From the NCBI GenBank assembly GCA_029907715.1, contig JARYLI010000010.1, positions 1 to 57,178 of the forward strand: a DNA stretch of 57,178 nucleotides, written 5' to 3'. Source of the stretch: Methanothrix sp. (lineage in GTDB: Archaea; Halobacteriota; Methanosarcinia; Methanotrichales; Methanotrichaceae). This document shows, piece by piece, positions 1 through 57,178 of this stretch; positions within the stretch are counted from its first letter, which is position 1, and the number at the start of each line of letters is the position of its first letter. Position numbers and translations under genes: made by a program. The notes below the pieces were generated by a model. It saw nothing but the letters and a program-made list of their open reading frames with translations, did no database searches and had not been told where the DNA came from.

Positions 1-153
1 GTCAAGGAGATACTCGAGGTCATAATCCCGAGAAGAATGATCGATGATCGCACAATCCTGGAAATCATAAAGGCCAGCATAAAGCAAGAGTCTCTGCCAG
101 AGAATCGCATCATCGAAGATCTGCCGCATCATCCTCTAAATAGTAGGAGATGA
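1..153 (+). CDS. 3' end of an unidentified protein (partial)
   Basis: An open frame runs from the first base to a TGA at 151-153 and gives the last 50 residues of a protein whose start lies outside the window. The piece is rich in Ile, Glu, Lys and Arg (it opens VKEILEVIIPRRMIDDRTIL) and looks like a soluble helical C-terminus. I do not recognise the family. It converges on the next gene (minus strand) with a 55-bp gap. That this is coding rests on the frame and composition only. Confidence 0.45.
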   Translation, partial: VKEILEVIIPRRMIDDRTILEIIKASIKQESLPENRIIEDLPHHPLNSRR

Positions 154-208
154 CAATGTCAAGATAAAAAATATCAGATATTATCCATCCCAGTCCATCC
201 TTGGTACC

Positions 209-709
209 TCAGGTCACGTAATAAATCAAGTACATTCTGGTAACCTTTATGTCGTCTGTATTCCCACTAGCACTACCGCTATCTGTCCTCGTGTGTATCC
301 CAAGAATATTGCCCTGGGTTCTCAGCAAACTCTGCCTAAGAGGGACTATCTGCGTTGCCCAAGAACCTCCAGAAGGAAGAAGCTTTCCTGCATAATATCT
401 CGAACCCCTCGCGTCTCTGTAATGGGCATCGTTAATTACACGTCTTTCACTATCAGGTACATTGAGAGTAAAGAAGTTGTATTCATCATTAACCTCGTAA
501 GCCATTAACACAAGGAGAACATCTGTGTTAGGTACCCTGTTTGGAAGGTTGAACGGTGAGGTATAATAATTAACCCTTCCAGCCTCGTTGCCAACAGCAA
601 GAATATCTGAACTAAGTGGTATACTCTTGAAGGCAAGGCTTGCGCTATATGCAGACGATACAAACAAAAGACAAATAACCAAACCCATTAAAACTGTTCT
701 ACATTTCAT
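209..709 (-). CDS. Small secreted protein of unknown function
   Basis: This 166-residue protein begins with a clear signal peptide: Lys/Arg near the start, a hydrophobic stretch at residues 8-22 and a small-residue cleavage region around SAYSAS. The mature part has mixed beta-type sequence, many Tyr, Arg and Ser, and no cysteines or transmembrane segment near its C-terminus, so it is probably released or loosely surface bound. Family not recognised. It lies next to a decayed insertion sequence, so this end of the window may be accessory DNA. The sequence gives no clue to substrate or pathway. Confidence 0.65.
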   Translation of the reverse strand: MKCRTVLMGLVICLLFVSSAYSASLAFKSIPLSSDILAVGNEAGRVNYYTSPFNLPNRVPNTDVLLVLMAYEVNDEYNFFTLNVPDSERRVINDAHYRDARGSRYYAGKLLPSGGSWATQIVPLRQSLLRTQGNILGIHTRTDSGSASGNTDDIKVTRMYLIYYVT

Positions 710-778
710 AACAAATGATTATGCTAATTAATCATAAAGTTTTCGGTTTATCGATCTAGCGACTTATACCTTGCATCT

Positions 779-1706
779 TCAGTTTATAAAGAACTTATGG
801 CAGAACATTGTGTCCAGCCAGAGGATGCGCAAGAGTTTCACCATAGCGAGCATTCTGCCAACAGGGTTCATCTCGCGGTTCAGCCTGATGAACTGGTAGT
901 GTGCTGTGTACAGATAGAGGTTCTTCTTGGATACGCCTCTGAACGTTGCCATCCATGGTCGATAGATAGAGAATTCCGCCTCCACAGTGTTGATATGCAC
1001 TCCACCACCCTTGCTGTACTCGCCGATAGAATGGTTCACACTTTCATGCATATCATCTGGCAGAATGTTATAGCTGACGTAGTCGTCGGTGTAGACGATT
1101 GTATCCGGGTCAACATCCCTCAGATACCGCTTCAACACGACTTTACTTTTGACGTTACGATGCGGTCGAATGCTCAGTCCGCCGCCTCTTTCAACGATTG
1201 CTATGACTTGAACCTTATCCGTGTCGTAAGTGCCTCTTCCCTTTGTTTTCAAGCCACGTTTCCTCGGTTCTCTCTATTACTTCCATGCCTTTTGAACCTG
1301 CTTTGACATATGCCTCATCCATCTCAACGACTCCACGAAGCTTATCTCCGATGTTTTTGCCATAGACAGTGGATCTCAACAGCTTGACCATATGGTATGC
1401 ACTCTTGTAATTGATACCAACTGTCTTCGAGATCTCGAGAATGCTCACCTTGAATTGCAACATAAACGCAACGAAGAACCACACCCGTAAAGGCAACCTC
1501 GTATCCTGAAATATTGTTCCTGTCTTGTCGTTGAACCACTTATCGCAACTCCTGCAGTGGTATCGCTGATTTGGTGTATCACGCCATCTACCGGTCCTCA
1601 CAACATGCTCAGAACCACAATACACACATCTGGCGCAAGCAGGCCATCTCATCTCACGCAACAGCTTGTAACACTCTTCCTCACCCGGCACGGATTCTAT
1701 GTTCAT
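779..1706 (-). pseudogene. IS1595-family (ISXO2-like) transposase, frameshifted
   Basis: Two overlapping minus-strand frames together make one transposase of about 305 residues. The upstream piece (1215-1706) has the N-terminal zinc ribbon of the IS1595 family (CARCVYCGSEH then YHCRSCDKWF) and the first catalytic block ending in VVEMDEAYV. The downstream piece (779-1252) supplies the rest of the DDE domain, with YTDDYVSY and the block around VNHSIGEYSKGGGVHINTVEAEFS. The frames join if two bases (GA) have been lost from a GA run near 1270-1280: restoring them gives a continuous VIEREPRKRGLKTKGRGT. I therefore read it as a decayed copy rather than a programmed frameshift. I could not find convincing terminal inverted repeats or a target duplication on either side. 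Confidence 0.8.
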
Positions 1707-1795
1707 ACAAAACTTACATCGTCAATCAAGAATAAATAAGTTGTTATGAGGTGATGAGCGCCGATGGAAAAAGAGACCCGGCCTCCGCCGGCCGG

Positions 1796-4648
1796 TCACT
1801 CTATGTATATCGCAGGCCTTCCAGGCTCTGCATTCTGGGCCCTGCCCTTCGGGTCGTACTGCGGATCGTCCGCGGAGTAGACCTCAACTGGGCAGCCGAA
1901 CGCCCGGGAGAGATACACCCTCTCCCTTGAAATAATCTCGAATTCGTCCAGTGCGAGCACATCCCCGCTCAGCGCGTGCGCCGACTTCGCAAGCTTACCA
2001 CCGTACTTTGGGGCATCCTTCTTGTGGCTCTGGATCTCGGGATGGCTCATCGCGGATTTCATCAGAGCGCTCATGTCAAGCCTCCCGCCCTTCGAGACCT
2101 CAAGAGCCAGCCGGAGCATCTCCTTCTTCCATACAGGGGTTGTGTAAAGCACGATCCTTCCGGGCTTTGTCTTCGTCACCCTTATGATCTCCTCTATGTC
2201 CCTCTGCGTCTGCTCCAGGTAGGCCTCTGCCCGCTCTGCCTGCTCATCTATGAGCGATGTATCCGGAACTGGCCAGGGTGCCCTTGAGACGTATCCCTCG
2301 CCGATGTTCTGCCAGATCTCCTCGCAGATGTGAGGGGTGAACGGTGCCATCAGTCTGACCCACACATTCAGTATCCTGCGGAGCTGATTCCTTCCACCTC
2401 TCCTCTCGTACCACCTCAAATCGTTGAGCATGTGGTAGAACGCGCTCTGAAGCGCCCTTCTCGTCTGGATGTTGTTCAGCGCATCTGTCGTCTCGATTAT
2501 CCTGCGCTGCAGTCTTGATAACATCCACCTGTCGATCAGTGTCAGCTCCGCGCTCTCATCTATGTCATTCCTCTCGATGATCTCCCTGGCGAGCGCGTAG
2601 AACCTCTCGACCTGCCCGCGCGTCGCCTGAGCGCCGTCGTTTCTCCAGTCCGCATCCTGGGTGTACTCTGCATTCGCAAGTATGTACAGCCTGGTGACGT
2701 CAGCTCCGTTCTCTGCCACAGCCTGCTTGAGCGTGAGTATCGGCCCTCTTGACTTCGACATCTTCTGGCCCTCCAGAGAGACGAACCCGTTCACGGCTAT
2801 CGCCCTGGGCCAGAGGCTCTCCGGAAATATCGCCACGTGGTGGTACAGGAAGAAGAGCAGGTGGTTTGCCACCAGATCCTTTCCGGAGGTTCTGAGATCC
2901 ACGGGATACCAGTACTCGAAGTCCTCGCGTATCTGTCTGACAGTCTCAACGTCCACTCCTGTGAGGGCTGCGACCTCCTCAGGCGAGCCCTTTCCGAGGA
3001 AGATGTGATCGAAGAACTGCGGGACCAGCCGGTCTGTCTTCATGCCCGCATTCACATACTTCGCCAGGATGTAGAAAGCCATGTAGATGGTGCTGTCAGC
3101 CAGCGACTCGATCAGCCACTCCCTGTCCCAGGGAAGCCTGGTCCCCAGACCTTTTCGCCTTGCGCACGCCTTGTCCTTGAGCCAGTCGATCTTGTTGATG
3201 AACTCCGCGCGCATATCCTCGGGAATGATCCGCATGCCGGCAAGACACTCCAGCACCCTGGACTTCCATACGGGATCAGAGTACTCCAGGAACCACTGAT
3301 CGCGGACCATCTTGACGACACATCTCGCCCCGCACCTGCAGATAACCGGAGTCTCGCTGAACTCGTAAAAGATCTCTGCAACACCCTGATCTATGAGATC
3401 CTGGAGCAGGACGTCCTTTATCCTGTGCACCGGAGTTCCGGCGTATCTTCCGGTGATCTCCTTCAGCACGCCATTGTGAAACTCCCTGCGGTAGACGAGC
3501 TTCGTCGCCTCCTCAGCTTTCGGATCGTTCTGATCCTTCACACCCAGCTCGTTAACGGCATCCACCGCCGGGAACTCTCCATACTCCGGCACGGATATCA
3601 GGGAGATGAATTTTATATTGCGAATATCCTCTGTTATGCCATACCTGCTCAGATCCGCATCGTAGAGATCCCTGAGCGCGAGGTAATCCAGAGGCGCGTG
3701 AGCGGGGACGGACATGACTATTCCGGAGCCACTGTCGGGATCGACGAAGGTGGCTGGCAGGATGATGATCTCATCTCCGGTTACAGGATTCCTGGCCTTC
3801 TTCCCGATCAGCTCCTCCCCCGAGATCTCGCCGATCTTCTCAACGGATCTGTCAGTGAATGTGAGCTTGTGATACGCCTGTGGGCTCACTATCCATATCT
3901 CATCATTCACCTTTGCCACGTAATGAACGACATCTGGATTAACCCAGAGGTTCGTCACTCCGAAGACGGTCTCAGGGCGGAGGGTGGCACAGGGGAGCAC
4001 CCTGTCATCGATCCTGAACTTTATCAGGGTGAAGTCAAGTATCGTCGCGTCCTCTCCCCTCAGTATATCGTGATCCTCTACGGGATTCTGATCGTTGGGA
4101 CACCATCTCACAGGATGCGAGCCCTTGGTGACGTATCCCTTCTCCCTGAGTATTCCGAACTGCCACTCGATGAACCTGTTGTACGCTGGGTCTGTTGTTG
4201 TGAACTCCCTCCTCCAGTCTATGGAGTAGCCTATGCTCCTCATGGCGAGCTTCGCCTGCTTCCTGAAGTAATCGACTATCGCCTCGGGAGTTGTGAGCTT
4301 CTCCAGCTCCTCCTCCGGTATGCCGTGCAGCCTGGTGTATACATCCCATATCAGGGGATCACGATTCGCGATCAGCTCGCTGAGCCCGACTATCGGGGTA
4401 CCTGTCGCGTGGAATGCCATCGGGAAGAGAACGTTCTCGCCCAGCATTCTGTGGTAACGCGCTATGGCATCGCCTATCGTAAAGGTGCGTGTATGTCCAG
4501 CGTGAAGGTTGCCGTTCAGGTATGGGTATGGTATCGTCAGGAAGAACTTCTTTCTCGAATCCGGCTCCGCGTGAAATACGCCCTCCTCCTCCCATATCTT
4601 CTGCCACTTCGCCTCGATCTCATGCGCTGAATACTCTTTACGCAACAT
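1796..4648 (-). CDS. leuS: Leucine--tRNA ligase
   Basis: This 950-residue class I synthetase charges tRNA-Leu with leucine in the cytoplasm. The length and N-terminus (KEYSAHEIEAKWQKIWEEEG) match archaeal-type LeuRS. The HIGH motif appears as HAGH at residues 49-52 and the KMSKS loop as KMSKSRG near residue 628. Between them is the large CP1 editing insertion, recognisable from TLRPETVFGVTNLWVNP and GSGIVMSVPAHAPLDY. The Zn-type CRCGARC segment lies in the middle. The start ATG is 11 bp after the stop of dapL, so the two are probably one transcript with leuS second. The start is well supported by family alignment. Confidence 0.97.
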   Translation of the reverse strand: MLRKEYSAHEIEAKWQKIWEEEGVFHAEPDSRKKFFLTIPYPYLNGNLHAGHTRTFTIGDAIARYHRMLGENVLFPMAFHATGTPIVGLSELIANRDPLIWDVYTRLHGIPEEELEKLTTPEAIVDYFRKQAKLAMRSIGYSIDWRREFTTTDPAYNRFIEWQFGILREKGYVTKGSHPVRWCPNDQNPVEDHDILRGEDATILDFTLIKFRIDDRVLPCATLRPETVFGVTNLWVNPDVVHYVAKVNDEIWIVSPQAYHKLTFTDRSVEKIGEISGEELIGKKARNPVTGDEIIILPATFVDPDSGSGIVMSVPAHAPLDYLALRDLYDADLSRYGITEDIRNIKFISLISVPEYGEFPAVDAVNELGVKDQNDPKAEEATKLVYRREFHNGVLKEITGRYAGTPVHRIKDVLLQDLIDQGVAEIFYEFSETPVICRCGARCVVKMVRDQWFLEYSDPVWKSRVLECLAGMRIIPEDMRAEFINKIDWLKDKACARRKGLGTRLPWDREWLIESLADSTIYMAFYILAKYVNAGMKTDRLVPQFFDHIFLGKGSPEEVAALTGVDVETVRQIREDFEYWYPVDLRTSGKDLVANHLLFFLYHHVAIFPESLWPRAIAVNGFVSLEGQKMSKSRGPILTLKQAVAENGADVTRLYILANAEYTQDADWRNDGAQATRGQVERFYALAREIIERNDIDESAELTLIDRWMLSRLQRRIIETTDALNNIQTRRALQSAFYHMLNDLRWYERRGGRNQLRRILNVWVRLMAPFTPHICEEIWQNIGEGYVSRAPWPVPDTSLIDEQAERAEAYLEQTQRDIEEIIRVTKTKPGRIVLYTTPVWKKEMLRLALEVSKGGRLDMSALMKSAMSHPEIQSHKKDAPKYGGKLAKSAHALSGDVLALDEFEIISRERVYLSRAFGCPVEVYSADDPQYDPKGRAQNAEPGRPAIYIE

Positions 4649-4659
4649 ACAGCCTCCTC

Positions 4660-5814
4660 TCAGAGATTCCTCAGCCTTTCAGCCGCCATCTCTATCCTCT
4701 CTGTCGGCTGGGTCACAGAGAGCCTTATGTAACCTTCGCCATGCTCGCCGAATCCAACGCCAGGTGTCACGACTATCCCAGTCCTCTCGAGAAGCATCTT
4801 GGCGTACTCCCTGGAGTCCCCGCCGGTCCACGCCCAGAGGTAGAAAGTCGCCTTCGGCTTCGAGAGCTCAAGTCCGATATCAGAGAGCGCTGAGTAGAGG
4901 ATCTCAATCCTCTCCCTGTATACAGACCTCAACCCATCAACGATCTCCGACGGGCTTCTGAGCGCAGCTATTCCCGCGTCCTGGACCGCGCCGAAGTTAC
5001 CGGAGTCTATGTTCGACTTGACCCTGCCGATGCCCTCGATGATCCTGGAGCTTCCCGAGACCATGCCTATGCGCCAGCCGGTCATGTTGTACGTCTTGGA
5101 AAGCGAATGAAACTCAACAGCCACATCCTTAGCTCCGGGCGCCTGGAGTATGCTGGGAGGCCGCCCGTCGAAGTATATCTCAGAGTAGGGGTTGTCGTGC
5201 ATCACCAGAATCCCGTACTCACGGGCGAGGTCCACAAGCTCCCGGAAGAAATCAGATCCAGCTACCGCGCCGGTCGGATTGTTCGGATAGTTCAGAAAGA
5301 TCATCCTGGGCCTCCAGTTCGGGTCATCCTCCAGCCTCGCCCTTATGCTTCTGAGATCAGGGAGAAATGAGTTCTTCTTAAGGAGAGGCATCCTCTCAGG
5401 GATGCCACCAGCAAACATCACCGCGGTGCTGTAAACTGTATACGCGGGATCCGGGACAAGGACCCTGTCACCGGGGTTTACGAACGCCAGCGGAGCATGC
5501 GCGAGCCCCTCCTTCGATCCTATGAGTGTCAGTATCTCGGTGGAGGGATCCAGCTCAACACCGAAGAGATCTCTATACCACTCAGCCACTGCCTCTCTGA
5601 ACTCGATCTTTCCCTCGTAAGATGGGTACTGATGGTTTGCAGGTCTCTTCACAGCCTCACACATCTCTCTAACGATATGCTCAGGCGTTGGGATGTCCGG
5701 GTCGCCCACGCTCAGATCTATGACGTCAACGCCCCTCTCTCTCGCTCTCCTCTTGATTCCATCGATCTCTGCGAACAGATAGGGAGGAAGGGATTTTATC
5801 CGATCAGCGTACAT
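4660..5814 (-). CDS. dapL: LL-diaminopimelate aminotransferase (DapL-type class I aminotransferase)
   Basis: This 384-residue PLP enzyme has the class I fold: VIDLSVGDPDIPTPEHI near the N-terminus, a YPNNPTGAV segment that holds the cofactor ring, and the Schiff-base lysine in SLSKTYNMTGWRIG near residue 240. Overall sequence fits the DapL group found in methanogens, which converts tetrahydrodipicolinate directly to LL-diaminopimelate with glutamate as amino donor, for lysine synthesis. Other class I aminotransferases are similar, so the substrate is an inference. A GGAGAGAT ribosome site precedes the ATG. It is the first gene of a dapL-leuS pair and shares a short divergent promoter region with hel308. 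Confidence 0.82.
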   Translation of the reverse strand: MYADRIKSLPPYLFAEIDGIKRRARERGVDVIDLSVGDPDIPTPEHIVREMCEAVKRPANHQYPSYEGKIEFREAVAEWYRDLFGVELDPSTEILTLIGSKEGLAHAPLAFVNPGDRVLVPDPAYTVYSTAVMFAGGIPERMPLLKKNSFLPDLRSIRARLEDDPNWRPRMIFLNYPNNPTGAVAGSDFFRELVDLAREYGILVMHDNPYSEIYFDGRPPSILQAPGAKDVAVEFHSLSKTYNMTGWRIGMVSGSSRIIEGIGRVKSNIDSGNFGAVQDAGIAALRSPSEIVDGLRSVYRERIEILYSALSDIGLELSKPKATFYLWAWTGGDSREYAKMLLERTGIVVTPGVGFGEHGEGYIRLSVTQPTERIEMAAERLRNL

Positions 5815-5870
5815 TCATATCTCTCCGAAGATGCTGGAGGATCCAGATGCTGCCGCATCTAGTAGCGCTG

Positions 5871-5884
5871 TTTAGTATATAAGG
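5871..5884. promoter_or_regulatory. Divergent TATA element between dapL and hel308
   Basis: The AT-rich string TTTAGTATATAAGG is the only TATA-like element in the 82-bp gap between the two divergent genes. Its near-symmetry lets it serve either strand. For hel308 it would place the start of transcription almost at the ATG (leaderless mRNA); for dapL it would give a leader of about 40 nt carrying the GGAGAGAT site. This is a reading of sequence only. Confidence 0.45.
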
Positions 5885-5896
5885 GTAAGGGGATTC

Positions 5897-7978
5897 ATGC
5901 TCACGATCAGAGATCTGACCAGATGGCTGCCTGAGAGCGTCATAGAGCTTTACGAGGCCCTGGGGATAGAGGAGCTGTATCCGCCTCAGGCCGATGCGAT
6001 AGAGCGCGGGCTTCTCGACGGCAGGAACATGATCATATCAGTGCCGACTGCAGCTGGAAAGACGCTTCTCGCGGAGCTTGCGATGCTCAGGGGCGCGCTC
6101 TCAGGAAAAAGGGCTCTCTACATAGTCCCGCTGCGCGCTCTGGCCTCGGAGAAGTTCGATAGCTTCAGCAGGTTCTCCAGGCTCGGCCTGAGGATAGGGA
6201 TCAGCACCGGAGATTTTGAGAAAAGGGACGAGCGACTGGGCAGGAACGACATAATCATAGCGACATCCGAGAAGGCGGACTCTCTGATACGGAACGGAGC
6301 CTCCTGGGTGCGCAGGATCGGCGTTCTTGTTGTGGACGAGATTCACCTCCTGGACTCAGCAAACAGAGGGCCAACGCTGGAGATGACGATGACGAAGCTC
6401 ATGCATCTCAATCCTGAGATGCAGGTGATCGGGCTCAGCGCGACGATAGCCAACGGAAGGGAGATCGCGGACTGGATAAAAGGGGAGATCGTCTCGAGCG
6501 ACTGGCGGCCCGTACGGCTCCGGGAGGGTGTGCTGCTGGAGGACAGGCTGGTCTTTCCGGATGGGGAGATACAGCTCGAGAACCGGAACAGGGATCCTGT
6601 GCTGAACCTGGTTCTGGATACAGTTGATCAGGGCGGCCAGATGCTGATATTCGAGAGCACCAGGAGGAATGCTGAGTCGATGGCTCAGAAGCTCGCCGGA
6701 GTTCTCCCGGAATCCGGGGAGACGATCGAGATTGCCGAGAGGCTGAGCGGCGAGGGAGAGACCTCGAAGAGGCTCTCCAAATGCCTGAGGCATGGGGCAG
6801 CGTTCCATCATGCGGGTCTCCTTCCTGATCAGAGGCGACTGATAGAGCTCGGGTTCAGGCAGAATATCATAAAGGTCATAGCATGCACTCCCACCCTCGC
6901 GGCCGGACTGAACTTACCGGCGCGCAGGGTTCTCATAAGGAGTTACAAGAGATACGAAGCGGGTCTCGGAACCCGCCCGATTCCGGTCATGGAGTACAGA
7001 CAGATGGCAGGAAGGGCTGGCAGGCCGGGACTTGATCCCTATGGTGAGTCGCTCATCATGGCCAGAAGCGAGGACGAGCTCCACAAGCTCATGGATCGCT
7101 ACATAATGGGCGAGCCTGAGGAGATATGGTCGAAGCTGGCCAGCGAGAGAGCGCTTCGCACGCATGTACTTGCAGCAATTGCTTCCGGATTCGCGGATTC
7201 GACCGACTCCCTTAGCAGGCTCATGGCGTCCACATTCTACGCCCGCCAGCAGGATCCATCGCACCTGGGAGAGACCATAGATTCTGTTCTCGGGTTTCTT
7301 GTGAGGAGCGATATGATCGAGGAGGATCTAAGGCCAACACCCCTCGGCTCTCTTGTATCCAGACTGTATCTGGATCCGCTGAGCGCCGTGATGATGATCC
7401 AGGGAATCAGGGGTGTCCGCAGGCCCTCTGAGCTCACGCTCATACATGTGATAACGATGACTCCTGACATGGAGCTGCTGTTCGTTCAGCAGAGCGATAA
7501 CTGGCTCGAGGATTTCATCTCCGAGCACTCATCAGAGCTCGGGAGCGAGGAGAATCTCGACTGGCTCCTCAGAGAGGTGAAGACCGCCTCCATGCTCATG
7601 GACTGGATAAATGAGGTTCATGAGGACAGGATCGCGGACAGGTACAACATCGGCCCGGGAGATGTCATGAGGATAGCTGAGACCGCGGAGTGGCTCATGA
7701 GCGCTCTGCACAGGATATCGAAGCATATGGATCTGGGAGTCACGTATCTGGCCGAGAGGCTGGCGCTCAGGATACACTACGGCGCAGGCGATGATCTCTT
7801 ACAACTCCTGGAGCTCAAGGGCATAGGCAGGGTCAGGGCGCGGAAGCTCTACCAGGCAGGCTACAGGAGCCTGGAGGATCTAAAAGCAGCTGATAAAACC
7901 ACACTTTCAGAGATCCTCGGCCCGAAGATTGCGGAAAGGGTCATATCACAGCTGAGGGAATCTGATGTCCGGGCATGA
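5897..7978 (+). CDS. hel308: ATP-dependent DNA helicase Hel308
   Basis: This 693-residue superfamily 2 (Ski2-like) helicase unwinds branched DNA at stalled replication forks in archaea. Visible motifs are Walker A PTAAGKT (residues 50-56), the DEIH box near residues 146-149, SAT in GLSATIANG, and motif VI in QMAGRAGRPG. The C-terminal part has the winged-helix and ratchet regions and ends with a helix-hairpin-helix segment, LLELKGIGRVRARKLYQAGY, as in Hel308. The length is typical for the family. Transcription probably starts very close to the ATG (TATA about 20 bp upstream). It stands alone on its strand, followed by a repeat-filled gap. Confidence 0.95.
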   Translation: MLTIRDLTRWLPESVIELYEALGIEELYPPQADAIERGLLDGRNMIISVPTAAGKTLLAELAMLRGALSGKRALYIVPLRALASEKFDSFSRFSRLGLRIGISTGDFEKRDERLGRNDIIIATSEKADSLIRNGASWVRRIGVLVVDEIHLLDSANRGPTLEMTMTKLMHLNPEMQVIGLSATIANGREIADWIKGEIVSSDWRPVRLREGVLLEDRLVFPDGEIQLENRNRDPVLNLVLDTVDQGGQMLIFESTRRNAESMAQKLAGVLPESGETIEIAERLSGEGETSKRLSKCLRHGAAFHHAGLLPDQRRLIELGFRQNIIKVIACTPTLAAGLNLPARRVLIRSYKRYEAGLGTRPIPVMEYRQMAGRAGRPGLDPYGESLIMARSEDELHKLMDRYIMGEPEEIWSKLASERALRTHVLAAIASGFADSTDSLSRLMASTFYARQQDPSHLGETIDSVLGFLVRSDMIEEDLRPTPLGSLVSRLYLDPLSAVMMIQGIRGVRRPSELTLIHVITMTPDMELLFVQQSDNWLEDFISEHSSELGSEENLDWLLREVKTASMLMDWINEVHEDRIADRYNIGPGDVMRIAETAEWLMSALHRISKHMDLGVTYLAERLALRIHYGAGDDLLQLLELKGIGRVRARKLYQAGYRSLEDLKAADKTTLSEILGPKIAERVISQLRESDVRA

Positions 7979-8017
7979 TCCTGAACTCGCCACGGAATAT
8001 TCATCCACAGATAGATC

Positions 8018-8207
8018 CATGCGTCACCGGTTAAGATCGACATGTGTAGAATTGGACTTAATAGTCATATTTCGCCTCAGTACTGCTATCACGACTCAAG
8101 TCCACAGGGCGGTCGATTTGAATCAAACTCTCCACTATGGGGAGATCTCAATTTGTCAAATTTCATGATCAATATATTTACATAAAATCCTTAACCGATG
8201 ACCAATG
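8018..8207 (+). repeat. R1 element, copy A (about 190 bp, terminal inverted repeats)
   Basis: First of three copies of a non-coding repeat (others at 25488-25676 and 41529-41717). The ends are inverted repeats: CATGCGTCACCGGTTAAG on the left, and the reverse complement of the right end reads CATTGGTCATCGGTTAAG. The inside has an imperfect inverted pair (GGACTTA and CAAGTCC) and the string AATTTGTCAAATT. No plausible protein is encoded. Unlike the other two copies, I see no direct duplication flanking this one, so it may be the oldest or may have suffered rearrangement. Confidence 0.85.
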
Positions 8208-8281
8208 GAGACGGCTTACACATGAGAGAGCAGAGATCCGCTTCATCAGATGCATGAGGGTGCGGGGCGTCTCCCGGCGAC

Positions 8282-8390
8282 GAACATGCTCGCTAAATTG
8301 CCCTCTTGACAGATTTCTAGATAAACGACTGTGCCATAGCGGCTTCACTTGATTGGTAACTCAAGTACGCTCACGATATTGAGCAAATAC
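8282..8390 (+). repeat. R3 element (about 109 bp)
   Basis: This stretch is homologous to 40983-41102 and, in the opposite orientation, to the R3 layer at 36378-36627. It begins GAACATGCTC and ends GAGCAAATAC, whose reverse complement is GTATTTGCTC, so the ends are imperfect inverted repeats. The interior shares strings such as AGATTTCT, ACGACTGTGCCA and GCGGCTTCACTTGA with the other copies. Flanking 8-mers (CCGGCGAC and CCAGCGGA) are only partly alike. With R1 copy A just upstream, the whole 7979-8484 gap is a repeat island without a gene. Confidence 0.7.
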
Positions 8391-8484
8391 CCAGCGGATC
8401 ACCAATAAGTTAAAGTATTACTGGGTTTGAATCATAATTATGTATTAACACTGAAGTGGGGGTAGTTGAAGGGGTGTAACTCTG

Positions 8485-9399
8485 ATGTCAGTTGCTGTGA
8501 TCTCTGATACACATTTCGGCTCAACATGCTCTGCTCTTTCAAGGCGCGATAATGTTGATTACCTCATATGGGAGCTCTGGAGGTACGGAGATGGCATCGA
8601 TGAGGTTGTGCTTCTCGGCGATATCCTCGATCTCTGGAGGGTCCGGATGGAGAGCGCCATTCGCGATGCCAGCTATTTCTTCAGGCGGCTGGACGAGCTG
8701 GGCGTGAGAGTGAGCTATGTGGTGGGCAATCACGATCACCACATGACGATCATACGCCAGGAGCTCTCTCTTCTCGAGAGGGCCGCGAGGGGCGAGCCGT
8801 TCACAGTTTACCTTCCCAACCTGAGATGGTCGATGAATCTTGCTGGACTCAAGATGACATTCCATTATCCCACGTATGAGATGGTGATGGGGGGCAGACG
8901 CCTTCTTTTCACACACGGCCATCATCTGGATGGCATCAAATCGCTGCCTGTGCAGATATTCGAGGGCATACGCAGGCTATCGGGAGAGCCTGTGCTCCCG
9001 GCGGATCTCGAGAGGATGATGGCATATGCATATGAGAGCATCTACAGGTCCTGCTATCTGGGGGAGGCTGTGGAGATCGAGGAGTCGCTCTGGAGGGTCA
9101 CGGGCATATTTGAGAGGGTGAGATCTGGAGTGCTCAGGACACTGAGATACAGCCCTGTTGAGTCTCAGTACGATGCCATCCTGAGGTTCATCAGAGAGCG
9201 ACATCCAGGGAGGGTCGATTGTTTCATCTATGGAGATACGCACCAGGCTGCCATCTACAGAAAGGACGGGGATCTCCTGGTCGCAAACGCAGGCTCGCTC
9301 GCAGATGGTGGTGATAACACGTATCTAATACTCACAGATGATGAGATCCGGCTGCGAGGATTCGGCAGGCAGGAGCCGATGATGAGAATGGATGTTTGA
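8485..9399 (+). CDS. Metallophosphoesterase (calcineurin-like, UDP-diacylglucosamine hydrolase type)
   Basis: This 304-residue protein has the full two-metal phosphoesterase signature: DTHFGS (residues 8-13), GDILDLW, GNHDHH, GHH in FTHGHHLDG, and GDTHQA near residue 250. The nearest known type is the LpxH-like/YbbF group, but archaea do not make lipid A, so the natural substrate is unknown. It is cytoplasmic, with no signal peptide or membrane segment. The gene stands alone behind a repeat island. A GGTAGTTGAAGGGGTG string upstream of the ATG includes a usable ribosome site. A second, unrelated metallophosphoesterase lies at 10373-11035. Confidence 0.85.
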   Translation: MSVAVISDTHFGSTCSALSRRDNVDYLIWELWRYGDGIDEVVLLGDILDLWRVRMESAIRDASYFFRRLDELGVRVSYVVGNHDHHMTIIRQELSLLERAARGEPFTVYLPNLRWSMNLAGLKMTFHYPTYEMVMGGRRLLFTHGHHLDGIKSLPVQIFEGIRRLSGEPVLPADLERMMAYAYESIYRSCYLGEAVEIEESLWRVTGIFERVRSGVLRTLRYSPVESQYDAILRFIRERHPGRVDCFIYGDTHQAAIYRKDGDLLVANAGSLADGGDNTYLILTDDEIRLRGFGRQEPMMRMDV

Positions 9400-9529
9400 G
9401 GTGCCATCCCTCAGATAGGATATCGTACAGCACGATGCTGATTCTTTTGCAGGAAGTGCTCCAATTCATACTCTGCCCGAGATCTTAGTGGGCTGTATGT
9501 AGTGGGCTGAGTGTGGGGTGTGGCTCAAT

Positions 9530-9678
9530 CCCTCTTGCTTATCAACCCGGAGGAAATTCAATCTGGTTGCTGGAAGCACCCGTTCGCTCTCTGGGCCTTC
9601 GACGCAGTCGAAGATAAGTCGAAACGAGCGCATAGCAGGCTGGTGCTTCTCCTGCAGGCTATCAGTTTGATAAGAGTG
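9530..9678 (-). repeat. R2 element, degenerate copy
   Basis: Read on the minus strand, this segment follows the R2 pattern: a TAAGAG-type end, CTGATAGCCTG, CACCAGCCTGCTATGCGCTCG, the hairpin module TTCGACTGCGTCGAA, then GAGAGCGAAC and CAGCAACC. The ends are diverged from the CGCTCTTAT consensus and no clean flanking duplication remains, so it is an older copy. It fills most of the 334-bp gap between the phosphoesterase and the tRNA gene; I see no gene in the rest of that gap. Confidence 0.7.
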
Positions 9679-9733
9679 TGGCCCCTTACCACCTTGGGCC
9701 GAAGGGCTCCTGCATTGCGACTTTAAAATTTAG

Positions 9734-9818
9734 CGCCGAGGGAGGGATTCGAACCCTCGATCCCCGAAGGGGAACAGGTTTAGCAAACCTGCGCCCTACC
9801 TGGCTAGGCTACCTCGAC
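9734..9818 (-). tRNA. tRNA-Ser (anticodon GCT)
   Basis: The 85-nt gene folds as a class II tRNA. The 5' acceptor strand GTCGAGG (from 9818) pairs with CCTCGGC at the 3' end, and the discriminator is G, as in archaeal tRNA-Ser. The anticodon arm is CAGGTTTGCTAAACCTG with GCT in the loop. A long variable arm, TTCCCCTTCGGGGA, and the T arm with GGTTCGAATCC follow. CCA is not encoded. It reads serine codons AGC and AGT. Confidence 0.96.
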
Positions 9819-9933
9819 ACAGATGAAATCATGGCAGCAGTGCATCATCACGCCACATCTCGCGCACCAGCTCTGCGCATGGCAGAAGCGCAAGAGTATG
9901 CGTCTCCACCTTACCATAAATAGCTATCGTTTA

Positions 9934-10329
9934 TCACTTCACGCACCGCAGGAGGTCCTTGCTGGTGATGATACCGACAAGCGCGCCGTCCTGGACCACT
10001 GGGAGGCGGCGTATGTTGTGGCGCACCATGAGCTCAGCCGCCTCTCTGGTTGTGGCTTCTGGAGAGATCGTGATAAGCGGAGCTGGCGTCATTATGTCTG
10101 CCACGCAGACCTTCTCAGGGTCCAATCCGGCTGCAAAGACCTTTTTGAATATGCGACTTGTTGTGACTATGCCCTTTACCTCCTTCAGGAGCCCGCCCTC
10201 TGCGACGATCACGCAGCCCTTCGGCCCGCTGGCCATCAGTCTTATCGCATCTATGACCTTCGCATTCGGCGGCACTGTGAGCACCGGATAGCTCATCAAA
10301 TCCATAACCCTGGCAGGCATCTCACCCAC
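9934..10329 (-). CDS. Two-CBS-domain protein
   Basis: This 131-residue protein consists of a tandem pair of CBS domains and nothing else. The first spans about residues 8-65 (VMDLMSYPVLTVPPNAKVIDAIRLM) and the second about 72-131 (VADIMTPAPLITISPEATTREAAELMVRHNIRRLPVV). Such pairs (Bateman modules) bind adenosine nucleotides or SAM and usually regulate a partner; the ligand and partner here are unknown. The start is GTG at 10329 or ATG at 10320. A TATA-like TATTTATAGG at about 10355-10363 puts the likely transcription start close to the GTG, which suggests leaderless translation from it. Confidence 0.85.
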   Translation of the reverse strand: MGEMPARVMDLMSYPVLTVPPNAKVIDAIRLMASGPKGCVIVAEGGLLKEVKGIVTTSRIFKKVFAAGLDPEKVCVADIMTPAPLITISPEATTREAAELMVRHNIRRLPVVQDGALVGIITSKDLLRCVK

Positions 10330-10372
10330 TTCGAAGTGCGGTATGGTAATACGCCTATAAATACTGAATCTA

Positions 10373-11035
10373 TTATGCCATCAGCCATTCCACAGCCAGA
10401 CTATCAAGATCTATCAGAGCAGCGTATCCCATGCGCGCCTCTCCAACATTAACCACCAGCGTATCTCCGAGCCTCGAGGCACCCCGATCCTCGTGGATGT
10501 GGCCGCATATAACCAGATCCGGCTGATGCTCCTCGATCACCCGGCGCAGACCAACGCTTCCAGACAGCTCTCCGTTGTACAGACGATCCCTCACACCTCT
10601 CGGCGGCTGATGCACCACCACCACCCGCCGCTCGAGATCGCGGAGGGGTCGAAGCAGATCGGTAAGTGTGCGGTAGAGATCCTCATCGCTGTGGTAGTAC
10701 CTTGTCGGGTCGCCAATCCTCCTTGGGTTCCTCGCCACCATGCCGCCCATGCCCACAAACCCCACATTCCCCAGCACAAATGAGGATCGGTGGATCGGTA
10801 TGAGACCGTGGCTGCGCCAGAGATCCTCAGCAAATGTCCTGGGATCCATGTTGCCAGGGACTATTAGCTTCATCTGCGGAAAGCGGGAGAGCTCATCAAG
10901 AACTGATGCAGCATCCTCCGGTCTCCCGTCATCGTGAAGATCTCCTGCTATCACCATCAGATCCGCAGAGCATCCTTTCAGAAACCCCAGTCGACAGGAT
11001 GCATCATGAACATCGGCTATGCAGATCAGCCGCAT
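10373..11035 (-). CDS. Metallophosphoesterase (YfcE/MJ0936-like)
   Basis: This 220-residue cytoplasmic phosphoesterase has the compact calcineurin-like signature: IADVHDAS (residues 6-13), GDLHDDG, PGNMD, VVVHQPP and GHIHEDRG. Compact archaeal members cleave phosphodiester or phosphomonoester bonds in vitro; the physiological substrate is unknown. The gene has a strong ribosome site, GGAGG, six to seven bases before the ATG. Exactly that site lies in an 11-base string that has a perfect complement about 40 nt upstream in the same leader (see 11037-11099), so translation may be controlled by RNA structure. Confidence 0.83.
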   Translation of the reverse strand: MRLICIADVHDASCRLGFLKGCSADLMVIAGDLHDDGRPEDAASVLDELSRFPQMKLIVPGNMDPRTFAEDLWRSHGLIPIHRSSFVLGNVGFVGMGGMVARNPRRIGDPTRYYHSDEDLYRTLTDLLRPLRDLERRVVVVHQPPRGVRDRLYNGELSGSVGLRRVIEEHQPDLVICGHIHEDRGASRLGDTLVVNVGEARMGYAALIDLDSLAVEWLMA

Positions 11036-11036
11036 A

Positions 11037-11099
11037 AGAAACCTCCATCGCGGAATACATCACAGTAGATCATGATACTGGTATGATTTGGAGGTTTCT
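11037..11099 (-). promoter_or_regulatory. Leader inverted repeat that would mask the phosphoesterase ribosome site
   Basis: On the minus strand the leader reads AGAAACCTCCA (11099-11089), a 41-nt spacer, then TGGAGGTTTCT (11047-11037), directly followed by TATG with the start codon at 11035. The two 11-mers are perfectly complementary, and the second contains the GGAGG ribosome site. The spacer holds a smaller hairpin, CAGTA and TACTG around TCATGATC. Folding would hide the ribosome site; a metabolite, protein or temperature could open it. The pairing is seen directly; the regulatory role is inference. Confidence 0.5.
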
Positions 11100-11267
11100 C
11101 TCGTCATCCGGGTGTGCCTGATGCCCCGAGATCAGGGCGGAACATCCTCAAACAGCCAGAGACCCTCGATACACAGTTCCCGAACCCGGATATGTTGCCC
11201 CTGTCGATTATTGATGCAATTTTGGGATGATCTGAAAGGCATTCTGTGCGCGGCCCGATGAATGCTG

Positions 11268-11371
11268 TGAGAATTCCTAAGAACCAGTTTTTTTTTGATA
11301 TAAAACAGCATCTATACAATTACTTAGCGACATGGGCAAATCGTGAAAAGGGGGGTTAATAGGAATACTCC
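11268..11371 (+). repeat. R4 element, uninterrupted copy (about 104 bp)
   Basis: The only other copy is at 50011-50242 in the opposite orientation, interrupted there by an R2 element. The ends are imperfect inverted repeats: TGAGAATTCCTAAGAAC on the left, and the reverse complement of the right end reads GGAGTATTCCTATTAAC. A run of nine T follows the left end, and a 23-bp core (about 11299-11321, beginning GATATAAAACAG) is identical in both copies. No flanking direct duplication is visible. Nothing else gene-like lies between 11100 and 11408. Confidence 0.75.
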
Positions 11372-11408
11372 AGTATTTCCACAAAAAAAAGGTGTGGCTC
11401 CAAATGAG

Positions 11409-11981
11409 CTACATTCCGGCGACATACTTGAGCTCTGTTGAGCCTCTCGATGCCTCAGATGAGGCCAGACCGATCGACGCGTCCCCTTCAGCGACGATCT
11501 TCAGACCGTAGGGGCATCCCTCTGTGCATGTCCTCACCGCCTCCTTGACTATGTCGGTGGCATCAAGTGTGTACTCACCAGGGGAGTCGATCTCGATTTC
11601 TGCGGATACATTCTCCACAGCCTCAGGGGCATCCTCCCATGTGAGCTCAGGGCTGATATATCCATGGACAAAGTACACCTTTATGACACCAGCTTTCTCC
11701 ACTTCTGAGACCGTCAGTTTCAGTGTTGCCGTGGAGACCTGATCCGGGGAGGATATACCCTGATTGCCAAACGCATTGATGAATCCGATGTATGCGATCT
11801 TCACCGGCTCCCCTGCGTGTGATGCTACCCACAGCGTGGTCGCATCCCCGAACGTCTCATCCGGGCTGTCTCTGTCCACATATGTATCAGCATCGAGACC
11901 TGCCGTGAAGGTGCCCGCAAAGGCCGACCCCAGCAGCAGGAAAAGCATCAGCATTGCATAGACGAGCTTCAAACCAAACAC
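11409..11981 (-). CDS. Exported DNRLRE-type (CBM96-like) domain protein
   Basis: The 190-residue protein has a signal peptide (hydrophobic residues about 4-20, cleavage near AFAGTF). It is followed by one beta-sandwich domain of the DNRLRE type: AGLDADTYVDRDSPDETFGDATTLWVASH, then an IAYIGFINAF strand and GVIKVYFVHGYISPELTWEDAP. These domains occur in surface and carbohydrate-associated proteins of methanogens. No catalytic domain is present, so a structural or sugar-binding role at the cell surface or sheath is likely. It has two Cys near the C-terminus (CTEGCPYG). It is a single-gene unit, with the R4 repeat just downstream. Confidence 0.75.
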   Translation of the reverse strand: MFGLKLVYAMLMLFLLLGSAFAGTFTAGLDADTYVDRDSPDETFGDATTLWVASHAGEPVKIAYIGFINAFGNQGISSPDQVSTATLKLTVSEVEKAGVIKVYFVHGYISPELTWEDAPEAVENVSAEIEIDSPGEYTLDATDIVKEAVRTCTEGCPYGLKIVAEGDASIGLASSEASRGSTELKYVAGM

Positions 11982-12362
11982 CTCATGCCCTGATGATCCG
12001 CATAAATTAAAAAAGATTTGTGTTCATCTCGGACCTACATGAGATCCACACGATCACTGCAATTACTCAGACCACAGATGACATCGATACATATTGATGC
12101 ATTCACTCTGCCTGATTTCCGGTTGTTCCACCATCAATGCAGGATGTGGATCGCGGTCTCGGATGATGAACACACCTGCGAATCTGCAAATACCGATTTC
12201 GTATCGATCTCTCAGCGGATGCGTCTGACTCAACGATTGCCTGGAGAGCAGGGTCGTCTTAAAGCTGCAGCATCAAGGCGACAGAGGTAGTGCATCTGTT
12301 TCTCAGTTATCAGTACACAAATATCAACTGCCGATGGCATCTGGCATTTGACGGGTTCCCTG
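11982..12362. other. 381-bp gap with no recognised feature
   Basis: The region separates two minus-strand genes. It has an AT-rich patch at 12000-12020 that could hold the promoter of the DNRLRE gene. I see no long open frame, tRNA, repeat shared with other parts of the window, or strong hairpin. Confidence 0.5.
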
Positions 12363-12917
12363 CTAAAGCAGGAGAAGCAACACGCCCATTGCCACGAAGA
12401 TCAGCCCCGCTGCCAGGGAGATTGTCCGCCGTTTTATGTACCTCAGTATGAACCTCCCAAGGTATATGGCGCTCAGTGAGAGCATGAAGAGGGCGAGCAT
12501 GGTGCCGCCGAGAACCATCCACGGGTTGTACTGTGTGGCGAATATCGCGGATGCGATCTGTGTCTTATCCCCCCACTCAGCCAGAAATATGACCAGAAAG
12601 CCTGACAGGAACGGGCTGTCATCAAACCTCCTGCCCTCCTCTCCATCTCCATCGAGATCCCTCAGCGTGGTTATCCCGAAAAGCAGGAAGATCGCCGCAG
12701 AGATGATCTTCAGAATGTTCGCAGGAACGACTTCTGTTATCCATGCGCCGAGAAGTATTGCGAACCCGTCGACGATGAGAAAGGCCGACATCACTCCTGT
12801 GAGCAGCGTCAGATGTCTGCCTGTCCTGGTGGACAGCAGGAGAACAGAGAGCTGTGTTTTATCACCGAATTCCGCAATGGCGATGGTGATAAAGGGGATG
12901 AGAAGATCCGCAAGCAT
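12363..12917 (-). CDS. GDT1/TMEM165 family divalent cation transporter
   Basis: This 184-residue membrane protein has the two diagnostic inverted-topology motifs of the UPF0016/GDT1 family, EFGDKTQLS at residues 16-24 and EWGDKTQIAS near residue 114. The rest is about six transmembrane helices, in two homologous halves around an acidic loop (DLDGDGEEGRRFDD). Family members move Mn2+ or Ca2+ in exchange for protons across the membrane. TATA-like GCTATAAATAAG at about 12937-12947 lies 25 bp from the ATG, which suggests a leaderless mRNA. The CDF-type metal exporter at 13107-14003 lies upstream on the same strand, so metal balance may be a shared theme. Confidence 0.9.
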   Translation of the reverse strand: MLADLLIPFITIAIAEFGDKTQLSVLLLSTRTGRHLTLLTGVMSAFLIVDGFAILLGAWITEVVPANILKIISAAIFLLFGITTLRDLDGDGEEGRRFDDSPFLSGFLVIFLAEWGDKTQIASAIFATQYNPWMVLGGTMLALFMLSLSAIYLGRFILRYIKRRTISLAAGLIFVAMGVLLLLL

Positions 12918-13106
12918 CCATCAGCGGTTGTCCATCTTATTTATAGCGATTTCTCTCTGAACCAACGCCTTCTACCATGCAGGGCAGCCAAGATCATTTT
13001 TTGTGGTCTGTACAGGAATGTGCGTCCAGCGAGGATGATTGCAGAGAACTGGTTCGGCGGGTGCTTCTTACTCAAAGGAGAGCATTTGATCATGGCGGCT
13101 CTGCCG

Positions 13107-14003
13107 TCAGTTCACATGCTTCTGGGATGCAACCCTGCCCTGGCCGCAGTACTCGTTCTCGAGCTGTATCGTAGCGTGCTCTATCCCGAAGATGGACCTG
13201 AGCCGCTGCCGTATCTCGTTGAGCGTCCTCTGATGGTCTGACTCCGGAGAGACCACAACATGTGCGCTTAGCACGATGTTCGAGGAGCATACGCCCCATA
13301 TGTGAAGATCGTGGACCTGAATCACCCCGGGCGCTGTGGAGATCTGTTTCACGACCTCATCGGTTCTTATGCACTCGGGGACGCCCTCCATTATCAGGCG
13401 GAACGAGTCTTTGAGGAGCCTGTAGGAGCCGGCAAATATCAGAACAGAGATGAACACGCTGATGATCGAATCCGCGGTGTACCAGCCGGTCCTCCAGATC
13501 ACAACAGCTGCTGCGATCACGCCAAGAGATGCTGCAGCATCTCCAAGGACGTGAAGGATCGCGGATCTGAGGTTCAGATCCTCCCCATGGCCGTCCCTGC
13601 TCAGAACGAATGCGACGAAGAGGTTCACGATGAGGCCGAAGCTCGCGATGAGAAGCAGATCCAGACCCTTCACAGGCTCCGGCTCCATGAACCTCCTGTA
13701 CGCCTCGATGAGAATGACCAGGGCCACGAACCCCAGGGTGAGCCCGTTGGCAAGCGCCGCAACAACCTCGAAGCGGTGGAAGCCGTAGCTGTACCGCTCG
13801 CTGGCTGGAAGCGCTGAGATCCTGATCGCGAACCAGCTCAGACCAAGCGCGAAGAGGTCGAGGAATACGTGCGCAGCATCCGAGAGCAGCGCCAGGCTGC
13901 CGGTCCACCAGCTCCCTGCAAGCTCCGCTATCAGTATGGATACCGTGAGGATCATGGCCAGCGCAAAGCGCCGCTCAATAACTCCGATCTCGTGTGTCCG
14001 CAT
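13107..14003 (-). CDS. Cation diffusion facilitator (Zn/Co/Cd efflux) transporter
   Basis: This 298-residue CDF protein has six predicted helices in its first 200 residues. The metal-site motifs are in helix 2 (LLSDAAHVFLD) and helix 5 (HVLGDAAASLGV), the usual HxxxD pair seen in zinc exporters of the CzcD/ZitB type. The C-terminal cytoplasmic domain contains VHDLHIWGV and AHVVVSPESDHQ, as in the metal-sensing ferredoxin-like domain. It exports divalent metal in exchange for protons at the cell membrane. The exact metal (Zn, Co, Cd) cannot be read from sequence. Confidence 0.92.
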   Translation of the reverse strand: MRTHEIGVIERRFALAMILTVSILIAELAGSWWTGSLALLSDAAHVFLDLFALGLSWFAIRISALPASERYSYGFHRFEVVAALANGLTLGFVALVILIEAYRRFMEPEPVKGLDLLLIASFGLIVNLFVAFVLSRDGHGEDLNLRSAILHVLGDAAASLGVIAAAVVIWRTGWYTADSIISVFISVLIFAGSYRLLKDSFRLIMEGVPECIRTDEVVKQISTAPGVIQVHDLHIWGVCSSNIVLSAHVVVSPESDHQRTLNEIRQRLRSIFGIEHATIQLENEYCGQGRVASQKHVN

Positions 14004-14071
14004 GGAGGATGCTCAGAGCTCCCCAGGCTCTGAGCCTGAATGTTCATTATCAGATGCAGGCCTGCCGGACG

Positions 14072-14119
14072 GCTTGGCAATGTGTATGAGCTTGGCAATG
14101 TGTATGATGTTGTGTATGA
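14072..14119. repeat. Short tandem repeat (18-bp unit)
   Basis: GCTTGGCAATGTGTATGA is present twice in a row (14072-14089 and 14090-14107), followed by a partial third unit, TGTTGTGTATGA. It lies between two genes with no promoter motif obvious in it. It sits just beside a second duplication at 14124-14228. Confidence 0.85.
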
Positions 14120-14123
14120 GGCT

Positions 14124-14228
14124 CAGATGGCTCATGAATACAGATCTATGTAAATCGAGAGAATGACGCGCAAAGCGTCACTCCTTGCCGGTCAGATGGC
14201 TCATGAATAACGCAGATCTATGTAAATC
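14124..14228. repeat. Duplicated 3' end of the adjacent gene, with a hairpin between copies
   Basis: A 33-bp stretch at 14124-14156 (starting CAGATGGCTCATGAATA) is repeated at 14193-14228 with a 3-bp indel. The second copy contains the last codons and stop of the minus-strand gene 14201-14662, so the first copy is a detached duplicate of that gene end. Between them is TGACGC-GCAAA-GCGTCA (about 14164-14180), a six-pair hairpin that could be a terminator for the same gene. Confidence 0.8.
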
Positions 14229-14662
14229 CCTCTCAGATATCCGTCCCTGTCCACCATGGCGATTACAGGATATGCGCCTCTCCTTGTGTGGATTTTGACC
14301 ACTCCAATTGGGTTCTGGGTGTCGGCATCGAGCATGCTCAGCATGCCGCTATCTACCGTAACATATCCCAGAACAGTCCCCTCCCGGAGAGAGATGCTCT
14401 TCAAAGAGCTGTACCTACTGTCGCGATACTCTGCAGCCAGCCCTCCAGATGGATCATAGAATCTGTAGCTGAAGCCGCGGGCCGGCATCGTGGTGCATCC
14501 GTAGAGCCAAGGGGCATGCTCACTTATGAGCCAGGGCCGTCCAATGCCCATATTGAAGAGCGCCTCCGCCCTTCTCTCGCCGGGTGCATACTCAACCTGC
14601 GCACTTACAGAAGTGATAAAGAGCAGCGCAAGGAGCAGAAGACAGACTCCCAGTATTCTCAT
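14201..14662 (-). CDS. Exported protein of unknown function
   Basis: The frame is open upstream, but the ATG at 14662 gives a convincing signal peptide (MRILGVCLLLLALLFITSVSAQ) and a 153-residue protein; the longer frame runs into the divergent gene at 14771 and reads as non-coding. The mature part has motifs such as FSYRFYDPSGGLAAEYRDSRY and GVVKIHTRRGAYPVIAMVDRDGYLRGIY, suggesting a small beta-rich extracellular domain. Family not recognised. Its 3' end has been duplicated downstream (14124-14156). Confidence 0.7.
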   Translation of the reverse strand: MRILGVCLLLLALLFITSVSAQVEYAPGERRAEALFNMGIGRPWLISEHAPWLYGCTTMPARGFSYRFYDPSGGLAAEYRDSRYSSLKSISLREGTVLGYVTVDSGMLSMLDADTQNPIGVVKIHTRRGAYPVIAMVDRDGYLRGIYIDLRYS

Positions 14663-14770
14663 GGAATTCACTCTGATGTGATTGTAGTTATCTCTTTTGC
14701 ATCGTCCGGAACACCGCCTCCTCGATAATATCCCAAAGATTAAATAACATCGCCGGGTACTGGGGGCTGA

Positions 14771-15646
14771 ATGAATCAGAAGGAGTTTGCCAAGGCATTT
14801 GCGATATTCGTGGGCGCTGTGATGGTGCTCTCCGCGTTTGCGGGGTTTGTTCTGCGGAGCGGTGATGTGGAGACCCGGTCTGGGCCTGAATCGGTTGAGA
14901 CCGCACCGCTCTCCGCCTTCGGAGTCAGGGGAAATCTGGTGGACATGAGCTTCTCCAGCATGCAGGACCTGCTTGAGATGTGCCCTGAGAGCACAACATT
15001 CGCATACTGGATCGATCTCGAGGCATCTCAGAACATAACAGATGCTGCAGCCTCTGTGATTCCCGAGATCTATCCACCTGCTGCAGGGCTGATCTACAGA
15101 GATAAGATGTACCCCACAGAGATCAAGCGAGGGGCATCGGTATTCTTCAACAACACGTGGGCTGAGTTCCACTGGGTCATGCCATTCAGCTACAACTACC
15201 AGGGGCTTGTGATACCCTACAGCGATTTCATGATCATACCGGCGACCGGGGATCTGGGAAGGGTTTTCGGGAGGCCGACGCTGTTCGGCCCTGAGAGCGC
15301 ACTGAAGCAGATCCTCGACGTGATCCTTGGCGGATTTCCGACGGATCGACTGACCCTGGCGTACGATGAGGTAGCGGATCTTCAGATCGCAGGCGTCGGT
15401 GGCGTCGAGAACGCCCCGCTAGGCGGCGGGTACGATGAGTTCTACGCAGGCATCTCCCAGAGGGAGAACGGCATTTATGTGAGCTGCAGGTTCATGTCTC
15501 CCCAGGGGAACACGCTGACAAGGATACAGACGCTCGCCACCAAATACAAGATGAGCATCTCGCGCGATGGCAGCATTTTGCGACTTGACGGAACTGTATC
15601 ACCAGAGGAGCTGAAGGGCGTGATCGCAGATCTGCTCGCGCCCTGA
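14771..15646 (+). CDS. Membrane-anchored protein of unknown function
   Basis: This 291-residue protein has one N-terminal hydrophobic segment (about residues 10-28, AIFVGAVMVLSAFAGFVL) that anchors or exports it. The rest is soluble, with no metal-binding or catalytic motif that I recognise. Related proteins seem to occur in Methanosarcinales, but I recall no function. A TATA-like ATTAAATAAC at about 14740-14749 and a GGGGG ribosome site before the ATG support the start. It lies upstream of the ribosomal protein cluster; the 108-bp gap suggests separate transcription. Confidence 0.7.
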   Translation: MNQKEFAKAFAIFVGAVMVLSAFAGFVLRSGDVETRSGPESVETAPLSAFGVRGNLVDMSFSSMQDLLEMCPESTTFAYWIDLEASQNITDAAASVIPEIYPPAAGLIYRDKMYPTEIKRGASVFFNNTWAEFHWVMPFSYNYQGLVIPYSDFMIIPATGDLGRVFGRPTLFGPESALKQILDVILGGFPTDRLTLAYDEVADLQIAGVGGVENAPLGGGYDEFYAGISQRENGIYVSCRFMSPQGNTLTRIQTLATKYKMSISRDGSILRLDGTVSPEELKGVIADLLAP

Positions 15647-15754
15647 CAGCGTAAGCTTTTTAGATACGGAGATGTAGCTGGATCTGTTCATTCGAGTGAG
15701 GCAATTTTCCACGATGAATGATGATGGGCTGCTGCCCTGAAGGAGATGTGTGAT

Positions 15755-16123
15755 ATGGCTAGACCGATATATGTGAGGTTTGATGTTCCACCTGAGCTGG
15801 CATCCAAGTCGCTTGAGGCGCTTGAGCTGGCTCGAGATACCGGAAGGATAAAGAAGGGAACGAATGAAGCTACAAAGGCCGTGGAGCGAGGGGTTGCGAA
15901 GCTCGTGATAATCGGAGAGGACGTGGAGCCGCCAGAGATAGTGGCGCACCTGCCCCCGCTCTGCGAGGAGAAGAACACCCCCTACGTGTACGTTAAGAAG
16001 CAGAGTGACGTGGGGGCGGCTGCCGGTCTGAGCGTGAAGAGTGCGGCAGCGGCGATAATAGAGCCGGGAAAGGGAAAGGAGCTGTTGGAGGAGATAATCC
16101 AGAAACTCCAGGCTCTGAAGTAG
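15755..16123 (+). CDS. rpl7ae: Large-subunit ribosomal protein L7Ae
   Basis: This 122-residue RNA-binding protein recognises kink-turns in 23S rRNA, in box C/D and H/ACA guide RNAs and, in many archaea, in RNase P RNA. The family signature is clear: [38 protein letters not shown]. An ATG lies three codons upstream at 15746, but the AGGAG site overlaps it; the ATG at 15755 has nine-base spacing and gives the usual N-terminus MARPIYVRF. It heads an apparent operon rpl7ae-rps28e-rpl24e-ndk. The RNase P RNA gene, a likely partner of this protein, lies about 2 kb away. Confidence 0.97.
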
Positions 16124-16133
16124 GTGATAAATA

Positions 16134-16346
16134 GTGGCTGAGGAGAACGGCGTCCCCGCTGAGGTCATAGAGGTCATCGGGGTCACCGGAATGCATGGAG
16201 AGGCCACCCAGATCAAGTGCAGGATACTGGAGGGCTCGAACAAGGGCAGGATCATAACCAGGAACTGCATGGGGCCTGTGAGGGTTGGCGACGTCCTGAT
16301 GCTTCTGGAGACCGCGCGCGAGGCCAAGAAGCTGACAGGCAGGTGA
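16134..16346 (+). CDS. rps28e: Small-subunit ribosomal protein S28e
   Basis: This 70-residue protein starts at GTG and is found only in archaeal and eukaryotic ribosomes. The sequence [31 protein letters not shown] and the ending [18 protein letters not shown] are typical of S28e. It lies 10 bp after rpl7ae and 5 bp before rpl24e, the standard archaeal order, so the three are almost certainly co-transcribed. Confidence 0.97.
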
Positions 16347-16351
16347 TCCCC

Positions 16352-16522
16352 ATGGAAGAGAGAAAATGCTCATTCTGCAACAGCAGGATCACTCCTGGCA
16401 CGGGGAAGCTGTACGCAAAGAAGGATGGGACTGTGTATTACTTCTGCTCGTCCAAGTGTGAGAAGAACATGAAGCTTGGCCGCGTGCCCAGAAAGATAAA
16501 GTGGGCTCGAAAGGGGGCATAG
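16352..16522 (+). CDS. rpl24e: Large-subunit ribosomal protein L24e
   Basis: This 56-residue zinc-ribbon protein of the large subunit starts at ATG 16352. The four metal ligands are in CSFCNSRI (residues 5-8) and FCSSKCEKN. The ending [13 protein letters not shown] is diagnostic. It follows rps28e by 5 bp. The next gene, ndk, begins 3 bp after its stop if the CTG start proposed below is right. Confidence 0.97.
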
Positions 16523-16525
16523 AGG

Positions 16526-16975
16526 CTGGAGCGCACATTTGTCATGATCAAGCCGGATGGCGTGCAGAGAGGGCTTGTTGGCAGGATAATCCAGCGGATC
16601 GAGGATAAGGGCTTCAAGATAGTGGCGATGCGCCTGTCGGTCATGGACCGGGCGCGTGCTGAGAAGCACTACGCAGAGCACGCGGGAAAGCCCTTCTACA
16701 GAGACCTCGTCGATTTCATAACCTCCGGCCCGTCTGTGCAGATGGTCGTCGAGGGGAAGGGCGTTATATCTGCCATGAGGAAGATGAACGGCGCGACCAA
16801 CCCTGCCGAGGCGGCTCCCGGCACGATCAGGGGAGACTTCGGAATAGAGACCGGTCGCAACGTGATTCACGGCTCGGACTCTCCGGAGTCTGCAGCCCGC
16901 GAGATAGCCCTCCACTTCAGCGACTCGGAGATATTCGAGTACAGACGCATCGATGAGCCCTGGCTTTATGAGTGA
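16526..16975 (+). CDS. ndk: Nucleoside diphosphate kinase, probable CTG start
   Basis: This enzyme moves the gamma phosphate of ATP onto NDPs through a phosphohistidine. The active-site histidine is in [13 protein letters not shown], the [11 protein letters not shown] nucleotide segment follows the first strand, and the length (149 residues) is normal. The first ATG (16544) would remove the first six residues. The frame opens only at 16523, after the rpl24e stop; the codon at 16526 is CTG and gives [13 protein letters not shown], exactly the usual start of the family. A GGGGG run lies 8-9 bases upstream. I therefore propose CTG as start; translation may be coupled to rpl24e. Confidence 0.93.
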
Positions 16976-17234
16976 GCTGGGCTCAGACTCATTTTTATCT
17001 CAGTGCATCTCCCTCGAGGTTTCTGTGAAGCCATCTCAAAACCGGCATCATCAGTCGACTTCATCAAGCGAGTCGATCTTGGCATCATAAGCACGTCCGA
17101 ACCATCGAGGCGTCTGGCTCTTTTGAAACAGCTATTTTGAGCCAGTCTCTGGCTGGAGCGAGAATTATTTCTGCTCGCAGAGATGAAATTTATGAGAACA
17201 CGCGATTCGATGGCCGCCTGTGTGGAGGAATCGG

Positions 17235-17951
17235 ATGAGCCAGAACAATGGGGATCTCGACTGCGATCTGCATGGCCGGAAGACCTCATGGGATTGCGAG
17301 ATGGGTCAGCGCTCTATATGCATGCCGGAGAGCCGAAGCGAAGGAGATTCATATCCTCACGGTGGCGAGAGGGCCATACGCGTCAACAAGCCCGGGATAA
17401 GGGTGCTGGGGATCGCAGAGAGCTTCGTGCGTTCCGACCCTGTGTCCAAGCTGTCAGGCATTGTGATGCGCGGTGATCTGCGCATCGACGGCGTCGCGCT
17501 TGCGGAGATCACCGTGGGCGGGATGGACGCGACTGAAGGGGTGCTCTCGATATACAGAAAGCTCAACAGAGAAGATATCAATATTCTAATGCTGAGCGGA
17601 AATGTGGTCAGCTGGTTCAACATTATAGACCCGGAGAGGATACAGAGAGAGACCGGCCTGCCGGTGATCAGTGTCACATATGAGGAGTCCGAGGGGCTTG
17701 AGAGGTACATAGAGGAGTACTTCCCTGGAGATGCTGAGCGGCTCAGGAGATACAGGGCGCTGGGCGAGCGGAGCGCTCTCAGGCTTAAAACAGGATACGA
17801 CCTTTTTGTGAGAGCACATGGCCTGTCTCTGAAAGAGGCCAGGTCTGTGCTGAACAGATTCACACTTGAGGGAAGAATACCTGAGCCTGTAAGGGTTGCA
17901 AGGCTCGTCGCAAGAGCCGCAATGAGAATTGGGCGCGAGTCAGGAGAGTAA
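17235..17951 (+). CDS. DUF99 (UPF0215) family protein with an N-terminal extension
   Basis: The 238-residue protein belongs to the DUF99 family of archaea, seen from VNKPGIRVLGIAESF onward, with GVALAEITVGGMDATEGVLSIYRKL and TGLPVISVTYEESEGLE. Members have an endonuclease V-like fold, but no activity is established. The ATG at 17235 has GGAGG six bases upstream. About 50 residues precede the usual family start; they contain three or four Cys and His (DLDCDLHGRKTSWDCEMG) and may be a small metal site. The last 20 bp of the gene overlap the 3' end of the RNase P RNA gene on the other strand. Confidence 0.82.
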   Translation: MSQNNGDLDCDLHGRKTSWDCEMGQRSICMPESRSEGDSYPHGGERAIRVNKPGIRVLGIAESFVRSDPVSKLSGIVMRGDLRIDGVALAEITVGGMDATEGVLSIYRKLNREDINILMLSGNVVSWFNIIDPERIQRETGLPVISVTYEESEGLERYIEEYFPGDAERLRRYRALGERSALRLKTGYDLFVRAHGLSLKEARSVLNRFTLEGRIPEPVRVARLVARAAMRIGRESGE

Positions 17952-18243
17952 GCCCCCTTCTGTTTCGGCGGCATTCAGCTTAGCGCCATACCCGGGCAAG
18001 GGGCTGGACACCCCCAGAGCTGCCCTATTTTGGCTTGCACCCACAGGGTTTCGCCGTTTCAGCTGCATTCCGTGAGACCTCCGCCTTTCGGCATCATCGC
18101 ATTATCACGGCGCAGTCCCGTTTCTGTGCCAGAGCCGGAGCTCTCGCCCCGCATCATCGCGATGCCTGTGTGTCCAGAGGTGGGGGGACTTTCCACACCG
18201 GCCGATGCCGGCCAGCGGCAGCCGCCCTTCCTCTCTCGCGCCC
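17931..18243 (-). ncRNA. rnpB: RNase P RNA
   Basis: This is the catalytic RNA that removes tRNA leaders. On the minus strand it has the conserved GGAAAGTCC (18194-18186), the GGGTGCAAGCC...AAATAGGG region, and the ACAGAAGGGGGCTTA element near the 3' end. The ends pair as helix P1: GGGCGCGAG at 18243-18235 with CTCGCGCCC at 17939-17931, nine perfect pairs. Length is about 313 nt, normal for archaeal type A. The P1 3' strand lies within the coding end of the DUF99 gene on the plus strand. No TATA element sits at the expected place, so the primary transcript may begin further upstream, for example from the TATA-like string near 18385. Confidence 0.93.
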
Positions 18244-18632
18244 GTTTTTGCGTCCCGGAACGAGGGACCCTTTCTCACAGACAAGTCCGCATATGAGCGG
18301 GCTCCGCATGAAGTCACTCAACCCGGGACGACTGCTGTCCTGCGATCTCCGGCCACGAGATCCAGAGTAAATACAGTCAATTCCAGGCTAGATATAGTTT
18401 TTCGATCGCCTCTCTGTGTGGTGGATCCCAAGACTTTGACCTTACGTGCCCGGCGGTTTGCAGGGTTTCAAAATCATGATACCACTCTGGCGTTGACCAT
18501 ATACATTCGGGATGTGGTGAACACAGCGCGGAGCCACACCTTTGTGTGCTGCCGCGTGGGCGTGATCTTGCATGGCCATCGAAAGGTTTACTTAGTGACA
18601 GGCCATCCTCCCATCCGTATCGGGTGATACTA
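18244..18632. other. 389-bp gap between RNase P RNA and thrS
   Basis: It must hold the divergent promoters of the RNase P RNA and thrS. On the minus strand CTATATCTAG near 18385 is TATA-like. Small hairpins such as GATCTC-GAGATC are present. I see no tRNA, protein gene or repeat shared with other parts of the window. Confidence 0.4.
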
Positions 18633-20495
18633 TTGCAATTACTTCTGATACATTCAGACTTCATAGAGTTCGAGGCGAAGAAGCCAACAAAGTTCGCAGA
18701 GGAGGTGCCTGAGGAGGCGAAGTCGGGCAGGCTTGAGGAGGCACTCTGCGCATTCATCGCGGTTGAGAAGTTCGATGAGGACGACCCAGATGCTGTTGTG
18801 GCACAGGCTGCCGGAGAGATCGGGGATGTGGCAAAGAGGGTCAATGCGGAGAGGATAATGCTCTACCCCTATGCACATCTGAGCCCAGCTCTCTCCTCGC
18901 CGGAGACGGCTGTGCGCGTTCTCAGGGATCTCGAATCTGCGCTGAAGAGCAGCTTCGAGGTCGCACGCGCCCCCTTCGGATGGTACAAATCATTCACGAT
19001 AAGATGCAAGGGGCATCCGCTCTCAGAGCTATCAAGATCGATAAGGCTCGGCGAGGGAGAGGTCGTCTCCCAGGCCCTAAAATCCGAGGCGAAGGCGATA
19101 TCGCACTGGCGCATCATGAAGAAGGGCGGTGAGATGGTCCCTCCGGAGGAGTTTGATTTCAGCGGGCACGAGCGGCTCGAGAAGTTTGTGAGATACGAGA
19201 TAGAGAAGAGCCGGGCGGTCGACAGGATCCCGCCACATGTTGAGCTCATGCGGCGTCTGGAGCTCGTGGACTATGAGCCAGGCTCAGATCCTGGAAACAT
19301 GAGGTACTATCCGAAGGGCCGCCTTGTGAAATCGCTCCTGGAGAGCTACGTCACCGACAGGGCGCTCGAGATGGGCGCGATGGAGGTCGAGACGCCGGTG
19401 ATGTACGACATGGACCACCCAACGCTGAAGAAGTACCTGGACAGGTTCCCGGCAAGGCAGTACACAATAGAGGCTGACAAGAAGCACCTCTTTCTCAGAT
19501 TTGCCGCCTGCTTCGGCCAGTTCCTGATGGGGCATGATATGACCGTCTCCTACAGGTCACTGCCGCTAAGGATGTTCGAGCTCACACGCTACAGCTTCAG
19601 GCGGGAGCAGCGCGGCGAGCTCGTCGGGCTCCGCAGGCTGAGGGCATTCACAATGCCCGATATGCACACGTTCTGCAGGGATATGAGCTCCGCGATGGAG
19701 GAGTTCAGGAAGCAGTACGAGGCCAGCATATCAGTGCTCAGGGATGCAGGTCTGGATCTGAAGGATTATGAGGTCGCGATAAGGTTCACGAAGGATTTCT
19801 ATGAGAACAACAGGGCGTTCATAGAGGGGCTCGTCGATATCGTGGACAAGCCAGTGCTCATAGAGATGTGGGACGAGCGCTTCTTCTACTTCGTGCTCAA
19901 GTTCGAGTTCAACTTCGTGGACGCGCTCGACAAGGCGAGCGCTCTGTCAACGGTGCAGATCGATGTCGAGAACGCAGAGAGGTACGATATCGGCTACGTT
20001 GATGCAGACGGAAACAGACAGAGACCGATACTCCTCCACTGCTCTCCATCAGGCGCGATAGAGCGTCTGATGTACGCGCTTCTCGAGAAGCAGGCGATGA
20101 TCGCTGCAAACGGCGGCGTCCCCATGCTTCCCACCTGGCTCTCGCCAACCCAGGTTCGCATCATACCCGTGGCGGAGCGTCATCACGCCAGAGCGATGGA
20201 GGTCGCTGAACAGCTGAACTTCAGGGTCGATGTGGACGACAGGGATGAGACTGTGGGGAAGAAGATCAGGGACGCTGGCAGAGAGTGGATACCCTACGTT
20301 GCTGTCATAGGAGACGATGAGCTCTCCACAGGGCTTCTGACAGTGACCGTGAGAGAGGGCTCAGCATCCGGAAACCAGAAGATCAGGATGAGCGTTGAGG
20401 AGCTCCGCGCCAGACTTCAGAGCGAGACCACAGGCAAGCCCTGGAGGAGGCTGCCACTGCCGGTGAGGCTCTCCGAGCGGCCTAAGTTCGTCTGA
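18633..20495 (+). CDS. thrS: Threonine--tRNA ligase (archaeal type)
   Basis: This 620-residue class II synthetase charges tRNA-Thr. The first 140 residues are the archaeal editing domain, related to D-aminoacyl-tRNA deacylase ([33 protein letters not shown]). The catalytic core has motif 2 in [22 protein letters not shown] and motif 3 in [19 protein letters not shown], followed by the anticodon-binding domain. The start is TTG at 18633: it gives MQLLLIHSD, the family start, and GGTGAT, complementary to the 16S 3' end, lies a few bases upstream. The last 14 bp overlap the end of the convergent S-layer gene. Confidence 0.95.
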
Positions 20496-23106
20496 GGCCT
20501 CCACGCATTCTCATCAGAGCTGATGAGATGATGGCCACCATAAATGCAGCAGCTCCAGCCCCTGGAGATGCTGTCCTGCTCTTTTTTGCGTCGCTCTTCT
20601 CCTCACCATGGAGATCCGAGCTCATGCTGTCATTTGAATCAACACTGCTCCTATTTCCCTGCGCAGGGGATAACCGGGGAAGGGTGCCGTAAATAGGGGA
20701 TGAGAGGTTGAACGTGGACCTCGTCACCGTCTCGCCCATGATGTTCTGGACCCTGAGCTGGAGCGTGTATCTGCCTGGAGCTGCCGGAACCCGCTCGATA
20801 TGTGGCTCCAGCGCGTTTATGTCACCAACCAGCGTCTGGTTTCTCTGGCCGACGACCGTGCTGTTGTTCCACAGGAAGAACGCGAGCCTGCTCCCGGAAG
20901 CAAATGACATGCTCTGGCCCCTGGAGTAGTAGATCCTCCCATCGGCTCCGAGGATCCTCTCAATCCTGCCGGCCTGGTCGAATAGGACGCCCACGTTCGC
21001 GGAATGGGAATCGTTGATGTAAAGAATGGCATTCGTCGGGGCGATGTCTGCATCCGGCACAACCATGTCATTCATCACAGGCACAGTGCCGTTCCAGGTC
21101 CACTCAAACCTCCAGGTATCTCCTGAACCCCTGCCCATGGGTATCTCCTTAAGCGACACGGTCCTTCCGAGAGGGTCTATGACCTCTGCGAGCATGCCTC
21201 TCATCTCTCCGGCCTTCACTGTGGCGTTGAATGCGACAGGCGGTGCTGCATCAGGCGGAACTCCGAGCTGGATTATCCTCGGCATGGGGACGACGTACGC
21301 CACTGTGTATGGGAAGTATCTGAGCGTATCGTTGTCCGCAACCGCGAGATACAGGCCCCTTGTCACACCCGGATACTCCGGCCAGATCTCGACAGACGAT
21401 CCCTTCCCCAGCGACTTCGACTCGTCATTCACCATGTAAATGCCCTTTGGAGTGGTGAAGATCACCATGTCGCCTATCTTGGAGCCGCCCTCGATCGGGA
21501 GGTAGATCTGATCGGAGATCTGGAAGACGCCATCTATGACCGCGATCTGTCTCTCCCCATCCCTGAATATCTCTCCGACATGAACCGCAAGCACCGGGAG
21601 ATCCTTGATATCGAACACGTCCTTCTTGTAAACATACGTCGAGTTCGAGTTGATGGTGCTGTTGTCCACGATCCTGTTGTTCTTGAGAAGGCTCACGAAG
21701 ATCCTGTCCTTTCCCACGTCTCTTATTAGAAGCGAGTACCCGTCTCTGAAGAAGTATATGTTCCCGGATGTTGCTATGTCCTGAGCGTCAGTGTCTATCA
21801 GAACCCTGCCGAGGCGCTCGTAGTCGAACATGCTCTTATCTCCGATCTCGGAGCTCGTGTTTCTGCCATATCCTGCAAACCAGAGCTCTCCGAACAGGCT
21901 CAGGACGTAATACTCTCCCCACGACTCGCGCTCGAAGCGTTTCGGCTGGATGTACGTGTAGTACAGCATCCCCCTCATGGAGCCGACCCGGGTTCCGTTC
22001 ATCTCCACAGGCACTATCGGCCCGAACCTCGGGATGACCCGCCTGGAGCTGCTGTTCATGACGAACGTCTCGCTTCCGATCATGTCCTTGTCGTCAAAGT
22101 AGAATCCGGCGTAGTTCCTGTAATCCCATACAGCATTGACATAAGCAGGGATGTCCTCGATGATTTTCTGAACCCTCAGATCGCCTTCATGGAAGACAGC
22201 CCCTCTTATCATGTACCTCCCGTACTCTGTGTAGATGCCGACCGGATAGTATCTCAGGGTGGGGCTGTCCATCACCCTGAGCGCGAGCCCTCCGGCGATT
22301 TGGACAAGACTGTCGGGGCTGAGGGCGATATCATCGCTGTTCCTGAGCTCAATGCGATCCCCGGATATATCATTCACCTTCAGCAGTCCCACCCTGGTGC
22401 TGTCTGTGAGGACCACAGCCGGGGAGGTGCTGACCTGGAACAGACCGTCGATGTCCACCCTGTCCTCATCTCTGCCGTGCATTCCCGAGCGGATGTGAAG
22501 CATTATCAGAGGGATGTCGCTCTCCGGGTGCTTCCAGACATACGTGCTGCCCTCCTCGACGACCGCGCGATCCACCTTTGAGCCGTCCCTGAGCAGCTCT
22601 ATGAACGCCTTTATTCCGTCATCCGAGACGCTGCTCAGCGCCACACTGTAACCATCACCCAGAATCAGGGGCTTCTCAGATGAAATCGTGTAGCGATCAT
22701 CTGAATCTATCAGAATCTCGCGGAGCTCTCCCTTCTCCAGGGAGCTTATCTCCTCTGTGACCGGCCCCTCAGGATACCCTGCGAGGTACCGCTTCCCCAG
22801 GAACCCTATCCAGAGGTACTCTCCCCAGTTTTCGTACTCGAAGCGCTTCGCCACAGCGCGGCACGAGTATATCAGCCTCCCTTCCTCGATCGTTCTTCCT
22901 GAGGGGGTGATGTAAAGGGATTCGCTCCCCATGCCCTCATTCAGGTCGTAGACGAACCATCCGAAATCCTCTGCGTTCCACACTCCCTCTGCGGTTGCAA
23001 CATGGCCCCTGATCTCGGCGATCTCAGATGGAATCTGACCAGCAGATACTCCTATCGTGAGCAGCGTGATGCTGATAACAAGGCCAATGTGTCTCGATGA
23101 TCCCAT
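20482..23106 (-). CDS. S-layer protein with two duplicated S-layer domains
   Basis: This 874-residue cell-envelope protein has a signal peptide (residues 1-23, ending GVSAGQ). It is followed by two copies of the Methanosarcinales S-layer duplication domain, about residues 35-300 and 310-600. Matching pieces are [23 protein letters not shown] and [24 protein letters not shown], and the VLIDSD/VLIDTD blocks. A beta-rich region follows, then a Ser/Asp/Lys-rich linker and a C-terminal hydrophobic anchor ([18 protein letters not shown]) ending in Arg residues. Many N-x-S/T sites suggest glycosylation. Whether it forms the main surface layer in an organism with a sheath is not known. TATA-like TTATATCTAC lies about 27 bp before the start. 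Confidence 0.9.
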
Positions 23107-23128
23107 TTGCCAGACCTCTGGATAACTC

Positions 23129-23138
23129 CTTATATCTA
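23129..23138. promoter_or_regulatory. Single TATA-like element between the S-layer gene and cfbC
   Basis: The gap between the two divergent genes is only 60 bp, and CTTATATCTA is the only TATA-like string. It lies about 27 bp from the S-layer start (leaderless) and about 33 bp from the cfbC start, where GCGGAG serves as ribosome site. One element may therefore direct both genes. Confidence 0.4.
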
Positions 23139-23166
23139 CCTCTCCATGAGCTAAGCGGAGTCTGTC

Positions 23167-23961
23167 ATGTCACCTATTAAGCATGTTGCCATCTACGGCA
23201 AGGGAGGTATCGGAAAGTCCTGCATAGCATCAAACGTGGCTGCTGCATGCGCCGACCGCGGGGTTCGGGTCCTGGTCGTCGGATGCGATCCGAAGAGCGA
23301 CTCCTCGATCAATCTCATCGGAAGAAGAATTCCCACAATGATGGACATGATCAGGGAGGGGAAGGAGATCCGTGAGGAGGATGTCGTCTTCACAGGGTAC
23401 AGGGGAGTGAGATGCATAGAGGTCGGCGGCCCTGAGCCGGGCGTCGGATGCGCAGGAAGGGGAATAATTGTGGCAATAGATTTCCTCAGGAAGGTCTCCA
23501 GGATAATGGATGAGGTCGATCTTGTGCTGTACGACGTCCCTGGGGATATCGTATGTGGCGGATTCTCAGCCCCCATAAGAAAGGGTCTTGTGACTGAGGC
23601 GTACATTATAACATCCGGAGAGTACATGCCTGTGTACGCGGCAAACAACATATGCAGGGGCCTGAAGCGGCTGGGAGCAAAGCTGGGGGGTGTTGTCTGC
23701 AACTCCAGAGTGGTCGAAGGCGAGAGGGAGATCGTCGATGAGTTTGCCAGGGCGATAGGGAGCAGGATGGTCGCGTTCATACCAAAAGATCCGGTGGTCC
23801 AGAGGTGCGAGCGGAGAGGCGTCACTGTGATAGAGGGCGAGCCTGAGAGCAGCATTGCAGGTGTTTATCGCGCCCTGGCAGAGCATGTTCTCAGCTGCAG
23901 CGATGCATCGGTGCCAGAGCCGCTCGACGACGATAGGCTGCGTGAGATAACGAGGATGTGA
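23167..23961 (+). CDS. cfbC: Ni-sirohydrochlorin a,c-diamide reductive cyclase, reductase component CfbC
   Basis: This 264-residue NifH-like ATPase donates electrons, with ATP hydrolysis, to CfbD for ring reduction and lactam formation in coenzyme F430 synthesis. The P-loop is GKGGIGKS (residues 11-18). The two cysteines that hold the bridging [4Fe-4S] cluster of the dimer are Cys95 (PGVGCAGRG) and Cys130 ([11 protein letters not shown]). It is shorter than nitrogenase NifH and lies directly next to cfbB, which separates it from true NifH. CfbD, CfbA and CfbE are not in this window. The ATG has GCGGAG upstream. Confidence 0.93.
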
Positions 23962-24011
23962 ACCACTCCCCAGGAGGAGATGATCTCTCAAACTCTCGTG
24001 GAGGTGAGAGC

Positions 24012-25412
24012 ATGCACATTCCGAGAATTGTCATATCCGGGGACAGAAGCTCAAGCGGCAAGACCACGATAGTCGCAGGACTGCTCTCAGCGCTTGTTCG
24101 CAGGGGCCTGAAGGTGCAGGCATTCAAGGTTGCCATGGACTACATAGATCCGAGCTACCACACATGGATCACAGGACGGTTCTGCAGGAACCTCGATGGT
24201 TATCTGATGAGCGAGAGCAGGGTGCTGGAGATATTCAGTCATGCAGCCAGAAATGCTGATATTGCTGTGATCGAGGGGGTTCGCGGCCTCTACGAGGGAT
24301 ACGAGGGAGACGCTGGCTCCACAGCGCAGATCGCGAAGATGCTCCGCGCGCCCGTGATCCTGGTTGTGGATGCGAGATCGATAACAAGGAGCGCAGCCGC
24401 TCTTGTGAAGGGCTACATGGACTACGATAGGGATGTCCAGATCAGGGGAGTCATACTGAACAAGCTCGGTGGAGAGAGGCATGCTGATAAAGCGACAAGG
24501 GAGATCGAGCACTACGCTGGAGTTCCGGTCGTGGGCTCCATCCAGAGAAACGATGATATGCACCTCGCAATGCGTCATCTTGGATTGGTTCCTGTGACAG
24601 AGGGGAGACTGAGACATCATGGATTCGATGAGAGGGTCGCCAGGATAAGAGAGATCGTCGAGATGAGTCTTGACATAAATAGATTGATCGAGATGGCTGA
24701 GGAGGCAGAGGATCTCCAGGAGGCGGAGCCTGATCTCTATCTCAGAAACGAGCGCGGTGCCGGCCTGAAAGTGGGCGTTGCGCAGGATGAGGCATTCAAC
24801 TTCTACTACAGAGACAACCTGGAGCTGATCGAGCTTGCGGGCGCTGAGGTCGTGCCGTTCAGCCCGATACGCGACTCCGGGATCCCGAATGTGGATGGCC
24901 TGTACATAGGCGGCGGGTACCCGGAGCTGTATGCAGAGGATCTCTCGAGGAACCGCTCGATGATGAGCTCCATAAGAGATGCGCAGGCCGATGGCATGCC
25001 TGTGTACGCAGAGTGCGGTGGCCTGATGTACATGTGCAGGGAGCTGGAGTGGCCCCAGGATGGAGGGGTATCAAATCAGAACTCATATCAGATGGTCGGA
25101 GTGGTTCCAGCACTCGCGCGAAGGGGCAGCAGGAGGATCGTGAGCTACGTGAGCGGCGCCTTCGTCACCGACACATGCATCGGCAGGAGTGGGGATGAGT
25201 TCATGGGCCACGAGTTTCACCACTCTGAGCTCGTGGTGGATGGCGATGTGAGCTACGCCATAAAGCTGAACCGCGGCACCGGCATATCCAGCGGCATGGA
25301 TGGAATTGTTGATGGAAGAATGATCGCAAGCTACTCGCACATCCATTCCGCATCATACAGGGGCTTCCCAGATGTCTTCCTGGATGCGTGCCGTGAGTAC
25401 AGATACGGTTGA
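24012..25412 (+). CDS. cfbB: Ni-sirohydrochlorin a,c-diamide synthase CfbB
   Basis: This 466-residue amidotransferase, related to cobyrinic acid a,c-diamide synthase (CobB/CbiA), converts the a and c acetates of Ni-sirohydrochlorin to amides with glutamine and ATP, in F430 synthesis. The N-terminal half has the dethiobiotin-synthetase-like P-loop SGDRSSSGKTT; the C-terminal half is a class I glutaminase with the nucleophile in YAECGGLMYMC and the His in YSHIHSASY. An earlier ATG at 23958 overlaps cfbC, but GGAGGTGAG just before ATG 24012 decides the start. It follows cfbC by 50 bp in the same direction, so they are probably one operon. Confidence 0.92.
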   Translation: MHIPRIVISGDRSSSGKTTIVAGLLSALVRRGLKVQAFKVAMDYIDPSYHTWITGRFCRNLDGYLMSESRVLEIFSHAARNADIAVIEGVRGLYEGYEGDAGSTAQIAKMLRAPVILVVDARSITRSAAALVKGYMDYDRDVQIRGVILNKLGGERHADKATREIEHYAGVPVVGSIQRNDDMHLAMRHLGLVPVTEGRLRHHGFDERVARIREIVEMSLDINRLIEMAEEAEDLQEAEPDLYLRNERGAGLKVGVAQDEAFNFYYRDNLELIELAGAEVVPFSPIRDSGIPNVDGLYIGGGYPELYAEDLSRNRSMMSSIRDAQADGMPVYAECGGLMYMCRELEWPQDGGVSNQNSYQMVGVVPALARRGSRRIVSYVSGAFVTDTCIGRSGDEFMGHEFHHSELVVDGDVSYAIKLNRGTGISSGMDGIVDGRMIASYSHIHSASYRGFPDVFLDACREYRYG

Positions 25413-25487
25413 AGTTCTGGTTCGTGGTATTCCCATGCTTCCCTCAACATATCTCTGGGATCCCGTGATTACATATACGGTTGAATT

Positions 25488-25676
25488 TATGCGTCATCGG
25501 TTAAGATCAACATGTGTAGAATTGGACTTAATAGTCTTATCCCCACTCAGTACTGCTATCAGGACTCAAGTCCACAGGTGGTCGATTTTAATCAGACTCT
25601 CCACGATGGGGAGATCTCAATTTGTCAAATTTCATGATCAATATATGTACATAAAACCCTTAACCGATGACCCATG
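25488..25676 (+). repeat. R1 element, copy B (189 bp) with flanking duplication
   Basis: Homologous to 8018-8207 and 41529-41717. The left end TATGCGTCATCGGTTAAG and the reverse complement of the right end (CATGGGTCATCGGTTAAG) are inverted repeats. It is bracketed by the direct repeat CGGTTGAATT (25478-25487 and 25677-25686); the match carries on for five more bases because the element happens to begin TATGC. That is the mark of a transposition event. It fills part of the 500-bp gap between cfbB and the deoxyhypusine synthase gene; nothing else gene-like is seen there. Confidence 0.88.
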
Positions 25677-25912
25677 CGGTTGAATTTATGCTTCGTGGTC
25701 TCAAATAACCGGATGTTCTGTCAGGAATAAGCGTGCCCGGACATAACGCCTCCTGAATCCCGGCTGGTCTGATGCTGCTCATCTCAATGATCGTACAGGA
25801 CCGAAGTTCTGGCACGATCCTGAAGCCTCTCCGAACATCCTGATCCTTCCAGGATCCTGACCGTCGACCGGGAGACAACCTTTAAAAATGTTAAGATACC
25901 TCCCATTGTGCC

Positions 25913-26932
25913 ATGAGCTATCCCGAGTCAGAAATGCAGCACAGAACAACGATTCCGGTGGTCGACAGGAGCATAGGCGATCTGGTTTCTGATATGGCCC
26001 GTATGGGGTTCCAGGCAGGGCAGCTCGGCCAGTCCCTGCGCGTCTGGGAGAACATGTTGAGCAGAGATGTGACGATATTTCTGGGACTTGCAGGTGCGAT
26101 GGTCCCCGCCGGGCTACAGGAGATGATCGCATATCTCATATCCAGAAGATATGTGGACTGTCTGGTGAGCACGGGCGCGAACCTCTTCCACGATCTCTGT
26201 GAAGGTCTTGGCATAAGGCACTACAGGGGGAGTGCATGCGCTGACGATGCTTACCTGAACGAATGCAAGATTGACAGGATCTTTGATGTCTTCGTGTCCG
26301 AGGTCGAGCTGCACAGGGCGGATAAGTACATATCAGATCTTGTGATGAGCCTCAGGACCGATATCACATACTCATCCAGGGAGATGATGGAGCTTCTGGG
26401 GAGGGATCTGCCGGAGACGACGATCCTCGGGGCTGCGTACCGTGCTGGAGTTCCGATATTTGTACCGGCTCTCTCTGACAGCTCCATAGGGATAGGTATG
26501 GTCATAGCCTGGCGCAACGGCCACAGGGTCATCGTGGATCAGATAAGGGATGTGGACGAGATAACGCAGATATCCGAGAAGTCCGCAGAGACCGGGGTGG
26601 TCTTCATAGGCGGCGGAGTGCCCAAGAACTTCATACAGCAGACGAAGGTCATATCAGAGCTCATGGGGACCTACAGGGGCGGGCACTCCTATGCGATACA
26701 GTACACCACAGATACGCCGCACTTTGGGGGGCTCTCAGGATGCACGTTCAGCGAGGCTGTATCCTGGGGGAAGGTGGATAAAGAGGCGAGGATGGCGCAG
26801 GTATTCTCAGATGCCACGATCACGGTGCCCCTTGTGGTTCACGCACTGAGAGAGCGTGTGGCGAGAAGACACTCGGTGCCAAGGTTCACATGGAGGGGAT
26901 CCGAGCTCGATCTCGTCTACGAGAGGTCGTAG
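25913..26932 (+). CDS. dys: Deoxyhypusine synthase
   Basis: This 339-residue NAD-dependent enzyme moves the butylamine group of spermidine to a lysine of initiation factor aIF5A. The family is clear from LSTGANLFHD-like CLVSTGANLFHDLCEG, the NAD-site segment FIGGGVPKNFI, GGHSYAIQYTTDTPHFGGLSGCTFSEAVSWGK, with the catalytic lysine near residue 287 in SWGKVDKEA. The length is normal. TATA-like TTTAAAAATG (25881-25890) lies 25-30 bp before the ATG, so the mRNA has almost no leader. The gene stands alone, with a mobile R1 element inserted upstream of its promoter. Confidence 0.95.
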   Translation: MSYPESEMQHRTTIPVVDRSIGDLVSDMARMGFQAGQLGQSLRVWENMLSRDVTIFLGLAGAMVPAGLQEMIAYLISRRYVDCLVSTGANLFHDLCEGLGIRHYRGSACADDAYLNECKIDRIFDVFVSEVELHRADKYISDLVMSLRTDITYSSREMMELLGRDLPETTILGAAYRAGVPIFVPALSDSSIGIGMVIAWRNGHRVIVDQIRDVDEITQISEKSAETGVVFIGGGVPKNFIQQTKVISELMGTYRGGHSYAIQYTTDTPHFGGLSGCTFSEAVSWGKVDKEARMAQVFSDATITVPLVVHALRERVARRHSVPRFTWRGSELDLVYERS

Positions 26933-27346
26933 TGCAAATTTCGAAACGATCAGTATTCCGGAGATTCAGATCGCATCAGACCCAAGATCTGAGAATGGCA
27001 ATGCCATCTGCCTGCGGTGTCCAGCCGCTGCTCCACACACAGAGCTGTTATCTGACTCATTTGAATGTGCCAGCTCAGAGCAGTCATAAAGTGGCGGGGC
27101 CATCGACCGGCATGGAGACCCTGGAACCAGATGGAAGTGCCTCCTCTCGCATTGCGGATGAAGTTCTGAGACAGCGTTGTAAGCCCCCGCATCGCTTTGT
27201 GCACTGTCTCACATGTGCTGACCAGCTGGTTCCACACAACGAACAGCGCGTGCGATAGAAGGTCGCGACAAAAGGATGAAATCGTTCGAGGTGCTGGTCC
27301 CGTACAGAATCGAATACATGGGGTCAACCCTCCATCAAATGCTTTC
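26933..27346. other. 414-bp gap with no recognised gene
   Basis: The plus strand has no good start before the NreA ATG at 27347. A minus-strand open frame extends through part of the gap and into NreA, but its sequence shows no family features. No repeat shared with other parts of the window and no tRNA is seen. Confidence 0.4.
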
Positions 27347-28564
27347 ATGGCGGTAAGATGCATAACATGCAAGGGGCGCGGCCTCTGCGGCCGGCCTGTG
27401 TGTCCGCTGCTGATTAAGCTCGAGGAGCTTGCAGCCCTGCCAAGAATAGGGAATCGTCTCTCGGGGGAATCACCGCCTGAGGTCTTCGTCGGAAGGCACG
27501 GATATCCGGTTGTGAGAGCCGGTCCACTGGTGCCAGTAGGTGCCTCACCTGGGCAGCCGGCGCTTGATATCTTCAGAATAATCTCTATGAGAACCAGGAT
27601 GATCAGGTCAGAGCTCGAGATACACGTCCACGATGCAAAAAAACCGGGAAGACTTCTTGAGAGCGCCCAGCATATAGCAATGTCCAGCAAGCCTGTGGAG
27701 ACCGAGGTCTCTTTCGTCAAACCCCCTGAGGGAAGAATGCTCTTCGATGGCGTCCTCTCTCCCATGGGTCCGGGCGGCAGGATCGAGGACATGGATATCA
27801 CAGGCAACCCGTCTGTTCCCAGGAAGGTCGACCAGCTGGTGGGCGATACAGATGTCAGGGCATCCTCTGCAGTCTGTGAGCTCTACAGCTCCTCGATCAG
27901 CATCGATCACATCTCACGCCTCCTCTCCATGGGCCTGCTGGGGCATGACCGCAGGCTCGTTCCCACAAGGTGGGCGATAACAGCATCAGATGACATCATT
28001 GGAAACGCCCTGCGCAGCCGCGTCCTTGATATGCCTGAGATGGTTGGATACGAGCTCTACTCAGGGGGCATCCTGGGAAACCACTTCGAGATACTCCTCA
28101 TGCCCGGGGCGTATTCTTTTGAGCTCATAGAGATATGGCATCCCGGATCCGCATGGTCCCCTGAGCGTCTCTGGATAGGATCTGATCGCGAAGGAAGTAC
28201 AGGCAGACGATCGTACAGCACGCTTGCCGGCGGGTATTACGCTGCACGCCTGCCTGTGCTTGAGCATCTTCTCCGGATTAAAAGACAGGCGGGGGTCCTG
28301 GCGCTCAGGGAGATCACGGAGGAATACTGGGCACCGCTGGGAGTGTGGGTCGTGAGAGATGCAGCAAGAGCAGCCCTCTCATCGCGCCCCATGAGGTTCG
28401 AGAGCCTGGATGAGGCGATCAGGTCAGCGGAGAGCAGGATGAGGTCAAAGTCGAGCGATTGGAGGCGTTACTCAAATGCATTCTCCCGCCAGACCACACT
28501 CTTATCCTTCTTCCCGGCGCAGGGAAAAGAATGTGTATCGGGGAGAGAGCACAACCCCACGTGA
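27347..28564 (+). CDS. nreA: DNA repair protein NreA with C-terminal PIP box
   Basis: This 405-residue archaeal protein is linked to repair of DNA damage through the sliding clamp. The N-terminal zinc finger is CITCKGRGLCGRPVCP (four Cys), followed by the conserved core with SPPEVFVGRHGYPVVRAGPLVP and EIHVHDAKKPGRLL. Close to the end is QTTLLSFF, which fits the PCNA-interacting pattern QxxLxxFF; about 16 residues follow it. The ATG at 27347 puts the zinc finger at the very N-terminus, as in relatives; no strong ribosome site is seen. The enzymatic role of the family is not settled. Confidence 0.9.
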   Translation: MAVRCITCKGRGLCGRPVCPLLIKLEELAALPRIGNRLSGESPPEVFVGRHGYPVVRAGPLVPVGASPGQPALDIFRIISMRTRMIRSELEIHVHDAKKPGRLLESAQHIAMSSKPVETEVSFVKPPEGRMLFDGVLSPMGPGGRIEDMDITGNPSVPRKVDQLVGDTDVRASSAVCELYSSSISIDHISRLLSMGLLGHDRRLVPTRWAITASDDIIGNALRSRVLDMPEMVGYELYSGGILGNHFEILLMPGAYSFELIEIWHPGSAWSPERLWIGSDREGSTGRRSYSTLAGGYYAARLPVLEHLLRIKRQAGVLALREITEEYWAPLGVWVVRDAARAALSSRPMRFESLDEAIRSAESRMRSKSSDWRRYSNAFSRQTTLLSFFPAQGKECVSGREHNPT

Positions 28565-28674
28565 TGATCTGGAGGAGCGTGAGGTTGGCCATGCGAGCTG
28601 GGGGATGAGCGATTTCGGTGACCCCGGATGAGCGGAAACCCATCGAGCAGGGCCAAGGATGCGTTCTCTGCTCT

Positions 28675-30141
28675 TCATGCAACGCCCTTGCACAGCTCCC
28701 CGCGCGCCAGATCTTCCAGGAATAGATCTTTTCTGCTCTTTATCCTCAGCAGGAGCTCGAGCTTTCTTTTCGCGTACATCGGAGCCAGCCGCAGTGCCTC
28801 CCTCGCGAACCATCTCGGATACAGCCTCTTGACCTTGTTGTACTTGAACCACTCCCAGTTGTAGTACCTGGCGTTCATCTCCCAAGTGATGTACTGTACC
28901 TCCGCGGCGCTCAGATGCTTCGTGCGAACATTGGCGTGAAGACCATCGTAGAGCCTGAAGTCGTTGTTCGTTATCAGCCCCATCCGCTCCAGCTCCTCGC
29001 GCATCGGGGTCTTGGGGTAGGGTGTGTTGATATAAAATATCGGAAAATCGACTTTGAGCTGTCTTGCGAGATGGAAGTTCGCCCAAATGTCCTCTGCTGT
29101 GTCATCCGGATTTCCACCGATAAGACCTGTGGACACTATGATGTCGTTATCGTGGAGATACCTCACAGCACGCTCTGCATGATCCGACATTCTCCCCTTT
29201 CCGAAAAACTGGAGGTTCCTCTTGCTGGCGCTCTCAACGCCGAGGAAGACGCCATCGAAACCCGCCTCGCCCATCTTTTTAACGAGCCTCTCACTGGAGG
29301 CGATGCCTGATGCGGATGCCTGTGTCTTGTACCGCAGATGCGTCAGACCTGCATCGATGATGGCATCGCAAATCGCCTCGAGTCTCTTGACATCCAAAGT
29401 GATGTTATCATCTGGGAAGAATATCGAGCCAGCGCCGTGCTCCTCCGCATCCTGTATGTCCTCTATCACCCTCTTGATCTCAAACTTGCGGAAGCTCCTG
29501 CCGTACATGCTGTTTATCGAGCAGAACTTGCAGCCCTGTGTGCAACCCCTGCTCGTCTCCACCGAGTCCACCGGAACATCAAACGCGTAGAAACCATCTG
29601 TGATCAGGCGGGCATCCCTGTTGGGCATCTCGATCTCCTCCGGAGCAAGGAGGGGTCTGGGAGGGTTGTGCTTCATCTCCGATCCGGATCTGTAGGAGAG
29701 CCCCAGGACATCATCGAGAGGGCTGCCTTTGATAAGAGCGCTCACGAGCTCCCTGAAGGTCATCTCCCCCTCACCCCTGACGATGTAATCCACAAGCATC
29801 AGATCGCTGCTGGAGCCGATCTCCCTGTAGAAGAGCGTGGGGTGGTAGCCGCCGATCACAACCTCTGCGCCTGCGTCCTTCGCGATCCTGGCGAGCTCGA
29901 GGGCTCTCGCATACTGAAAGCTCATCGCTGTGAGCCCTATCAGATCGTAGCGGTTCGCATGCCTCCTCACAAACCCGTCAGGATCCCTTATGCCGTGGAG
30001 GTCGGCGACATGCACCTCACATAGATCGTCAACCGCAGCTGCGAGCGAGACGAGGCCGAGGTCAGGTATCCTGGCGATCCTGTCGAAGTCCGGCTGCACC
30101 ACCGGCGAGGCGAGGAGCAGAACGCGCATCCGGCTCACCAC
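28675..30141 (-). CDS. B12-binding-type radical SAM protein
   Basis: The 488-residue protein has an N-terminal cobalamin-binding-like Rossmann domain (about residues 5-140, with AEVVIGGYHPTL). Next comes a radical SAM domain with the cluster motif CTQGCKFC near residues 199-206, then FPDDNITLDVKRLEAICDAI and GVESASKRNLQFFGKGRM. The C-terminal 120 residues are rich in Arg, Trp and Tyr. This is the class B arrangement, which includes many C-methylases and the archaeal tetraether-lipid ring and calditol synthases. The substrate cannot be read from sequence. The stop of the upstream gene is one base before its ATG, so the two are co-transcribed. Confidence 0.85.
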   Translation of the reverse strand: MVSRMRVLLLASPVVQPDFDRIARIPDLGLVSLAAAVDDLCEVHVADLHGIRDPDGFVRRHANRYDLIGLTAMSFQYARALELARIAKDAGAEVVIGGYHPTLFYREIGSSSDLMLVDYIVRGEGEMTFRELVSALIKGSPLDDVLGLSYRSGSEMKHNPPRPLLAPEEIEMPNRDARLITDGFYAFDVPVDSVETSRGCTQGCKFCSINSMYGRSFRKFEIKRVIEDIQDAEEHGAGSIFFPDDNITLDVKRLEAICDAIIDAGLTHLRYKTQASASGIASSERLVKKMGEAGFDGVFLGVESASKRNLQFFGKGRMSDHAERAVRYLHDNDIIVSTGLIGGNPDDTAEDIWANFHLARQLKVDFPIFYINTPYPKTPMREELERMGLITNNDFRLYDGLHANVRTKHLSAAEVQYITWEMNARYYNWEWFKYNKVKRLYPRWFAREALRLAPMYAKRKLELLLRIKSRKDLFLEDLARGELCKGVA

Positions 30142-30142
30142 A

Positions 30143-31507
30143 TCATACCAGAAGCCTTGGAACGTTCGTCTCGAAGTCGAAGCTGTTCGCTCTTGTTATG
30201 TATGAGAAGACCTCCTTCAGCCCCTGGAGACCTGCATACCGGTACGCATTCCTCCAAACCCGCGCGGATGTTCTCAGCGGGGCGGTCCAGGGGTAGACGC
30301 GCTTGAGGGATCTATCGAGCACCTCCTCCATCTCCTTCGGGGATATGTGGGGATGGTTCCAGACAAGGTGCTTTCCGTCGAAGTGATGGTAATCATGATC
30401 GAATATGCCGTAGCGCTCCTGGATCTCGTTCCAGAGCTGCGTCTGAGGCAGCGGCGTGAGCACGCATATCTGGGTTATATCGAGCTTGAGCTCTGCGACC
30501 CTCTTTATATCCTGATCTATCGAGCTCACAGTATCATCCTCGAATCCGATCATGTAGTATCCGACGGTGCCCATGCCATGGCTCTGGAGGAGCTTTATCG
30601 TCTCCACGATCTCGTCAACACCCTCACGCTTCTTTATATCATCCAGGCGCTCCTGGTGGAGGTTCTCGATTCCGATGGCAGCGCCTGCGAAGCCGCTCAC
30701 CATCCTCCGCGCGCTTCCATCACGCCTGGCCACGCGTCGCCTCATCGCCACCCACTCATCTATCTTCTCCCTGAGGTAATCAGCCCTGGCCATGCATCCC
30801 CAGACCATGTCGTACTCATCCAGAATCTCAACGACCCTGTCCGCATGCCTCCTGTTCGCCCCGAAGTTCTCGTCCTCTATTATCACCACGTTGATGTTGT
30901 TCTTCTTGTAGTAGTTCACTACCCTCTCGATGCTCTCAAGTGGTATCGGCGTTGGCTTTGGCGCGAAGCACGGTGTCTGGCAGAATTTGCAACCCACTCC
31001 ACAACCCCTTGTTGTGAAGAGGATTCCGTAGATGTTCAGCTTCAGCCCGAAGGGTGTGGAGAGGTACTCAATCAGCGGGGGATGTATCACCTTCTCGATC
31101 CTTCTCCCAAAATACGGGGCCACCTGGTGCTCTGCATACCCCACAAAGACCCTGTCGAACCTGTCCTGTATCTCAGGGGTCAGGGCGCCGTAGTTGCCGG
31201 CCCACAGCTCATTGATTCCCCTGGCCCTCGCAGCCTCCACCATCTCCAGGATCTCGTGCGTCTCGTTGAGGTAAAACGAGAATCCAACGACATCCCAGCC
31301 CTCATCAAGCTTGCGAAGATACTCATCCCATGTCGGGTACTCCAGGATCTCCAGCTCGGGGATGTTCTGCTTCAAAAACCTGAGGCCGAATGACTGTATC
31401 CTGGGCCAGTAGAACCTGAACCATCTGCTCCTCGAGTTGGAGCCTATGTAGTCGTAGGGCTCGTCATCGTTCTTGTAGACCGTTGTGAAGAGCACCCTTG
31501 GGGCCAT
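30143..31507 (-). CDS. Radical SAM protein (B12-binding-like), partner of the next gene
   Basis: The 454-residue protein has an N-terminal domain resembling the B12-binding fold (FSFYLNETHEILEMVEAARARGI), though the usual GGxHPT block is replaced by AGNYGALT, so cobalamin binding is doubtful. The radical SAM cluster motif is CGVGCKFC near residues 168-175, followed by VVIIEDENFGANRRHADRVVEIL and AIGIENLHQERLDDIKKREG. It is first in a two-gene unit with 28675-30141 (1-bp gap). Two adjacent, clearly different radical SAM enzymes suggest successive steps on one substrate, perhaps a lipid or a protein; that is inference. Confidence 0.82.
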   Translation of the reverse strand: MAPRVLFTTVYKNDDEPYDYIGSNSRSRWFRFYWPRIQSFGLRFLKQNIPELEILEYPTWDEYLRKLDEGWDVVGFSFYLNETHEILEMVEAARARGINELWAGNYGALTPEIQDRFDRVFVGYAEHQVAPYFGRRIEKVIHPPLIEYLSTPFGLKLNIYGILFTTRGCGVGCKFCQTPCFAPKPTPIPLESIERVVNYYKKNNINVVIIEDENFGANRRHADRVVEILDEYDMVWGCMARADYLREKIDEWVAMRRRVARRDGSARRMVSGFAGAAIGIENLHQERLDDIKKREGVDEIVETIKLLQSHGMGTVGYYMIGFEDDTVSSIDQDIKRVAELKLDITQICVLTPLPQTQLWNEIQERYGIFDHDYHHFDGKHLVWNHPHISPKEMEEVLDRSLKRVYPWTAPLRTSARVWRNAYRYAGLQGLKEVFSYITRANSFDFETNVPRLLV

Positions 31508-31673
31508 GCTGGCGAGGTCACCCTTCCAGGGCTTTAACCTTTACGATGTGTGCGATGCTCCATGTTCCTTTACCTCTGAAGATCCCGCGAAACCGGCGCT
31601 TTTCCTGACCAGATCAGGATTCGAGGCTCAGAGTGTCAAAGGGATTTATACATGAAAAACAATAATTGATCGC

Positions 31674-32291
31674 ATGACAGACCGACATGGCCTCAGGATC
31701 GATTTTGATGAAGTGCTCAGCAAGCTCAAAGAGATCCATCCGGATATCAGGCTGATCTCCACGGGAATCGTGGTCGTGGGCGAGTGGGTCAGATGGAAGT
31801 GCAGGTACGGGTGCAGGGCGTACGGGAAGCATCTCTGCTGCCCGCCATACGCCCCGACACCTGAGGAGACCAGGAGGATGCTTGAAGATTATGATTTCGC
31901 GGTGCTGGCAAGGTTCTCACCCACGCCGACTCCTGGATACGAGCCGCGGAGGCTTCACCATTACCTCTGGGATTCGCTCACAGCGCTCCACAGGACCATA
32001 TTTGAGCTCGAGCGCCAGGCGTTTCTTATGGGATGCTACAAGGCGTTTGGTATGGGGGCGATGCCCTGCACCTTCTGCGAGACGTGCATCGCGGAGGAGA
32101 AGATCGCCAGGGGCGAGGCGCCCGTTAAAGCGGACGCTGTGCTCTGCAGGCACAAGGATATGATGCGGCCGTCGCTTGAGGCGTGCGGCATAGACGTCTT
32201 TGCCACTCTGAGAAACGCCGGCTGCGATCTAAGGGTTTTAAAAGCCTATCAGGAGCGCTTTAGCCTGTTCGGGATGGTGCTCCTGGACTGA
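31674..32291 (+). CDS. DUF2284 metal-binding protein
   Basis: This 205-residue protein belongs to the DUF2284 family of anaerobes. Cysteine clusters are CRYGCRAYGKHLCCPPYAPTP (residues 43-63) and CTFCETC (about 127-133), with two further Cys near the end (CGID, AGCDLR). The pattern suggests an iron-sulfur cluster or zinc site. Function unknown. TATA-like GATTTATAC at about 31644-31652 lies 26 bp before the ATG, consistent with a leaderless transcript. It is followed by the SAM hydrolase-mer-nadM cluster after a 110-bp gap, so it is probably separate. Confidence 0.82.
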   Translation: MTDRHGLRIDFDEVLSKLKEIHPDIRLISTGIVVVGEWVRWKCRYGCRAYGKHLCCPPYAPTPEETRRMLEDYDFAVLARFSPTPTPGYEPRRLHHYLWDSLTALHRTIFELERQAFLMGCYKAFGMGAMPCTFCETCIAEEKIARGEAPVKADAVLCRHKDMMRPSLEACGIDVFATLRNAGCDLRVLKAYQERFSLFGMVLLD

Positions 32292-32401
32292 ACATGCAGC
32301 TCGGTACGAGATGATCCTCTGTGTGACAAGCGGCCCTTTATTCACAGCGTGGGTTTGAAACTCCGGTCTTCAGGCAGGATCAGCTGACGGAGATGGTATC
32401 G

Positions 32402-34607
<2,206 letters not shown>

Positions 34608-34702
34608 GTTGCATCAAGTGGTTATTTGTGTTTCAATACTCTCACAATCCACGCAAACGTATGAGAATATAGACCTTCCAGCGGAATTAAAACAGGTGGC
34701 TG

Positions 34703-35863
34703 ATGCATCTCACCAGGGATGAAGAGCGGCTGCTCCAGGGCGAGCGTGGGGATACGCTCAGGCGCGCGATGGAGATCCTCGTTGCGCTTGGAGATATCTA
34801 TGGAGCTGAGCGGCTCGTTGAGATAAAGAGCGCGCAGATAGCAGGCGTCTCATACAAGACCATAGGAGACGCGGGGCTTGAGTGGATCTCAGATCTAGAT
34901 GGAAGGGTCGCTGTGCCAAGCATACTCAATCCGGCTGGGATGGATCTCCTGAGATGGAGGGAGATGTCGATCGACGAGGATTTCGCCAGGAAGCAGCTCG
35001 AGATCATCGATGCTTACAGGAAGCTCGGCATCATGATTGAATGCACATGCACTCCATACCTCCTGTACGAGAGCATAGCCTCCAGAGGGGATCACATTGC
35101 ATGGTCAGAGTCATCAGCTGTATCGTACGCGAACTCGGTCATCGGCGCGATGACCAACCGCGAGGGCGGGCCCTCTGCGCTGGCAGCGGCGCTTGTCGGG
35201 AAGACACCCCTCTACGGCTACCATCTCGAGGAGAACCGCGTCCCAACGCATGTGATAAGTGTTGAGACGGATGTGAGAGAGTACGGAGCGCTGGGGTTTC
35301 TTGTCGGAAGGATCGTCGGGGATGGGGTGCCGCTGTTCGTTATGCGCTCCAGGCCTGACAGAGACGATCTGAAGGCGCTGGGCGCTGCCATGGCCGCGAG
35401 TGGATCGGTCGCGCTCTATTACGTGAAGGATGTAACGCAGGAGCCTCCGCAGTACGAACCATCTGCATGCGAGCATATCGTTGTGGATGAAGAGGAAATC
35501 ATGTCTGTATACGATTCGCATGCAGATGTGGACATCGTCGCTCTGGGATGCCCGCACTGCTCCCTGCATGAGCTGGAGAGGATCGCCGATCTCCTTGAGG
35601 GGAGAAGGGTGAGCAAAGAGCTCTGGATCTGCACATCCAGGAGGATCGCGGAATCAGCTCCTGAGACTGTCAGGAGAATCGAGTCCACAGGAGCCAGGGT
35701 GATATGCGACACATGCATGGTTGTATCGCCTGCGAGCGAGCGCTTCAGTCACATGATGGTGAACTCGGGGAAGGCGCTGGCGTACATACCTGGAATGTGC
35801 GGCATAAAGGCGTCCTTCGGATCGCTGGAGGAGTGCATAGATGCAGCAACCGGGGGCTCATGA
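34703..35863 (+). CDS. Phosphomevalonate dehydratase large subunit (aconitase X type)
   Basis: This 386-residue iron-sulfur enzyme subunit dehydrates (R)-5-phosphomevalonate to trans-anhydromevalonate 5-phosphate, in the archaeal form of the mevalonate route to isoprenoids. It has the AcnX features: AGVSYKTIGDAGLEWI, ECTCTPYLLYE, SSAVSYANSVIGAMTNREGGPSALAAALVGKTPLYG, GCPHCSLHEL and CDTCMVVSPASE, which provide the cluster cysteines. The stop is followed immediately by the GTG of the small-subunit gene. A TATA-like GAATTAAAAC lies about 20 bp upstream of the ATG. Aconitase X relatives with other substrates exist, but the archaeal pairing with DUF126 supports this assignment. Confidence 0.9.
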   Translation: MHLTRDEERLLQGERGDTLRRAMEILVALGDIYGAERLVEIKSAQIAGVSYKTIGDAGLEWISDLDGRVAVPSILNPAGMDLLRWREMSIDEDFARKQLEIIDAYRKLGIMIECTCTPYLLYESIASRGDHIAWSESSAVSYANSVIGAMTNREGGPSALAAALVGKTPLYGYHLEENRVPTHVISVETDVREYGALGFLVGRIVGDGVPLFVMRSRPDRDDLKALGAAMAASGSVALYYVKDVTQEPPQYEPSACEHIVVDEEEIMSVYDSHADVDIVALGCPHCSLHELERIADLLEGRRVSKELWICTSRRIAESAPETVRRIESTGARVICDTCMVVSPASERFSHMMVNSGKALAYIPGMCGIKASFGSLEECIDAATGGS

Positions 35864-36277
35864 GTGGAGATAAAATGCCATCGCGTCTCAGGCGGCTGCG
35901 CCGGCGGGCCGGCTCTCGTCACCAGAGAGCGGATCTCATTCCTGGGAAATGTAAATCCTGAGACAGGCATGGTCGTCGATCCATCCCACGAGCTTTACGG
36001 CAGATCAATCGCAGGAGCTGTTCTCATATTTCCGGGAGGCAAGGGCTCCACAGTCGGGTCATATGTCATCTACCAGCTCAGGAAGAGGGGTCTGGCTCCG
36101 GCTGCGATGATAAACCTGAGGTCTGAACCGATAGTGGCTGTCGGAGCCATTATAAGCGACATACCTCTTGTCGACAGGGTCCCGGAGTGGATCCTTGATG
36201 TGAAAGACGGCACCTGGGTCGTGGTCGATGCAGGAAGAGAGCTGGTGGTGCTTCCCGATGGATCGGTCCATGTGTGA
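35864..36277 (+). CDS. Phosphomevalonate dehydratase small subunit (DUF126)
   Basis: This 137-residue swivelling subunit of the AcnX-type dehydratase has its conserved blocks: GGPALVTRERISFLGNVNP, VVDPSHELYGRSIAGAVLIFP and GKGSTVGSYVIYQL, with the active-site serine in KGSTVGS. The start is GTG at 35864, with no gap after the large-subunit stop, a strict operon arrangement. The final product enters isoprenoid synthesis for archaeal ether lipids, to which egsA (47511-48575) supplies the glycerol phosphate backbone. Confidence 0.9.
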   Translation: MEIKCHRVSGGCAGGPALVTRERISFLGNVNPETGMVVDPSHELYGRSIAGAVLIFPGGKGSTVGSYVIYQLRKRGLAPAAMINLRSEPIVAVGAIISDIPLVDRVPEWILDVKDGTWVVVDAGRELVVLPDGSVHV

Positions 36278-36377
36278 CAAGCGCTCTTACTGTGGCAACC
36301 CGCTCGTGAGCATCCAGGTCTGCAAATGGGATCGCTCTTATCCATCTGATAACCTGTCTGCATAGGCACTGATCCTG

Positions 36378-36627
36378 GTATTTGCTCAATATGGTGAGCG
36401 TGCTTGAGTTACTGATCAAATGAAGCTGCTATGGCAGAGTCGTTCATCCAGAGATCCGTCGAGATGGCAATTTAGCTCCGCTCTTATCCATTTGATGACT
36501 TGCCCGAAGGAGCAGGGGTCATGCTATGCGTTCGTTTCGACGAATGAATGCTTTCATCGACCACATTGCATGCTCTGCAAGTTGCTACGCACATAAGAGC
36601 GTTTAGCTCGACGTATTGAGCATGTTC
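36378..36627 (-). mobile_element. R3 element nested in R2 (and itself carrying an R2)
   Basis: It begins GTATTTGCTC and ends GAGCATGTTC and is homologous, in reverse, to 8282-8390 and 40983-41102. It is bracketed by near-identical 8-mers TGATCCTG (36370-36377) and CGATCCTG (36628-36635) inside the outer R2. It is itself interrupted by an R2 at 36479-36601; without that insert and its duplication it is about 119 bp, equal to the copy at 40983. Confidence 0.82.
36479..36601 (+). mobile_element. R2 element (inner copy, 123 bp)
   Basis: A complete short-form R2, from CGCTCTTATCC to ACATAAGAGCG, is bracketed by a perfect 8-bp duplication TTTAGCTC (36471-36478 and 36602-36609). It lies inside the R3 at 36378-36627. 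By eye it differs from the copy at 56773-56895 at only about six positions of 123, so both probably moved recently. It lacks the central hairpin module found in longer copies. Confidence 0.9.
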
Positions 36628-36811
36628 CGATCCTGCTATGCGCTCGTTTCGACTTATCTTCGACGTAGTCGAAGTCCTAGCTAGCTAACGAATGCATTCA
36701 TCCGGCCTGCATGTCCTTCAAGTTGCTGAATACATAAGAGCGAATGGGATTTCACAGGTTGAGCGCTATCATCAAACCGATGCTGAATACAAAAAAACAG
36801 GGGGATTGGCT

Positions 36812-37108
36812 TCATCCGAATAGCGTGCCCATCCCTGCCTCTGCCGACTCCTGCTCCTCCCTGAAGGCATTTATCACCGACTCTGCCTCGTCGCCCTCGA
36901 GCAGCGTGGCAGGAGTGTCCGCTAGCAGCTTTCTGGCCCCCTCCACCAGATCATCCCTAGCCTTGATGTAAAGCAGGAACCCTTCCTTGTCGAACCCCAC
37001 AGACTTGGCCTCGCGAACTATCGGACCGAGCCTCTTGAAGAAGTCCTGATCCAGAACCTTTTTCATAACAGCATTTCCAGCCATATCGTAGTAGTAAGCA
37101 AGCTCCAT
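36812..37108 (-). CDS. Small conserved-looking protein, function unknown
   Basis: The 98-residue acidic, helical protein reads MELAYYYDMAGNAVMKKVL at the start and has no membrane segment, no cysteine cluster and no motif that I recognise. It follows the 63-residue gene at 37122-37313 by 13 bp on the same strand, so they form a two-gene operon. It lies immediately beside the nested repeat island at 36.3-36.75 kb. Coding is supported by composition, codon pattern and operon position only. Confidence 0.6.
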   Translation of the reverse strand: MELAYYYDMAGNAVMKKVLDQDFFKRLGPIVREAKSVGFDKEGFLLYIKARDDLVEGARKLLADTPATLLEGDEAESVINAFREEQESAEAGMGTLFG

Positions 37109-37121
37109 TCAAACCACCATT

Positions 37122-37313
37122 TTACAGGGCCTCCATGGCCCTCTTGAGGCACTCAGTGCATCTGTCCATGAGAGATGCTGCCTCCTCGATCGCCTTAGCG
37201 GCCTCTGGGCTTATCTCATTTATCTGTTTTGCTCGGTCCCTGAAGCTCCTGCTGTGGCTCTCGTTGTGCTCAATCCAGTGCTCAAGAAGGTGCTCTGCCT
37301 CGTGTCTGTTCAT
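37122..37313 (-). CDS. Small helical His/Cys protein (DUF8180-like), function unknown
   Basis: The 63-residue protein is nearly all helix and opens with a His-rich segment (EHLLEHWIEHNESHSRSF), followed by EISPEAAKAIEEAASLMDRCTECLKRAMEAL with a CTEC pair. Similar small proteins occur in methanogens and other anaerobes; I think they carry a DUF8180-type label, but that is from memory. The His and Cys suggest metal binding or redox. TATA-like CTTTAAATC at about 37345-37353 and GGTGGT before the ATG indicate the start of a two-gene operon. Confidence 0.65.
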   Translation of the reverse strand: MNRHEAEHLLEHWIEHNESHSRSFRDRAKQINEISPEAAKAIEEAASLMDRCTECLKRAMEAL

Positions 37314-37432
37314 AAAACCACCAACTCAGGCTCTGAGCAGACAGATTTAAAGTTTTGTGTGAATCTGTAAGCGCTGAGATCACATAACAGCAATCCACCG
37401 CATGCGAACCGGGCCATCAACCATTCCTGTCG

Positions 37433-38242
37433 TCAGTCCGGAGCAGTTGACGCATAAAGCTTCCCGTAGGGCCGGCTCGATCTGGGTGATAGCTTTGTCC
37501 ATTCGGACTCAAGAATATGATCCAAATCGAGCGAGAGATCCGGGAAGCGCTCGATGAACCCTGAGATGTGTCTGCCAAGGATCTCCGTATCAGCATCGTC
37601 TGGCCTGGAGATGAGAACATGACTGTCGACCTGCTCCTCTCCGATCTCTCCCCTTATGTATATCGCACCACCATGCATTCCGCTCCCGATGAAGCTGGCA
37701 GTATGTGCTCCGTATAGCCCCAGAAGTATGACGACGCCGCCAGCCATGTACTCTCCGAGGAAGTCCTGGGATGTTCCGCCCACGACGATCACAGGCCTCT
37801 TCTGATCATGCTCCTTCATGTGAAGGGCTGCCCTGTAGCCGACATCACCCTTTACAAATATCCTGCCACCGCGCATTGACATTCCTGTGACATCGCCTGC
37901 CCGCCCGTTGATCACTATCTCTCCAGATTCCATCGTGTTCCCGACACCATCCTGTGCGTTGCCGTGGACCACTATCCTGTGACCGAAGAGAAATGCCCCG
38001 AGGTCGTTTCCTGGAGTGCCGTATATCTCGATGGTCATGACCTGCCGCTGTGGTGAGTAGAGCCGTGTGCCGATGTACCTCTGGCCGCACACGTTTCTGA
38101 GTACAACTTTCTCGTATCCGGAGAGCATAATCTCCCTGAGAAGGTTGTTCAGTTCCCTGGTCTCCATATGCGAAGCGTCTATCTCGATCATCCTTTCATT
38201 GAACATGCGGATGCATGGGATCTCCATCTGTAATTCATCCAT
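37433..38242 (-). CDS. Glutamate synthase, GXGXG (alpha-subunit C-terminal) domain protein
   Basis: This 269-residue beta-helix domain corresponds to the C-terminal part of the large subunit of bacterial glutamate synthase. It has the repeated Gly pattern (GHRIVVHGNAQDGVGNTMESGEIVINGRAGDVTGMSMRGGRIFVKGDVGYRA). It is the third gene of a split archaeal-type enzyme. A GTG 21 bp upstream (38263) is possible and would overlap the previous gene; the ATG at 38242 has AGGAG about 12 bases upstream. It probably has a structural role, holding the other domains. Confidence 0.88.
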   Translation of the reverse strand: MDELQMEIPCIRMFNERMIEIDASHMETRELNNLLREIMLSGYEKVVLRNVCGQRYIGTRLYSPQRQVMTIEIYGTPGNDLGAFLFGHRIVVHGNAQDGVGNTMESGEIVINGRAGDVTGMSMRGGRIFVKGDVGYRAALHMKEHDQKRPVIVVGGTSQDFLGEYMAGGVVILLGLYGAHTASFIGSGMHGGAIYIRGEIGEEQVDSHVLISRPDDADTEILGRHISGFIERFPDLSLDLDHILESEWTKLSPRSSRPYGKLYASTAPD

Positions 38243-38249
38243 GTGCGGG

Positions 38250-39746
38250 TCACTCTCCTGCACCTTTTATCCCAAGCACATCAAGCTCCCACTCGTACAG
38301 TCCTATTCCCCTCAGCTGATCCCTGTTTCCTCTAAGGCTCTCTATGGCGTTGATCCCCATCCCGCCGAGCATCTCCTTGATCTCATGAGACCATGCTGAG
38401 AGAAGGTTTACGAGCCTCTGCGCAGCCTCTTCGACATTCAGTCTCCTCACCAGTCCTGGATCCTGGGTGCATATGCCCCAGCTGCATCTTCCTGTGTAGC
38501 ATCTCTGGCAGAGCGTGCATCCCATCGCGATGAGCGCAGCTGTGCCGATGTAGACAGCATCAGCGCCAAGCGCGATCGCCTTCACCACATCAGCGCTGCA
38601 TCTTATACCACCACCGGCTATTATCGAGCACCGCTCCCTAATTCCCTCATCCCTGAGCCGGCGATCCACAGATGATATGGCGAGCTCTATGGGTATCCCG
38701 ACGTTGTCCCTTATCACCTTGGGCGCAGCTCCTGTGCCGCCGCGCACGCCATCGATCGCCAGAATATCCGCGCCTGCTCGCACGATGCCGGATGCTATGG
38801 CGCTGATGTTGTGAACCGCGGCCACCTTTACTATGACCGGCTTCTCGTAATTCGTTACCTCCTTTATTGCTGATATCAGCATCTCCAGATCCTCTATTGA
38901 GTATATGTCGTGATGGGGCGCGGGCGATATCGCGTCCGTCCCCTCAGGGATCATCCTTGTGGCAGCAACATGCTGGGATACCTTCTCGCCAGGGAGATGC
39001 CCGCCTATGCCAGGCTTCGCACCCTGACCTATCTTTATCTCAACAGCAGCAGCACAGTTCAGGTACTCCGCATCTATTCCAAACCGCCCCGATGCCACCT
39101 GTACAATCGCGTGTTTTTTAAACTTAGATCTCATTTCAGATGGCATTCCCCCCTCGCCAGTGTTGAAGAAGGTGCCCGATCTGGATGCAGCGATCGCAAG
39201 CGCCTGAAACGCATTGTAGCTTATGGCACCGTAGGACATCGCAGAGAAGAGTACCGGAGTCTCCAGCATCAGGAAAGGATCTGTGCCCGTATCGGTATCG
39301 CTACTCAACAAGATCCTCTCCGGCTTCGATCCCAGAAATGTCCGGAGCTCCATCGGCTCCCTCAGAGGATCTATGGAGGGGTTTGTGACCTGGGAGGCGT
39401 TGAGAAGCATGTGGTCCCAGTAGATCCTGAACGGCTTATCGCTACCGCAGCCTGTCAGAATGACCCCGCCGGTCTCTGCCTGCCTCTTGATATCCTCGAT
39501 CCTCTCGCGCGACCATGAGGCATTCGGTCTGTAGAATGAGGGAGCTGGGCGTATCTCTATCGCGCCCTTCGGGCAGAATACAGCACACCTCTGGCAGCCA
39601 ACGCATCTGCGGCTGTCTGATAGCATTTTATCATTTGATGCGTCGTATGTGTGCGCCCCGAACGGGCACTGGTGCTCGCATGCCCTGCATACATCACACT
39701 CTTCGCTTCTGGAGATGGTGAACTCAGGCAGTAACAGCGATCTCAT
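38250..39746 (-). CDS. Glutamate synthase, FMN-binding synthase domain with ferredoxin-type clusters
   Basis: This 498-residue subunit makes glutamate from 2-oxoglutarate and ammonia. The N-terminus has two [4Fe-4S] motifs, CDVCRACEHQCPFG and CVGCQRCAVFCPKG, followed by the FMN barrel (PVLFSAMSYGAISYNAFQALA, GTFFNTGEGGMPSEM, DILAIDGVRGGTGAAPKVIRDN, GADAVYIGTAALIAMGC) and a Cys-rich patch CTLCQRCYTGRCSWGIC. ATG 39746 gives MRSLLLPEF; the gene start overlaps the end of the amidotransferase gene by 23 bp. Electrons probably come through the ferredoxin domain, since no NADPH-type small subunit is nearby. Confidence 0.93.
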   Translation of the reverse strand: MRSLLLPEFTISRSEECDVCRACEHQCPFGAHTYDASNDKMLSDSRRCVGCQRCAVFCPKGAIEIRPAPSFYRPNASWSRERIEDIKRQAETGGVILTGCGSDKPFRIYWDHMLLNASQVTNPSIDPLREPMELRTFLGSKPERILLSSDTDTGTDPFLMLETPVLFSAMSYGAISYNAFQALAIAASRSGTFFNTGEGGMPSEMRSKFKKHAIVQVASGRFGIDAEYLNCAAAVEIKIGQGAKPGIGGHLPGEKVSQHVAATRMIPEGTDAISPAPHHDIYSIEDLEMLISAIKEVTNYEKPVIVKVAAVHNISAIASGIVRAGADILAIDGVRGGTGAAPKVIRDNVGIPIELAISSVDRRLRDEGIRERCSIIAGGGIRCSADVVKAIALGADAVYIGTAALIAMGCTLCQRCYTGRCSWGICTQDPGLVRRLNVEEAAQRLVNLLSAWSHEIKEMLGGMGINAIESLRGNRDQLRGIGLYEWELDVLGIKGAGE

Positions 39747-40899
39747 GCTCCAGCCCCCTCTCAAACATCCCCTCGAGCTCGCAGACGACCGGCTCCCCGC
39801 CTCTGGGTGACCAGACAGAGTCGAGGGTTGGCGATATTCGCCTCACAGACGCCTCCTCTGAGGAGATGTAGAACATATCACCCCTCGTGGCCACAGTGAG
39901 CGGGCGGAGCCTTATCCTGTCTGTGAGGCCGATCATCCTTCCGCTCTGGGCCACGATCACCGCAAACGGGCCGTTCATGAGAAGCGGGGCATAGACCCTT
40001 CTGAGAGCGGTGAGCAATCTCCTCTCCGCTGCATCCATCCTGTCTATGGAATCCCATACCGGCGGAGCTAGGATCTTCGCCACGAGCTCCAGTGGGAGAT
40101 CATGTCGTCTCATGAGAAGATCGGCGGCGTATGCCAGGACCTCTGTGTCGGTGTGGAGCGTGCACTTGTAGCCGCGCATCTCCAGGTACCACCGGTTTGT
40201 CCCGTACGACGAGATCTCGCCGTTGTGGACCACAGTTGTATCGAGCAGCCCGAATGGATGCGCACCTCCCCACCAGGCCTGGCTGTTAGTCGGGAATCTC
40301 CCGTGCGCAGTCCACAGATACCCTCTGTAGAGCCTCTCCAGCATGAAGTACCGCCCTATCTCCTCCGGATATCCAACGCCCTTGAAGCAGCCCATGTTCT
40401 TTCCCGATGAGAAGATGTATGCGTTATCGATTGCTGAATTGACATGAATCACCTTTCTCACCACATACTCATCGTCTGAGAGATGAACATCCTCACCGTG
40501 CTTCGATGGCGAGAGAAAGTACCGCCAGAGAAGGGGCGGGTCTCTTACACAGACATCACTGTGTGGAATCTCCTCATCATGCACCACATCAAAGCTCCGG
40601 AAGAGGAACTCCTCAGCTCTTCTCTTCGCCTCCCTCTGAGCTCTGGAGTCTCCTGTGAACATGAGATGGAATGCATAGTAGTCCCTGAACTCCGGGTATA
40701 TGCCATAGGCTGCGAATCCCCCTCCAAGCCCGTTGCCGCGGTGATGCATGCCGGCCATCGCCTGGATAACGCGCTCGCCGGTGAACCTCTCCCCAGCTCT
40801 GCTCATCGCCCCGAAGATGGAGCAGGCAGAGATCTCCTTGCTGTAAAGCTTCTGTCTCCTGACAGACATGACAACCTCTCGCGACTCAAAATCCATCAA
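39724..40899 (-). CDS. Glutamate synthase, class II glutamine amidotransferase subunit
   Basis: The 391-residue Ntn-type amidotransferase frees ammonia from glutamine for the synthase subunit. The likely nucleophile is the Cys of ISACSIFGAMS, about residue 26, preceded by a short leader that would have to be cut off, as in other class II enzymes. Other marks are MAGMHHRGNGLGGGFAAYGIYP, HGRFPTNSQAWWGGAHPFGLLDTTVVHNGEISSYG and HTDTEVLAYA. Starts at 40899, or at the next ATG nine codons later, are both possible. It is the first gene of the gltB-type operon (three genes, all overlapping or tightly spaced). Confidence 0.9.
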   Translation of the reverse strand: MMDFESREVVMSVRRQKLYSKEISACSIFGAMSRAGERFTGERVIQAMAGMHHRGNGLGGGFAAYGIYPEFRDYYAFHLMFTGDSRAQREAKRRAEEFLFRSFDVVHDEEIPHSDVCVRDPPLLWRYFLSPSKHGEDVHLSDDEYVVRKVIHVNSAIDNAYIFSSGKNMGCFKGVGYPEEIGRYFMLERLYRGYLWTAHGRFPTNSQAWWGGAHPFGLLDTTVVHNGEISSYGTNRWYLEMRGYKCTLHTDTEVLAYAADLLMRRHDLPLELVAKILAPPVWDSIDRMDAAERRLLTALRRVYAPLLMNGPFAVIVAQSGRMIGLTDRIRLRPLTVATRGDMFYISSEEASVRRISPTLDSVWSPRGGEPVVCELEGMFERGLEHEIAVTA

Positions 40900-40982
40900 T
40901 CAGCTGCGCCTGGAGGGGCTTTATAGCTATTTGAGAATATTTCATAAATTTTATGAACAAAACGCAGAGCGGTTTCAGTGTG

Positions 40983-41102
40983 GTGAACATGCTCGATATG
41001 TTGAGGTAACTCGACCTCTTGGTAGATTTCTGGATGAACGACTGTGCCAGGCGGCTTCACTTGAGCAGTACCTCAAGTACGCTCACGATATTGAGCATGT
41101 TC
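40983..41102 (+). repeat. R3 element, free copy (about 118 bp)
   Basis: It starts GAACATGCTCGATAT and ends ATATTGAGCATGTTC, perfect 10-bp inverted ends with further pairing. It is flanked by TCAGTGTG (40975-40982 and 41101-41108), which overlaps the right end; so the exact boundary is uncertain by two to four bases. It is homologous to 8282-8390. The interior includes a second inverted pair, TTGAGGTAAC and GTACCTCAAG. No protein is encoded. Confidence 0.8.
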
Positions 41103-41472
41103 AGTGTGCGCCATCACCGGAGATCGCATCCTACTCACGGACGCGCGAGGATTGGGGTTGAGGAGCATCATGGGTATTCAGCGTGGCGGAGCTTCTGCAA
41201 TCTAAACAGATCAAAAAGATGCGATCTGTCTGGCAGCGGATAAGGAGCAACGAACTCTGTTCCTCCAGGTTAGGGGATGTATGAGCGGGTAGGAGAGTGG
41301 GGGTTCAGTGTGGATCACAAAACAGAACGGTTACCCGCTCAGAGCCTAGGATATGCTGGCAGTATTTATAGCTTGCTGTTTGTGGGCAGGACCTGTCCGT
41401 TGAGGAAAATGTGCTTCTGATCGTCAAATAGTGCTTTTGGGTCTCGGTGGCTGGTGGCATTACAGGGGATTT
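41103..41472. other. 370-bp gap with no recognised gene
   Basis: This is the part of the 40.9-42.25 kb repeat island not covered by R1-R3. A TATA-like AGTATTTATAGC (about 41367-41378) is followed by a short hairpin (GGCAGGACCTGTCC), so a small RNA cannot be excluded, but nothing else supports one. Confidence 0.35.
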
Positions 41473-41789
41473 CGCTCTCATGTGTTTGGCAACTTATGGG
41501 TCGAGCAATGTGGTTGCTGAACGCACTTCATGCGTCATCGGTTAAGATCGACATGTGTAGAATTGGACTTAGTAGTCTCATCTCGCCTCAGTACTGCTAT
41601 CAGGACTCAAGTCCACAGGCGGTCGATTTGAATCAAACTCTCCACTATGGGGAGATCTCAATTTGTCAAATTTCATGATCAATATATTTACATAAAATCC
41701 TTAACCGATGACCAATGGAACGCACTTACTCATTCACCAGGAATGCATAGCAGGACCAGTGCTGCTATGCATATTATATGAATAAGACG
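41473..41789 (-). mobile_element. R2 element, degenerate, interrupted by R1 copy C
   Basis: The left part CGCTCTCATGTGTTTGGCAAC...AATGTGGTTGCTGAACGCACTT and the right part ACTCATTCACCAGGAATGCATAGCAGGACC...AATAAGACG together follow the R2 pattern read on the minus strand. The R1 element at 41529-41717 separates them. Flanking strings GGGGATTT and GGGGGTTT resemble a decayed duplication. The two pieces were one element before the R1 insertion. Confidence 0.72.
41529..41717 (+). mobile_element. R1 element, copy C (189 bp) with 10-bp target duplication
   Basis: Left end CATGCGTCATCGGTTAAG and right end CTTAACCGATGACCAATG are inverted repeats matching at 16 of 18 positions. The direct repeat GAACGCACTT flanks it perfectly (41519-41528 and 41718-41727). 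The interior is close to the copies at 8018 and 25488. It sits inside an older R2 element. It has no coding capacity, so it would depend on a transposase encoded elsewhere. Confidence 0.92.
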
Positions 41790-41934
41790 TGGGGGTTTTA
41801 TCTCACGTGCTGGTTTGGACGAAACCAAAACCGCATTAAAGCCAGCCTGCCCTCAGACCGCAGAAACACCCCTTATAGAGATAGCAGCCTGATTCTGACA
41901 ACATATCTGCTGTCGCATGCGGTGTTTCAGCCAT

Positions 41935-42109
41935 CGCTCTTATCCATCTGATAACTTGGCCCGAAGAGGCAACAGTCAAGCTATTCGCCCGTTTCGACTT
42001 ATCTTCGACTGCGTCGAAGAGTTTCGACGAAGTCGAAGGCCTGGCGAGCGAATGAGTGCATTCAGCAACCGGCCTGCATGTCCTTCAAGTTGCTGAATAC
42101 ATAAGAGCG
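41935..42109 (+). mobile_element. R2 element, long form (175 bp)
   Basis: It runs from CGCTCTTATCCATCTGATAAC to CTGAATACATAAGAGCG, bracketed by a perfect 8-bp duplication TCAGCCAT (41927-41934 and 42110-42117). Between the arms is the hairpin module, here expanded: TTCGACTGCGTCGAA followed by TTTCGACGAAGTCGAA. It differs from the 123-124-bp copies mainly by that module. The right end is identical to the copies at 36742 and 50146. The remaining 42118-42253 holds nothing I recognise. Confidence 0.9.
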
Positions 42110-42253
42110 TCAGCCATATCGAGCTGCAGCACACCGATTATGTGTGAGTAATGACGCCTTCTGGAAAACGACATTGTTCATCGCATTCTGTCACGGCCTG
42201 TCCAAAGGGGAGAAGCCGGGCCGGAGCTATGCAGGCGGCCTAAGGGTCTGTTT

Positions 42254-42562
42254 TCACTCCCCCTGTGCCTCTCTCTTCGCCATCTGCACACGCTGCTTGG
42301 TTGTGTATCCTGTTGCCCTCTCGAGGAACTTTCTGAACCTGCGGTTTGTGTCCATGATCATATCGTCAGGGGCGCCGGGGAGTGACTCTGTGAGCACATT
42401 CAGCTTTTTATTCTCTATCCAGATCTGGCAGCTCTTCATGGCGCCATAGCTGAGCGTGATCCTCTCGCCGTCTCTGGTGATTCCAGATGAGAAGATCTCC
42501 TTCAGTATCCCCTCTATTCTGTCCATGTCGGCGGTGTAGCCTCTCTTGAACGTGTACTCCAT
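42254..42562 (-). CDS. DUF5611-like small protein
   Basis: The 102-residue soluble protein reads MEYTFKRGYTADMDRIEGIL at the start and ends with MDTNRRFRKFLERATGYTTKQRVQMAK. It resembles a small protein family of Methanosarcinales and relatives that I recall as DUF5611; function unknown. The basic C-terminus could bind nucleic acid, but this is a guess. It lies 41 bp downstream of an exported protein gene on the same strand. Confidence 0.72.
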   Translation of the reverse strand: MEYTFKRGYTADMDRIEGILKEIFSSGITRDGERITLSYGAMKSCQIWIENKKLNVLTESLPGAPDDMIMDTNRRFRKFLERATGYTTKQRVQMAKREAQGE

Positions 42563-42603
42563 GCTTTGAGGGAAGATCTCCTATGGTAATTAGATCTTGC
42601 CGT

Positions 42604-43095
42604 CTAACAGCAGGGAGCCTGGTTCCCTCCGATCGTGAAGTATTCTGTCAGGACCTTCCTGAAGTCCACGATCACGTCCACCTTCCACGTCCCGGGGAGG
42701 TCCGCCACATCCTCTCCCTTTATCCGCAGGCCGCTCCATATGCAGGAGCTCCACATGCCGGCAGGTCCATCTATGGCGGGTATCACCCCGAAGCTTCTCC
42801 TGTACACACGCATGTTAGGCGAATACCATCTCCACTCCACAGTATGCGCCCGCTGGTCCCTCCACACCTTGAGCCAGCACACCGCCTCCACATCATCCTG
42901 AGTGAACGTGTATGTCCTCGACTGCGGCACGCCGCTCGGGCTCACCTTTGTGGTCATGGTGTGCTCACTCAAGGGAAAATAGAGCGGATGCGCATGCGCG
43001 CAGGCTGCCAGGACAGATGCCACAAGCACGATCAGGACGCCAAGCCTCGTCAAACATCTGCACCCGGAATGGGTCTTGGATACAAAGAACCTCAT
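42604..43095 (-). CDS. Exported protein of unknown function
   Basis: With the ATG at 43095 (AGGGG about eight bases upstream) the protein has 163 residues and a long signal peptide: basic start RFFVSKTHSGCRCLTR, then the hydrophobic stretch GVLIVLVASVLAACAHAH. The mature domain has many Trp and Tyr (VCWLKVWRDQRAHTVEWRWYSPNMRVYRR, GTWKVDVIVDFRKVLTEYFTI), a pattern like a small immunoglobulin-like or lipocalin-like beta sandwich. Another ATG at 43134 would add 13 residues. Family not recognised. Confidence 0.65.
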   Translation of the reverse strand: MRFFVSKTHSGCRCLTRLGVLIVLVASVLAACAHAHPLYFPLSEHTMTTKVSPSGVPQSRTYTFTQDDVEAVCWLKVWRDQRAHTVEWRWYSPNMRVYRRSFGVIPAIDGPAGMWSSCIWSGLRIKGEDVADLPGTWKVDVIVDFRKVLTEYFTIGGNQAPCC

Positions 43096-43382
43096 CAGTT
43101 CATCCCCTTCATTGCCTTGAAAAAGTATAAACACGCCAAGTATTTTAAAATTATGTTTCGAGTGGCCGACTGGATCAGAACGCGGGCAGATAATTATAAT
43201 ATTAAAATAATATGAATCTGTTGCCCTGCCTCCCCGGACTCCCGCATATCAGGCACACGATGGGGGGGCACTGTCACCGGAACGCATGGGATCTCAGATC
43301 CTAGAAGCGCATGAGTGCGCGGTGCTTGGCATGCGACCGGCAAAGGAGATCCTGAAGATTCTCCGCTATCCTGGATCCCGTA

Positions 43383-45059
43383 TCACATGCTCTCAGGCGC
43401 CTCTATTCCGAGAGTGTCGAGGGTTGCGCTCAGAGCGTTCCTGGCTGCCCTCACCAGCGCGAGCCGCGCGTTCCGGAGCTCATTGGGTTTTGCATCCAGC
43501 ACCGGATCGTACCGGTAGAAGAGGTTGAACCTCTCCGCCAGCTCCCTCGCGTAGGTCGCGAGCTGATGCGGCTTGAGCTCCCTGGCAGCCCTGTCTATGA
43601 CCAGATCGAACTCTGCGATCTTCTTTATCAGGGCGATCTCGTAATCATCTCTCAGAAGCCCGGGATCGAACTCATCGAGGTCGCCTGCTTTCTTTAGAAT
43701 GCTGCACGCCCTCGCATGCGAGTACTGTATGAACGGGGCGGAGAGCTTCTCGAAGTCGAGAGCTGCCTTCCAGTCGAACATCGTCGCCTTGTCTGCGGAT
43801 ACCCTCACAATATCGTATCTCACAGCGCCAACTGCCACCTTTCCGGCCACTTCCTTCCTGAAATCGTCATCCATCTCTGGCCTTCTCTTCGTGACCTCCT
43901 GATAAGCCTGCTTCTCGACCTCATCGAGCAGCTCATCAGCAGAGATGAACTTCCCGCGGCGTGTTGACATCGATCCATCCGGAAGAGAGACAAACTCGAA
44001 TATGACAACCTCAGGCTCCTTTATACCGAGAATCCGCAGCGCGGTGCGGAGCTGAGCTGATACCAGCTTGTGGTCTGCTCCAAGCACCTCTACGACGCGC
44101 TCGTAGTTCTCCGCCTTCCATTTATGGTACGCGAGGTCCCTTGTTGTGTAGAGGGTTGTTCCGTCCGCCCTTCTCAGAACCAGGCTCTTCTCGAAGCCCT
44201 CCTCGCTCAGATCCAGCTGCAGAGCACCATCCTTCAGCACGGTCCTTCCGGTCCTCTCCAGCATCTCCAGAATCTTATCGACAGAGCCATCCCATACGAA
44301 CTCCGACTCCCACTTGTAGGAGTCGTGATGGATGTTCATCCTGTGTAGCGTGCTCTCGATGCCTGAGATGGCATACTTCGCGGCGCGCTGGAACTTCTCC
44401 ACAGTCTCAGGATCCCTGGACTCGTAGCGCCTCATGAGCTCGTCCACTTCTGCTGAGAGCTCGGGCCGTTCGTTCATGATCCTGTGAGCTGCTATGTAGA
44501 CACGCGCTATCGCATGGTCAGGCTTGGATCCATCAAGAGCGAGGTGATCGCATCCCCAGACCACCATTGCGGTCTGCCTTCCCATATCGTTCACGTAGTA
44601 CTGTGCCTCGACGCTGTATCCGGCACGGCGGAGTATCCGGACGATGGTATCCCCTATCACGGAGTTTCTTATGTGACCGACATGAAGCGGACCATCGGGG
44701 TTTGCGGATGTGTGCTCGACGATGACCGAGCCCGACATCCTGCCCCTCCAGGCATCCTCGCCCTGGGCCCTCACAACAACATGATCCAGGAAGCTGCGGC
44801 TCATGTGGAAGTTTATGTAGGGTCCCACAAGCTCTGCGCGGTCAACCCAGCGGGACGGGGAGCCCATGGCGCTGTATATCTCTGCCGCAATATCCTTCGG
44901 GCTCTTCTTCAGCGCAGGCGAGAGCCTGAACGCAACCGTCGTGGAGAGATCTGCATGCGGGCTCAGATCAAGGCTGTTCTCCAGTGATATGCTCAGGCCG
45001 CAGCGATCGAGACCCTCTTTCAGTATCCCCTCGACCTCGCTCATGAAATCCAGAAACAT
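43383..45059 (-). CDS. argS: Arginine--tRNA ligase
   Basis: This 558-residue class I synthetase charges tRNA-Arg. The HIGH motif is HVGH in SANPDGPLHVGHIRNS; the Add1 N-terminal domain is seen in ADLSTTVAFRLSPALKKSPKDIAAEI, and the DALR anticodon domain at the end has FIQYSHARACSIL and NLFYRYDPVL. An ATG six codons earlier (45077) is possible; the family start MFLDFMSEVEGILKEGL argues for 45059. It diverges from the exported protein at 45233 with a 170-bp gap. Confidence 0.95.
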   Translation of the reverse strand: MFLDFMSEVEGILKEGLDRCGLSISLENSLDLSPHADLSTTVAFRLSPALKKSPKDIAAEIYSAMGSPSRWVDRAELVGPYINFHMSRSFLDHVVVRAQGEDAWRGRMSGSVIVEHTSANPDGPLHVGHIRNSVIGDTIVRILRRAGYSVEAQYYVNDMGRQTAMVVWGCDHLALDGSKPDHAIARVYIAAHRIMNERPELSAEVDELMRRYESRDPETVEKFQRAAKYAISGIESTLHRMNIHHDSYKWESEFVWDGSVDKILEMLERTGRTVLKDGALQLDLSEEGFEKSLVLRRADGTTLYTTRDLAYHKWKAENYERVVEVLGADHKLVSAQLRTALRILGIKEPEVVIFEFVSLPDGSMSTRRGKFISADELLDEVEKQAYQEVTKRRPEMDDDFRKEVAGKVAVGAVRYDIVRVSADKATMFDWKAALDFEKLSAPFIQYSHARACSILKKAGDLDEFDPGLLRDDYEIALIKKIAEFDLVIDRAARELKPHQLATYARELAERFNLFYRYDPVLDAKPNELRNARLALVRAARNALSATLDTLGIEAPESM

Positions 45060-45232
45060 GTGAACACCATCTAGCAAGAATCTTGGAGAGCAATGCTAAT
45101 GGATATAAGCATTCCGTCGCGGCATCTGAGTGGATGTGGGCAGCAATCGCCCCTCCGCCTGTTCAGAGTGCCGGTGCTTTTGGGGGAAGTCTATATCTGG
45201 ATGGAGATTCTCAGTACCATGGGGGATTCGAT

Positions 45233-46438
45233 ATGAGATCATGGACAATTCTCGCCATGCTCCTTCTCACAGTCTCGTCCTGCGCAACCGCAGGGGATAG
45301 CGCGAAGGAGGTCGTGGCCACAACCGCGATAAGCCTGCCGGTCGACTCTGTGACGATCTATCAGGACGGGCTTGTGTTCGTAAAGAGGACGGGCAGCATG
45401 GATCTGACGGAGGGCGTACACAAATTTGTTGTGGACCTTCCGGAGAATGCTGATACGAGCTCTGTTCTCTTCCTTGTCACAAACTCCTCGCTGGAGCGCA
45501 TAGTCTACGATAAGATGCCTGTGTACACCATGAACGTCTCATCAACTGCAAGGCAGAGCTTCCTGTTGAGCTACCTGGTCAGAGATGGGGGACACTGGGC
45601 ACCAAACTACTACATACACCTCCTCAACGATTCGATGCTCCTGACCGCAAACGCCCTCATAAACGTCGATCTCAGGGAGGACCTGAAGAACGTCCAGATC
45701 AGGCTCGTGGCCATGCCGGAGAGGAAGACCCCGATTCTGATGAGGGCCCCGGCCCCGACAGCCGCCAAAGCTGAGGAGCTCCCCGTGGAGTTCTCCTTGT
45801 ATGATATCGCAGCAGGTGCTCCAGCAGGCGAGCTCGAGACGCTCTTCGTATTCGTTCTGGAGAACAGGACGGATCTTGTCGCCGGGAAATCTATTGGGCT
45901 GCCTCTCTTCGAGGATCTGGCCCCTGCCTGGCGGGTCTACACGTGGGATGCATATTACAATCCGGACGGGCCTGCGAGGGAGGAGATAAGGGCGAACAAC
46001 ACAGCCGATCATCCATGGCCAGATGGGAACGCGCAGGTGTTCAGGGATGGGGAGTATGTGACCACCCTCAGCATGCCGTACACCGCGAAAGGGGCCAACG
46101 TGTCACTGAGCCTGGGGCCATCTGCTGATCTCAAGCTCTCGAAGAAGCTCATGGACTACAACATCACTGAAAATGTGGTCTCCTCTGGAAACGGCACCGC
46201 AAAGGTGACCACGGAGAACTGGACGTACCAGCTCGAGATAAAATCCAACACCGATAAAGAGATGGATCTCGAGGTTAAGGACGTCATACCGATGGAGGCG
46301 AAGGTGACCGATATCTCTCCGGAGCCATCAGAGATGACTGCCACTCTCCTCAAGTGGAACCTCAAGGTGGCACCGAGAGAGGAGATGAAGATACGATACT
46401 CATACAGAGTTGTGACGTTGGAGACCATCGACAGGTGA
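45233..46438 (+). CDS. Exported protein with DUF4139-like region
   Basis: ATG 45233 (GGGGGA six bases upstream) gives a signal peptide (MRSWTILAMLLLTVSSCATAG) and a 401-residue protein. It has an N-terminal PVDSVTIYQDGLVFVKRTGSMDL block and a central VSSTARQSFLLSYLVRDGGHWAPNYYIHL block, typical of the DUF4139/DUF4140 (mucoidy inhibitor A-like) group. The C-terminal part has ENWTYQLEIKSNTDKEMDLEVKDVIP. Many N-x-S/T sites suggest glycosylation. Cys near the signal cleavage point (SSCATAG) could mark a lipoprotein, but that is uncertain. Function unknown, probably cell surface. Confidence 0.72.
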   Translation: MRSWTILAMLLLTVSSCATAGDSAKEVVATTAISLPVDSVTIYQDGLVFVKRTGSMDLTEGVHKFVVDLPENADTSSVLFLVTNSSLERIVYDKMPVYTMNVSSTARQSFLLSYLVRDGGHWAPNYYIHLLNDSMLLTANALINVDLREDLKNVQIRLVAMPERKTPILMRAPAPTAAKAEELPVEFSLYDIAAGAPAGELETLFVFVLENRTDLVAGKSIGLPLFEDLAPAWRVYTWDAYYNPDGPAREEIRANNTADHPWPDGNAQVFRDGEYVTTLSMPYTAKGANVSLSLGPSADLKLSKKLMDYNITENVVSSGNGTAKVTTENWTYQLEIKSNTDKEMDLEVKDVIPMEAKVTDISPEPSEMTATLLKWNLKVAPREEMKIRYSYRVVTLETIDR

Positions 46439-46448
46439 TGGGCTCACC

Positions 46449-46560
46449 CTCTGTGAGTGTCACAGGGGACGCCCCATCCTCTTTTGCCGCTGACGATCTG
46501 ACGGATGGCATCGCCAGGACAAGCTGTGAGCGTCGCAGGGGATGACCCATCTTTTTTTTT
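46449..46560 (+). terminator. Two repeated T-run ends after the exported protein gene
   Basis: Two related strings end in T-runs: CTGTGAGTGTCACAGGGGAC...CATCCTCTTTT (46451-46485) and CTGTGAGCGTCGCAGGGGAT...CATCTTTTTTTTT (46526-46559). The second has nine T, the usual form of an archaeal transcription end. CTGTGAGTGTCACAG in the first copy can form a small hairpin. The duplication looks like a tandem terminator. Confidence 0.55.
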
Positions 46561-46738
46561 GCGGTTGTTTTATGGGTGATGGATCAGCTGCGGTCTAGTG
46601 TGCTGTATCATGCGCCGGAATCATGCTGAGGAACCCGGTCTGTAGCTGGATTCAATACAGTTCCTGTTCAACATCTGCATCCCAGCTGTGCACCCTACGG
46701 AAAGCTCTATACGGTATGCTGGAGGAACACCTGAGCGA

Positions 46739-47494
46739 ATGTCCCTGCTGGAGGTCAGATCGGTATCAAAGGTCTTCGATGTCGATGGAAAGACCATGGA
46801 AGTACTTCGAGACATAAGCATGTCTGTGGATGAGGGCGAGTTCGTATGCTTCATAGGCCCCTCTGGATGCGGCAAGACAACCCTGCTCAGGATAATCGCA
46901 GGTCTCGAGTTCCCATCGTCTGGAAGTGTGCTGCTCGATGGAGCCCCCATAAGAGGTCCTGGGCCTGAGAGGGGCATGGTCTTCCAGGAGTACTCGCTAT
47001 TTCCGTGGCGCACAGTTCTGGACAATGTTGCATTCGGCCCCGAGATCCGGGGGGTTCCCAAGGAGGAGCGCTACCGGCTCGCAAGAGAGTACCTGAAGAT
47101 GGTCGGGCTGGAACGGTTTGAGAGCAGGTACCCACATGAGCTCTCCGGAGGCATGAAGCAGAGGGTCGCGATTGCGAGGGCTCTTGTCAACAATCCCAAG
47201 GCACTGCTCATGGACGAGCCGTTCGGAGCGCTGGATGCGCAGACCAGAAATGTGATGCAGTCAGAGCTCCTCAGGATATGGGAGCAGGAGAGAAAGACGA
47301 TCATATTCGTCACGCACAGCGTCGACGAGGCGATATACCTCGGTGACAGGATCATCGTCTTCTCCGCGAGGCCGGGCAGGGTGAAGGAGATCATAGGCAT
47401 AGATCTGCCCAGGCCGAGGAAGAGGACCAGCCTCGAGGTCAACAGGATCAGGGATAAGATACTTCAGGATCTCAGAACCGAGATCAAAATCTGA
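46739..47494 (+). CDS. ABC transporter ATP-binding protein (nitrate/sulfonate/taurine type)
   Basis: The 251-residue ATPase has Walker A GPSGCGKTTLL, Q-loop FQEYSLFPWRTV, signature LSGGMKQRVAIARA, Walker B LLMDEPFGALD and the H-loop FVTHSVDEAIYL. It resembles SsuB/TauB/NrtD proteins, which power uptake of sulfonates, nitrate or related small molecules. There is no permease or binding protein next to it, so it works with subunits encoded elsewhere or is an orphan. ATG 46739 gives MSLLEVRSVSKVF; GGAGG lies about 13 bases upstream, further than usual. egsA follows 16 bp later. Confidence 0.88.
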   Translation: MSLLEVRSVSKVFDVDGKTMEVLRDISMSVDEGEFVCFIGPSGCGKTTLLRIIAGLEFPSSGSVLLDGAPIRGPGPERGMVFQEYSLFPWRTVLDNVAFGPEIRGVPKEERYRLAREYLKMVGLERFESRYPHELSGGMKQRVAIARALVNNPKALLMDEPFGALDAQTRNVMQSELLRIWEQERKTIIFVTHSVDEAIYLGDRIIVFSARPGRVKEIIGIDLPRPRKRTSLEVNRIRDKILQDLRTEIKI

Positions 47495-47510
47495 AGAGAA
47501 CTGCGAGTGG

Positions 47511-48575
47511 ATGCGGAGAATGAGAAGCAGAAGTGCGAGCTGGATGGAGCTGCCCAGAAGAGTCGTTGCAGGCGCTGGAGCTCTGGCGGATATCGGAGAT
47601 GTCTGCCTGGATCTCCGCCTCTCCGGCAGGGCGCTTGTCATAACAGGTCCACAGACCCGATCAGTGGCTGGAGACAATCTCGCAGCATGTCTGACAGAGC
47701 GCGGCTTTGAGGCAGAGGTTGTGATAACAAGGGACTCCAGGCCAGCAGAGGTCGATCGGGTGAAGTCATCCGCCCTGGACTTTAAGGCGGATTTCCTGAT
47801 AGGCGCGGGCGGCGGCAGATCGATAGACATAGCAAAGCTCGCCGCATTCCATCTCGACATACCGTATCTCAGCGTACCAACGGCTGCGTCTCACGATGGG
47901 ATCGCCTCAGCGATGGCATCGCTCAACATGGACGGCGAGACGAAGTCGATTCCCACACGCGCGCCTCTTGCGATCGTAGCCGACACGGGGATAATATCCA
48001 GAGCCCCTCCGAGGCTGATGTCAGCTGGATGTGGGGATATAATATCGAACTACACGGCGATCCTCGACTGGAAGCTCGCGAAGAGGCTCAGGTGTGAGGA
48101 CTACAGCGAGTATGCAGCTGCACTCTCGAGCATGACCGCGAGCATGGTCGTCGATATGGCTCCGGGCATCAAGCCAGGACATGAGCCCTCTGCGAAGATT
48201 GTGGTCCAGGCGCTGATATCCAGCGGTGTTGCGATGAGCATAGCTGGATCATCAAGACCTGCAAGCGGCTCGGAGCACATGTTTGCGCACGCCCTGAACA
48301 GAATCGCCCCAGGACGCGGACTCCACGGCGAGCTCTGTGGCATTGGGACTATCATAATGATGTACCTGCACGGCGGGGACTGGAGGATGATCCGGGAGAC
48401 GCTCCAGGTCCTTGGCGCGCCAACATCAGCGCAGGAGCTGAAGATACCGGAGGATGTGGTGGTTGAGGCCCTGACCCAGGCGCACACGATCAGGCCCGAG
48501 AGGTACACGATACTCGGCAGTGGGCTGACATCAGATGCAGCAAGGGCGGCTGCAGAGACAACGAAGGTGATATGA
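47511..48575 (+). CDS. egsA: Glycerol-1-phosphate dehydrogenase
   Basis: This 354-residue NAD(P)H enzyme reduces dihydroxyacetone phosphate to sn-glycerol 1-phosphate, the backbone of archaeal membrane lipids. The nucleotide site is GAGGGRSIDIAKLAA; the zinc ligands should be the Asp of GCGDIISNYTA and the His of SGSEHMFAHAL and GRGLHGELCG. PTAASHDGIASAMASL is also typical. The start is uncertain: ATGs at 47511, 47520 and 47544 all precede the first conserved block (ELPRRVVAGAGAL) and none has a strong ribosome site. It follows the ABC ATPase closely, but no functional link is obvious. Confidence 0.94.
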   Translation: MRRMRSRSASWMELPRRVVAGAGALADIGDVCLDLRLSGRALVITGPQTRSVAGDNLAACLTERGFEAEVVITRDSRPAEVDRVKSSALDFKADFLIGAGGGRSIDIAKLAAFHLDIPYLSVPTAASHDGIASAMASLNMDGETKSIPTRAPLAIVADTGIISRAPPRLMSAGCGDIISNYTAILDWKLAKRLRCEDYSEYAAALSSMTASMVVDMAPGIKPGHEPSAKIVVQALISSGVAMSIAGSSRPASGSEHMFAHALNRIAPGRGLHGELCGIGTIIMMYLHGGDWRMIRETLQVLGAPTSAQELKIPEDVVVEALTQAHTIRPERYTILGSGLTSDAARAAAETTKVI

Positions 48576-48605
48576 TAATATGAATATTATTCAGGAGGTT
48601 AAAAT

Positions 48606-49055
48606 ATGGCTGAGCCGACAACTCAGATCACCCTGATAGGAACAAAGCTCGCAACGATCGGCATGGAGTTCATATTCAACGGACCCACGCCGGAGTGCGA
48701 GAGCTGCAAGCTCAGAAACACATGCATGAACCTCGAGCCCGGAAGGAGGTACAGGATACTGGGAATAAAGGGGGAGCTGGTCCATGACTGCCCGCTGCAT
48801 GAGGAGGGTGTGCGCGCTGTTGAGGTTACAGAGAGCCCCACGATCGCGGCCATGGATGCACGCAAATCGTTTGCAGGATCGAAGATAATCTACGAGCCGA
48901 TCGATTGTGATGTGACCGATTGCAGGATGTACGACATATGCCACCCCGCCGGGCTCAAGAGGGGCGACAGATGCACAATAGTGGAGGTCGTTGGAGAGGC
49001 ACCGGAGGAGTGCGCGAGGGGATACACGCTGAAGCTCGTCGAGCTGAGGCGCTGA
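48606..49055 (+). CDS. UPF0179 family cysteine-rich protein
   Basis: This 149-residue protein of methanogens and some other archaea has Cys pairs in [18 protein letters not shown] and [14 protein letters not shown] and further Cys at RCTIVEV and ECARGY, fitting an iron-sulfur or zinc site. No function is known. It has a strong ribosome site, AGGAGGTT, before the ATG. Its stop overlaps the likely start of cofG in a CTGA string, so the two are probably translated together; a link to F420 synthesis is possible but unproven. Confidence 0.88.
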
Positions 49056-50017
49056 GGGCGACCTTCTCGAGAAATGTCTTCATACCGGTCACCGACCTCT
49101 GCAGGAACGCATGTGGTTACTGCTCTTTCAGACGGGATCCGGATCGCGCCAGGGTGATATCGAGAAGCGATGCCCTGAGGTTGATGGACAGAGCGCAGAG
49201 GGCGGGCTGCTCAGAGGCGCTCTTCACGATGGGAGACAGGCCCTGGGAGGTGCGCGGCAACCGGCTGGAACTCCTGGAGTATCTCATCGAACTCTGCGAG
49301 CTCGCCCTGGAGAGGGATCTTCTTCCTCATACGAATGCAGGCATACTCACCCGCGAGGAGCTGGAGCTTCTGGCGCCCTACAACGCATCCATGGGCCTGA
49401 TGCTTGAGAGCACAGCGCATCTTAAAATCCATGAGAGATCGCCGGGGAAGAGACCGGAGGTTCGTGTCAGGACCATATCCGATGCAGGCGAGCTCAGGAT
49501 ACCGTTCACCACCGGCATACTCGTGGGAATAGGCGAGAGTTCCGAGGACAGGATGAGATCGCTTGAGGCAATCGCAGAGCTCCACCGGGAGCATGGCCAC
49601 ATACAGGAGGTCATAATCCAGCCGCTGGATCCCAAGCCCGGGACGGAGTCAGAGGGCATGCAGCCTCCCCCAGTGGAGGATCTTGAGGAGCTGGTGCACA
49701 TCGCCAGGAGGATTTTGCCGCCGGAGATATCAATTCAGGTGCCCCCAAACCTGGTTGATCCGGTTCCCCTCCTGAGGGCCGGAGCAGATGATCTCGGTGG
49801 GATCAGCCCCGTGACCCCTGACTGGATCAATCCGGAAAGGAGATGGCCTGAGATCGATGAGCTGAGGGGGATCGTGCTCGTGGAAAGGCTGCCGGTCTAC
49901 CCGAGATACGTGAAGCTCGGATGGTACGGAAGCAGGACGAAGGAGCTCGTCAGGCAGCTCGCAGACGAGAGGGGGCTGAGAAAAACCGGATCGTTTTACA
50001 CGCACACATGGGAGTAA
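49052..50017 (+). CDS. cofG: 7,8-didemethyl-8-hydroxy-5-deazariboflavin (Fo) synthase, CofG subunit
   Basis: This radical SAM subunit works with CofH to make Fo, the chromophore of coenzyme F420. The cluster motif is CRNACGYC in [18 protein letters not shown], followed by [41 protein letters not shown] and [17 protein letters not shown]. No ATG or TTG precedes the conserved start; CTG at 49052 gives [17 protein letters not shown], the normal family N-terminus, in a CTGA overlap with the UPF0179 stop. GTG at 49010 is an alternative but its GGAGG is only one base away. The gene's last codon and TAA lie in the terminal repeat of an R4 element. CofH is not in the window. Confidence 0.93.
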
Positions 50018-50242
50018 TCCTACGCTTTTATCCATCTGATAACTTGCCCGAAGAGGCACCAGTCACGCTGTGCGCTCGTGGCGAGCGAATGAGTGCATTC
50101 AGCAACCGGCCTGCATGGCCTCCAAGTTGCTGAATACATAAGAGCGGTAATCCTATTAACCCCTTTTATGATCTTCCCATTTCGCTAAGCAGTTGTATAG
50201 ATGCTGTTTTATATCAAAAAAGCATTTATTTAGGAATTCTCA
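50011..50242 (-). repeat. R4 element, copy interrupted by R2
   Basis: It is homologous to 11268-11371 in reverse. Without the R2 insert (50023-50146) and its duplication it is about 99 bp. The ends, GGAGTAATCCTATTAAC and (reverse complement of the right end) TGAGAATTCCTAAATAA, are imperfect inverted repeats. The first contains the TAA stop of cofG and the second the TAA stop of the convergent gene 50230-50766. On the minus strand a T6 run follows that stop. Confidence 0.78.
50023..50146 (+). mobile_element. R2 element (about 124 bp) inserted in R4 right after cofG
   Basis: It runs from CGCTTTTATCCATCTGATAAC to TTGCTGAATACATAAGAGCG and is flanked by a direct repeat GTAATCCTA (50014-50022 and 50147-50155; 8 or 9 bp). 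The left duplication contains the TAA stop codon of cofG. It has no central hairpin module. The element separated the end of cofG from the rest of R4 without changing the protein. Confidence 0.88.
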
Positions 50243-50766
50243 TGAGGTCGCTCTGCAGAAACCACTCCTGAGGATCTCAGCGCCTGTTGCGAGCTCGATG
50301 AGATTTCTGGAGTTATGCGGATGACCGTCACCCCTCTCATCCTCTCCCTGAGCACGCCCTCCTCAACGGTCCACGGGTTGAAGCCGTAGATGAGTCCGCT
50401 CAGTCCACCGTTCTTCAGTATCTGGCGCAGCGCTGTGAATCTATCATCGTCATCGCTGACCTCCTCAGCGTGACCTCTGATCCTCCCGTCCGGAAGCATG
50501 ATCTCAAGATGGGGCTCTGCCAGGAGGTTGAGGTACCAGGCGCCCTGCGACCTCTCACCACGGTAGCAGTAGATTCTCCCGTTCATGATGGCGTAGCCCA
50601 CAGGCGTGTACCGCGTCCTTCCAGTCCTTCTGCCCTTCAGTATGAGCACCATGACCCGGCCTGTCACAGGATTTGAGACGATGCGCCCCAGACCGATCCT
50701 GAAGGCGGGCACAACGATGAGATTGTTCAGGAGCCTGAAGAAAAGCCGGTATATCCATGCGTGCAT
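50230..50766 (-). CDS. Deazaflavin (F420)-dependent oxidoreductase-type split-barrel protein
   Basis: The 178-residue protein resembles the DDN/Rv3547-like group of flavin/deazaflavin oxidoreductases: RRTGRTRYTPVGYAIMNGRIYCYRGERSQGAWYLNLLAEPHLEIMLPDGRIRGHAEEV. Members bind F420 or FMN and reduce various small substrates; the natural substrate is unknown. An N-terminal hydrophobic segment (LFFRLLNNLIVVPAF) may touch the membrane. It is convergent with cofG, and its last codons (GAG AAT TCC TAA) come from an R4 terminal repeat. It lies 11 bp downstream of the PIN-KH ATPase gene, so they may share a transcript. Confidence 0.8.
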   Translation of the reverse strand: MHAWIYRLFFRLLNNLIVVPAFRIGLGRIVSNPVTGRVMVLILKGRRTGRTRYTPVGYAIMNGRIYCYRGERSQGAWYLNLLAEPHLEIMLPDGRIRGHAEEVSDDDDRFTALRQILKNGGLSGLIYGFNPWTVEEGVLRERMRGVTVIRITPEISSSSQQALRSSGVVSAERPHENS

Positions 50767-50777
50767 CTGTCCACAGG

Positions 50778-52586
50778 CTACCCCTCTACCAGCCTGACCT
50801 CGACCCTCTCCCCTCTCTTGAGCCTGTTCAGCATCAGTCGTGCGATCTCTGATGATTTTGCGATTCTTATGTCCCCACGCCTGCCGATCGTAGCTGTGAA
50901 CACCGGCTCGCTTCCCACGAAGACCTCAGCACTCGCTCCAGCGCCGGCCCCCACCCAGAGTATGAGATGCCTGTCGCTCTCCTCCACCCTGGGGGTTATG
51001 ACATCCGGCTCCTCTCTGCGTCCGCGTATGTCTATGTGCATTCCAAGTGCTCTCTCTATCTGCTCTATGTTCCGCCCCGACTTTCCGATGACCCTGGGGA
51101 TCTGGGACTCAGGGACCGTGACGACCATGCTGCTGTCGGAGATCATCTCGACCTCAAAAGGGCCTCTGACATGATGCGCTAGCTCCTTCTCGATCTCCTT
51201 GGAGGCGAGACGCCATACCGGCTTCTTTCCGGGCTTTGTTACAGGCATCACCACGATCTGGTCGCCATAGCTGTACATCTCGTACTCCACAGCCCCGGTC
51301 TCGAAGTCCCTCACGACAACGACAGGTCTGGCGAGATCTGCCTCGACCATGCCGGTAGGCACCTTGACGACAAACTCCACATCGAGAAGCTTGGTGACCT
51401 CGCCGCGCTCTATGAAGACCACGGTATCCACGACCTGGGGGATCATGCCCAGCTCCACCCTGCCGAGGAGCCTCTGGAGCGCATCTATCGGCTTGTTGGC
51501 ATGCACCACCCCTATCATTCCAACCCCGGCGAGCCGCATGTCCGCAAAGACCACGAAGTCCTGGGTCTTCCTGACCTCGTCGTAGATCGTGTAATCGGGC
51601 CTGACCAGGAGCAGTATCTCCGACGAGGCCTCCATCGATCCCTCGAGCGGGCCGTACTGCGTCACCTCAGGAGGCACCTGGAGGTCCCTGGGAGACTCCA
51701 TGGTCTTGACGACGTAGTTGCACTTCAGCAGGTACTCGGCTATGCCTGCTGCAAGCGTTGACTTGCCTGAGCCGGGAGGACCTGCGATAAGTATGCCCCT
51801 CTGGCCCTCGCTCAGCCTCGCCTTGAGCTCGTCAGCGTGTTTGTACGAGTCCAGATCGACCTTTGCGACAGGCCTGACCGCTGTTATCTCAAGACCATCT
51901 GAAAAGGGTGGTCTGGTTATTGCGATGCGCATGGGTCCGAGCTGAACAACCGTGGCCCCGTTCTTCTCTATCTCTATGTAACCCTCAGGATCGAGCTTTG
52001 CGCGCTCGATGATCTCCCTGGCCATCTCGCGCAGGTCCTTCTCTCTGATGGGCTTGTCGTCGAGCTTCACAAGCTTGAACGCGCCCACCCCGCCGCGCTT
52101 GGCCATCGGGATCGCATCCTCCTTGAGGTGAACGGAGAGCGTATCCTCTGTGAAGAACTTCTCTATGCTGAGCTTCTTTATCTCATCCCTCTCCGGTCTT
52201 ATGTACTCCACATCCAGCCCCATGGCCTGAGCTACCTTGTACTGAATCGTATCGCTTGTAAGAAACGACGCGCCCAGCTCCAGGGCGACATCCCTGATCA
52301 TGGCATCGATCTCGCCGCCACCAGCGAGCTTGATCTGATCCAGATCAGGCCTCACACCCACATACTCAAGCTCTATCTTCCCGGCCTTTGCGAGCTCTGA
52401 GAGGCGTCTCAGCTCCTCGAGCCCCTTTATCCCGATCTCGCGCCCGTGGTTTGCCTGAGCCTCGAGCTCAGCGACAACCGCCTCCGGTATCACGATTCTC
52501 CTGCCGGCGAGCGCGCCGGACTTGACCCTGGCCGAAATTCTGCCGTCGATGACGACGCTTGTATCAGGTACCACACAATCTTTCAT
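50778..52586 (-). CDS. PIN domain, PilT-like ATPase and KH domain protein
   Basis: The 602-residue archaeal protein starts with a PIN nuclease-like domain (VVPDTSVVIDGRISA, with acidic residues in GGGEIDAMI and LTSDTIQY). A secretion-type ATPase domain follows with Walker A GPPGSGKST and DYTIYDEVRKTQDFVVFADMRLAG, and then a KH RNA-binding domain with its GxxG loop in RVIGKSGRNIEQIERALGMHIDIR. Function is unknown; the domain set suggests ATP-driven RNA handling or decay. Starts at 52619, 52598 or 52586 are possible; 52586 gives the usual short start MKDCVVPDTS. Confidence 0.88.
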   Translation of the reverse strand: MKDCVVPDTSVVIDGRISARVKSGALAGRRIVIPEAVVAELEAQANHGREIGIKGLEELRRLSELAKAGKIELEYVGVRPDLDQIKLAGGGEIDAMIRDVALELGASFLTSDTIQYKVAQAMGLDVEYIRPERDEIKKLSIEKFFTEDTLSVHLKEDAIPMAKRGGVGAFKLVKLDDKPIREKDLREMAREIIERAKLDPEGYIEIEKNGATVVQLGPMRIAITRPPFSDGLEITAVRPVAKVDLDSYKHADELKARLSEGQRGILIAGPPGSGKSTLAAGIAEYLLKCNYVVKTMESPRDLQVPPEVTQYGPLEGSMEASSEILLLVRPDYTIYDEVRKTQDFVVFADMRLAGVGMIGVVHANKPIDALQRLLGRVELGMIPQVVDTVVFIERGEVTKLLDVEFVVKVPTGMVEADLARPVVVVRDFETGAVEYEMYSYGDQIVVMPVTKPGKKPVWRLASKEIEKELAHHVRGPFEVEMISDSSMVVTVPESQIPRVIGKSGRNIEQIERALGMHIDIRGRREEPDVITPRVEESDRHLILWVGAGAGASAEVFVGSEPVFTATIGRRGDIRIAKSSEIARLMLNRLKRGERVEVRLVEG

Positions 52587-52980
52587 CGTCCGAAACATCC
52601 TTCTTTTTATGGTATCCATCAGATTCTTTTCCACTTTTATATCGGTGAAATTCAAATATATATTTTCTGCACACATGCGGCCCAAAATGCGGCGCATGGA
52701 TCGTCCAGCCTCCCTCGCACCTCAGCTTGGGCTTGAATGTGAAGGACAGCAGGAGCCGGAGGTATCACATGAAGCATGAAGATCTGGATGATGCTTACAT
52801 GATGGGGCATCTACTGTCCCGGCAGATCATCCTCTGCTTGAGCAGGACCTGTCCAGATAAGAGCAGAATCCAGAAATTTGACCTTACTGCTTCTTCATGT
52901 CAGAAACATTTGATCCTTATTCGGACACGTCCCTTGAGCAGATAGCAACCTTTATCTCTCCATAACCCATGGCTATGACC

Positions 52981-53517
52981 ATGATATCCAGATCCGTAAC
53001 GGTCATCTCAATTCTGTTAATTGCATCAGGGCTGGTGCATGCTGTTAGTGTGCCCACCGAGAATCTTCCCGCGGGATTCAGGCTGCTGGGCGTGATCGAT
53101 GCGAACACCACAGGAGTGAACATATCCGAGGAGATAAACGACTTTTACGGCGCGAGGGACATCGGCAGTGTGAGTGATGTATCCATCGGTAAATACATCT
53201 GGGGAGAGATGGGCGTGGACTACGATGCCAAGATCACGATACTCTCTCTGAAGGACGACGCATATGCAAGGGCAGCATATGAGAACTACAGGAGCAGGGA
53301 GGAGTTCAAATACCCGCCCATTAAAGGTATCGACAGGTTCGCAAATGCCACCATAAACGGCCATGATGCCCTCGAGATAAGAGACATGGTTAGGGATCTC
53401 CGGGGCCCATCGATAAGGTTCCTGTACCTCTGGACCAACAGCAGCAGCGTTGTGCTCGTTGAGGGCAACGGCTCGCGCGAGAGCAGCATGGCGCTGGCAG
53501 CCGCAACCGGCATGTGA
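52981..53517 (+). CDS. Exported protein of unknown function
   Basis: Three in-frame ATGs lie at 52969, 52975 and 52981. The TATA-like TTTATCTCTC (about 52951-52960) predicts transcription near 52979, so the third ATG is the likely leaderless start (178 residues). It gives a signal peptide, MISRSVTVISILLIASGLVHA. The mature part reads like a small alpha/beta domain (KITILSLKDDAYARAAYENYRSREEF, NATINGHDALEIRDMV) with several N-x-S/T sites. It resembles exported proteins of methanogens that bear no function; family not recognised. Confidence 0.68.
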   Translation: MISRSVTVISILLIASGLVHAVSVPTENLPAGFRLLGVIDANTTGVNISEEINDFYGARDIGSVSDVSIGKYIWGEMGVDYDAKITILSLKDDAYARAAYENYRSREEFKYPPIKGIDRFANATINGHDALEIRDMVRDLRGPSIRFLYLWTNSSSVVLVEGNGSRESSMALAAATGM

Positions 53518-53621
53518 GCTGCCGGCAGAACTGCAAAACATTTTTTTGTAAGAGCTGAGATGGCAGGTTGAGATACCGTGCCTGATGTGCGCGGAATAGA
53601 CAGTACAGAGGGTGATGGAGC

Positions 53622-54263
53622 ATGGATATAAAATGGTTCGGGCATTCCTGCTTTCAGATAACCGATTCCATAGGAAGGACCGTCGTGACCGATCCCCCCG
53701 ATGAGAGCGTCGGCTACACGCTCCCGCCGATCAGAGCGGATGTCGTTCTAGTGAGCCACGATCATTTCGATCACAACAACGTGGAGGCGGTGATGGGATC
53801 GCCGATTGTGATAAAGCATCCTGGGATTTATAAAGCAGCTGGCATCGAGGTAAAGGGCGTTGCTACATATCATGATGATGCAGGAGGTAAATTGCGGGGC
53901 ATGAACACGGTCTTCTGCTTCACCATGGATGACATCAGGGTGTGTCACCTGGGCGACCTGGGGCATGTGCTCAGTGACAGCGAGGCGAGGGCGATAGGCG
54001 ATGTGGACATTCTTCTCATCCCTGTTGGGGGGACATTCACGATAGACGCGCGCGGTGCTCTTGCAGTCATAGACAAGCTCAGGCCGAAGCTCGTGATCCC
54101 CATGCATTACAGGACGCCGGCTCTGGCGTTCGATCTCGACCCTGTGGACAAGTTCCTGAAGGCAGCGAGAGGGCGGAAGGTTCTCGGGCCTGAGAAGCTT
54201 CTTCACGTATCCAGAGAGGATCTTTCTCAGCAGAGGATCGTGCTCCTGGAGTACGTCTCGTAG
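53622..54263 (+). CDS. MBL-fold metal-dependent hydrolase (UPF0173/UlaG-like)
   Basis: This 213-residue metallo-beta-lactamase-fold protein has the metal motif SHDHFDHNN (HxHxDH) near residue 45. Further ligands are His in YHDDAGG and Asp/His in CHLGDLGHVL, and the closing VIPMHYRTP. The family acts on phosphoesters, lactones or other substrates; here the substrate is unknown. It begins MDIKWFGHSCFQI, the standard N-terminus. Upstream there is a T-run (TTTTTTT near 53541), probably the end of the preceding transcript. Confidence 0.85.
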   Translation: MDIKWFGHSCFQITDSIGRTVVTDPPDESVGYTLPPIRADVVLVSHDHFDHNNVEAVMGSPIVIKHPGIYKAAGIEVKGVATYHDDAGGKLRGMNTVFCFTMDDIRVCHLGDLGHVLSDSEARAIGDVDILLIPVGGTFTIDARGALAVIDKLRPKLVIPMHYRTPALAFDLDPVDKFLKAARGRKVLGPEKLLHVSREDLSQQRIVLLEYVS

Positions 54264-54378
54264 AAGGGGTGCTGCATGATGGGGCTCAGCCTCTTTGCGG
54301 CCTTTGCTTTATGCGCTCTGGCCGGAGCACCCTGTGTTTACCGGATTCTTCTCAGACGATGCAGCAGATCGGCGAGTA

Positions 54379-55287
54379 TCACTCGAACTCTATTGTGCCT
54401 GGCGGTTTCGGGGTGATGTCGTACACCACCCTGGATACCCCGGGTATCTCGCCTGTTATCCTTGAGGATATCCTTCTGAGCGCATCCCAGGGGAGCTCGA
54501 GGACATCAGCCGTCATGGCATCTCTCGACGTCACTGCCCTCACTGCGACGACCCAGCCGTAGATCCTGTTATCACCCTTGACGCCTGTGGCCTTTCCGAT
54601 AACAGCCGCGAACGCCTGCCACGGTTTGAATGAAGAGATCTCCTCCTCGACTATCGCGTTTGCGGTTCGCACGACCTCCAGCTTCTCCTTTGTTATCTCA
54701 CCAACGATTCTGACCGCGAGACCTGGCCCTGGATACGGCATCCTCTCGCTTATCTCCATCGGCAAGCCAAGCGCCCTTGCGACCTCCCTGACCTCGTCTT
54801 TATAGAGATCGCGCATCGGCTCGATTATGCCCTTGAACTCGATGTGTAGAGGCAGCCCGCCCACATTGTGATGCGACTTTATCCCGCCCTCGGACTCGAT
54901 CCTGTCAGGATAGATCGTGCCCTGGATCAGATACTCTGCGCCGACCTCGGATGCAACCTCCTCGAAAACCCTGATGAACGTCTCGCCTATGATCTTCCTC
55001 TTCTGCTCCGGATCTGTCACTCCCCTCAACGCGTTCAGAAATCTCTCTGATGCATCCACTTTTATGAGATTGAGATGGCTGAAGAGCTCCACGATCCGCT
55101 CCGACTCGAAACGCCTCATGAGACCGCTGTCGACATAGACCGGTATCAGATTCTCCCCAAGAGCCCTGTGAGCGAGAACTGCACAGACAGAGCTGTCGAC
55201 ACCGCCTGAGAGGGCTATTATCGCCCTGCCCTTCACCTCACGCCTTATCTCATCTATTGCGTTGTCGATAAAACGCTGAACATCCAT
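54379..55287 (-). CDS. guaAB: GMP synthase, ATP-pyrophosphatase subunit B
   Basis: This 302-residue subunit of the split archaeal GMP synthase adenylates XMP and aminates it to GMP. The PP-loop is [11 protein letters not shown] (residues 26-36); other marks are [42 protein letters not shown] and the C-terminal dimerisation region ending [11 protein letters not shown]. The glutaminase subunit (GuaAA) is not in the window. An ATG seven codons earlier (55308) is possible; [14 protein letters not shown] is the usual start. Confidence 0.95.
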
Positions 55288-55504
55288 ACTAATAGCAGGA
55301 GATCTCACCGGATAATAGGCTTGTGGTGGTTCAGGGTGTTGCGCATGCAGAGAACCGCATCCATTGACCGAATGGAATGACTGGCAGTCTCTAATGAGCT
55401 GGCCCGAACAGCTTATTGGAACAGCTGAACGGTCACAATTCGGCGATCAGCAGTAAACCCAGCCAGGTCAAATGCTGCTGGCAGTGCAGACGTACACTAT
55501 CATT

Positions 55505-55698
55505 TCAGCCCGATCGCCTTCCTTGCTGCGATCACGGGATCGCCGTAGAAGATTGGGTCGACCCGCTCGGCGATATCTGCAGACACCTCCAGGAAGTGCA
55601 TTTTGTTCTCGATCGGTATCAGCGCGCACCTGGCGCCGTTGTCCATTCCCAGCTGAAGGGGCTCAGCCAGTGAGCGGACGGCCTTGCTGTGAACTCTT
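55505..55698 (-). pseudogene. C-terminal remnant of a Lon-like (BrxL/Lon-related) protease
   Basis: On the minus strand a frame without a start codon reads NGARCALIPIENKMHFLEV, then RVDPIFYGDPVIAARKAIGL and a stop at 55505. This matches my memory of the last 50-60 residues of Lon-type ATP-dependent proteases of the BrxL-like group, which end in a PIENK...VDPIFY.DP...A..KALG pattern. The rest of the gene is absent: upstream sequence goes directly to the MscS promoter region. It is therefore a fragment left by deletion, if the resemblance is right. The identification is from memory, so only moderate. Confidence 0.5.
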
Positions 55699-55770
55699 GA
55701 TATTTCATCTCATGGTTCCCTATAACTCCATGGCATAACTTTTATCTCATGCTTCTCGCATCTGGAAGCG

Positions 55771-56703
55771 ATGGTCACCTACACGCTCGAGAATGTCACT
55801 GTTTACCCAGCTGCTGTCGTCAATGACACTATAGAAACAATAGCAGCGCAGAGCAGCAACAGTTCCCTCACAGTGCTCTACAGCGCCGTGAGCAGGATAG
55901 ATCCCATAGCTCTCATCACAAACCTTGTAATAATAATTATAATTCTTATCGGAACACAGATCGCCGCAAAGATCGCGGATCAAATGCTTCAGAGGTACTT
56001 TTTGAGCTTTGCTGACAGGATGTTGAAGAACAACATACTCAGAGCGGAGCATGTCGAGGAGGAGCGGACCAGGACATTTCATATAATAATAAGAAGGATC
56101 GTGGTTGCGGCGATCTACCTGGCCGGCATTGCTCTGGTCATACTCCAGATCCCGCAGCTTTACAGGATAGCAGTCGCGTTGCTCGCCGGCGCCGGCCTGG
56201 CAGGCTTGGCGATAGGCTTCGCAGCAAAGGATGCTCTTTCAAACCTGATATCGGGACTGTTCATAGCGGTCTTCCAGCCGATACGCGTCGGCGATTACGT
56301 CACCTTCCGCAACGACTATGGGTACGTGGAGGATATCACCCTGAGACACACAGTCATATGCACCTGGGATAAAAGGAGGATTGTGGTTCCGAACAGCGTG
56401 ATCTCCACAGAGGTCATAGTGAACTGGTCCATGCGGGATCCGGTGTCGGTATGGACGGTAGATTTCCTGATACAGGATGCATCGAAGATAGACCGAGCAA
56501 AGTCGATAGTTCTTGAGATTGCAAGGAGCCAGCCACACGTTCTGAAGGAGATGGAGATCAAGGTTCTTCTTGTGGAGAGCAGTAAGGACGGCAACAGGCT
56601 GCGTCTGTACTTCAACTCACCCAACAGGGATCTTGCGTTCGACACAGGATGTCAGATACTGGAGGAGGCGAAGAAGATATTCTTGAGAGAGGGTATAAGC
56701 TAG
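55771..56703 (+). CDS. MscS-family mechanosensitive channel
   Basis: The 310-residue membrane protein has an extracellular N-terminus with N-x-S/T sites and three to four transmembrane helices. The MscS pore helix and beta domain follow (ALLAGAGLAGLAIGFAAKDALSNLISGLFIAVFQPIRVGDYVTF), then a C-terminal cytoplasmic cage domain. It opens on membrane tension to release solutes under osmotic down-shock. TATA-like ACTTTTATCTC (about 55736-55746) lies 26-30 bp before the ATG, suggesting a leaderless mRNA. Another in-frame ATG is not close. Confidence 0.93.
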   Translation: MVTYTLENVTVYPAAVVNDTIETIAAQSSNSSLTVLYSAVSRIDPIALITNLVIIIIILIGTQIAAKIADQMLQRYFLSFADRMLKNNILRAEHVEEERTRTFHIIIRRIVVAAIYLAGIALVILQIPQLYRIAVALLAGAGLAGLAIGFAAKDALSNLISGLFIAVFQPIRVGDYVTFRNDYGYVEDITLRHTVICTWDKRRIVVPNSVISTEVIVNWSMRDPVSVWTVDFLIQDASKIDRAKSIVLEIARSQPHVLKEMEIKVLLVESSKDGNRLRLYFNSPNRDLAFDTGCQILEEAKKIFLREGIS

Positions 56704-56772
56704 AATTTGCCCTCGCCCATTTAGCCCCCAACCTATTGATCTGCCTGCGTAATAATATTGATAAAATTTTAT

Positions 56773-56895
56773 CGCTCTTATGTGCGTAGCAACTTGCAAA
56801 GCATGCAATGTGGTCGCTGAAAGCATTCATTCGTCGAAACGAACGCATAGCATGACCTCTGCCCCTTCAGACAAGTCATCAAATGGATAAGAGCG
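56773..56895 (-). mobile_element. R2 element, short form (123 bp)
   Basis: Read on the minus strand it runs CGCTCTTATCCATTTGATGAC to GCTACGCACATAAGAGCG. It is bracketed by a perfect 8-bp duplication AATTTTAT (56765-56772 and 56896-56903). It has the same length as, and about six differences from, the copy at 36479-36601. The remaining gap from 56904 to 57116 is AT-rich and holds nothing I recognise except possible signals for the adjoining 5S rRNA gene end. Confidence 0.9.
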
Positions 56896-57116
56896 AATTT
56901 TATATCATTGTGACATTTTGTTGCCCGACACTGGAAAAGGGGACGGCCCAAGCTTTCCCCGGCGACTATAGTATCCCTCATGAGTTGATATAATATTATA
57001 TATTAAATAAAATTATCTACGAAGTATAACGTATCATCAGTTTTTAAATGGATTTACATGAAGTGACAAAAAGGATCATGACAGACAGAATTATCAGAAA
57101 ATTGTTATTATTGAGA

Positions 57117-57178
57117 GTTGGCAGCGACCTGCATTTCCCGAGGGCTCGCGCACCTCAGTACAGTGCAGGACGTGGGCG
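57117..57178 (-). rRNA. rrf: 5S ribosomal RNA, 3' part (runs off the window)
   Basis: Read on the minus strand the last 62 bases give the 3' half of an archaeal 5S rRNA. They contain CAGTACAGTGC-type loop sequence as CAGTAC/TGTACTGAGGTGCGCGAG, then CCCTCGGGAAATGCAGG and the 3' end GTCGCTGCCAAC. Helix strings match the family pattern GUGCGCGAGCC...GGGAAA. The 5' half is outside the window, so linkage to other rRNA genes cannot be judged. Confidence 0.85.

Follow-up and report, generated by a model that had tools for sequence, protein, structure and literature searches.

The window analysed here is the whole of contig C10 (57,178 bp) in a 2.0-Mb, 55-contig assembly of Methanothrix sp.; it includes an archaeal RNase P RNA and three copies of a short repeat, R1. 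The copy at 25488-25676 raises the question of what kind of sequence R1 is, and of what placed it there. MITEs are short, non-coding sequences with terminal inverted repeats and target duplications, which are present in many copies, are mobilised by a transposase acting in trans, and are usually described species by species. With a probability of roughly 0.93, we consider R1 to be a MITE of this kind, mobilised by an ISH8-like IS4-family transposase made elsewhere.

All three window copies are read on the forward strand and, according to the list of open reading frames, sit between long reading frames and are themselves non-coding, so that R1 has the short length, lack of coding capacity and terminal inverted repeats of a MITE. 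Copy B (25488-25676; 189 bp) has the ends TATGCGTCATCGGTTAAG / CATGGGTCATCGGTTAAG and a target duplication, CGGTTGAATT, at 25478-25487 on its left, with the same letters at 25677-25686 on its right. Copy C (41529-41717; 189 bp, read directly from the sequence) has the ends CATGCGTCATCGGTTAAG / CATTGGTCATCGGTTAAG, with the right duplication (GAACGCACTT) at 41718-41727, identified both from the sequence and from an empty-site alignment, and the left one at 41519-41528. Copy A (8018-8207; 190 bp, ends CAGATAGATC / GAGACGGCTT) is without a target duplication, its flanks differing at 5 of 10 positions. The earlier note had reported three copies with 18-bp inverted ends at these places, with B and C exactly 189 bp long and flanked by 10-bp repeats; direct reading agrees with this and shows these repeats to be perfect. 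The inverted ends are imperfect, matching at 15 of the 18 positions in A and at 16 in both B and C. None of 2000 shuffles of copy C reached 14 end matches. The copies are closely similar to each other (A-B 173/190, A-C 183/190, B-C 175/189 identical positions), and a search of the window for the core GTCATCGGTTAAG with no more than two mismatches returns 6 occurrences, every one of them an R1 end (mean 1.14, largest 5 in 100 shuffles).

The direct repeat at copy B is really 15 bp long (CGGTTGAATTTATGC at 25478-25492 and 25677-25691), because the copy starts with T rather than C and the target continues with ATGC, like the next four bases of the copy, through coincidence or conversion. The boundary is consistent at 10 bp across the family, and 10 bp is therefore the right reading for copy B too; the longer match may reflect chance, gene conversion or a variant cut.

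R1 has been copied around its own genome (G000) at least 40 times, with a 10-bp duplication at most of the landing sites. Matches to R1 amount to at least 48 pieces, of which 30 approach full length and the others are split or partial (40 of 61 candidates scored). With one mismatch allowed, the core GTCATCGGTTAAG is present 95 times (47 forward and 48 reverse) and the reversed pattern 0 times. Duplications were scored in 38 two-ended copies, for which pairings of 181-190 and 301-322 bp with no more than three mismatches in the two cores were kept, and copies cut by contig ends or one-ended (e.g. L034, L035, L038, L075, L081-L086) were left out. The 10-bp repeats are perfect in 26 of these copies, have one mismatch in 5, two in 1, and five or more in 6. 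A target duplication of the fixed length typical of MITEs is thus present with no more than one mismatch over 10 bp in 31/38 copies and missing at that level in 7, copy A included; random re-pairing of the flanks (2000 times) yields 0.8 such pairs on average and never more than 5. The 31 duplicated 10-mers have G at position 1 in 17, A at position 2 in 22 and T at position 9 in 25, and R1 has a weak, loosely palindromic target preference, GA(N6)TC.

Copy size in this genome deviates somewhat, over a range of 181-190 bp, and one of the 38 copies (L065, 186 bp) represents a second subfamily that shares these ends. The copies of 301-322 bp were considered as a second form of R1 and rejected as such; they are R1 copies carrying another small inserted element, which is either of the CGCTCTTAT...ATAAGAGCG type with an 8-bp repeat (AAGTCCAA at L033) or TA-flanked (L032). 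A 64-bp element at L080:1176-1239 (G000:C15:12875-12938) has both R1 ends and almost no interior, and its flanks (GATACTGTTC / GAGTGCATTC) do not match.

Empty sites are found for copy C and for three other copies. Copy C sits inside a CGCTCTTAT-type element (R2/R3 of the earlier note), the left part of which (CGCTCTCATG...GCTGAACGCACTT) spans 41473-41528 and includes the left duplication; after removal of R1 and one 10-mer, its joined flanks run through uninterrupted elements at loci L081, L014, L003 and L200. The joined flanks of L022 match another copy of the same element type at the same spot, and those of L006 and L040 match a sister type at GAGTGCATTC. For all four insertions the uninterrupted R2/R3-type elements hold a single copy of the 10 bp. 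Insertion has proceeded both ways, R1 entering CGCTCTTAT-type elements and such elements entering R1.

The 8-bp duplication ascribed to the R2/R3-type elements is real in the window, and a separate machinery for them is plausible. One CGCTCTTAT...ATAAGAGCG element of 123 bp (36479-36601; 8-bp repeat TTTAGCTC) is nested in a stretch at 36333-36742 whose outer ends are flanked by AATGGGAT, and further copies of this type lie at 41935-42109 (175 bp, TCAGCCAT) and 56773-56895 (123 bp, AATTTTAT). A repeat family of ~100 bp (8292-8391, 36377-36476 and 41003-41097) adjoins two of the R1 copies; it has many copies in the related genomes G002 and G005, and site A of G001 lacks it.

Comparison of the insertion sites in five relatives by flank synteny found window copies A and B in none of them; site C was examined through paralogous empty sites only. 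At site B, which is bordered by genes for a CobB/CobQ-like amidotransferase and a deoxyhypusine synthase, the flanks are kept and R1 is missing: the two flank matches lie on one contig, 58 to 201 bp apart, in G005, G002, G001 and G004, and are split over two contigs in G003. At site A, between a helicase gene and a phosphoesterase gene, G005, G003, G001 and G004 have the two flanks on a single contig, separated by 19 to 302 bp that contain no R1; in G002 the flanks lie apart. Each site is therefore without R1 in the 4/5 relatives where it lies on one contig, and conservation of R1 at the same loci across distant strains, which the earlier note had named as the pattern that would speak against a mobile element, was looked for and not seen. 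In G005, the nearest relative, all four recognisable R1 copies (4/4) occupy sites that also hold R1 in G000, with flanks 96-99% identical, a fifth match being a 22-bp end; part of the R1 family therefore predates that split, these insertions being held in common by ancestry.

Copies common with G005, the placement of the window copies between long reading frames, and an inner sequence that stays recognisable across genera might be expected if R1 were not a transposon and instead a dispersed functional element, such as a regulatory RNA or a protein-binding site whose inverted ends form a hairpin. This is very improbable: it is contradicted by the precise 10-bp duplications and the empty sites, as well as by the absence of R1 from the syntenic sites A and B, and elsewhere the same ends bound a transposase gene. 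The RNA version of this reading was rejected, since there is no Rfam match within R1 and it folds no better than shuffles (z-scores of -1.23, -0.38, -0.81 and -0.66 for four 149-nt pieces of copy C).

If R1 is a MITE, a gene for its transposase might be found between similar ends, and the earlier note had proposed a search for such a gene, suspecting an IS4-type element. The start of a degraded transposase adjoining R1-type ends was used as a query against 60 related genomes and matches 12 of them. There are 15 frames of at least 438 aa, for 14 of which both ends are in hand (the copy in G010 is truncated by a contig end). Perfect 10-bp duplications flank 13 of these 14 intact two-ended elements, which are 1406-1458 bp long; seven are in G019 (1458 bp), five in G055 (1445 bp) and one in G032 (1406 bp), and the exception, a 1450-bp element in G021, has flanks with 7 mismatches. 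The autonomous elements of G055, G019 and G032 have their ends in common with R1, and the two 18-bp ends of the G055 element agree with those of R1 copy C in every letter. Each has a single transposase frame, of 436-450 aa from the first ATG; one such frame, together with duplications of around one helix turn, is characteristic of the IS4 family. Five of the transposases were compared, the other four being 53-59% identical to the first; all five match NF033592 (IS4 family; 236-250 bits, cut-off 115) and DDE_Tnp_1, and D127, D196, E323 and Y316-R319-E323-K330 are invariant among them. PMC2266710 defines the IS4 family by the spacings D(60-110)D(100-150)E and Y(2)R(3)E(6)K, and the DDE and YREK residues of the five transposases conform to these. 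One of the transposases was searched against solved structures, with no sequence match at E <= 0.1. The suspicion of an IS4-type element is thus strengthened, in that R1-type ends with 10-bp duplications bound IS4-family transposases in related genomes. A further element in G019 (L164, G019:C1:1838010-1840684; 2675 bp) has R1-type ends and a perfect 10-bp repeat, TGGTATTGCG, around a transposase remnant and further DNA; it is possibly an insertion sequence with cargo, or one struck by another element.

A profile search of the six genomes of the genus itself found no intact transposase; G000 has three fragments of 33-36 residues, G003 has a broken gene, and the other four gave no match at E <= 0.001. 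Fragments only are held in the genus, and R1 is therefore probably immobile here, unless an intact partner lies in an assembly gap. Since no intact ISH8-like gene is found in the genus, and other DDE_Tnp_1 fragments lie at the ends of contigs C21 and C6, an unrelated transposase could be imagined to move R1, sharing its ends and 10-bp stagger with the ISH8-like elements by chance. We regard this as very unlikely given the letter-identity of both ends of the G055 element with copy C, and given that R1-type ends in the own genome lie near fragments of the ISH8-like transposase family (C15:12465 with a fragment at 12618-12716, and C5:76946 with one at 77043-77150). The contig-end fragments themselves were rejected as the engine of R1, there being no R1 ends in the 2.5 kb fetched; the C21 protein is presumably IS1634-like.

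The same ends, the 10-bp duplication and the YREK transposases of the relatives together identify R1 as a MITE of the IS4/ISH8 type. We infer that an ISH8-like transposase, or a lost close relative of one, moved R1, and that it would have done so by cut-and-paste as in the IS4 elements that have been studied. Such a transposase would bind the two 18-bp ends (CATGCGTCATCGGTTAAG and CATTGGTCATCGGTTAAG in copy C) and pair them, excise the R1 segment, and join it to a target whose two strands have been cut 10 bases apart, a stagger from which host repair would generate the 10-bp direct repeat. What ties R1 to the autonomous elements is the ends they have in common, the equal length of their duplications and their occurrence in one clade. 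Inspection by eye showed no likeness between the interiors, and R1 therefore probably did not arise by recent internal deletion from a known autonomous element.

Two IS4 subgroups, as described in PMC2266710, resemble R1 and its partners. ISH8 elements share the 5'-CAT ends, the T at position 15 and the 10-bp direct repeats, and have the YREK transposase, the length (1400-1800 bp) and the Euryarchaeota preference seen for the partners, which fit the ISH8 row of Table 1 in PMC2266710 with their CAT ends, 10-bp repeats and lengths of 1406-1458 bp; R1 itself differs in being gene-free. ISH8 insertions are there described as having no apparent specificity, whereas R1 has its weak GA(N6)TC preference. 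The IS231 subgroup is alike in its CAT ends, TAA at positions 15-17, 10-12 bp repeats and YREK, but R1 has CG rather than AA at positions 11-12, and IS231 is almost restricted to Firmicutes in that account (PMC2266710).

Elements with R1-type ends are not confined to the genus. A survey of 237 genomes of the class for exact GTC[A/T]TCGGTTAAG ends in three size windows, with elements summed over forward-strand matches, gave 220 elements in 51/237 genomes at 173-203 bp, 2 elements in 2 genomes at 142-172 bp and 40 elements in 12 genomes at 204-234 bp; for families f1 and f3 together (f1 being that of R1 in this class) the corresponding numbers are 208, 2 and 1. Sequence was retrieved for 24 loci spread over the class, and 10-bp repeats with no more than one mismatch flank 19 of them. 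Clustering by inner sequence (shuffled-alignment z-score, threshold 5, null maximum 2.9) gives clusters of 15 members (f3, f7), 8 (f1, with R1), 8 (f5, f7) and 6 (f1 and f3), together with one pair and two singles. R1 thus belongs to a MITE superfamily of this archaeal class with internally distinct clusters, and size is held near 186-190 bp in two families and is variable elsewhere. In family f3, 79/79 elements among the matches listed are 186-190 bp long, as read by eye from coordinates, and the f5/f7 cluster ranges over 177-213 bp. In this cluster, elements with R1-type ends at L226-L232 and L235 contain inner ACACGGAT repeats, and these ACACGGAT-like units vary the element length.

The uniform size in f3, and the common size of clusters whose inner sequences are dissimilar, would suit a rule of helical phase, in which a length near 187-190 bp places the two ends on one face of the helix when they are paired, 189 bp being 18 turns of 10.5 bp. 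A helical-phase requirement on the spacing of the ends has reportedly been found for IS50, work that PMC3464196 lists as a reference. Against this, f5/f7 elements of 177, 183, 194, 196 and 198 bp have duplications with no more than one mismatch (two of 213 bp have none), so no single helical phase is required, and common descent with few insertions and deletions may suffice to explain the narrow range. A strict rule was rejected on these sizes, and helical phase stays a weak and unlikely rival; a narrow size range therefore characterises some clusters and is not a law of the transposase. R1 probably belongs to an old MITE lineage, which retains an inner sequence of its own and stays close to 187-190 bp in length. 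More tentatively, and at less than even odds, R1 may be one branch of an ancient, self-standing MITE superfamily that has endured over much of the history of the class rather than arising time and again from deleted insertion sequences, its ends, 186-190 bp size and inner sequence being kept because only such copies are moved by successive ISH8-like transposases.

A search of the literature on MITEs in Methanosaeta, Methanosarcina and archaea found no description of R1 among the papers listed, and an earlier one is possible. R1 adds a newly described member to a well-known type of genome parasite, and the class-wide lineage is the part worth following: unlike MITEs generally, the R1-type elements occur in several families within a single archaeal class, as clusters that differ internally and agree in their ends and, for the most part, in size. 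R1 provides a clear archaeal MITE complete with duplications, empty sites and a probable engine. Elements of this kind fragment assemblies and remodel intergenic regions, and they therefore matter when these genomes are compared. If the class-wide lineage is real, about 260 natural variants from the 237 genomes would make it possible to ask which inner lengths and sequences are tolerated by an IS4-type transposase, and how a gene-less parasite outlives the transposases of its hosts.

Follow-up and report, generated by a model that had tools for sequence, protein, structure and literature searches.

MITEs are short, non-coding DNA transposons that have terminal inverted repeats, lack a transposase and are moved in trans, and where transposons are nested in eukaryotic genomes the order of insertion can be read from the target duplications. 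Archaeal MITEs were catalogued by Kamoun et al. in 2013, with stress on how difficult their autonomous partners are to recognise (PMC3852290), while the literature on plant and other eukaryotic nests describes younger elements interrupting older ones, with duplications that give the order (PMC3903597, PMC2213677). The two families described here, R2 and R3, resemble the archaeal MITEs of PMC3852290 in being short (about 120-150 bp) and non-coding, in their terminal inverted repeats, target duplications and high copy number, and in having an autonomous partner that is hard to recognise; they differ in that no transposase partner was found for them, and Methanosaeta is absent from the text of that paper. 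The locus itself is arranged like the eukaryotic nests but, unlike them, consists of MITEs of about 120-150 bp in a 2-Mb archaeal genome. No description of three-level archaeal MITE nests was found in the literature searched (which is not proof of absence), and the R2 and R3 families also appear to be undescribed there.

The locus lies in a stretch of 57,178 nucleotides of a Methanothrix genome (hereafter the window), which is contig C10 of a 2.0-Mb assembly (G000) in 55 contigs; coordinates with a contig prefix refer to other contigs of this assembly unless another genome is named. The region is almost certainly a three-layer nest of MITEs formed by successive insertions of R2b, R3 and R2a, arranged as follows:

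ending at 36277, forward strand: aconitase X swivel-domain gene, left of the gap
36278-36811, no strand: non-coding host gap between two convergent genes, the aconitase X swivel-domain gene and a 98-aa ORF
36325-36332, no strand: left target duplication of the outer R2b, AATGGGAT, with an identical copy at 36743-36750 in direct reading
36333-36377, forward strand: left part of the outer MITE R2b, 45 bp, with terminal repeat CGCTCTTAT
36370-36377: left target duplication of R3, TGATCCTG, the last 8 bases of the left part of the outer R2b
36378-36478, forward strand: left part of the R3 MITE (GTATTTGCTCAATA...), 101 bp
36471-36478: left target duplication of the inner R2a, TTTAGCTC, the last 8 bases of the left part of R3
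36479-36601, forward strand: inner MITE R2a, intact, 123 bp, CGCTCTTATCCA...CACATAAGAGCG
36602-36609, no strand: right target duplication of the inner R2a, TTTAGCTC, a perfect match to the left copy
36610-36627, forward strand: right end of the R3 MITE (...TATTGAGCATGTTC), 18 bp
36628-36635, no strand: right target duplication of R3, CGATCCTG, differing at one base from the left copy, TGATCCTG
36636-36742, forward strand: right part of the outer MITE R2b, ending in ACATAAGAGCG, 107 bp, a 90% match to C3:142744-142857
36743-36750, no strand: right target duplication of the outer R2b, AATGGGAT, a perfect match to the left copy
36812-37108, reverse strand: 98-aa ORF, right of the gap

The three nested layers that the original prediction placed at 36325-36750 were verified in their coordinates, lengths and all three 8-bp duplications. 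Removing each layer restores a continuous element of standard length, as had been claimed and as full-length alignment with other copies now bears out, i.e., 45 + 107 = 152 bp for the outer R2b, 101 + 18 = 119 bp for R3 and 123 bp for the inner R2a. The restored R3 aligns with other copies over positions 1-119 (up to 98.3% identity) and the inner R2 over positions 1-123 (up to 99.2%), both ending at the same bases as these copies; the restored outer R2b aligns end to end with its best full-length relatives at 79-81%, and keeping the extra duplication in it gives a poorer alignment with an additional 8-base gap. That is, the boundaries of R2 and R3 in the nest coincide with element ends elsewhere in the genome, the point on which the original prediction had itself proposed to be judged.

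R2 and R3 are real high-copy MITE families. R2 has CGCTCTTAT at both ends as its terminal inverted repeat and R3 has GTATTTGCTCAATA / GAACATGCTCAATA; genome-wide, the terminal 9-mer of R2, CGCTCTTAT, has 299 matches vs. 14 for the reversed control; for WTGCTCAATA, the R3 terminus, the counts are 106 vs. 1. We recovered 69 R2 and 25 R3 clusters from a 660-kb sample consisting of C1, C2 and the window (one third of the genome), and a scan of the same sequences for terminal pairs with duplications returned 32 for R2 and 10 for R3. Most other R2 and R3 copies bear 8-bp duplications and end at the same bases; 83 R2 insertions in all the sequence covered and 10 R3 insertions in the sample have such a duplication (8 bp with at most one mismatch). 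Positions 1-2 and 7-8 of the 83 R2 duplications are symmetrically biased towards A/T, and the R2 boundaries are therefore not due to chance; a symmetric preference within the target duplication is the usual sign of the staggered cut of a transposase. At 119-152 bp, R2 and R3 are too short for a transposase gene, and the ORFs that cross them begin or finish in the flanks. R2 is also present in the records of Methanothrix sp. SKW87, LCB019-064 and the 'Euryarchaeota' MAG JPMR_maxbin.022.

The strict order of events, outer R2b, then R3, then inner R2a, can be read directly from the duplications, as had been proposed. The associated claim that R2 was active both before and after R3 stands for the terminal-repeat family as a whole and falls for any one subfamily, the outer copy being an R2b whose best full-length relatives match it at 79-81%, and the inner one an R2a with up to 99% identity to other copies.

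The nest had also been called unusual for its depth, which our counts do not sustain: there are two more third-level nests in the 660-kb sample, R2b(R3(X5)) at C1:83680-84075 and R3(X4(R2)) at C1:131653-132096, where X4 and X5 are further MITEs of ~185 bp and ~115 bp, respectively, and about one such nest is expected at random (P(≥3) = 0.09). R2, R3, X4 and X5, together with a small contribution from one IS630, occupy 17.2 kb of the sample and 16% of its non-coding DNA as estimated by a crude ORF rule. When 139 elements were inserted sequentially at random into the non-coding space of the sample, the expectation was 14.3 ± 3.6 nested pairs and 0.98 third-level insertions, compared with ~16 pairs and 3 third-level insertions observed (the window nest included), with the qualification that the nest counts are minimal, about 3 of the 16 pairs come from flanks read by eye, and the random-insertion model is crude. 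Hence, nests are common in this Methanothrix genome because MITEs make up roughly one-sixth of its non-coding DNA, and a three-deep nest is an ordinary phenomenon in such a MITE-saturated archaeal genome, with no case for an anomaly. The window also contains a two-layer nest at 41473-41771, in which an R2 is interrupted by X4 (41532-41716), with R2 pieces on both sides.

Alternatively, nesting might be mainly target-driven, with the R2 transposase picking sites inside mobile elements so that nests exceed what random saturation would give, an account that we consider possible and rather doubtful. The evidence that favors it comes chiefly from X4: R2 is inserted at the identical X4 octamer AAGTCCAA (AAGTTCAA in one case) in five X4 copies (C1:52456, C1:131882, C2:74555, C5:69486 and C5:73750), one of the R2s being in the opposite orientation, and five hits on one X4 octamer have a chance probability of ~2e-6 even if only WWNNNNWW octamers are permitted. 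Two of these R2s, at C1:131882 and C2:74555, diverge by 23-30% from the others at this site, and several R2 pairs there are only 70-77% alike, in X4 bodies that are 85-92% alike; the three R2a copies at the site are 96-98% alike, and their X4 bodies 87-92%. As the R2s differ in subfamily and orientation, and the R2a copies are more alike than the X4 bodies that hold them, sequence comparison argues for separate insertions, and composite X4+R2 transposition is ruled out as the sole source of the X4(R2) copies, given that R2 orientation and subfamily vary. Against a dominant role for targeting, the same site is empty in 36 X4 copies of this genome, and the total number of nests matches random insertion into saturated non-coding DNA. 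An X5 is inserted ~3 bp from the X4 octamer site at C2:124089. Intact X4 target sites number 36 in the source genome vs. 3 in G003 and 1 in G005, two other Methanothrix genomes, and X4 is apparently a recent lineage-specific burst.

R3 offers similar indications on a smaller scale. The R3 site of the inner R2a of the nest (TTTAGCTC/TTTACCTY) is also used by an R2 at C9:8423-8547, and three R2s lie in the R3 terminus at positions 10-12, but this clustering is weak (P ~0.05) and the positions were picked after looking. The surrounding locus (C9:8190-8573; L050, L140) has two adjacent R2s in one R3. Their duplications are GAGGGCAA and TTTACCTT/C, and it is the second R2 that occupies the site shared with the nest. 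Target preference therefore contributes to nesting, and the overall number of nests is explicable without it. We would propose only tentatively that R2 mobilisation is partly sequence-specific, into defined MITE octamers such as AAGTCCAA in X4 and possibly TTTACCTC and TTTGCTCA in R3.

It is very improbable that recombination or gene conversion among dispersed repeats, and not three separate transpositions, produced the nest. Some R3 copies (L025/L026) have one flank in common and not the other, which suggests that repeats do recombine in this genome; however, all three layers of the nest have matching 8-bp duplications at the exact element ends (perfect for the outer and inner layers), which recombination would not produce, and each restored element is continuous. 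Even less credible is the idea that the region functions as a non-coding RNA or as a regulatory repeat instead of being a pile of dead insertions, for while it has inverted repeats able to fold, the nest has no Rfam match, lies between convergent gene ends, is missing from relatives with the same flanking genes, and has its whole structure accounted for by the three elements. Elsewhere in the window, an archaeal RNase P RNA is recognised at 17937-18237 on the reverse strand (Rfam RF00373, 207 bits).

Three successive insertions remain the favored account, and the same gene gap was compared with those of other Methanothrix genomes, a check that the original prediction had suggested. Both flanking genes are present in all five of the other genomes and the nest is at the orthologous gap in none of them, an outcome in favor of the original prediction; nor did any genome show just one or two of the layers. 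In the closest relative, G003, CTCGTGAGCATCCAGGT...ATTTCACAGGTTGAG continues across the insertion point and contains neither R2 nor R3 there; as an 11-bp indel next to the target site also sets this flank apart, it is not a perfect single-copy empty site. In G002, the flank matches are only ~65 bp apart (C111:4808 and 4873 of that genome) and therefore leave no room for the nest. As read by eye, the same convergent gap in G003 (L032, G003:C112) has, at another point, a separate R2-like element, independent of the window nest and interrupted by X5-like sequence and by a further insert with inverted repeats. The convergent gene gap is probably a site where insertions do little harm.

An autonomous partner of R2 or R3 would be expected to show the terminal signature CGCTCTTAT...ATAAGAGCG or GNAYWTGCTCAATA together with an 8-bp duplication, and the 660-kb sample has no terminal-inverted-repeat pair longer than 410 bp with a duplication. 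Transposases of the IS1595, DDE_Tnp_1, IS256 and ISL3 types, sought in the whole genome, turned up in few copies or none, and no copy is clearly delimited by the ends of R2 or R3; the IS630 genes of the genome are likewise not clearly bounded by such ends as their own termini. Several individual candidates were rejected. The IS256 element at C6:113287-114490 has its own ends, GTGTGCCGAAATTGCTGTAA, unlike those of R2 and R3, and the R3-like end downstream of it is a separate remnant. The IS1595-type element at 779-1706 of the window, for which the genome yielded no second copy, has only imperfect repeat flanks of the TCATAACA type, with no match to the R2 or R3 terminal inverted repeats; its transposase, on the reverse strand, extends over two ORFs (zinc ribbon at 1215-1706, DDE domain at 779-1252), and this insertion sequence has probably decayed. 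At C7:65530-66833, an IS630-type transposase flanked by R3 ends has the look of an autonomous R3 but is an insertion sequence inside an R3 copy, with R3 positions 1-55 and 63-119 on either side, and the converse, an R3 inside an IS630 copy, occurs at C13:32851-33306; the assembly breaks at IS630, as many contigs end in it. Finally, two R2 ends 1.3 kb apart (C1:136029-137326) enclose a 198-aa ORF that by eye resembles a small heat-shock protein, and no transposase.

The history read from these observations begins with the insertion of R2b between the two convergent genes, duplicating AATGGGAT, followed by the insertion of R3 into R2b, duplicating TGATCCTG, and then by that of a young R2a into R3, duplicating TTTAGCTC. 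The elements would be moved in trans by a cut-and-paste DDE transposase that makes 8-bp staggered cuts and is supplied by a putative insertion sequence, and R2 and R3 may, we infer, be mobilised at present. Nests of this sort form because R2, R3, X4 and X5 have saturated the scarce non-coding DNA of a compact genome, with target preference assisting, in that R2 favors A/T at both octamer ends and enters certain sites in other MITEs repeatedly.

In conclusion, this nest places the insertions of three archaeal MITEs in a clean relative chronology, and it illustrates the extent to which small non-autonomous elements can saturate the non-coding DNA of a compact genome. The nest itself adds nothing new on mechanism; the repeated use of one X4 octamer by R2s of different subfamilies, in both orientations, is what offers a way to approach target choice by an archaeal transposase. 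If such R2 targeting is true, MITE nests in Methanothrix would be built by targeting, with one element serving as the docking site for another.

Follow-up and report, generated by a model that had tools for sequence, protein, structure and literature searches.

R2, a short repeat of a methanogen genus, is a non-autonomous DNA transposon (MITE) whose mobility is demonstrated by filled and empty versions of one target site within a single genome. We consider it highly probable that R2 was moved in trans by a transposase of the IS1595 family, of the archaeal type whose elements end in CGCTCTT. The stretch of DNA in which R2 was noticed (the window, 57,178 nucleotides) forms contig C10 of an archaeal genome of 2.0 Mb in 55 contigs (G000), which was otherwise read only as stretches around copies. 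Among the Pfam matches are an archaeal helicase domain and an S-layer protein; an Rfam scan of the window returned RNase P and tRNA only.

R2 copies in the window and anatomy of the element

The initial annotation had described R2 as a MITE family, a view borne out by copy number, inverted repeats, duplications and empty sites. All the copies it had listed are present where it had placed them, and the five duplications it had called perfect are exact (Table 1). Some of these copies had to be redrawn. The one at 9530–9678 does belong to R2 but is old; its tips are mutated and it shows no exact duplication. The supposed copy at 41473–41789 is R2 as proposed, but really a 118-bp element into which a second repeat, R1, has been inserted. 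The outer copy at 36333–36742 is likewise R2, and measures ~279 bp once the nested copy and its duplication are removed.

Table 1. Coordinates of R2 copies, the R1 insertion and the IS1595-family element in the window.
Feature	Coordinates	Strand	Target duplication
Degenerate IS1595-family element whose ends resemble those of R2; candidate origin of the type of transposase that moved R2	744..1760	-	
IS1595 transposase, C-terminal half (DDE_Tnp_IS1595)	779..1252	-	
IS1595 transposase, N-terminal half (zinc ribbon), frameshifted	1215..1706	-	
R2, old and diverged, mutated tips	9530..9678	-	none exact
R2, outer copy, split by inner copy	36333..36742	+	AATGGGAT
R2, inner nested copy, subfamily B, 99% to consensus	36479..36601	+	TTTAGCTC
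R2, subfamily C, 118 bp without insert, split by R1 element	41473..41789	-	
R1 element inside R2 copy; ends CATGCGTCATCGGTTAAG / CTTAACCGATGACCAATG	41529..41717	+	GAACGCACTT (10 bp)
R2, 175-bp form with central hairpin module	41935..42109	+	TCAGCCAT (8 bp; 41927-41934 / 42110-42117)
R2, subfamily A	50023..50146	+	GTAATCCTA (9 bp)
R2, subfamily B	56773..56895	-	AATTTTAT

R2 is short (~123–200 bp), transposase-free and present in high copy number. Its typical length is ~123–125 bp, with older forms of 150–200 bp. The 24-bp consensus ends are CGCTCTTATCCATCTGATAACTTG on the left and CGCTCTTATGTATTCAGCAACTTG on the right, and form imperfect terminal inverted repeats (17/24 identical, counted by eye). 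With up to one mismatch allowed, the CGCTCTTAT tip occurs 32 times in the window, compared with 12.7 ± 3.5 (maximum 21) in shuffled sequence.

Aligned copies fall into three main groups of 123–124 bp that share ~79% mutual identity: subfamily A (46 copies, median 6.6% from consensus), B (24 copies, 2.8%) and C (22 copies, 7.4%). The low divergence of subfamily B marks it as the youngest R2 wave. Thus, at least three subfamilies of unequal age coexist in G000. The comparison of copies by age that had been proposed earlier could be carried through, with B youngest and the 150–200 bp forms older. These diverged older forms (~150, 175 and 200 bp) contain a central CTTCGAC...GTCGAAG hairpin module, seen at 42000–42045 and in other 150–200 bp copies, and its variable number gives rise to lengths of ~124, 150, 175 and 200 bp.

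Two further repeats accompany R2 in the window. R1, a ~190-bp element and repeated landing site of R2, also occurs at 8018–8208 and 25489–25676. A third repeat of ~100 bp (GTAATCCTATTAACCCC...) lies at 50147–50255 and 11268–11368, with ~20 copies in the genome; the R2 copy at 50023 was inserted at its edge.

Target duplications and empty sites

The initial annotation had R2 flanked by 8-bp duplications, and their length proved sharply defined. Among 200 candidate R2 end pairs, 70 carried an exact duplication of 8 bp, four one of 9 bp and none one of 10 bp or more; when the flanks were shuffled, the mean was 0.4 (maximum 4). Since the 200 pairs include loosely paired and decayed ends, the true share of copies with a duplication should be at least this high. 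When pooled, the targets show a symmetric signature, being A/T-rich on both sides at the outermost base of the 8-bp stretch and at the two bases just outside it.

The cleanest proof of mobility comes from R1, which contains TGTAGAATTGGACTT followed directly by AATAGTC. The junction between the two is empty in 11 distinct R1 copies and filled by R2, at exactly that point, in five others. In these five, TTGGACTT (or TTGAACTT) is duplicated, and the inserted elements belong to different subfamilies and lie in both orientations. This series shows the duplication directly. Between species, the G005 site orthologous to that of the 41935 copy has no R2; the 8-bp target stretch could not be aligned there, so the comparison documents absence of R2 and not a clean empty site. 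Searching the genus with the 50023 site yielded no single alignment that spans the insertion point, owing to the repetitive nature of the flank.

Copy number and spread across the genus

The whole-genome search for R2 ends that had been suggested at the outset uncovered many more copies. The composite end CGCTCTTATNNNNNNNNNAACTTG (up to two mismatches) was found 343 times in the 2.0-Mb genome, against a single occurrence of the reversed control pattern, which corresponds to ~170 copies. R2 is present in 6/6 species of the genus examined, with end counts (up to one mismatch) of 280 in G000, 206 in G005, 75 in G002, 69 in G004, 23 in G001 and 3 in G003. Genomes outside the genus contained 0–2 ends each, near the control level. 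Taken together, these counts define R2 as a family confined to the level of the genus and amplified there to very different degrees. Two R2 end patterns found no match in the viral contigs searched.

G002 has end variants of its own, for example CGCTCATATGTGCGTGGC and CGCTCTTGTGTGTTCAGC, which suggests that R2 was amplified separately from one species to another. On contig C1 of the same genome, R2 ends at 1641513, 1648398 and 1655283 are spaced by exactly 6,885 bp, suggesting a tandem duplication of ~6.9 kb. Two pairs of ends lying 1.7 and 2.2 kb apart (C1:326199–327879 and C4:126037–128226) were rejected, being separate MITEs that flank ordinary genes.

Genomic context

R2 is scarce in genes. 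With mechanical gene calls over 109 kb of sampled sequence, 4/18 copies overlapped a chosen open frame compared with 84% of random intervals (P = 1e-8). This scarcity agrees with selection against insertions that disrupt genes and does not call for a function of R2. Of the 13 intergenic copies that could be classified, seven lie between convergent genes. R2 can fold into long hairpins, as judged without a shuffle control, and lies mostly outside genes. These features would suit R2 copies between convergent genes being kept genus-wide as a source of terminators or insulators, a reading that we regard as improbable.

An IS1595-family element with R2-like ends

The element at 744–1760 of the window carries the domains of the IS1595 family (PF12762, 1.4e-15; PF12760, 3.2e-7; NF033547). 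The initial annotation had seen no R2-type ends on this remnant, a misleading picture, as related decayed ends are present. The element has no exact CGCTCTTAT, and its left terminus reads CGCTCATCACCTCATAACAACTTATT. The left end CGCTCATCACCTCATAACAACTTA forms an abrupt boundary that recurs with differing flanks at five other loci (L135, L162, L223, L224 and L255). The right ends of sister copies, CGCTCTTATTGATCTAGCG and CGCTCATATTGATTTAGCGACTTA, are tipped CGCTCTTAT or CGCTCATAT; that of L033 is CGCTCATATTGATTTAGCGACTTA and that of L255 is CGCTCTTATTGATCTAGCGAGTT. At L255 an R2 copy stops just inside the IS1595 terminus, but the outermost bases, CGCTAGATC, are part of the insertion sequence and not of R2.

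On a matrix of R2 right ends, the right ends of L033 and L255 score higher than any of 108,670 background 24-mers. On the left-end matrix, the IS1595 left end reaches p = 1.5e-4, although it matches that of R2 at only 15/24 bases; the right end of the window element itself has decayed too far for scoring. IS5, GGG-type IS1595 and TGCTGTG ends gave no score. R2 and the IS1595 elements have only their termini in common and no internal sequence. No target duplication is visible around the decayed window copy; intact relatives show 8–9 bp.

IS1595 remnants occur in 4/6 genomes of the genus (G000, G001, G004 and G005), and their termini resemble those of R2 wherever the ends were legible. No IS1595 match was obtained in G002 or G003, both of which carry R2. 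The search for a full-length insertion sequence sharing R2 ends, also proposed earlier, thus succeeded in part: decayed IS1595 elements with related ends were found, but no intact one in the genus. Every copy read is broken, and the family has probably stalled.

IS1595 relatives from other parts of the phylum were identified through homology of their transposases, and their limits were then set from inverted repeat plus duplication. Their transposases are 34–38% identical, and 9/9 bounded elements begin with CGCTCTT and have 8–9 bp duplications. The window transposase scores 76–93 bits against most of these relatives compared with 40–47 bits against GGG-ended IS1595. The GGG-ended elements of two relatives (L219 and L220) were rejected as mobilisers, as their ends differ from those of R2.

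Which transposase moved R2

The R2-like left and right ends of the IS1595 elements, together with the CGCTCTT ends of their distant relatives, make an IS1595 element the most likely mobiliser. The initial annotation had left the mobiliser open, while naming IS1595 among the candidate families with 8-bp duplications; end likeness and relatives now support that candidate. Since every IS1595 copy read in the genus is broken, we infer mobilisation in trans, though with good support. In the mechanism that we propose, an IS1595-family transposase of the archaeal type with CGCTCTT ends would act in trans. It would recognise both 24-bp R2 ends, cut a WWW-N6-WWW-like target with a stagger of 8 bp (sometimes 9) and join R2 into the cut target.

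Alternatively, the mobiliser of R2 could belong to a transposase family that the genus has since lost or that still awaits description, in which case the likeness to IS1595 would reflect convergence of ends. The lack of an intact partner and of internal homology would agree with this, and orphan archaeal MITEs are on record (PMC3852290). Yet the tips, the spacing of the inner AACTT, the duplication length and the co-occurrence of the two elements all favour IS1595, and we hold such a lost family to be unlikely.

An ISL3-family transposase is a very unlikely mobiliser. ISL3 elements (ends GGCTCTTC...), found in related genera of the same family (ends GGCTCTTCGC), make 8-bp duplications and share GCTCTT at positions 2–7 with R2; on the left-end matrix their ends score about as well as those of the distant IS1595 elements, and Methanosarcina acetivorans is reported to have an ISL3-linked MITE with a 22-bp inverted repeat and a 7-bp direct repeat (PMC3852290). 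Nevertheless, ISL3 transposase is absent from all six genus genomes, the ISL3 tip base and inner motif differ from those of R2 (GGCTCTTCGCTATTTCATGTGG), and the IS1595 of the genus itself matches R2 better at both ends. R2 thus has neither the ends nor the partner of an ISL3 MITE.

The 1,269-bp element on contig C12, a DDE_Tnp_1 transposase pseudogene flanked by two R2 ends, can be dismissed as an autonomous parent of R2, since relatives of its transposase have ends of their own (GAGGATTCCTAT...) that are present inside the C12 R2 copy; what looks like a full-length R2 is an R2 copy of normal length that has taken up an IS5 element, and R2 itself does not have IS5 ends (GAGGATTCC..). Close relatives of the IS5-type pseudogene (L078, 1168–2436) occur in further genera of the same taxonomic family. 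G002 also contains a 988-bp insertion sequence (L068 and eight further copies) with a 300-aa DDE_Tnp_1 transposase, TGCTGTGTTGGATAA ends and 8-bp duplications, which was rejected as the mobiliser, its ends differing from those of R2.

Comparison with known systems

With an IS1595-family transposase as the likely type of mobiliser, R2 is a high-copy MITE family in a methanogen genus that combines a clear target rule with empty sites within one genome. We found no published report of the family in Methanothrix or Methanosaeta in a literature search of incomplete coverage. R2 sites could be used as markers in strain comparison. Moreover, R2 illustrates that MITEs can exceed their transposase in number and outlive it, with ~170 copies compared with a handful of dead insertion sequence copies.

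IS1595 elements usually generate 8-bp duplications and carry a single transposase gene, with an N-terminal zinc finger except in the IS1016 group (PMC8101967). The CGCTCTT-ended archaeal members (found among L230–L250) share tips and 8–9 bp duplications with R2. However, they are autonomous, ~1.0 kb long and have the inner motif ATTGTTGAT, where R2 has AACTTG. Archaeal MITEs commonly match their partner insertion sequence at the borders only (PMC3852290). The MITE linked to ISMac21 (ISL3) in M. acetivorans resembles R2 as a methanogen MITE of similar size, but has a reported direct repeat of 7 bp and belongs to a family absent from the genus of R2 (PMC3852290).

Two further close descriptions come from Haloquadratum. 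HqIRS39 is, like R2, a mobile MITE, in another host, and is mobile although all copies of the matching transposase, HqIRS12, are disrupted (PMC3119063). In Haloquadratum walsbyi, the MITE of ISHwa6 is 165 bp long with an inverted repeat of 25 bp and a direct repeat of 8 bp (PMC3852290, Table 4). Like R2, it is archaeal and assigned to IS1595, with similar size and inverted repeat length and an 8-bp repeat, a likeness of description. Whereas the ISHwa6 MITE has 7 copies, R2 has ~170 in several subfamilies and extends genus-wide. An IS1595-linked MITE with 8-bp repeats was therefore already known, and R2 adds another of that sort.
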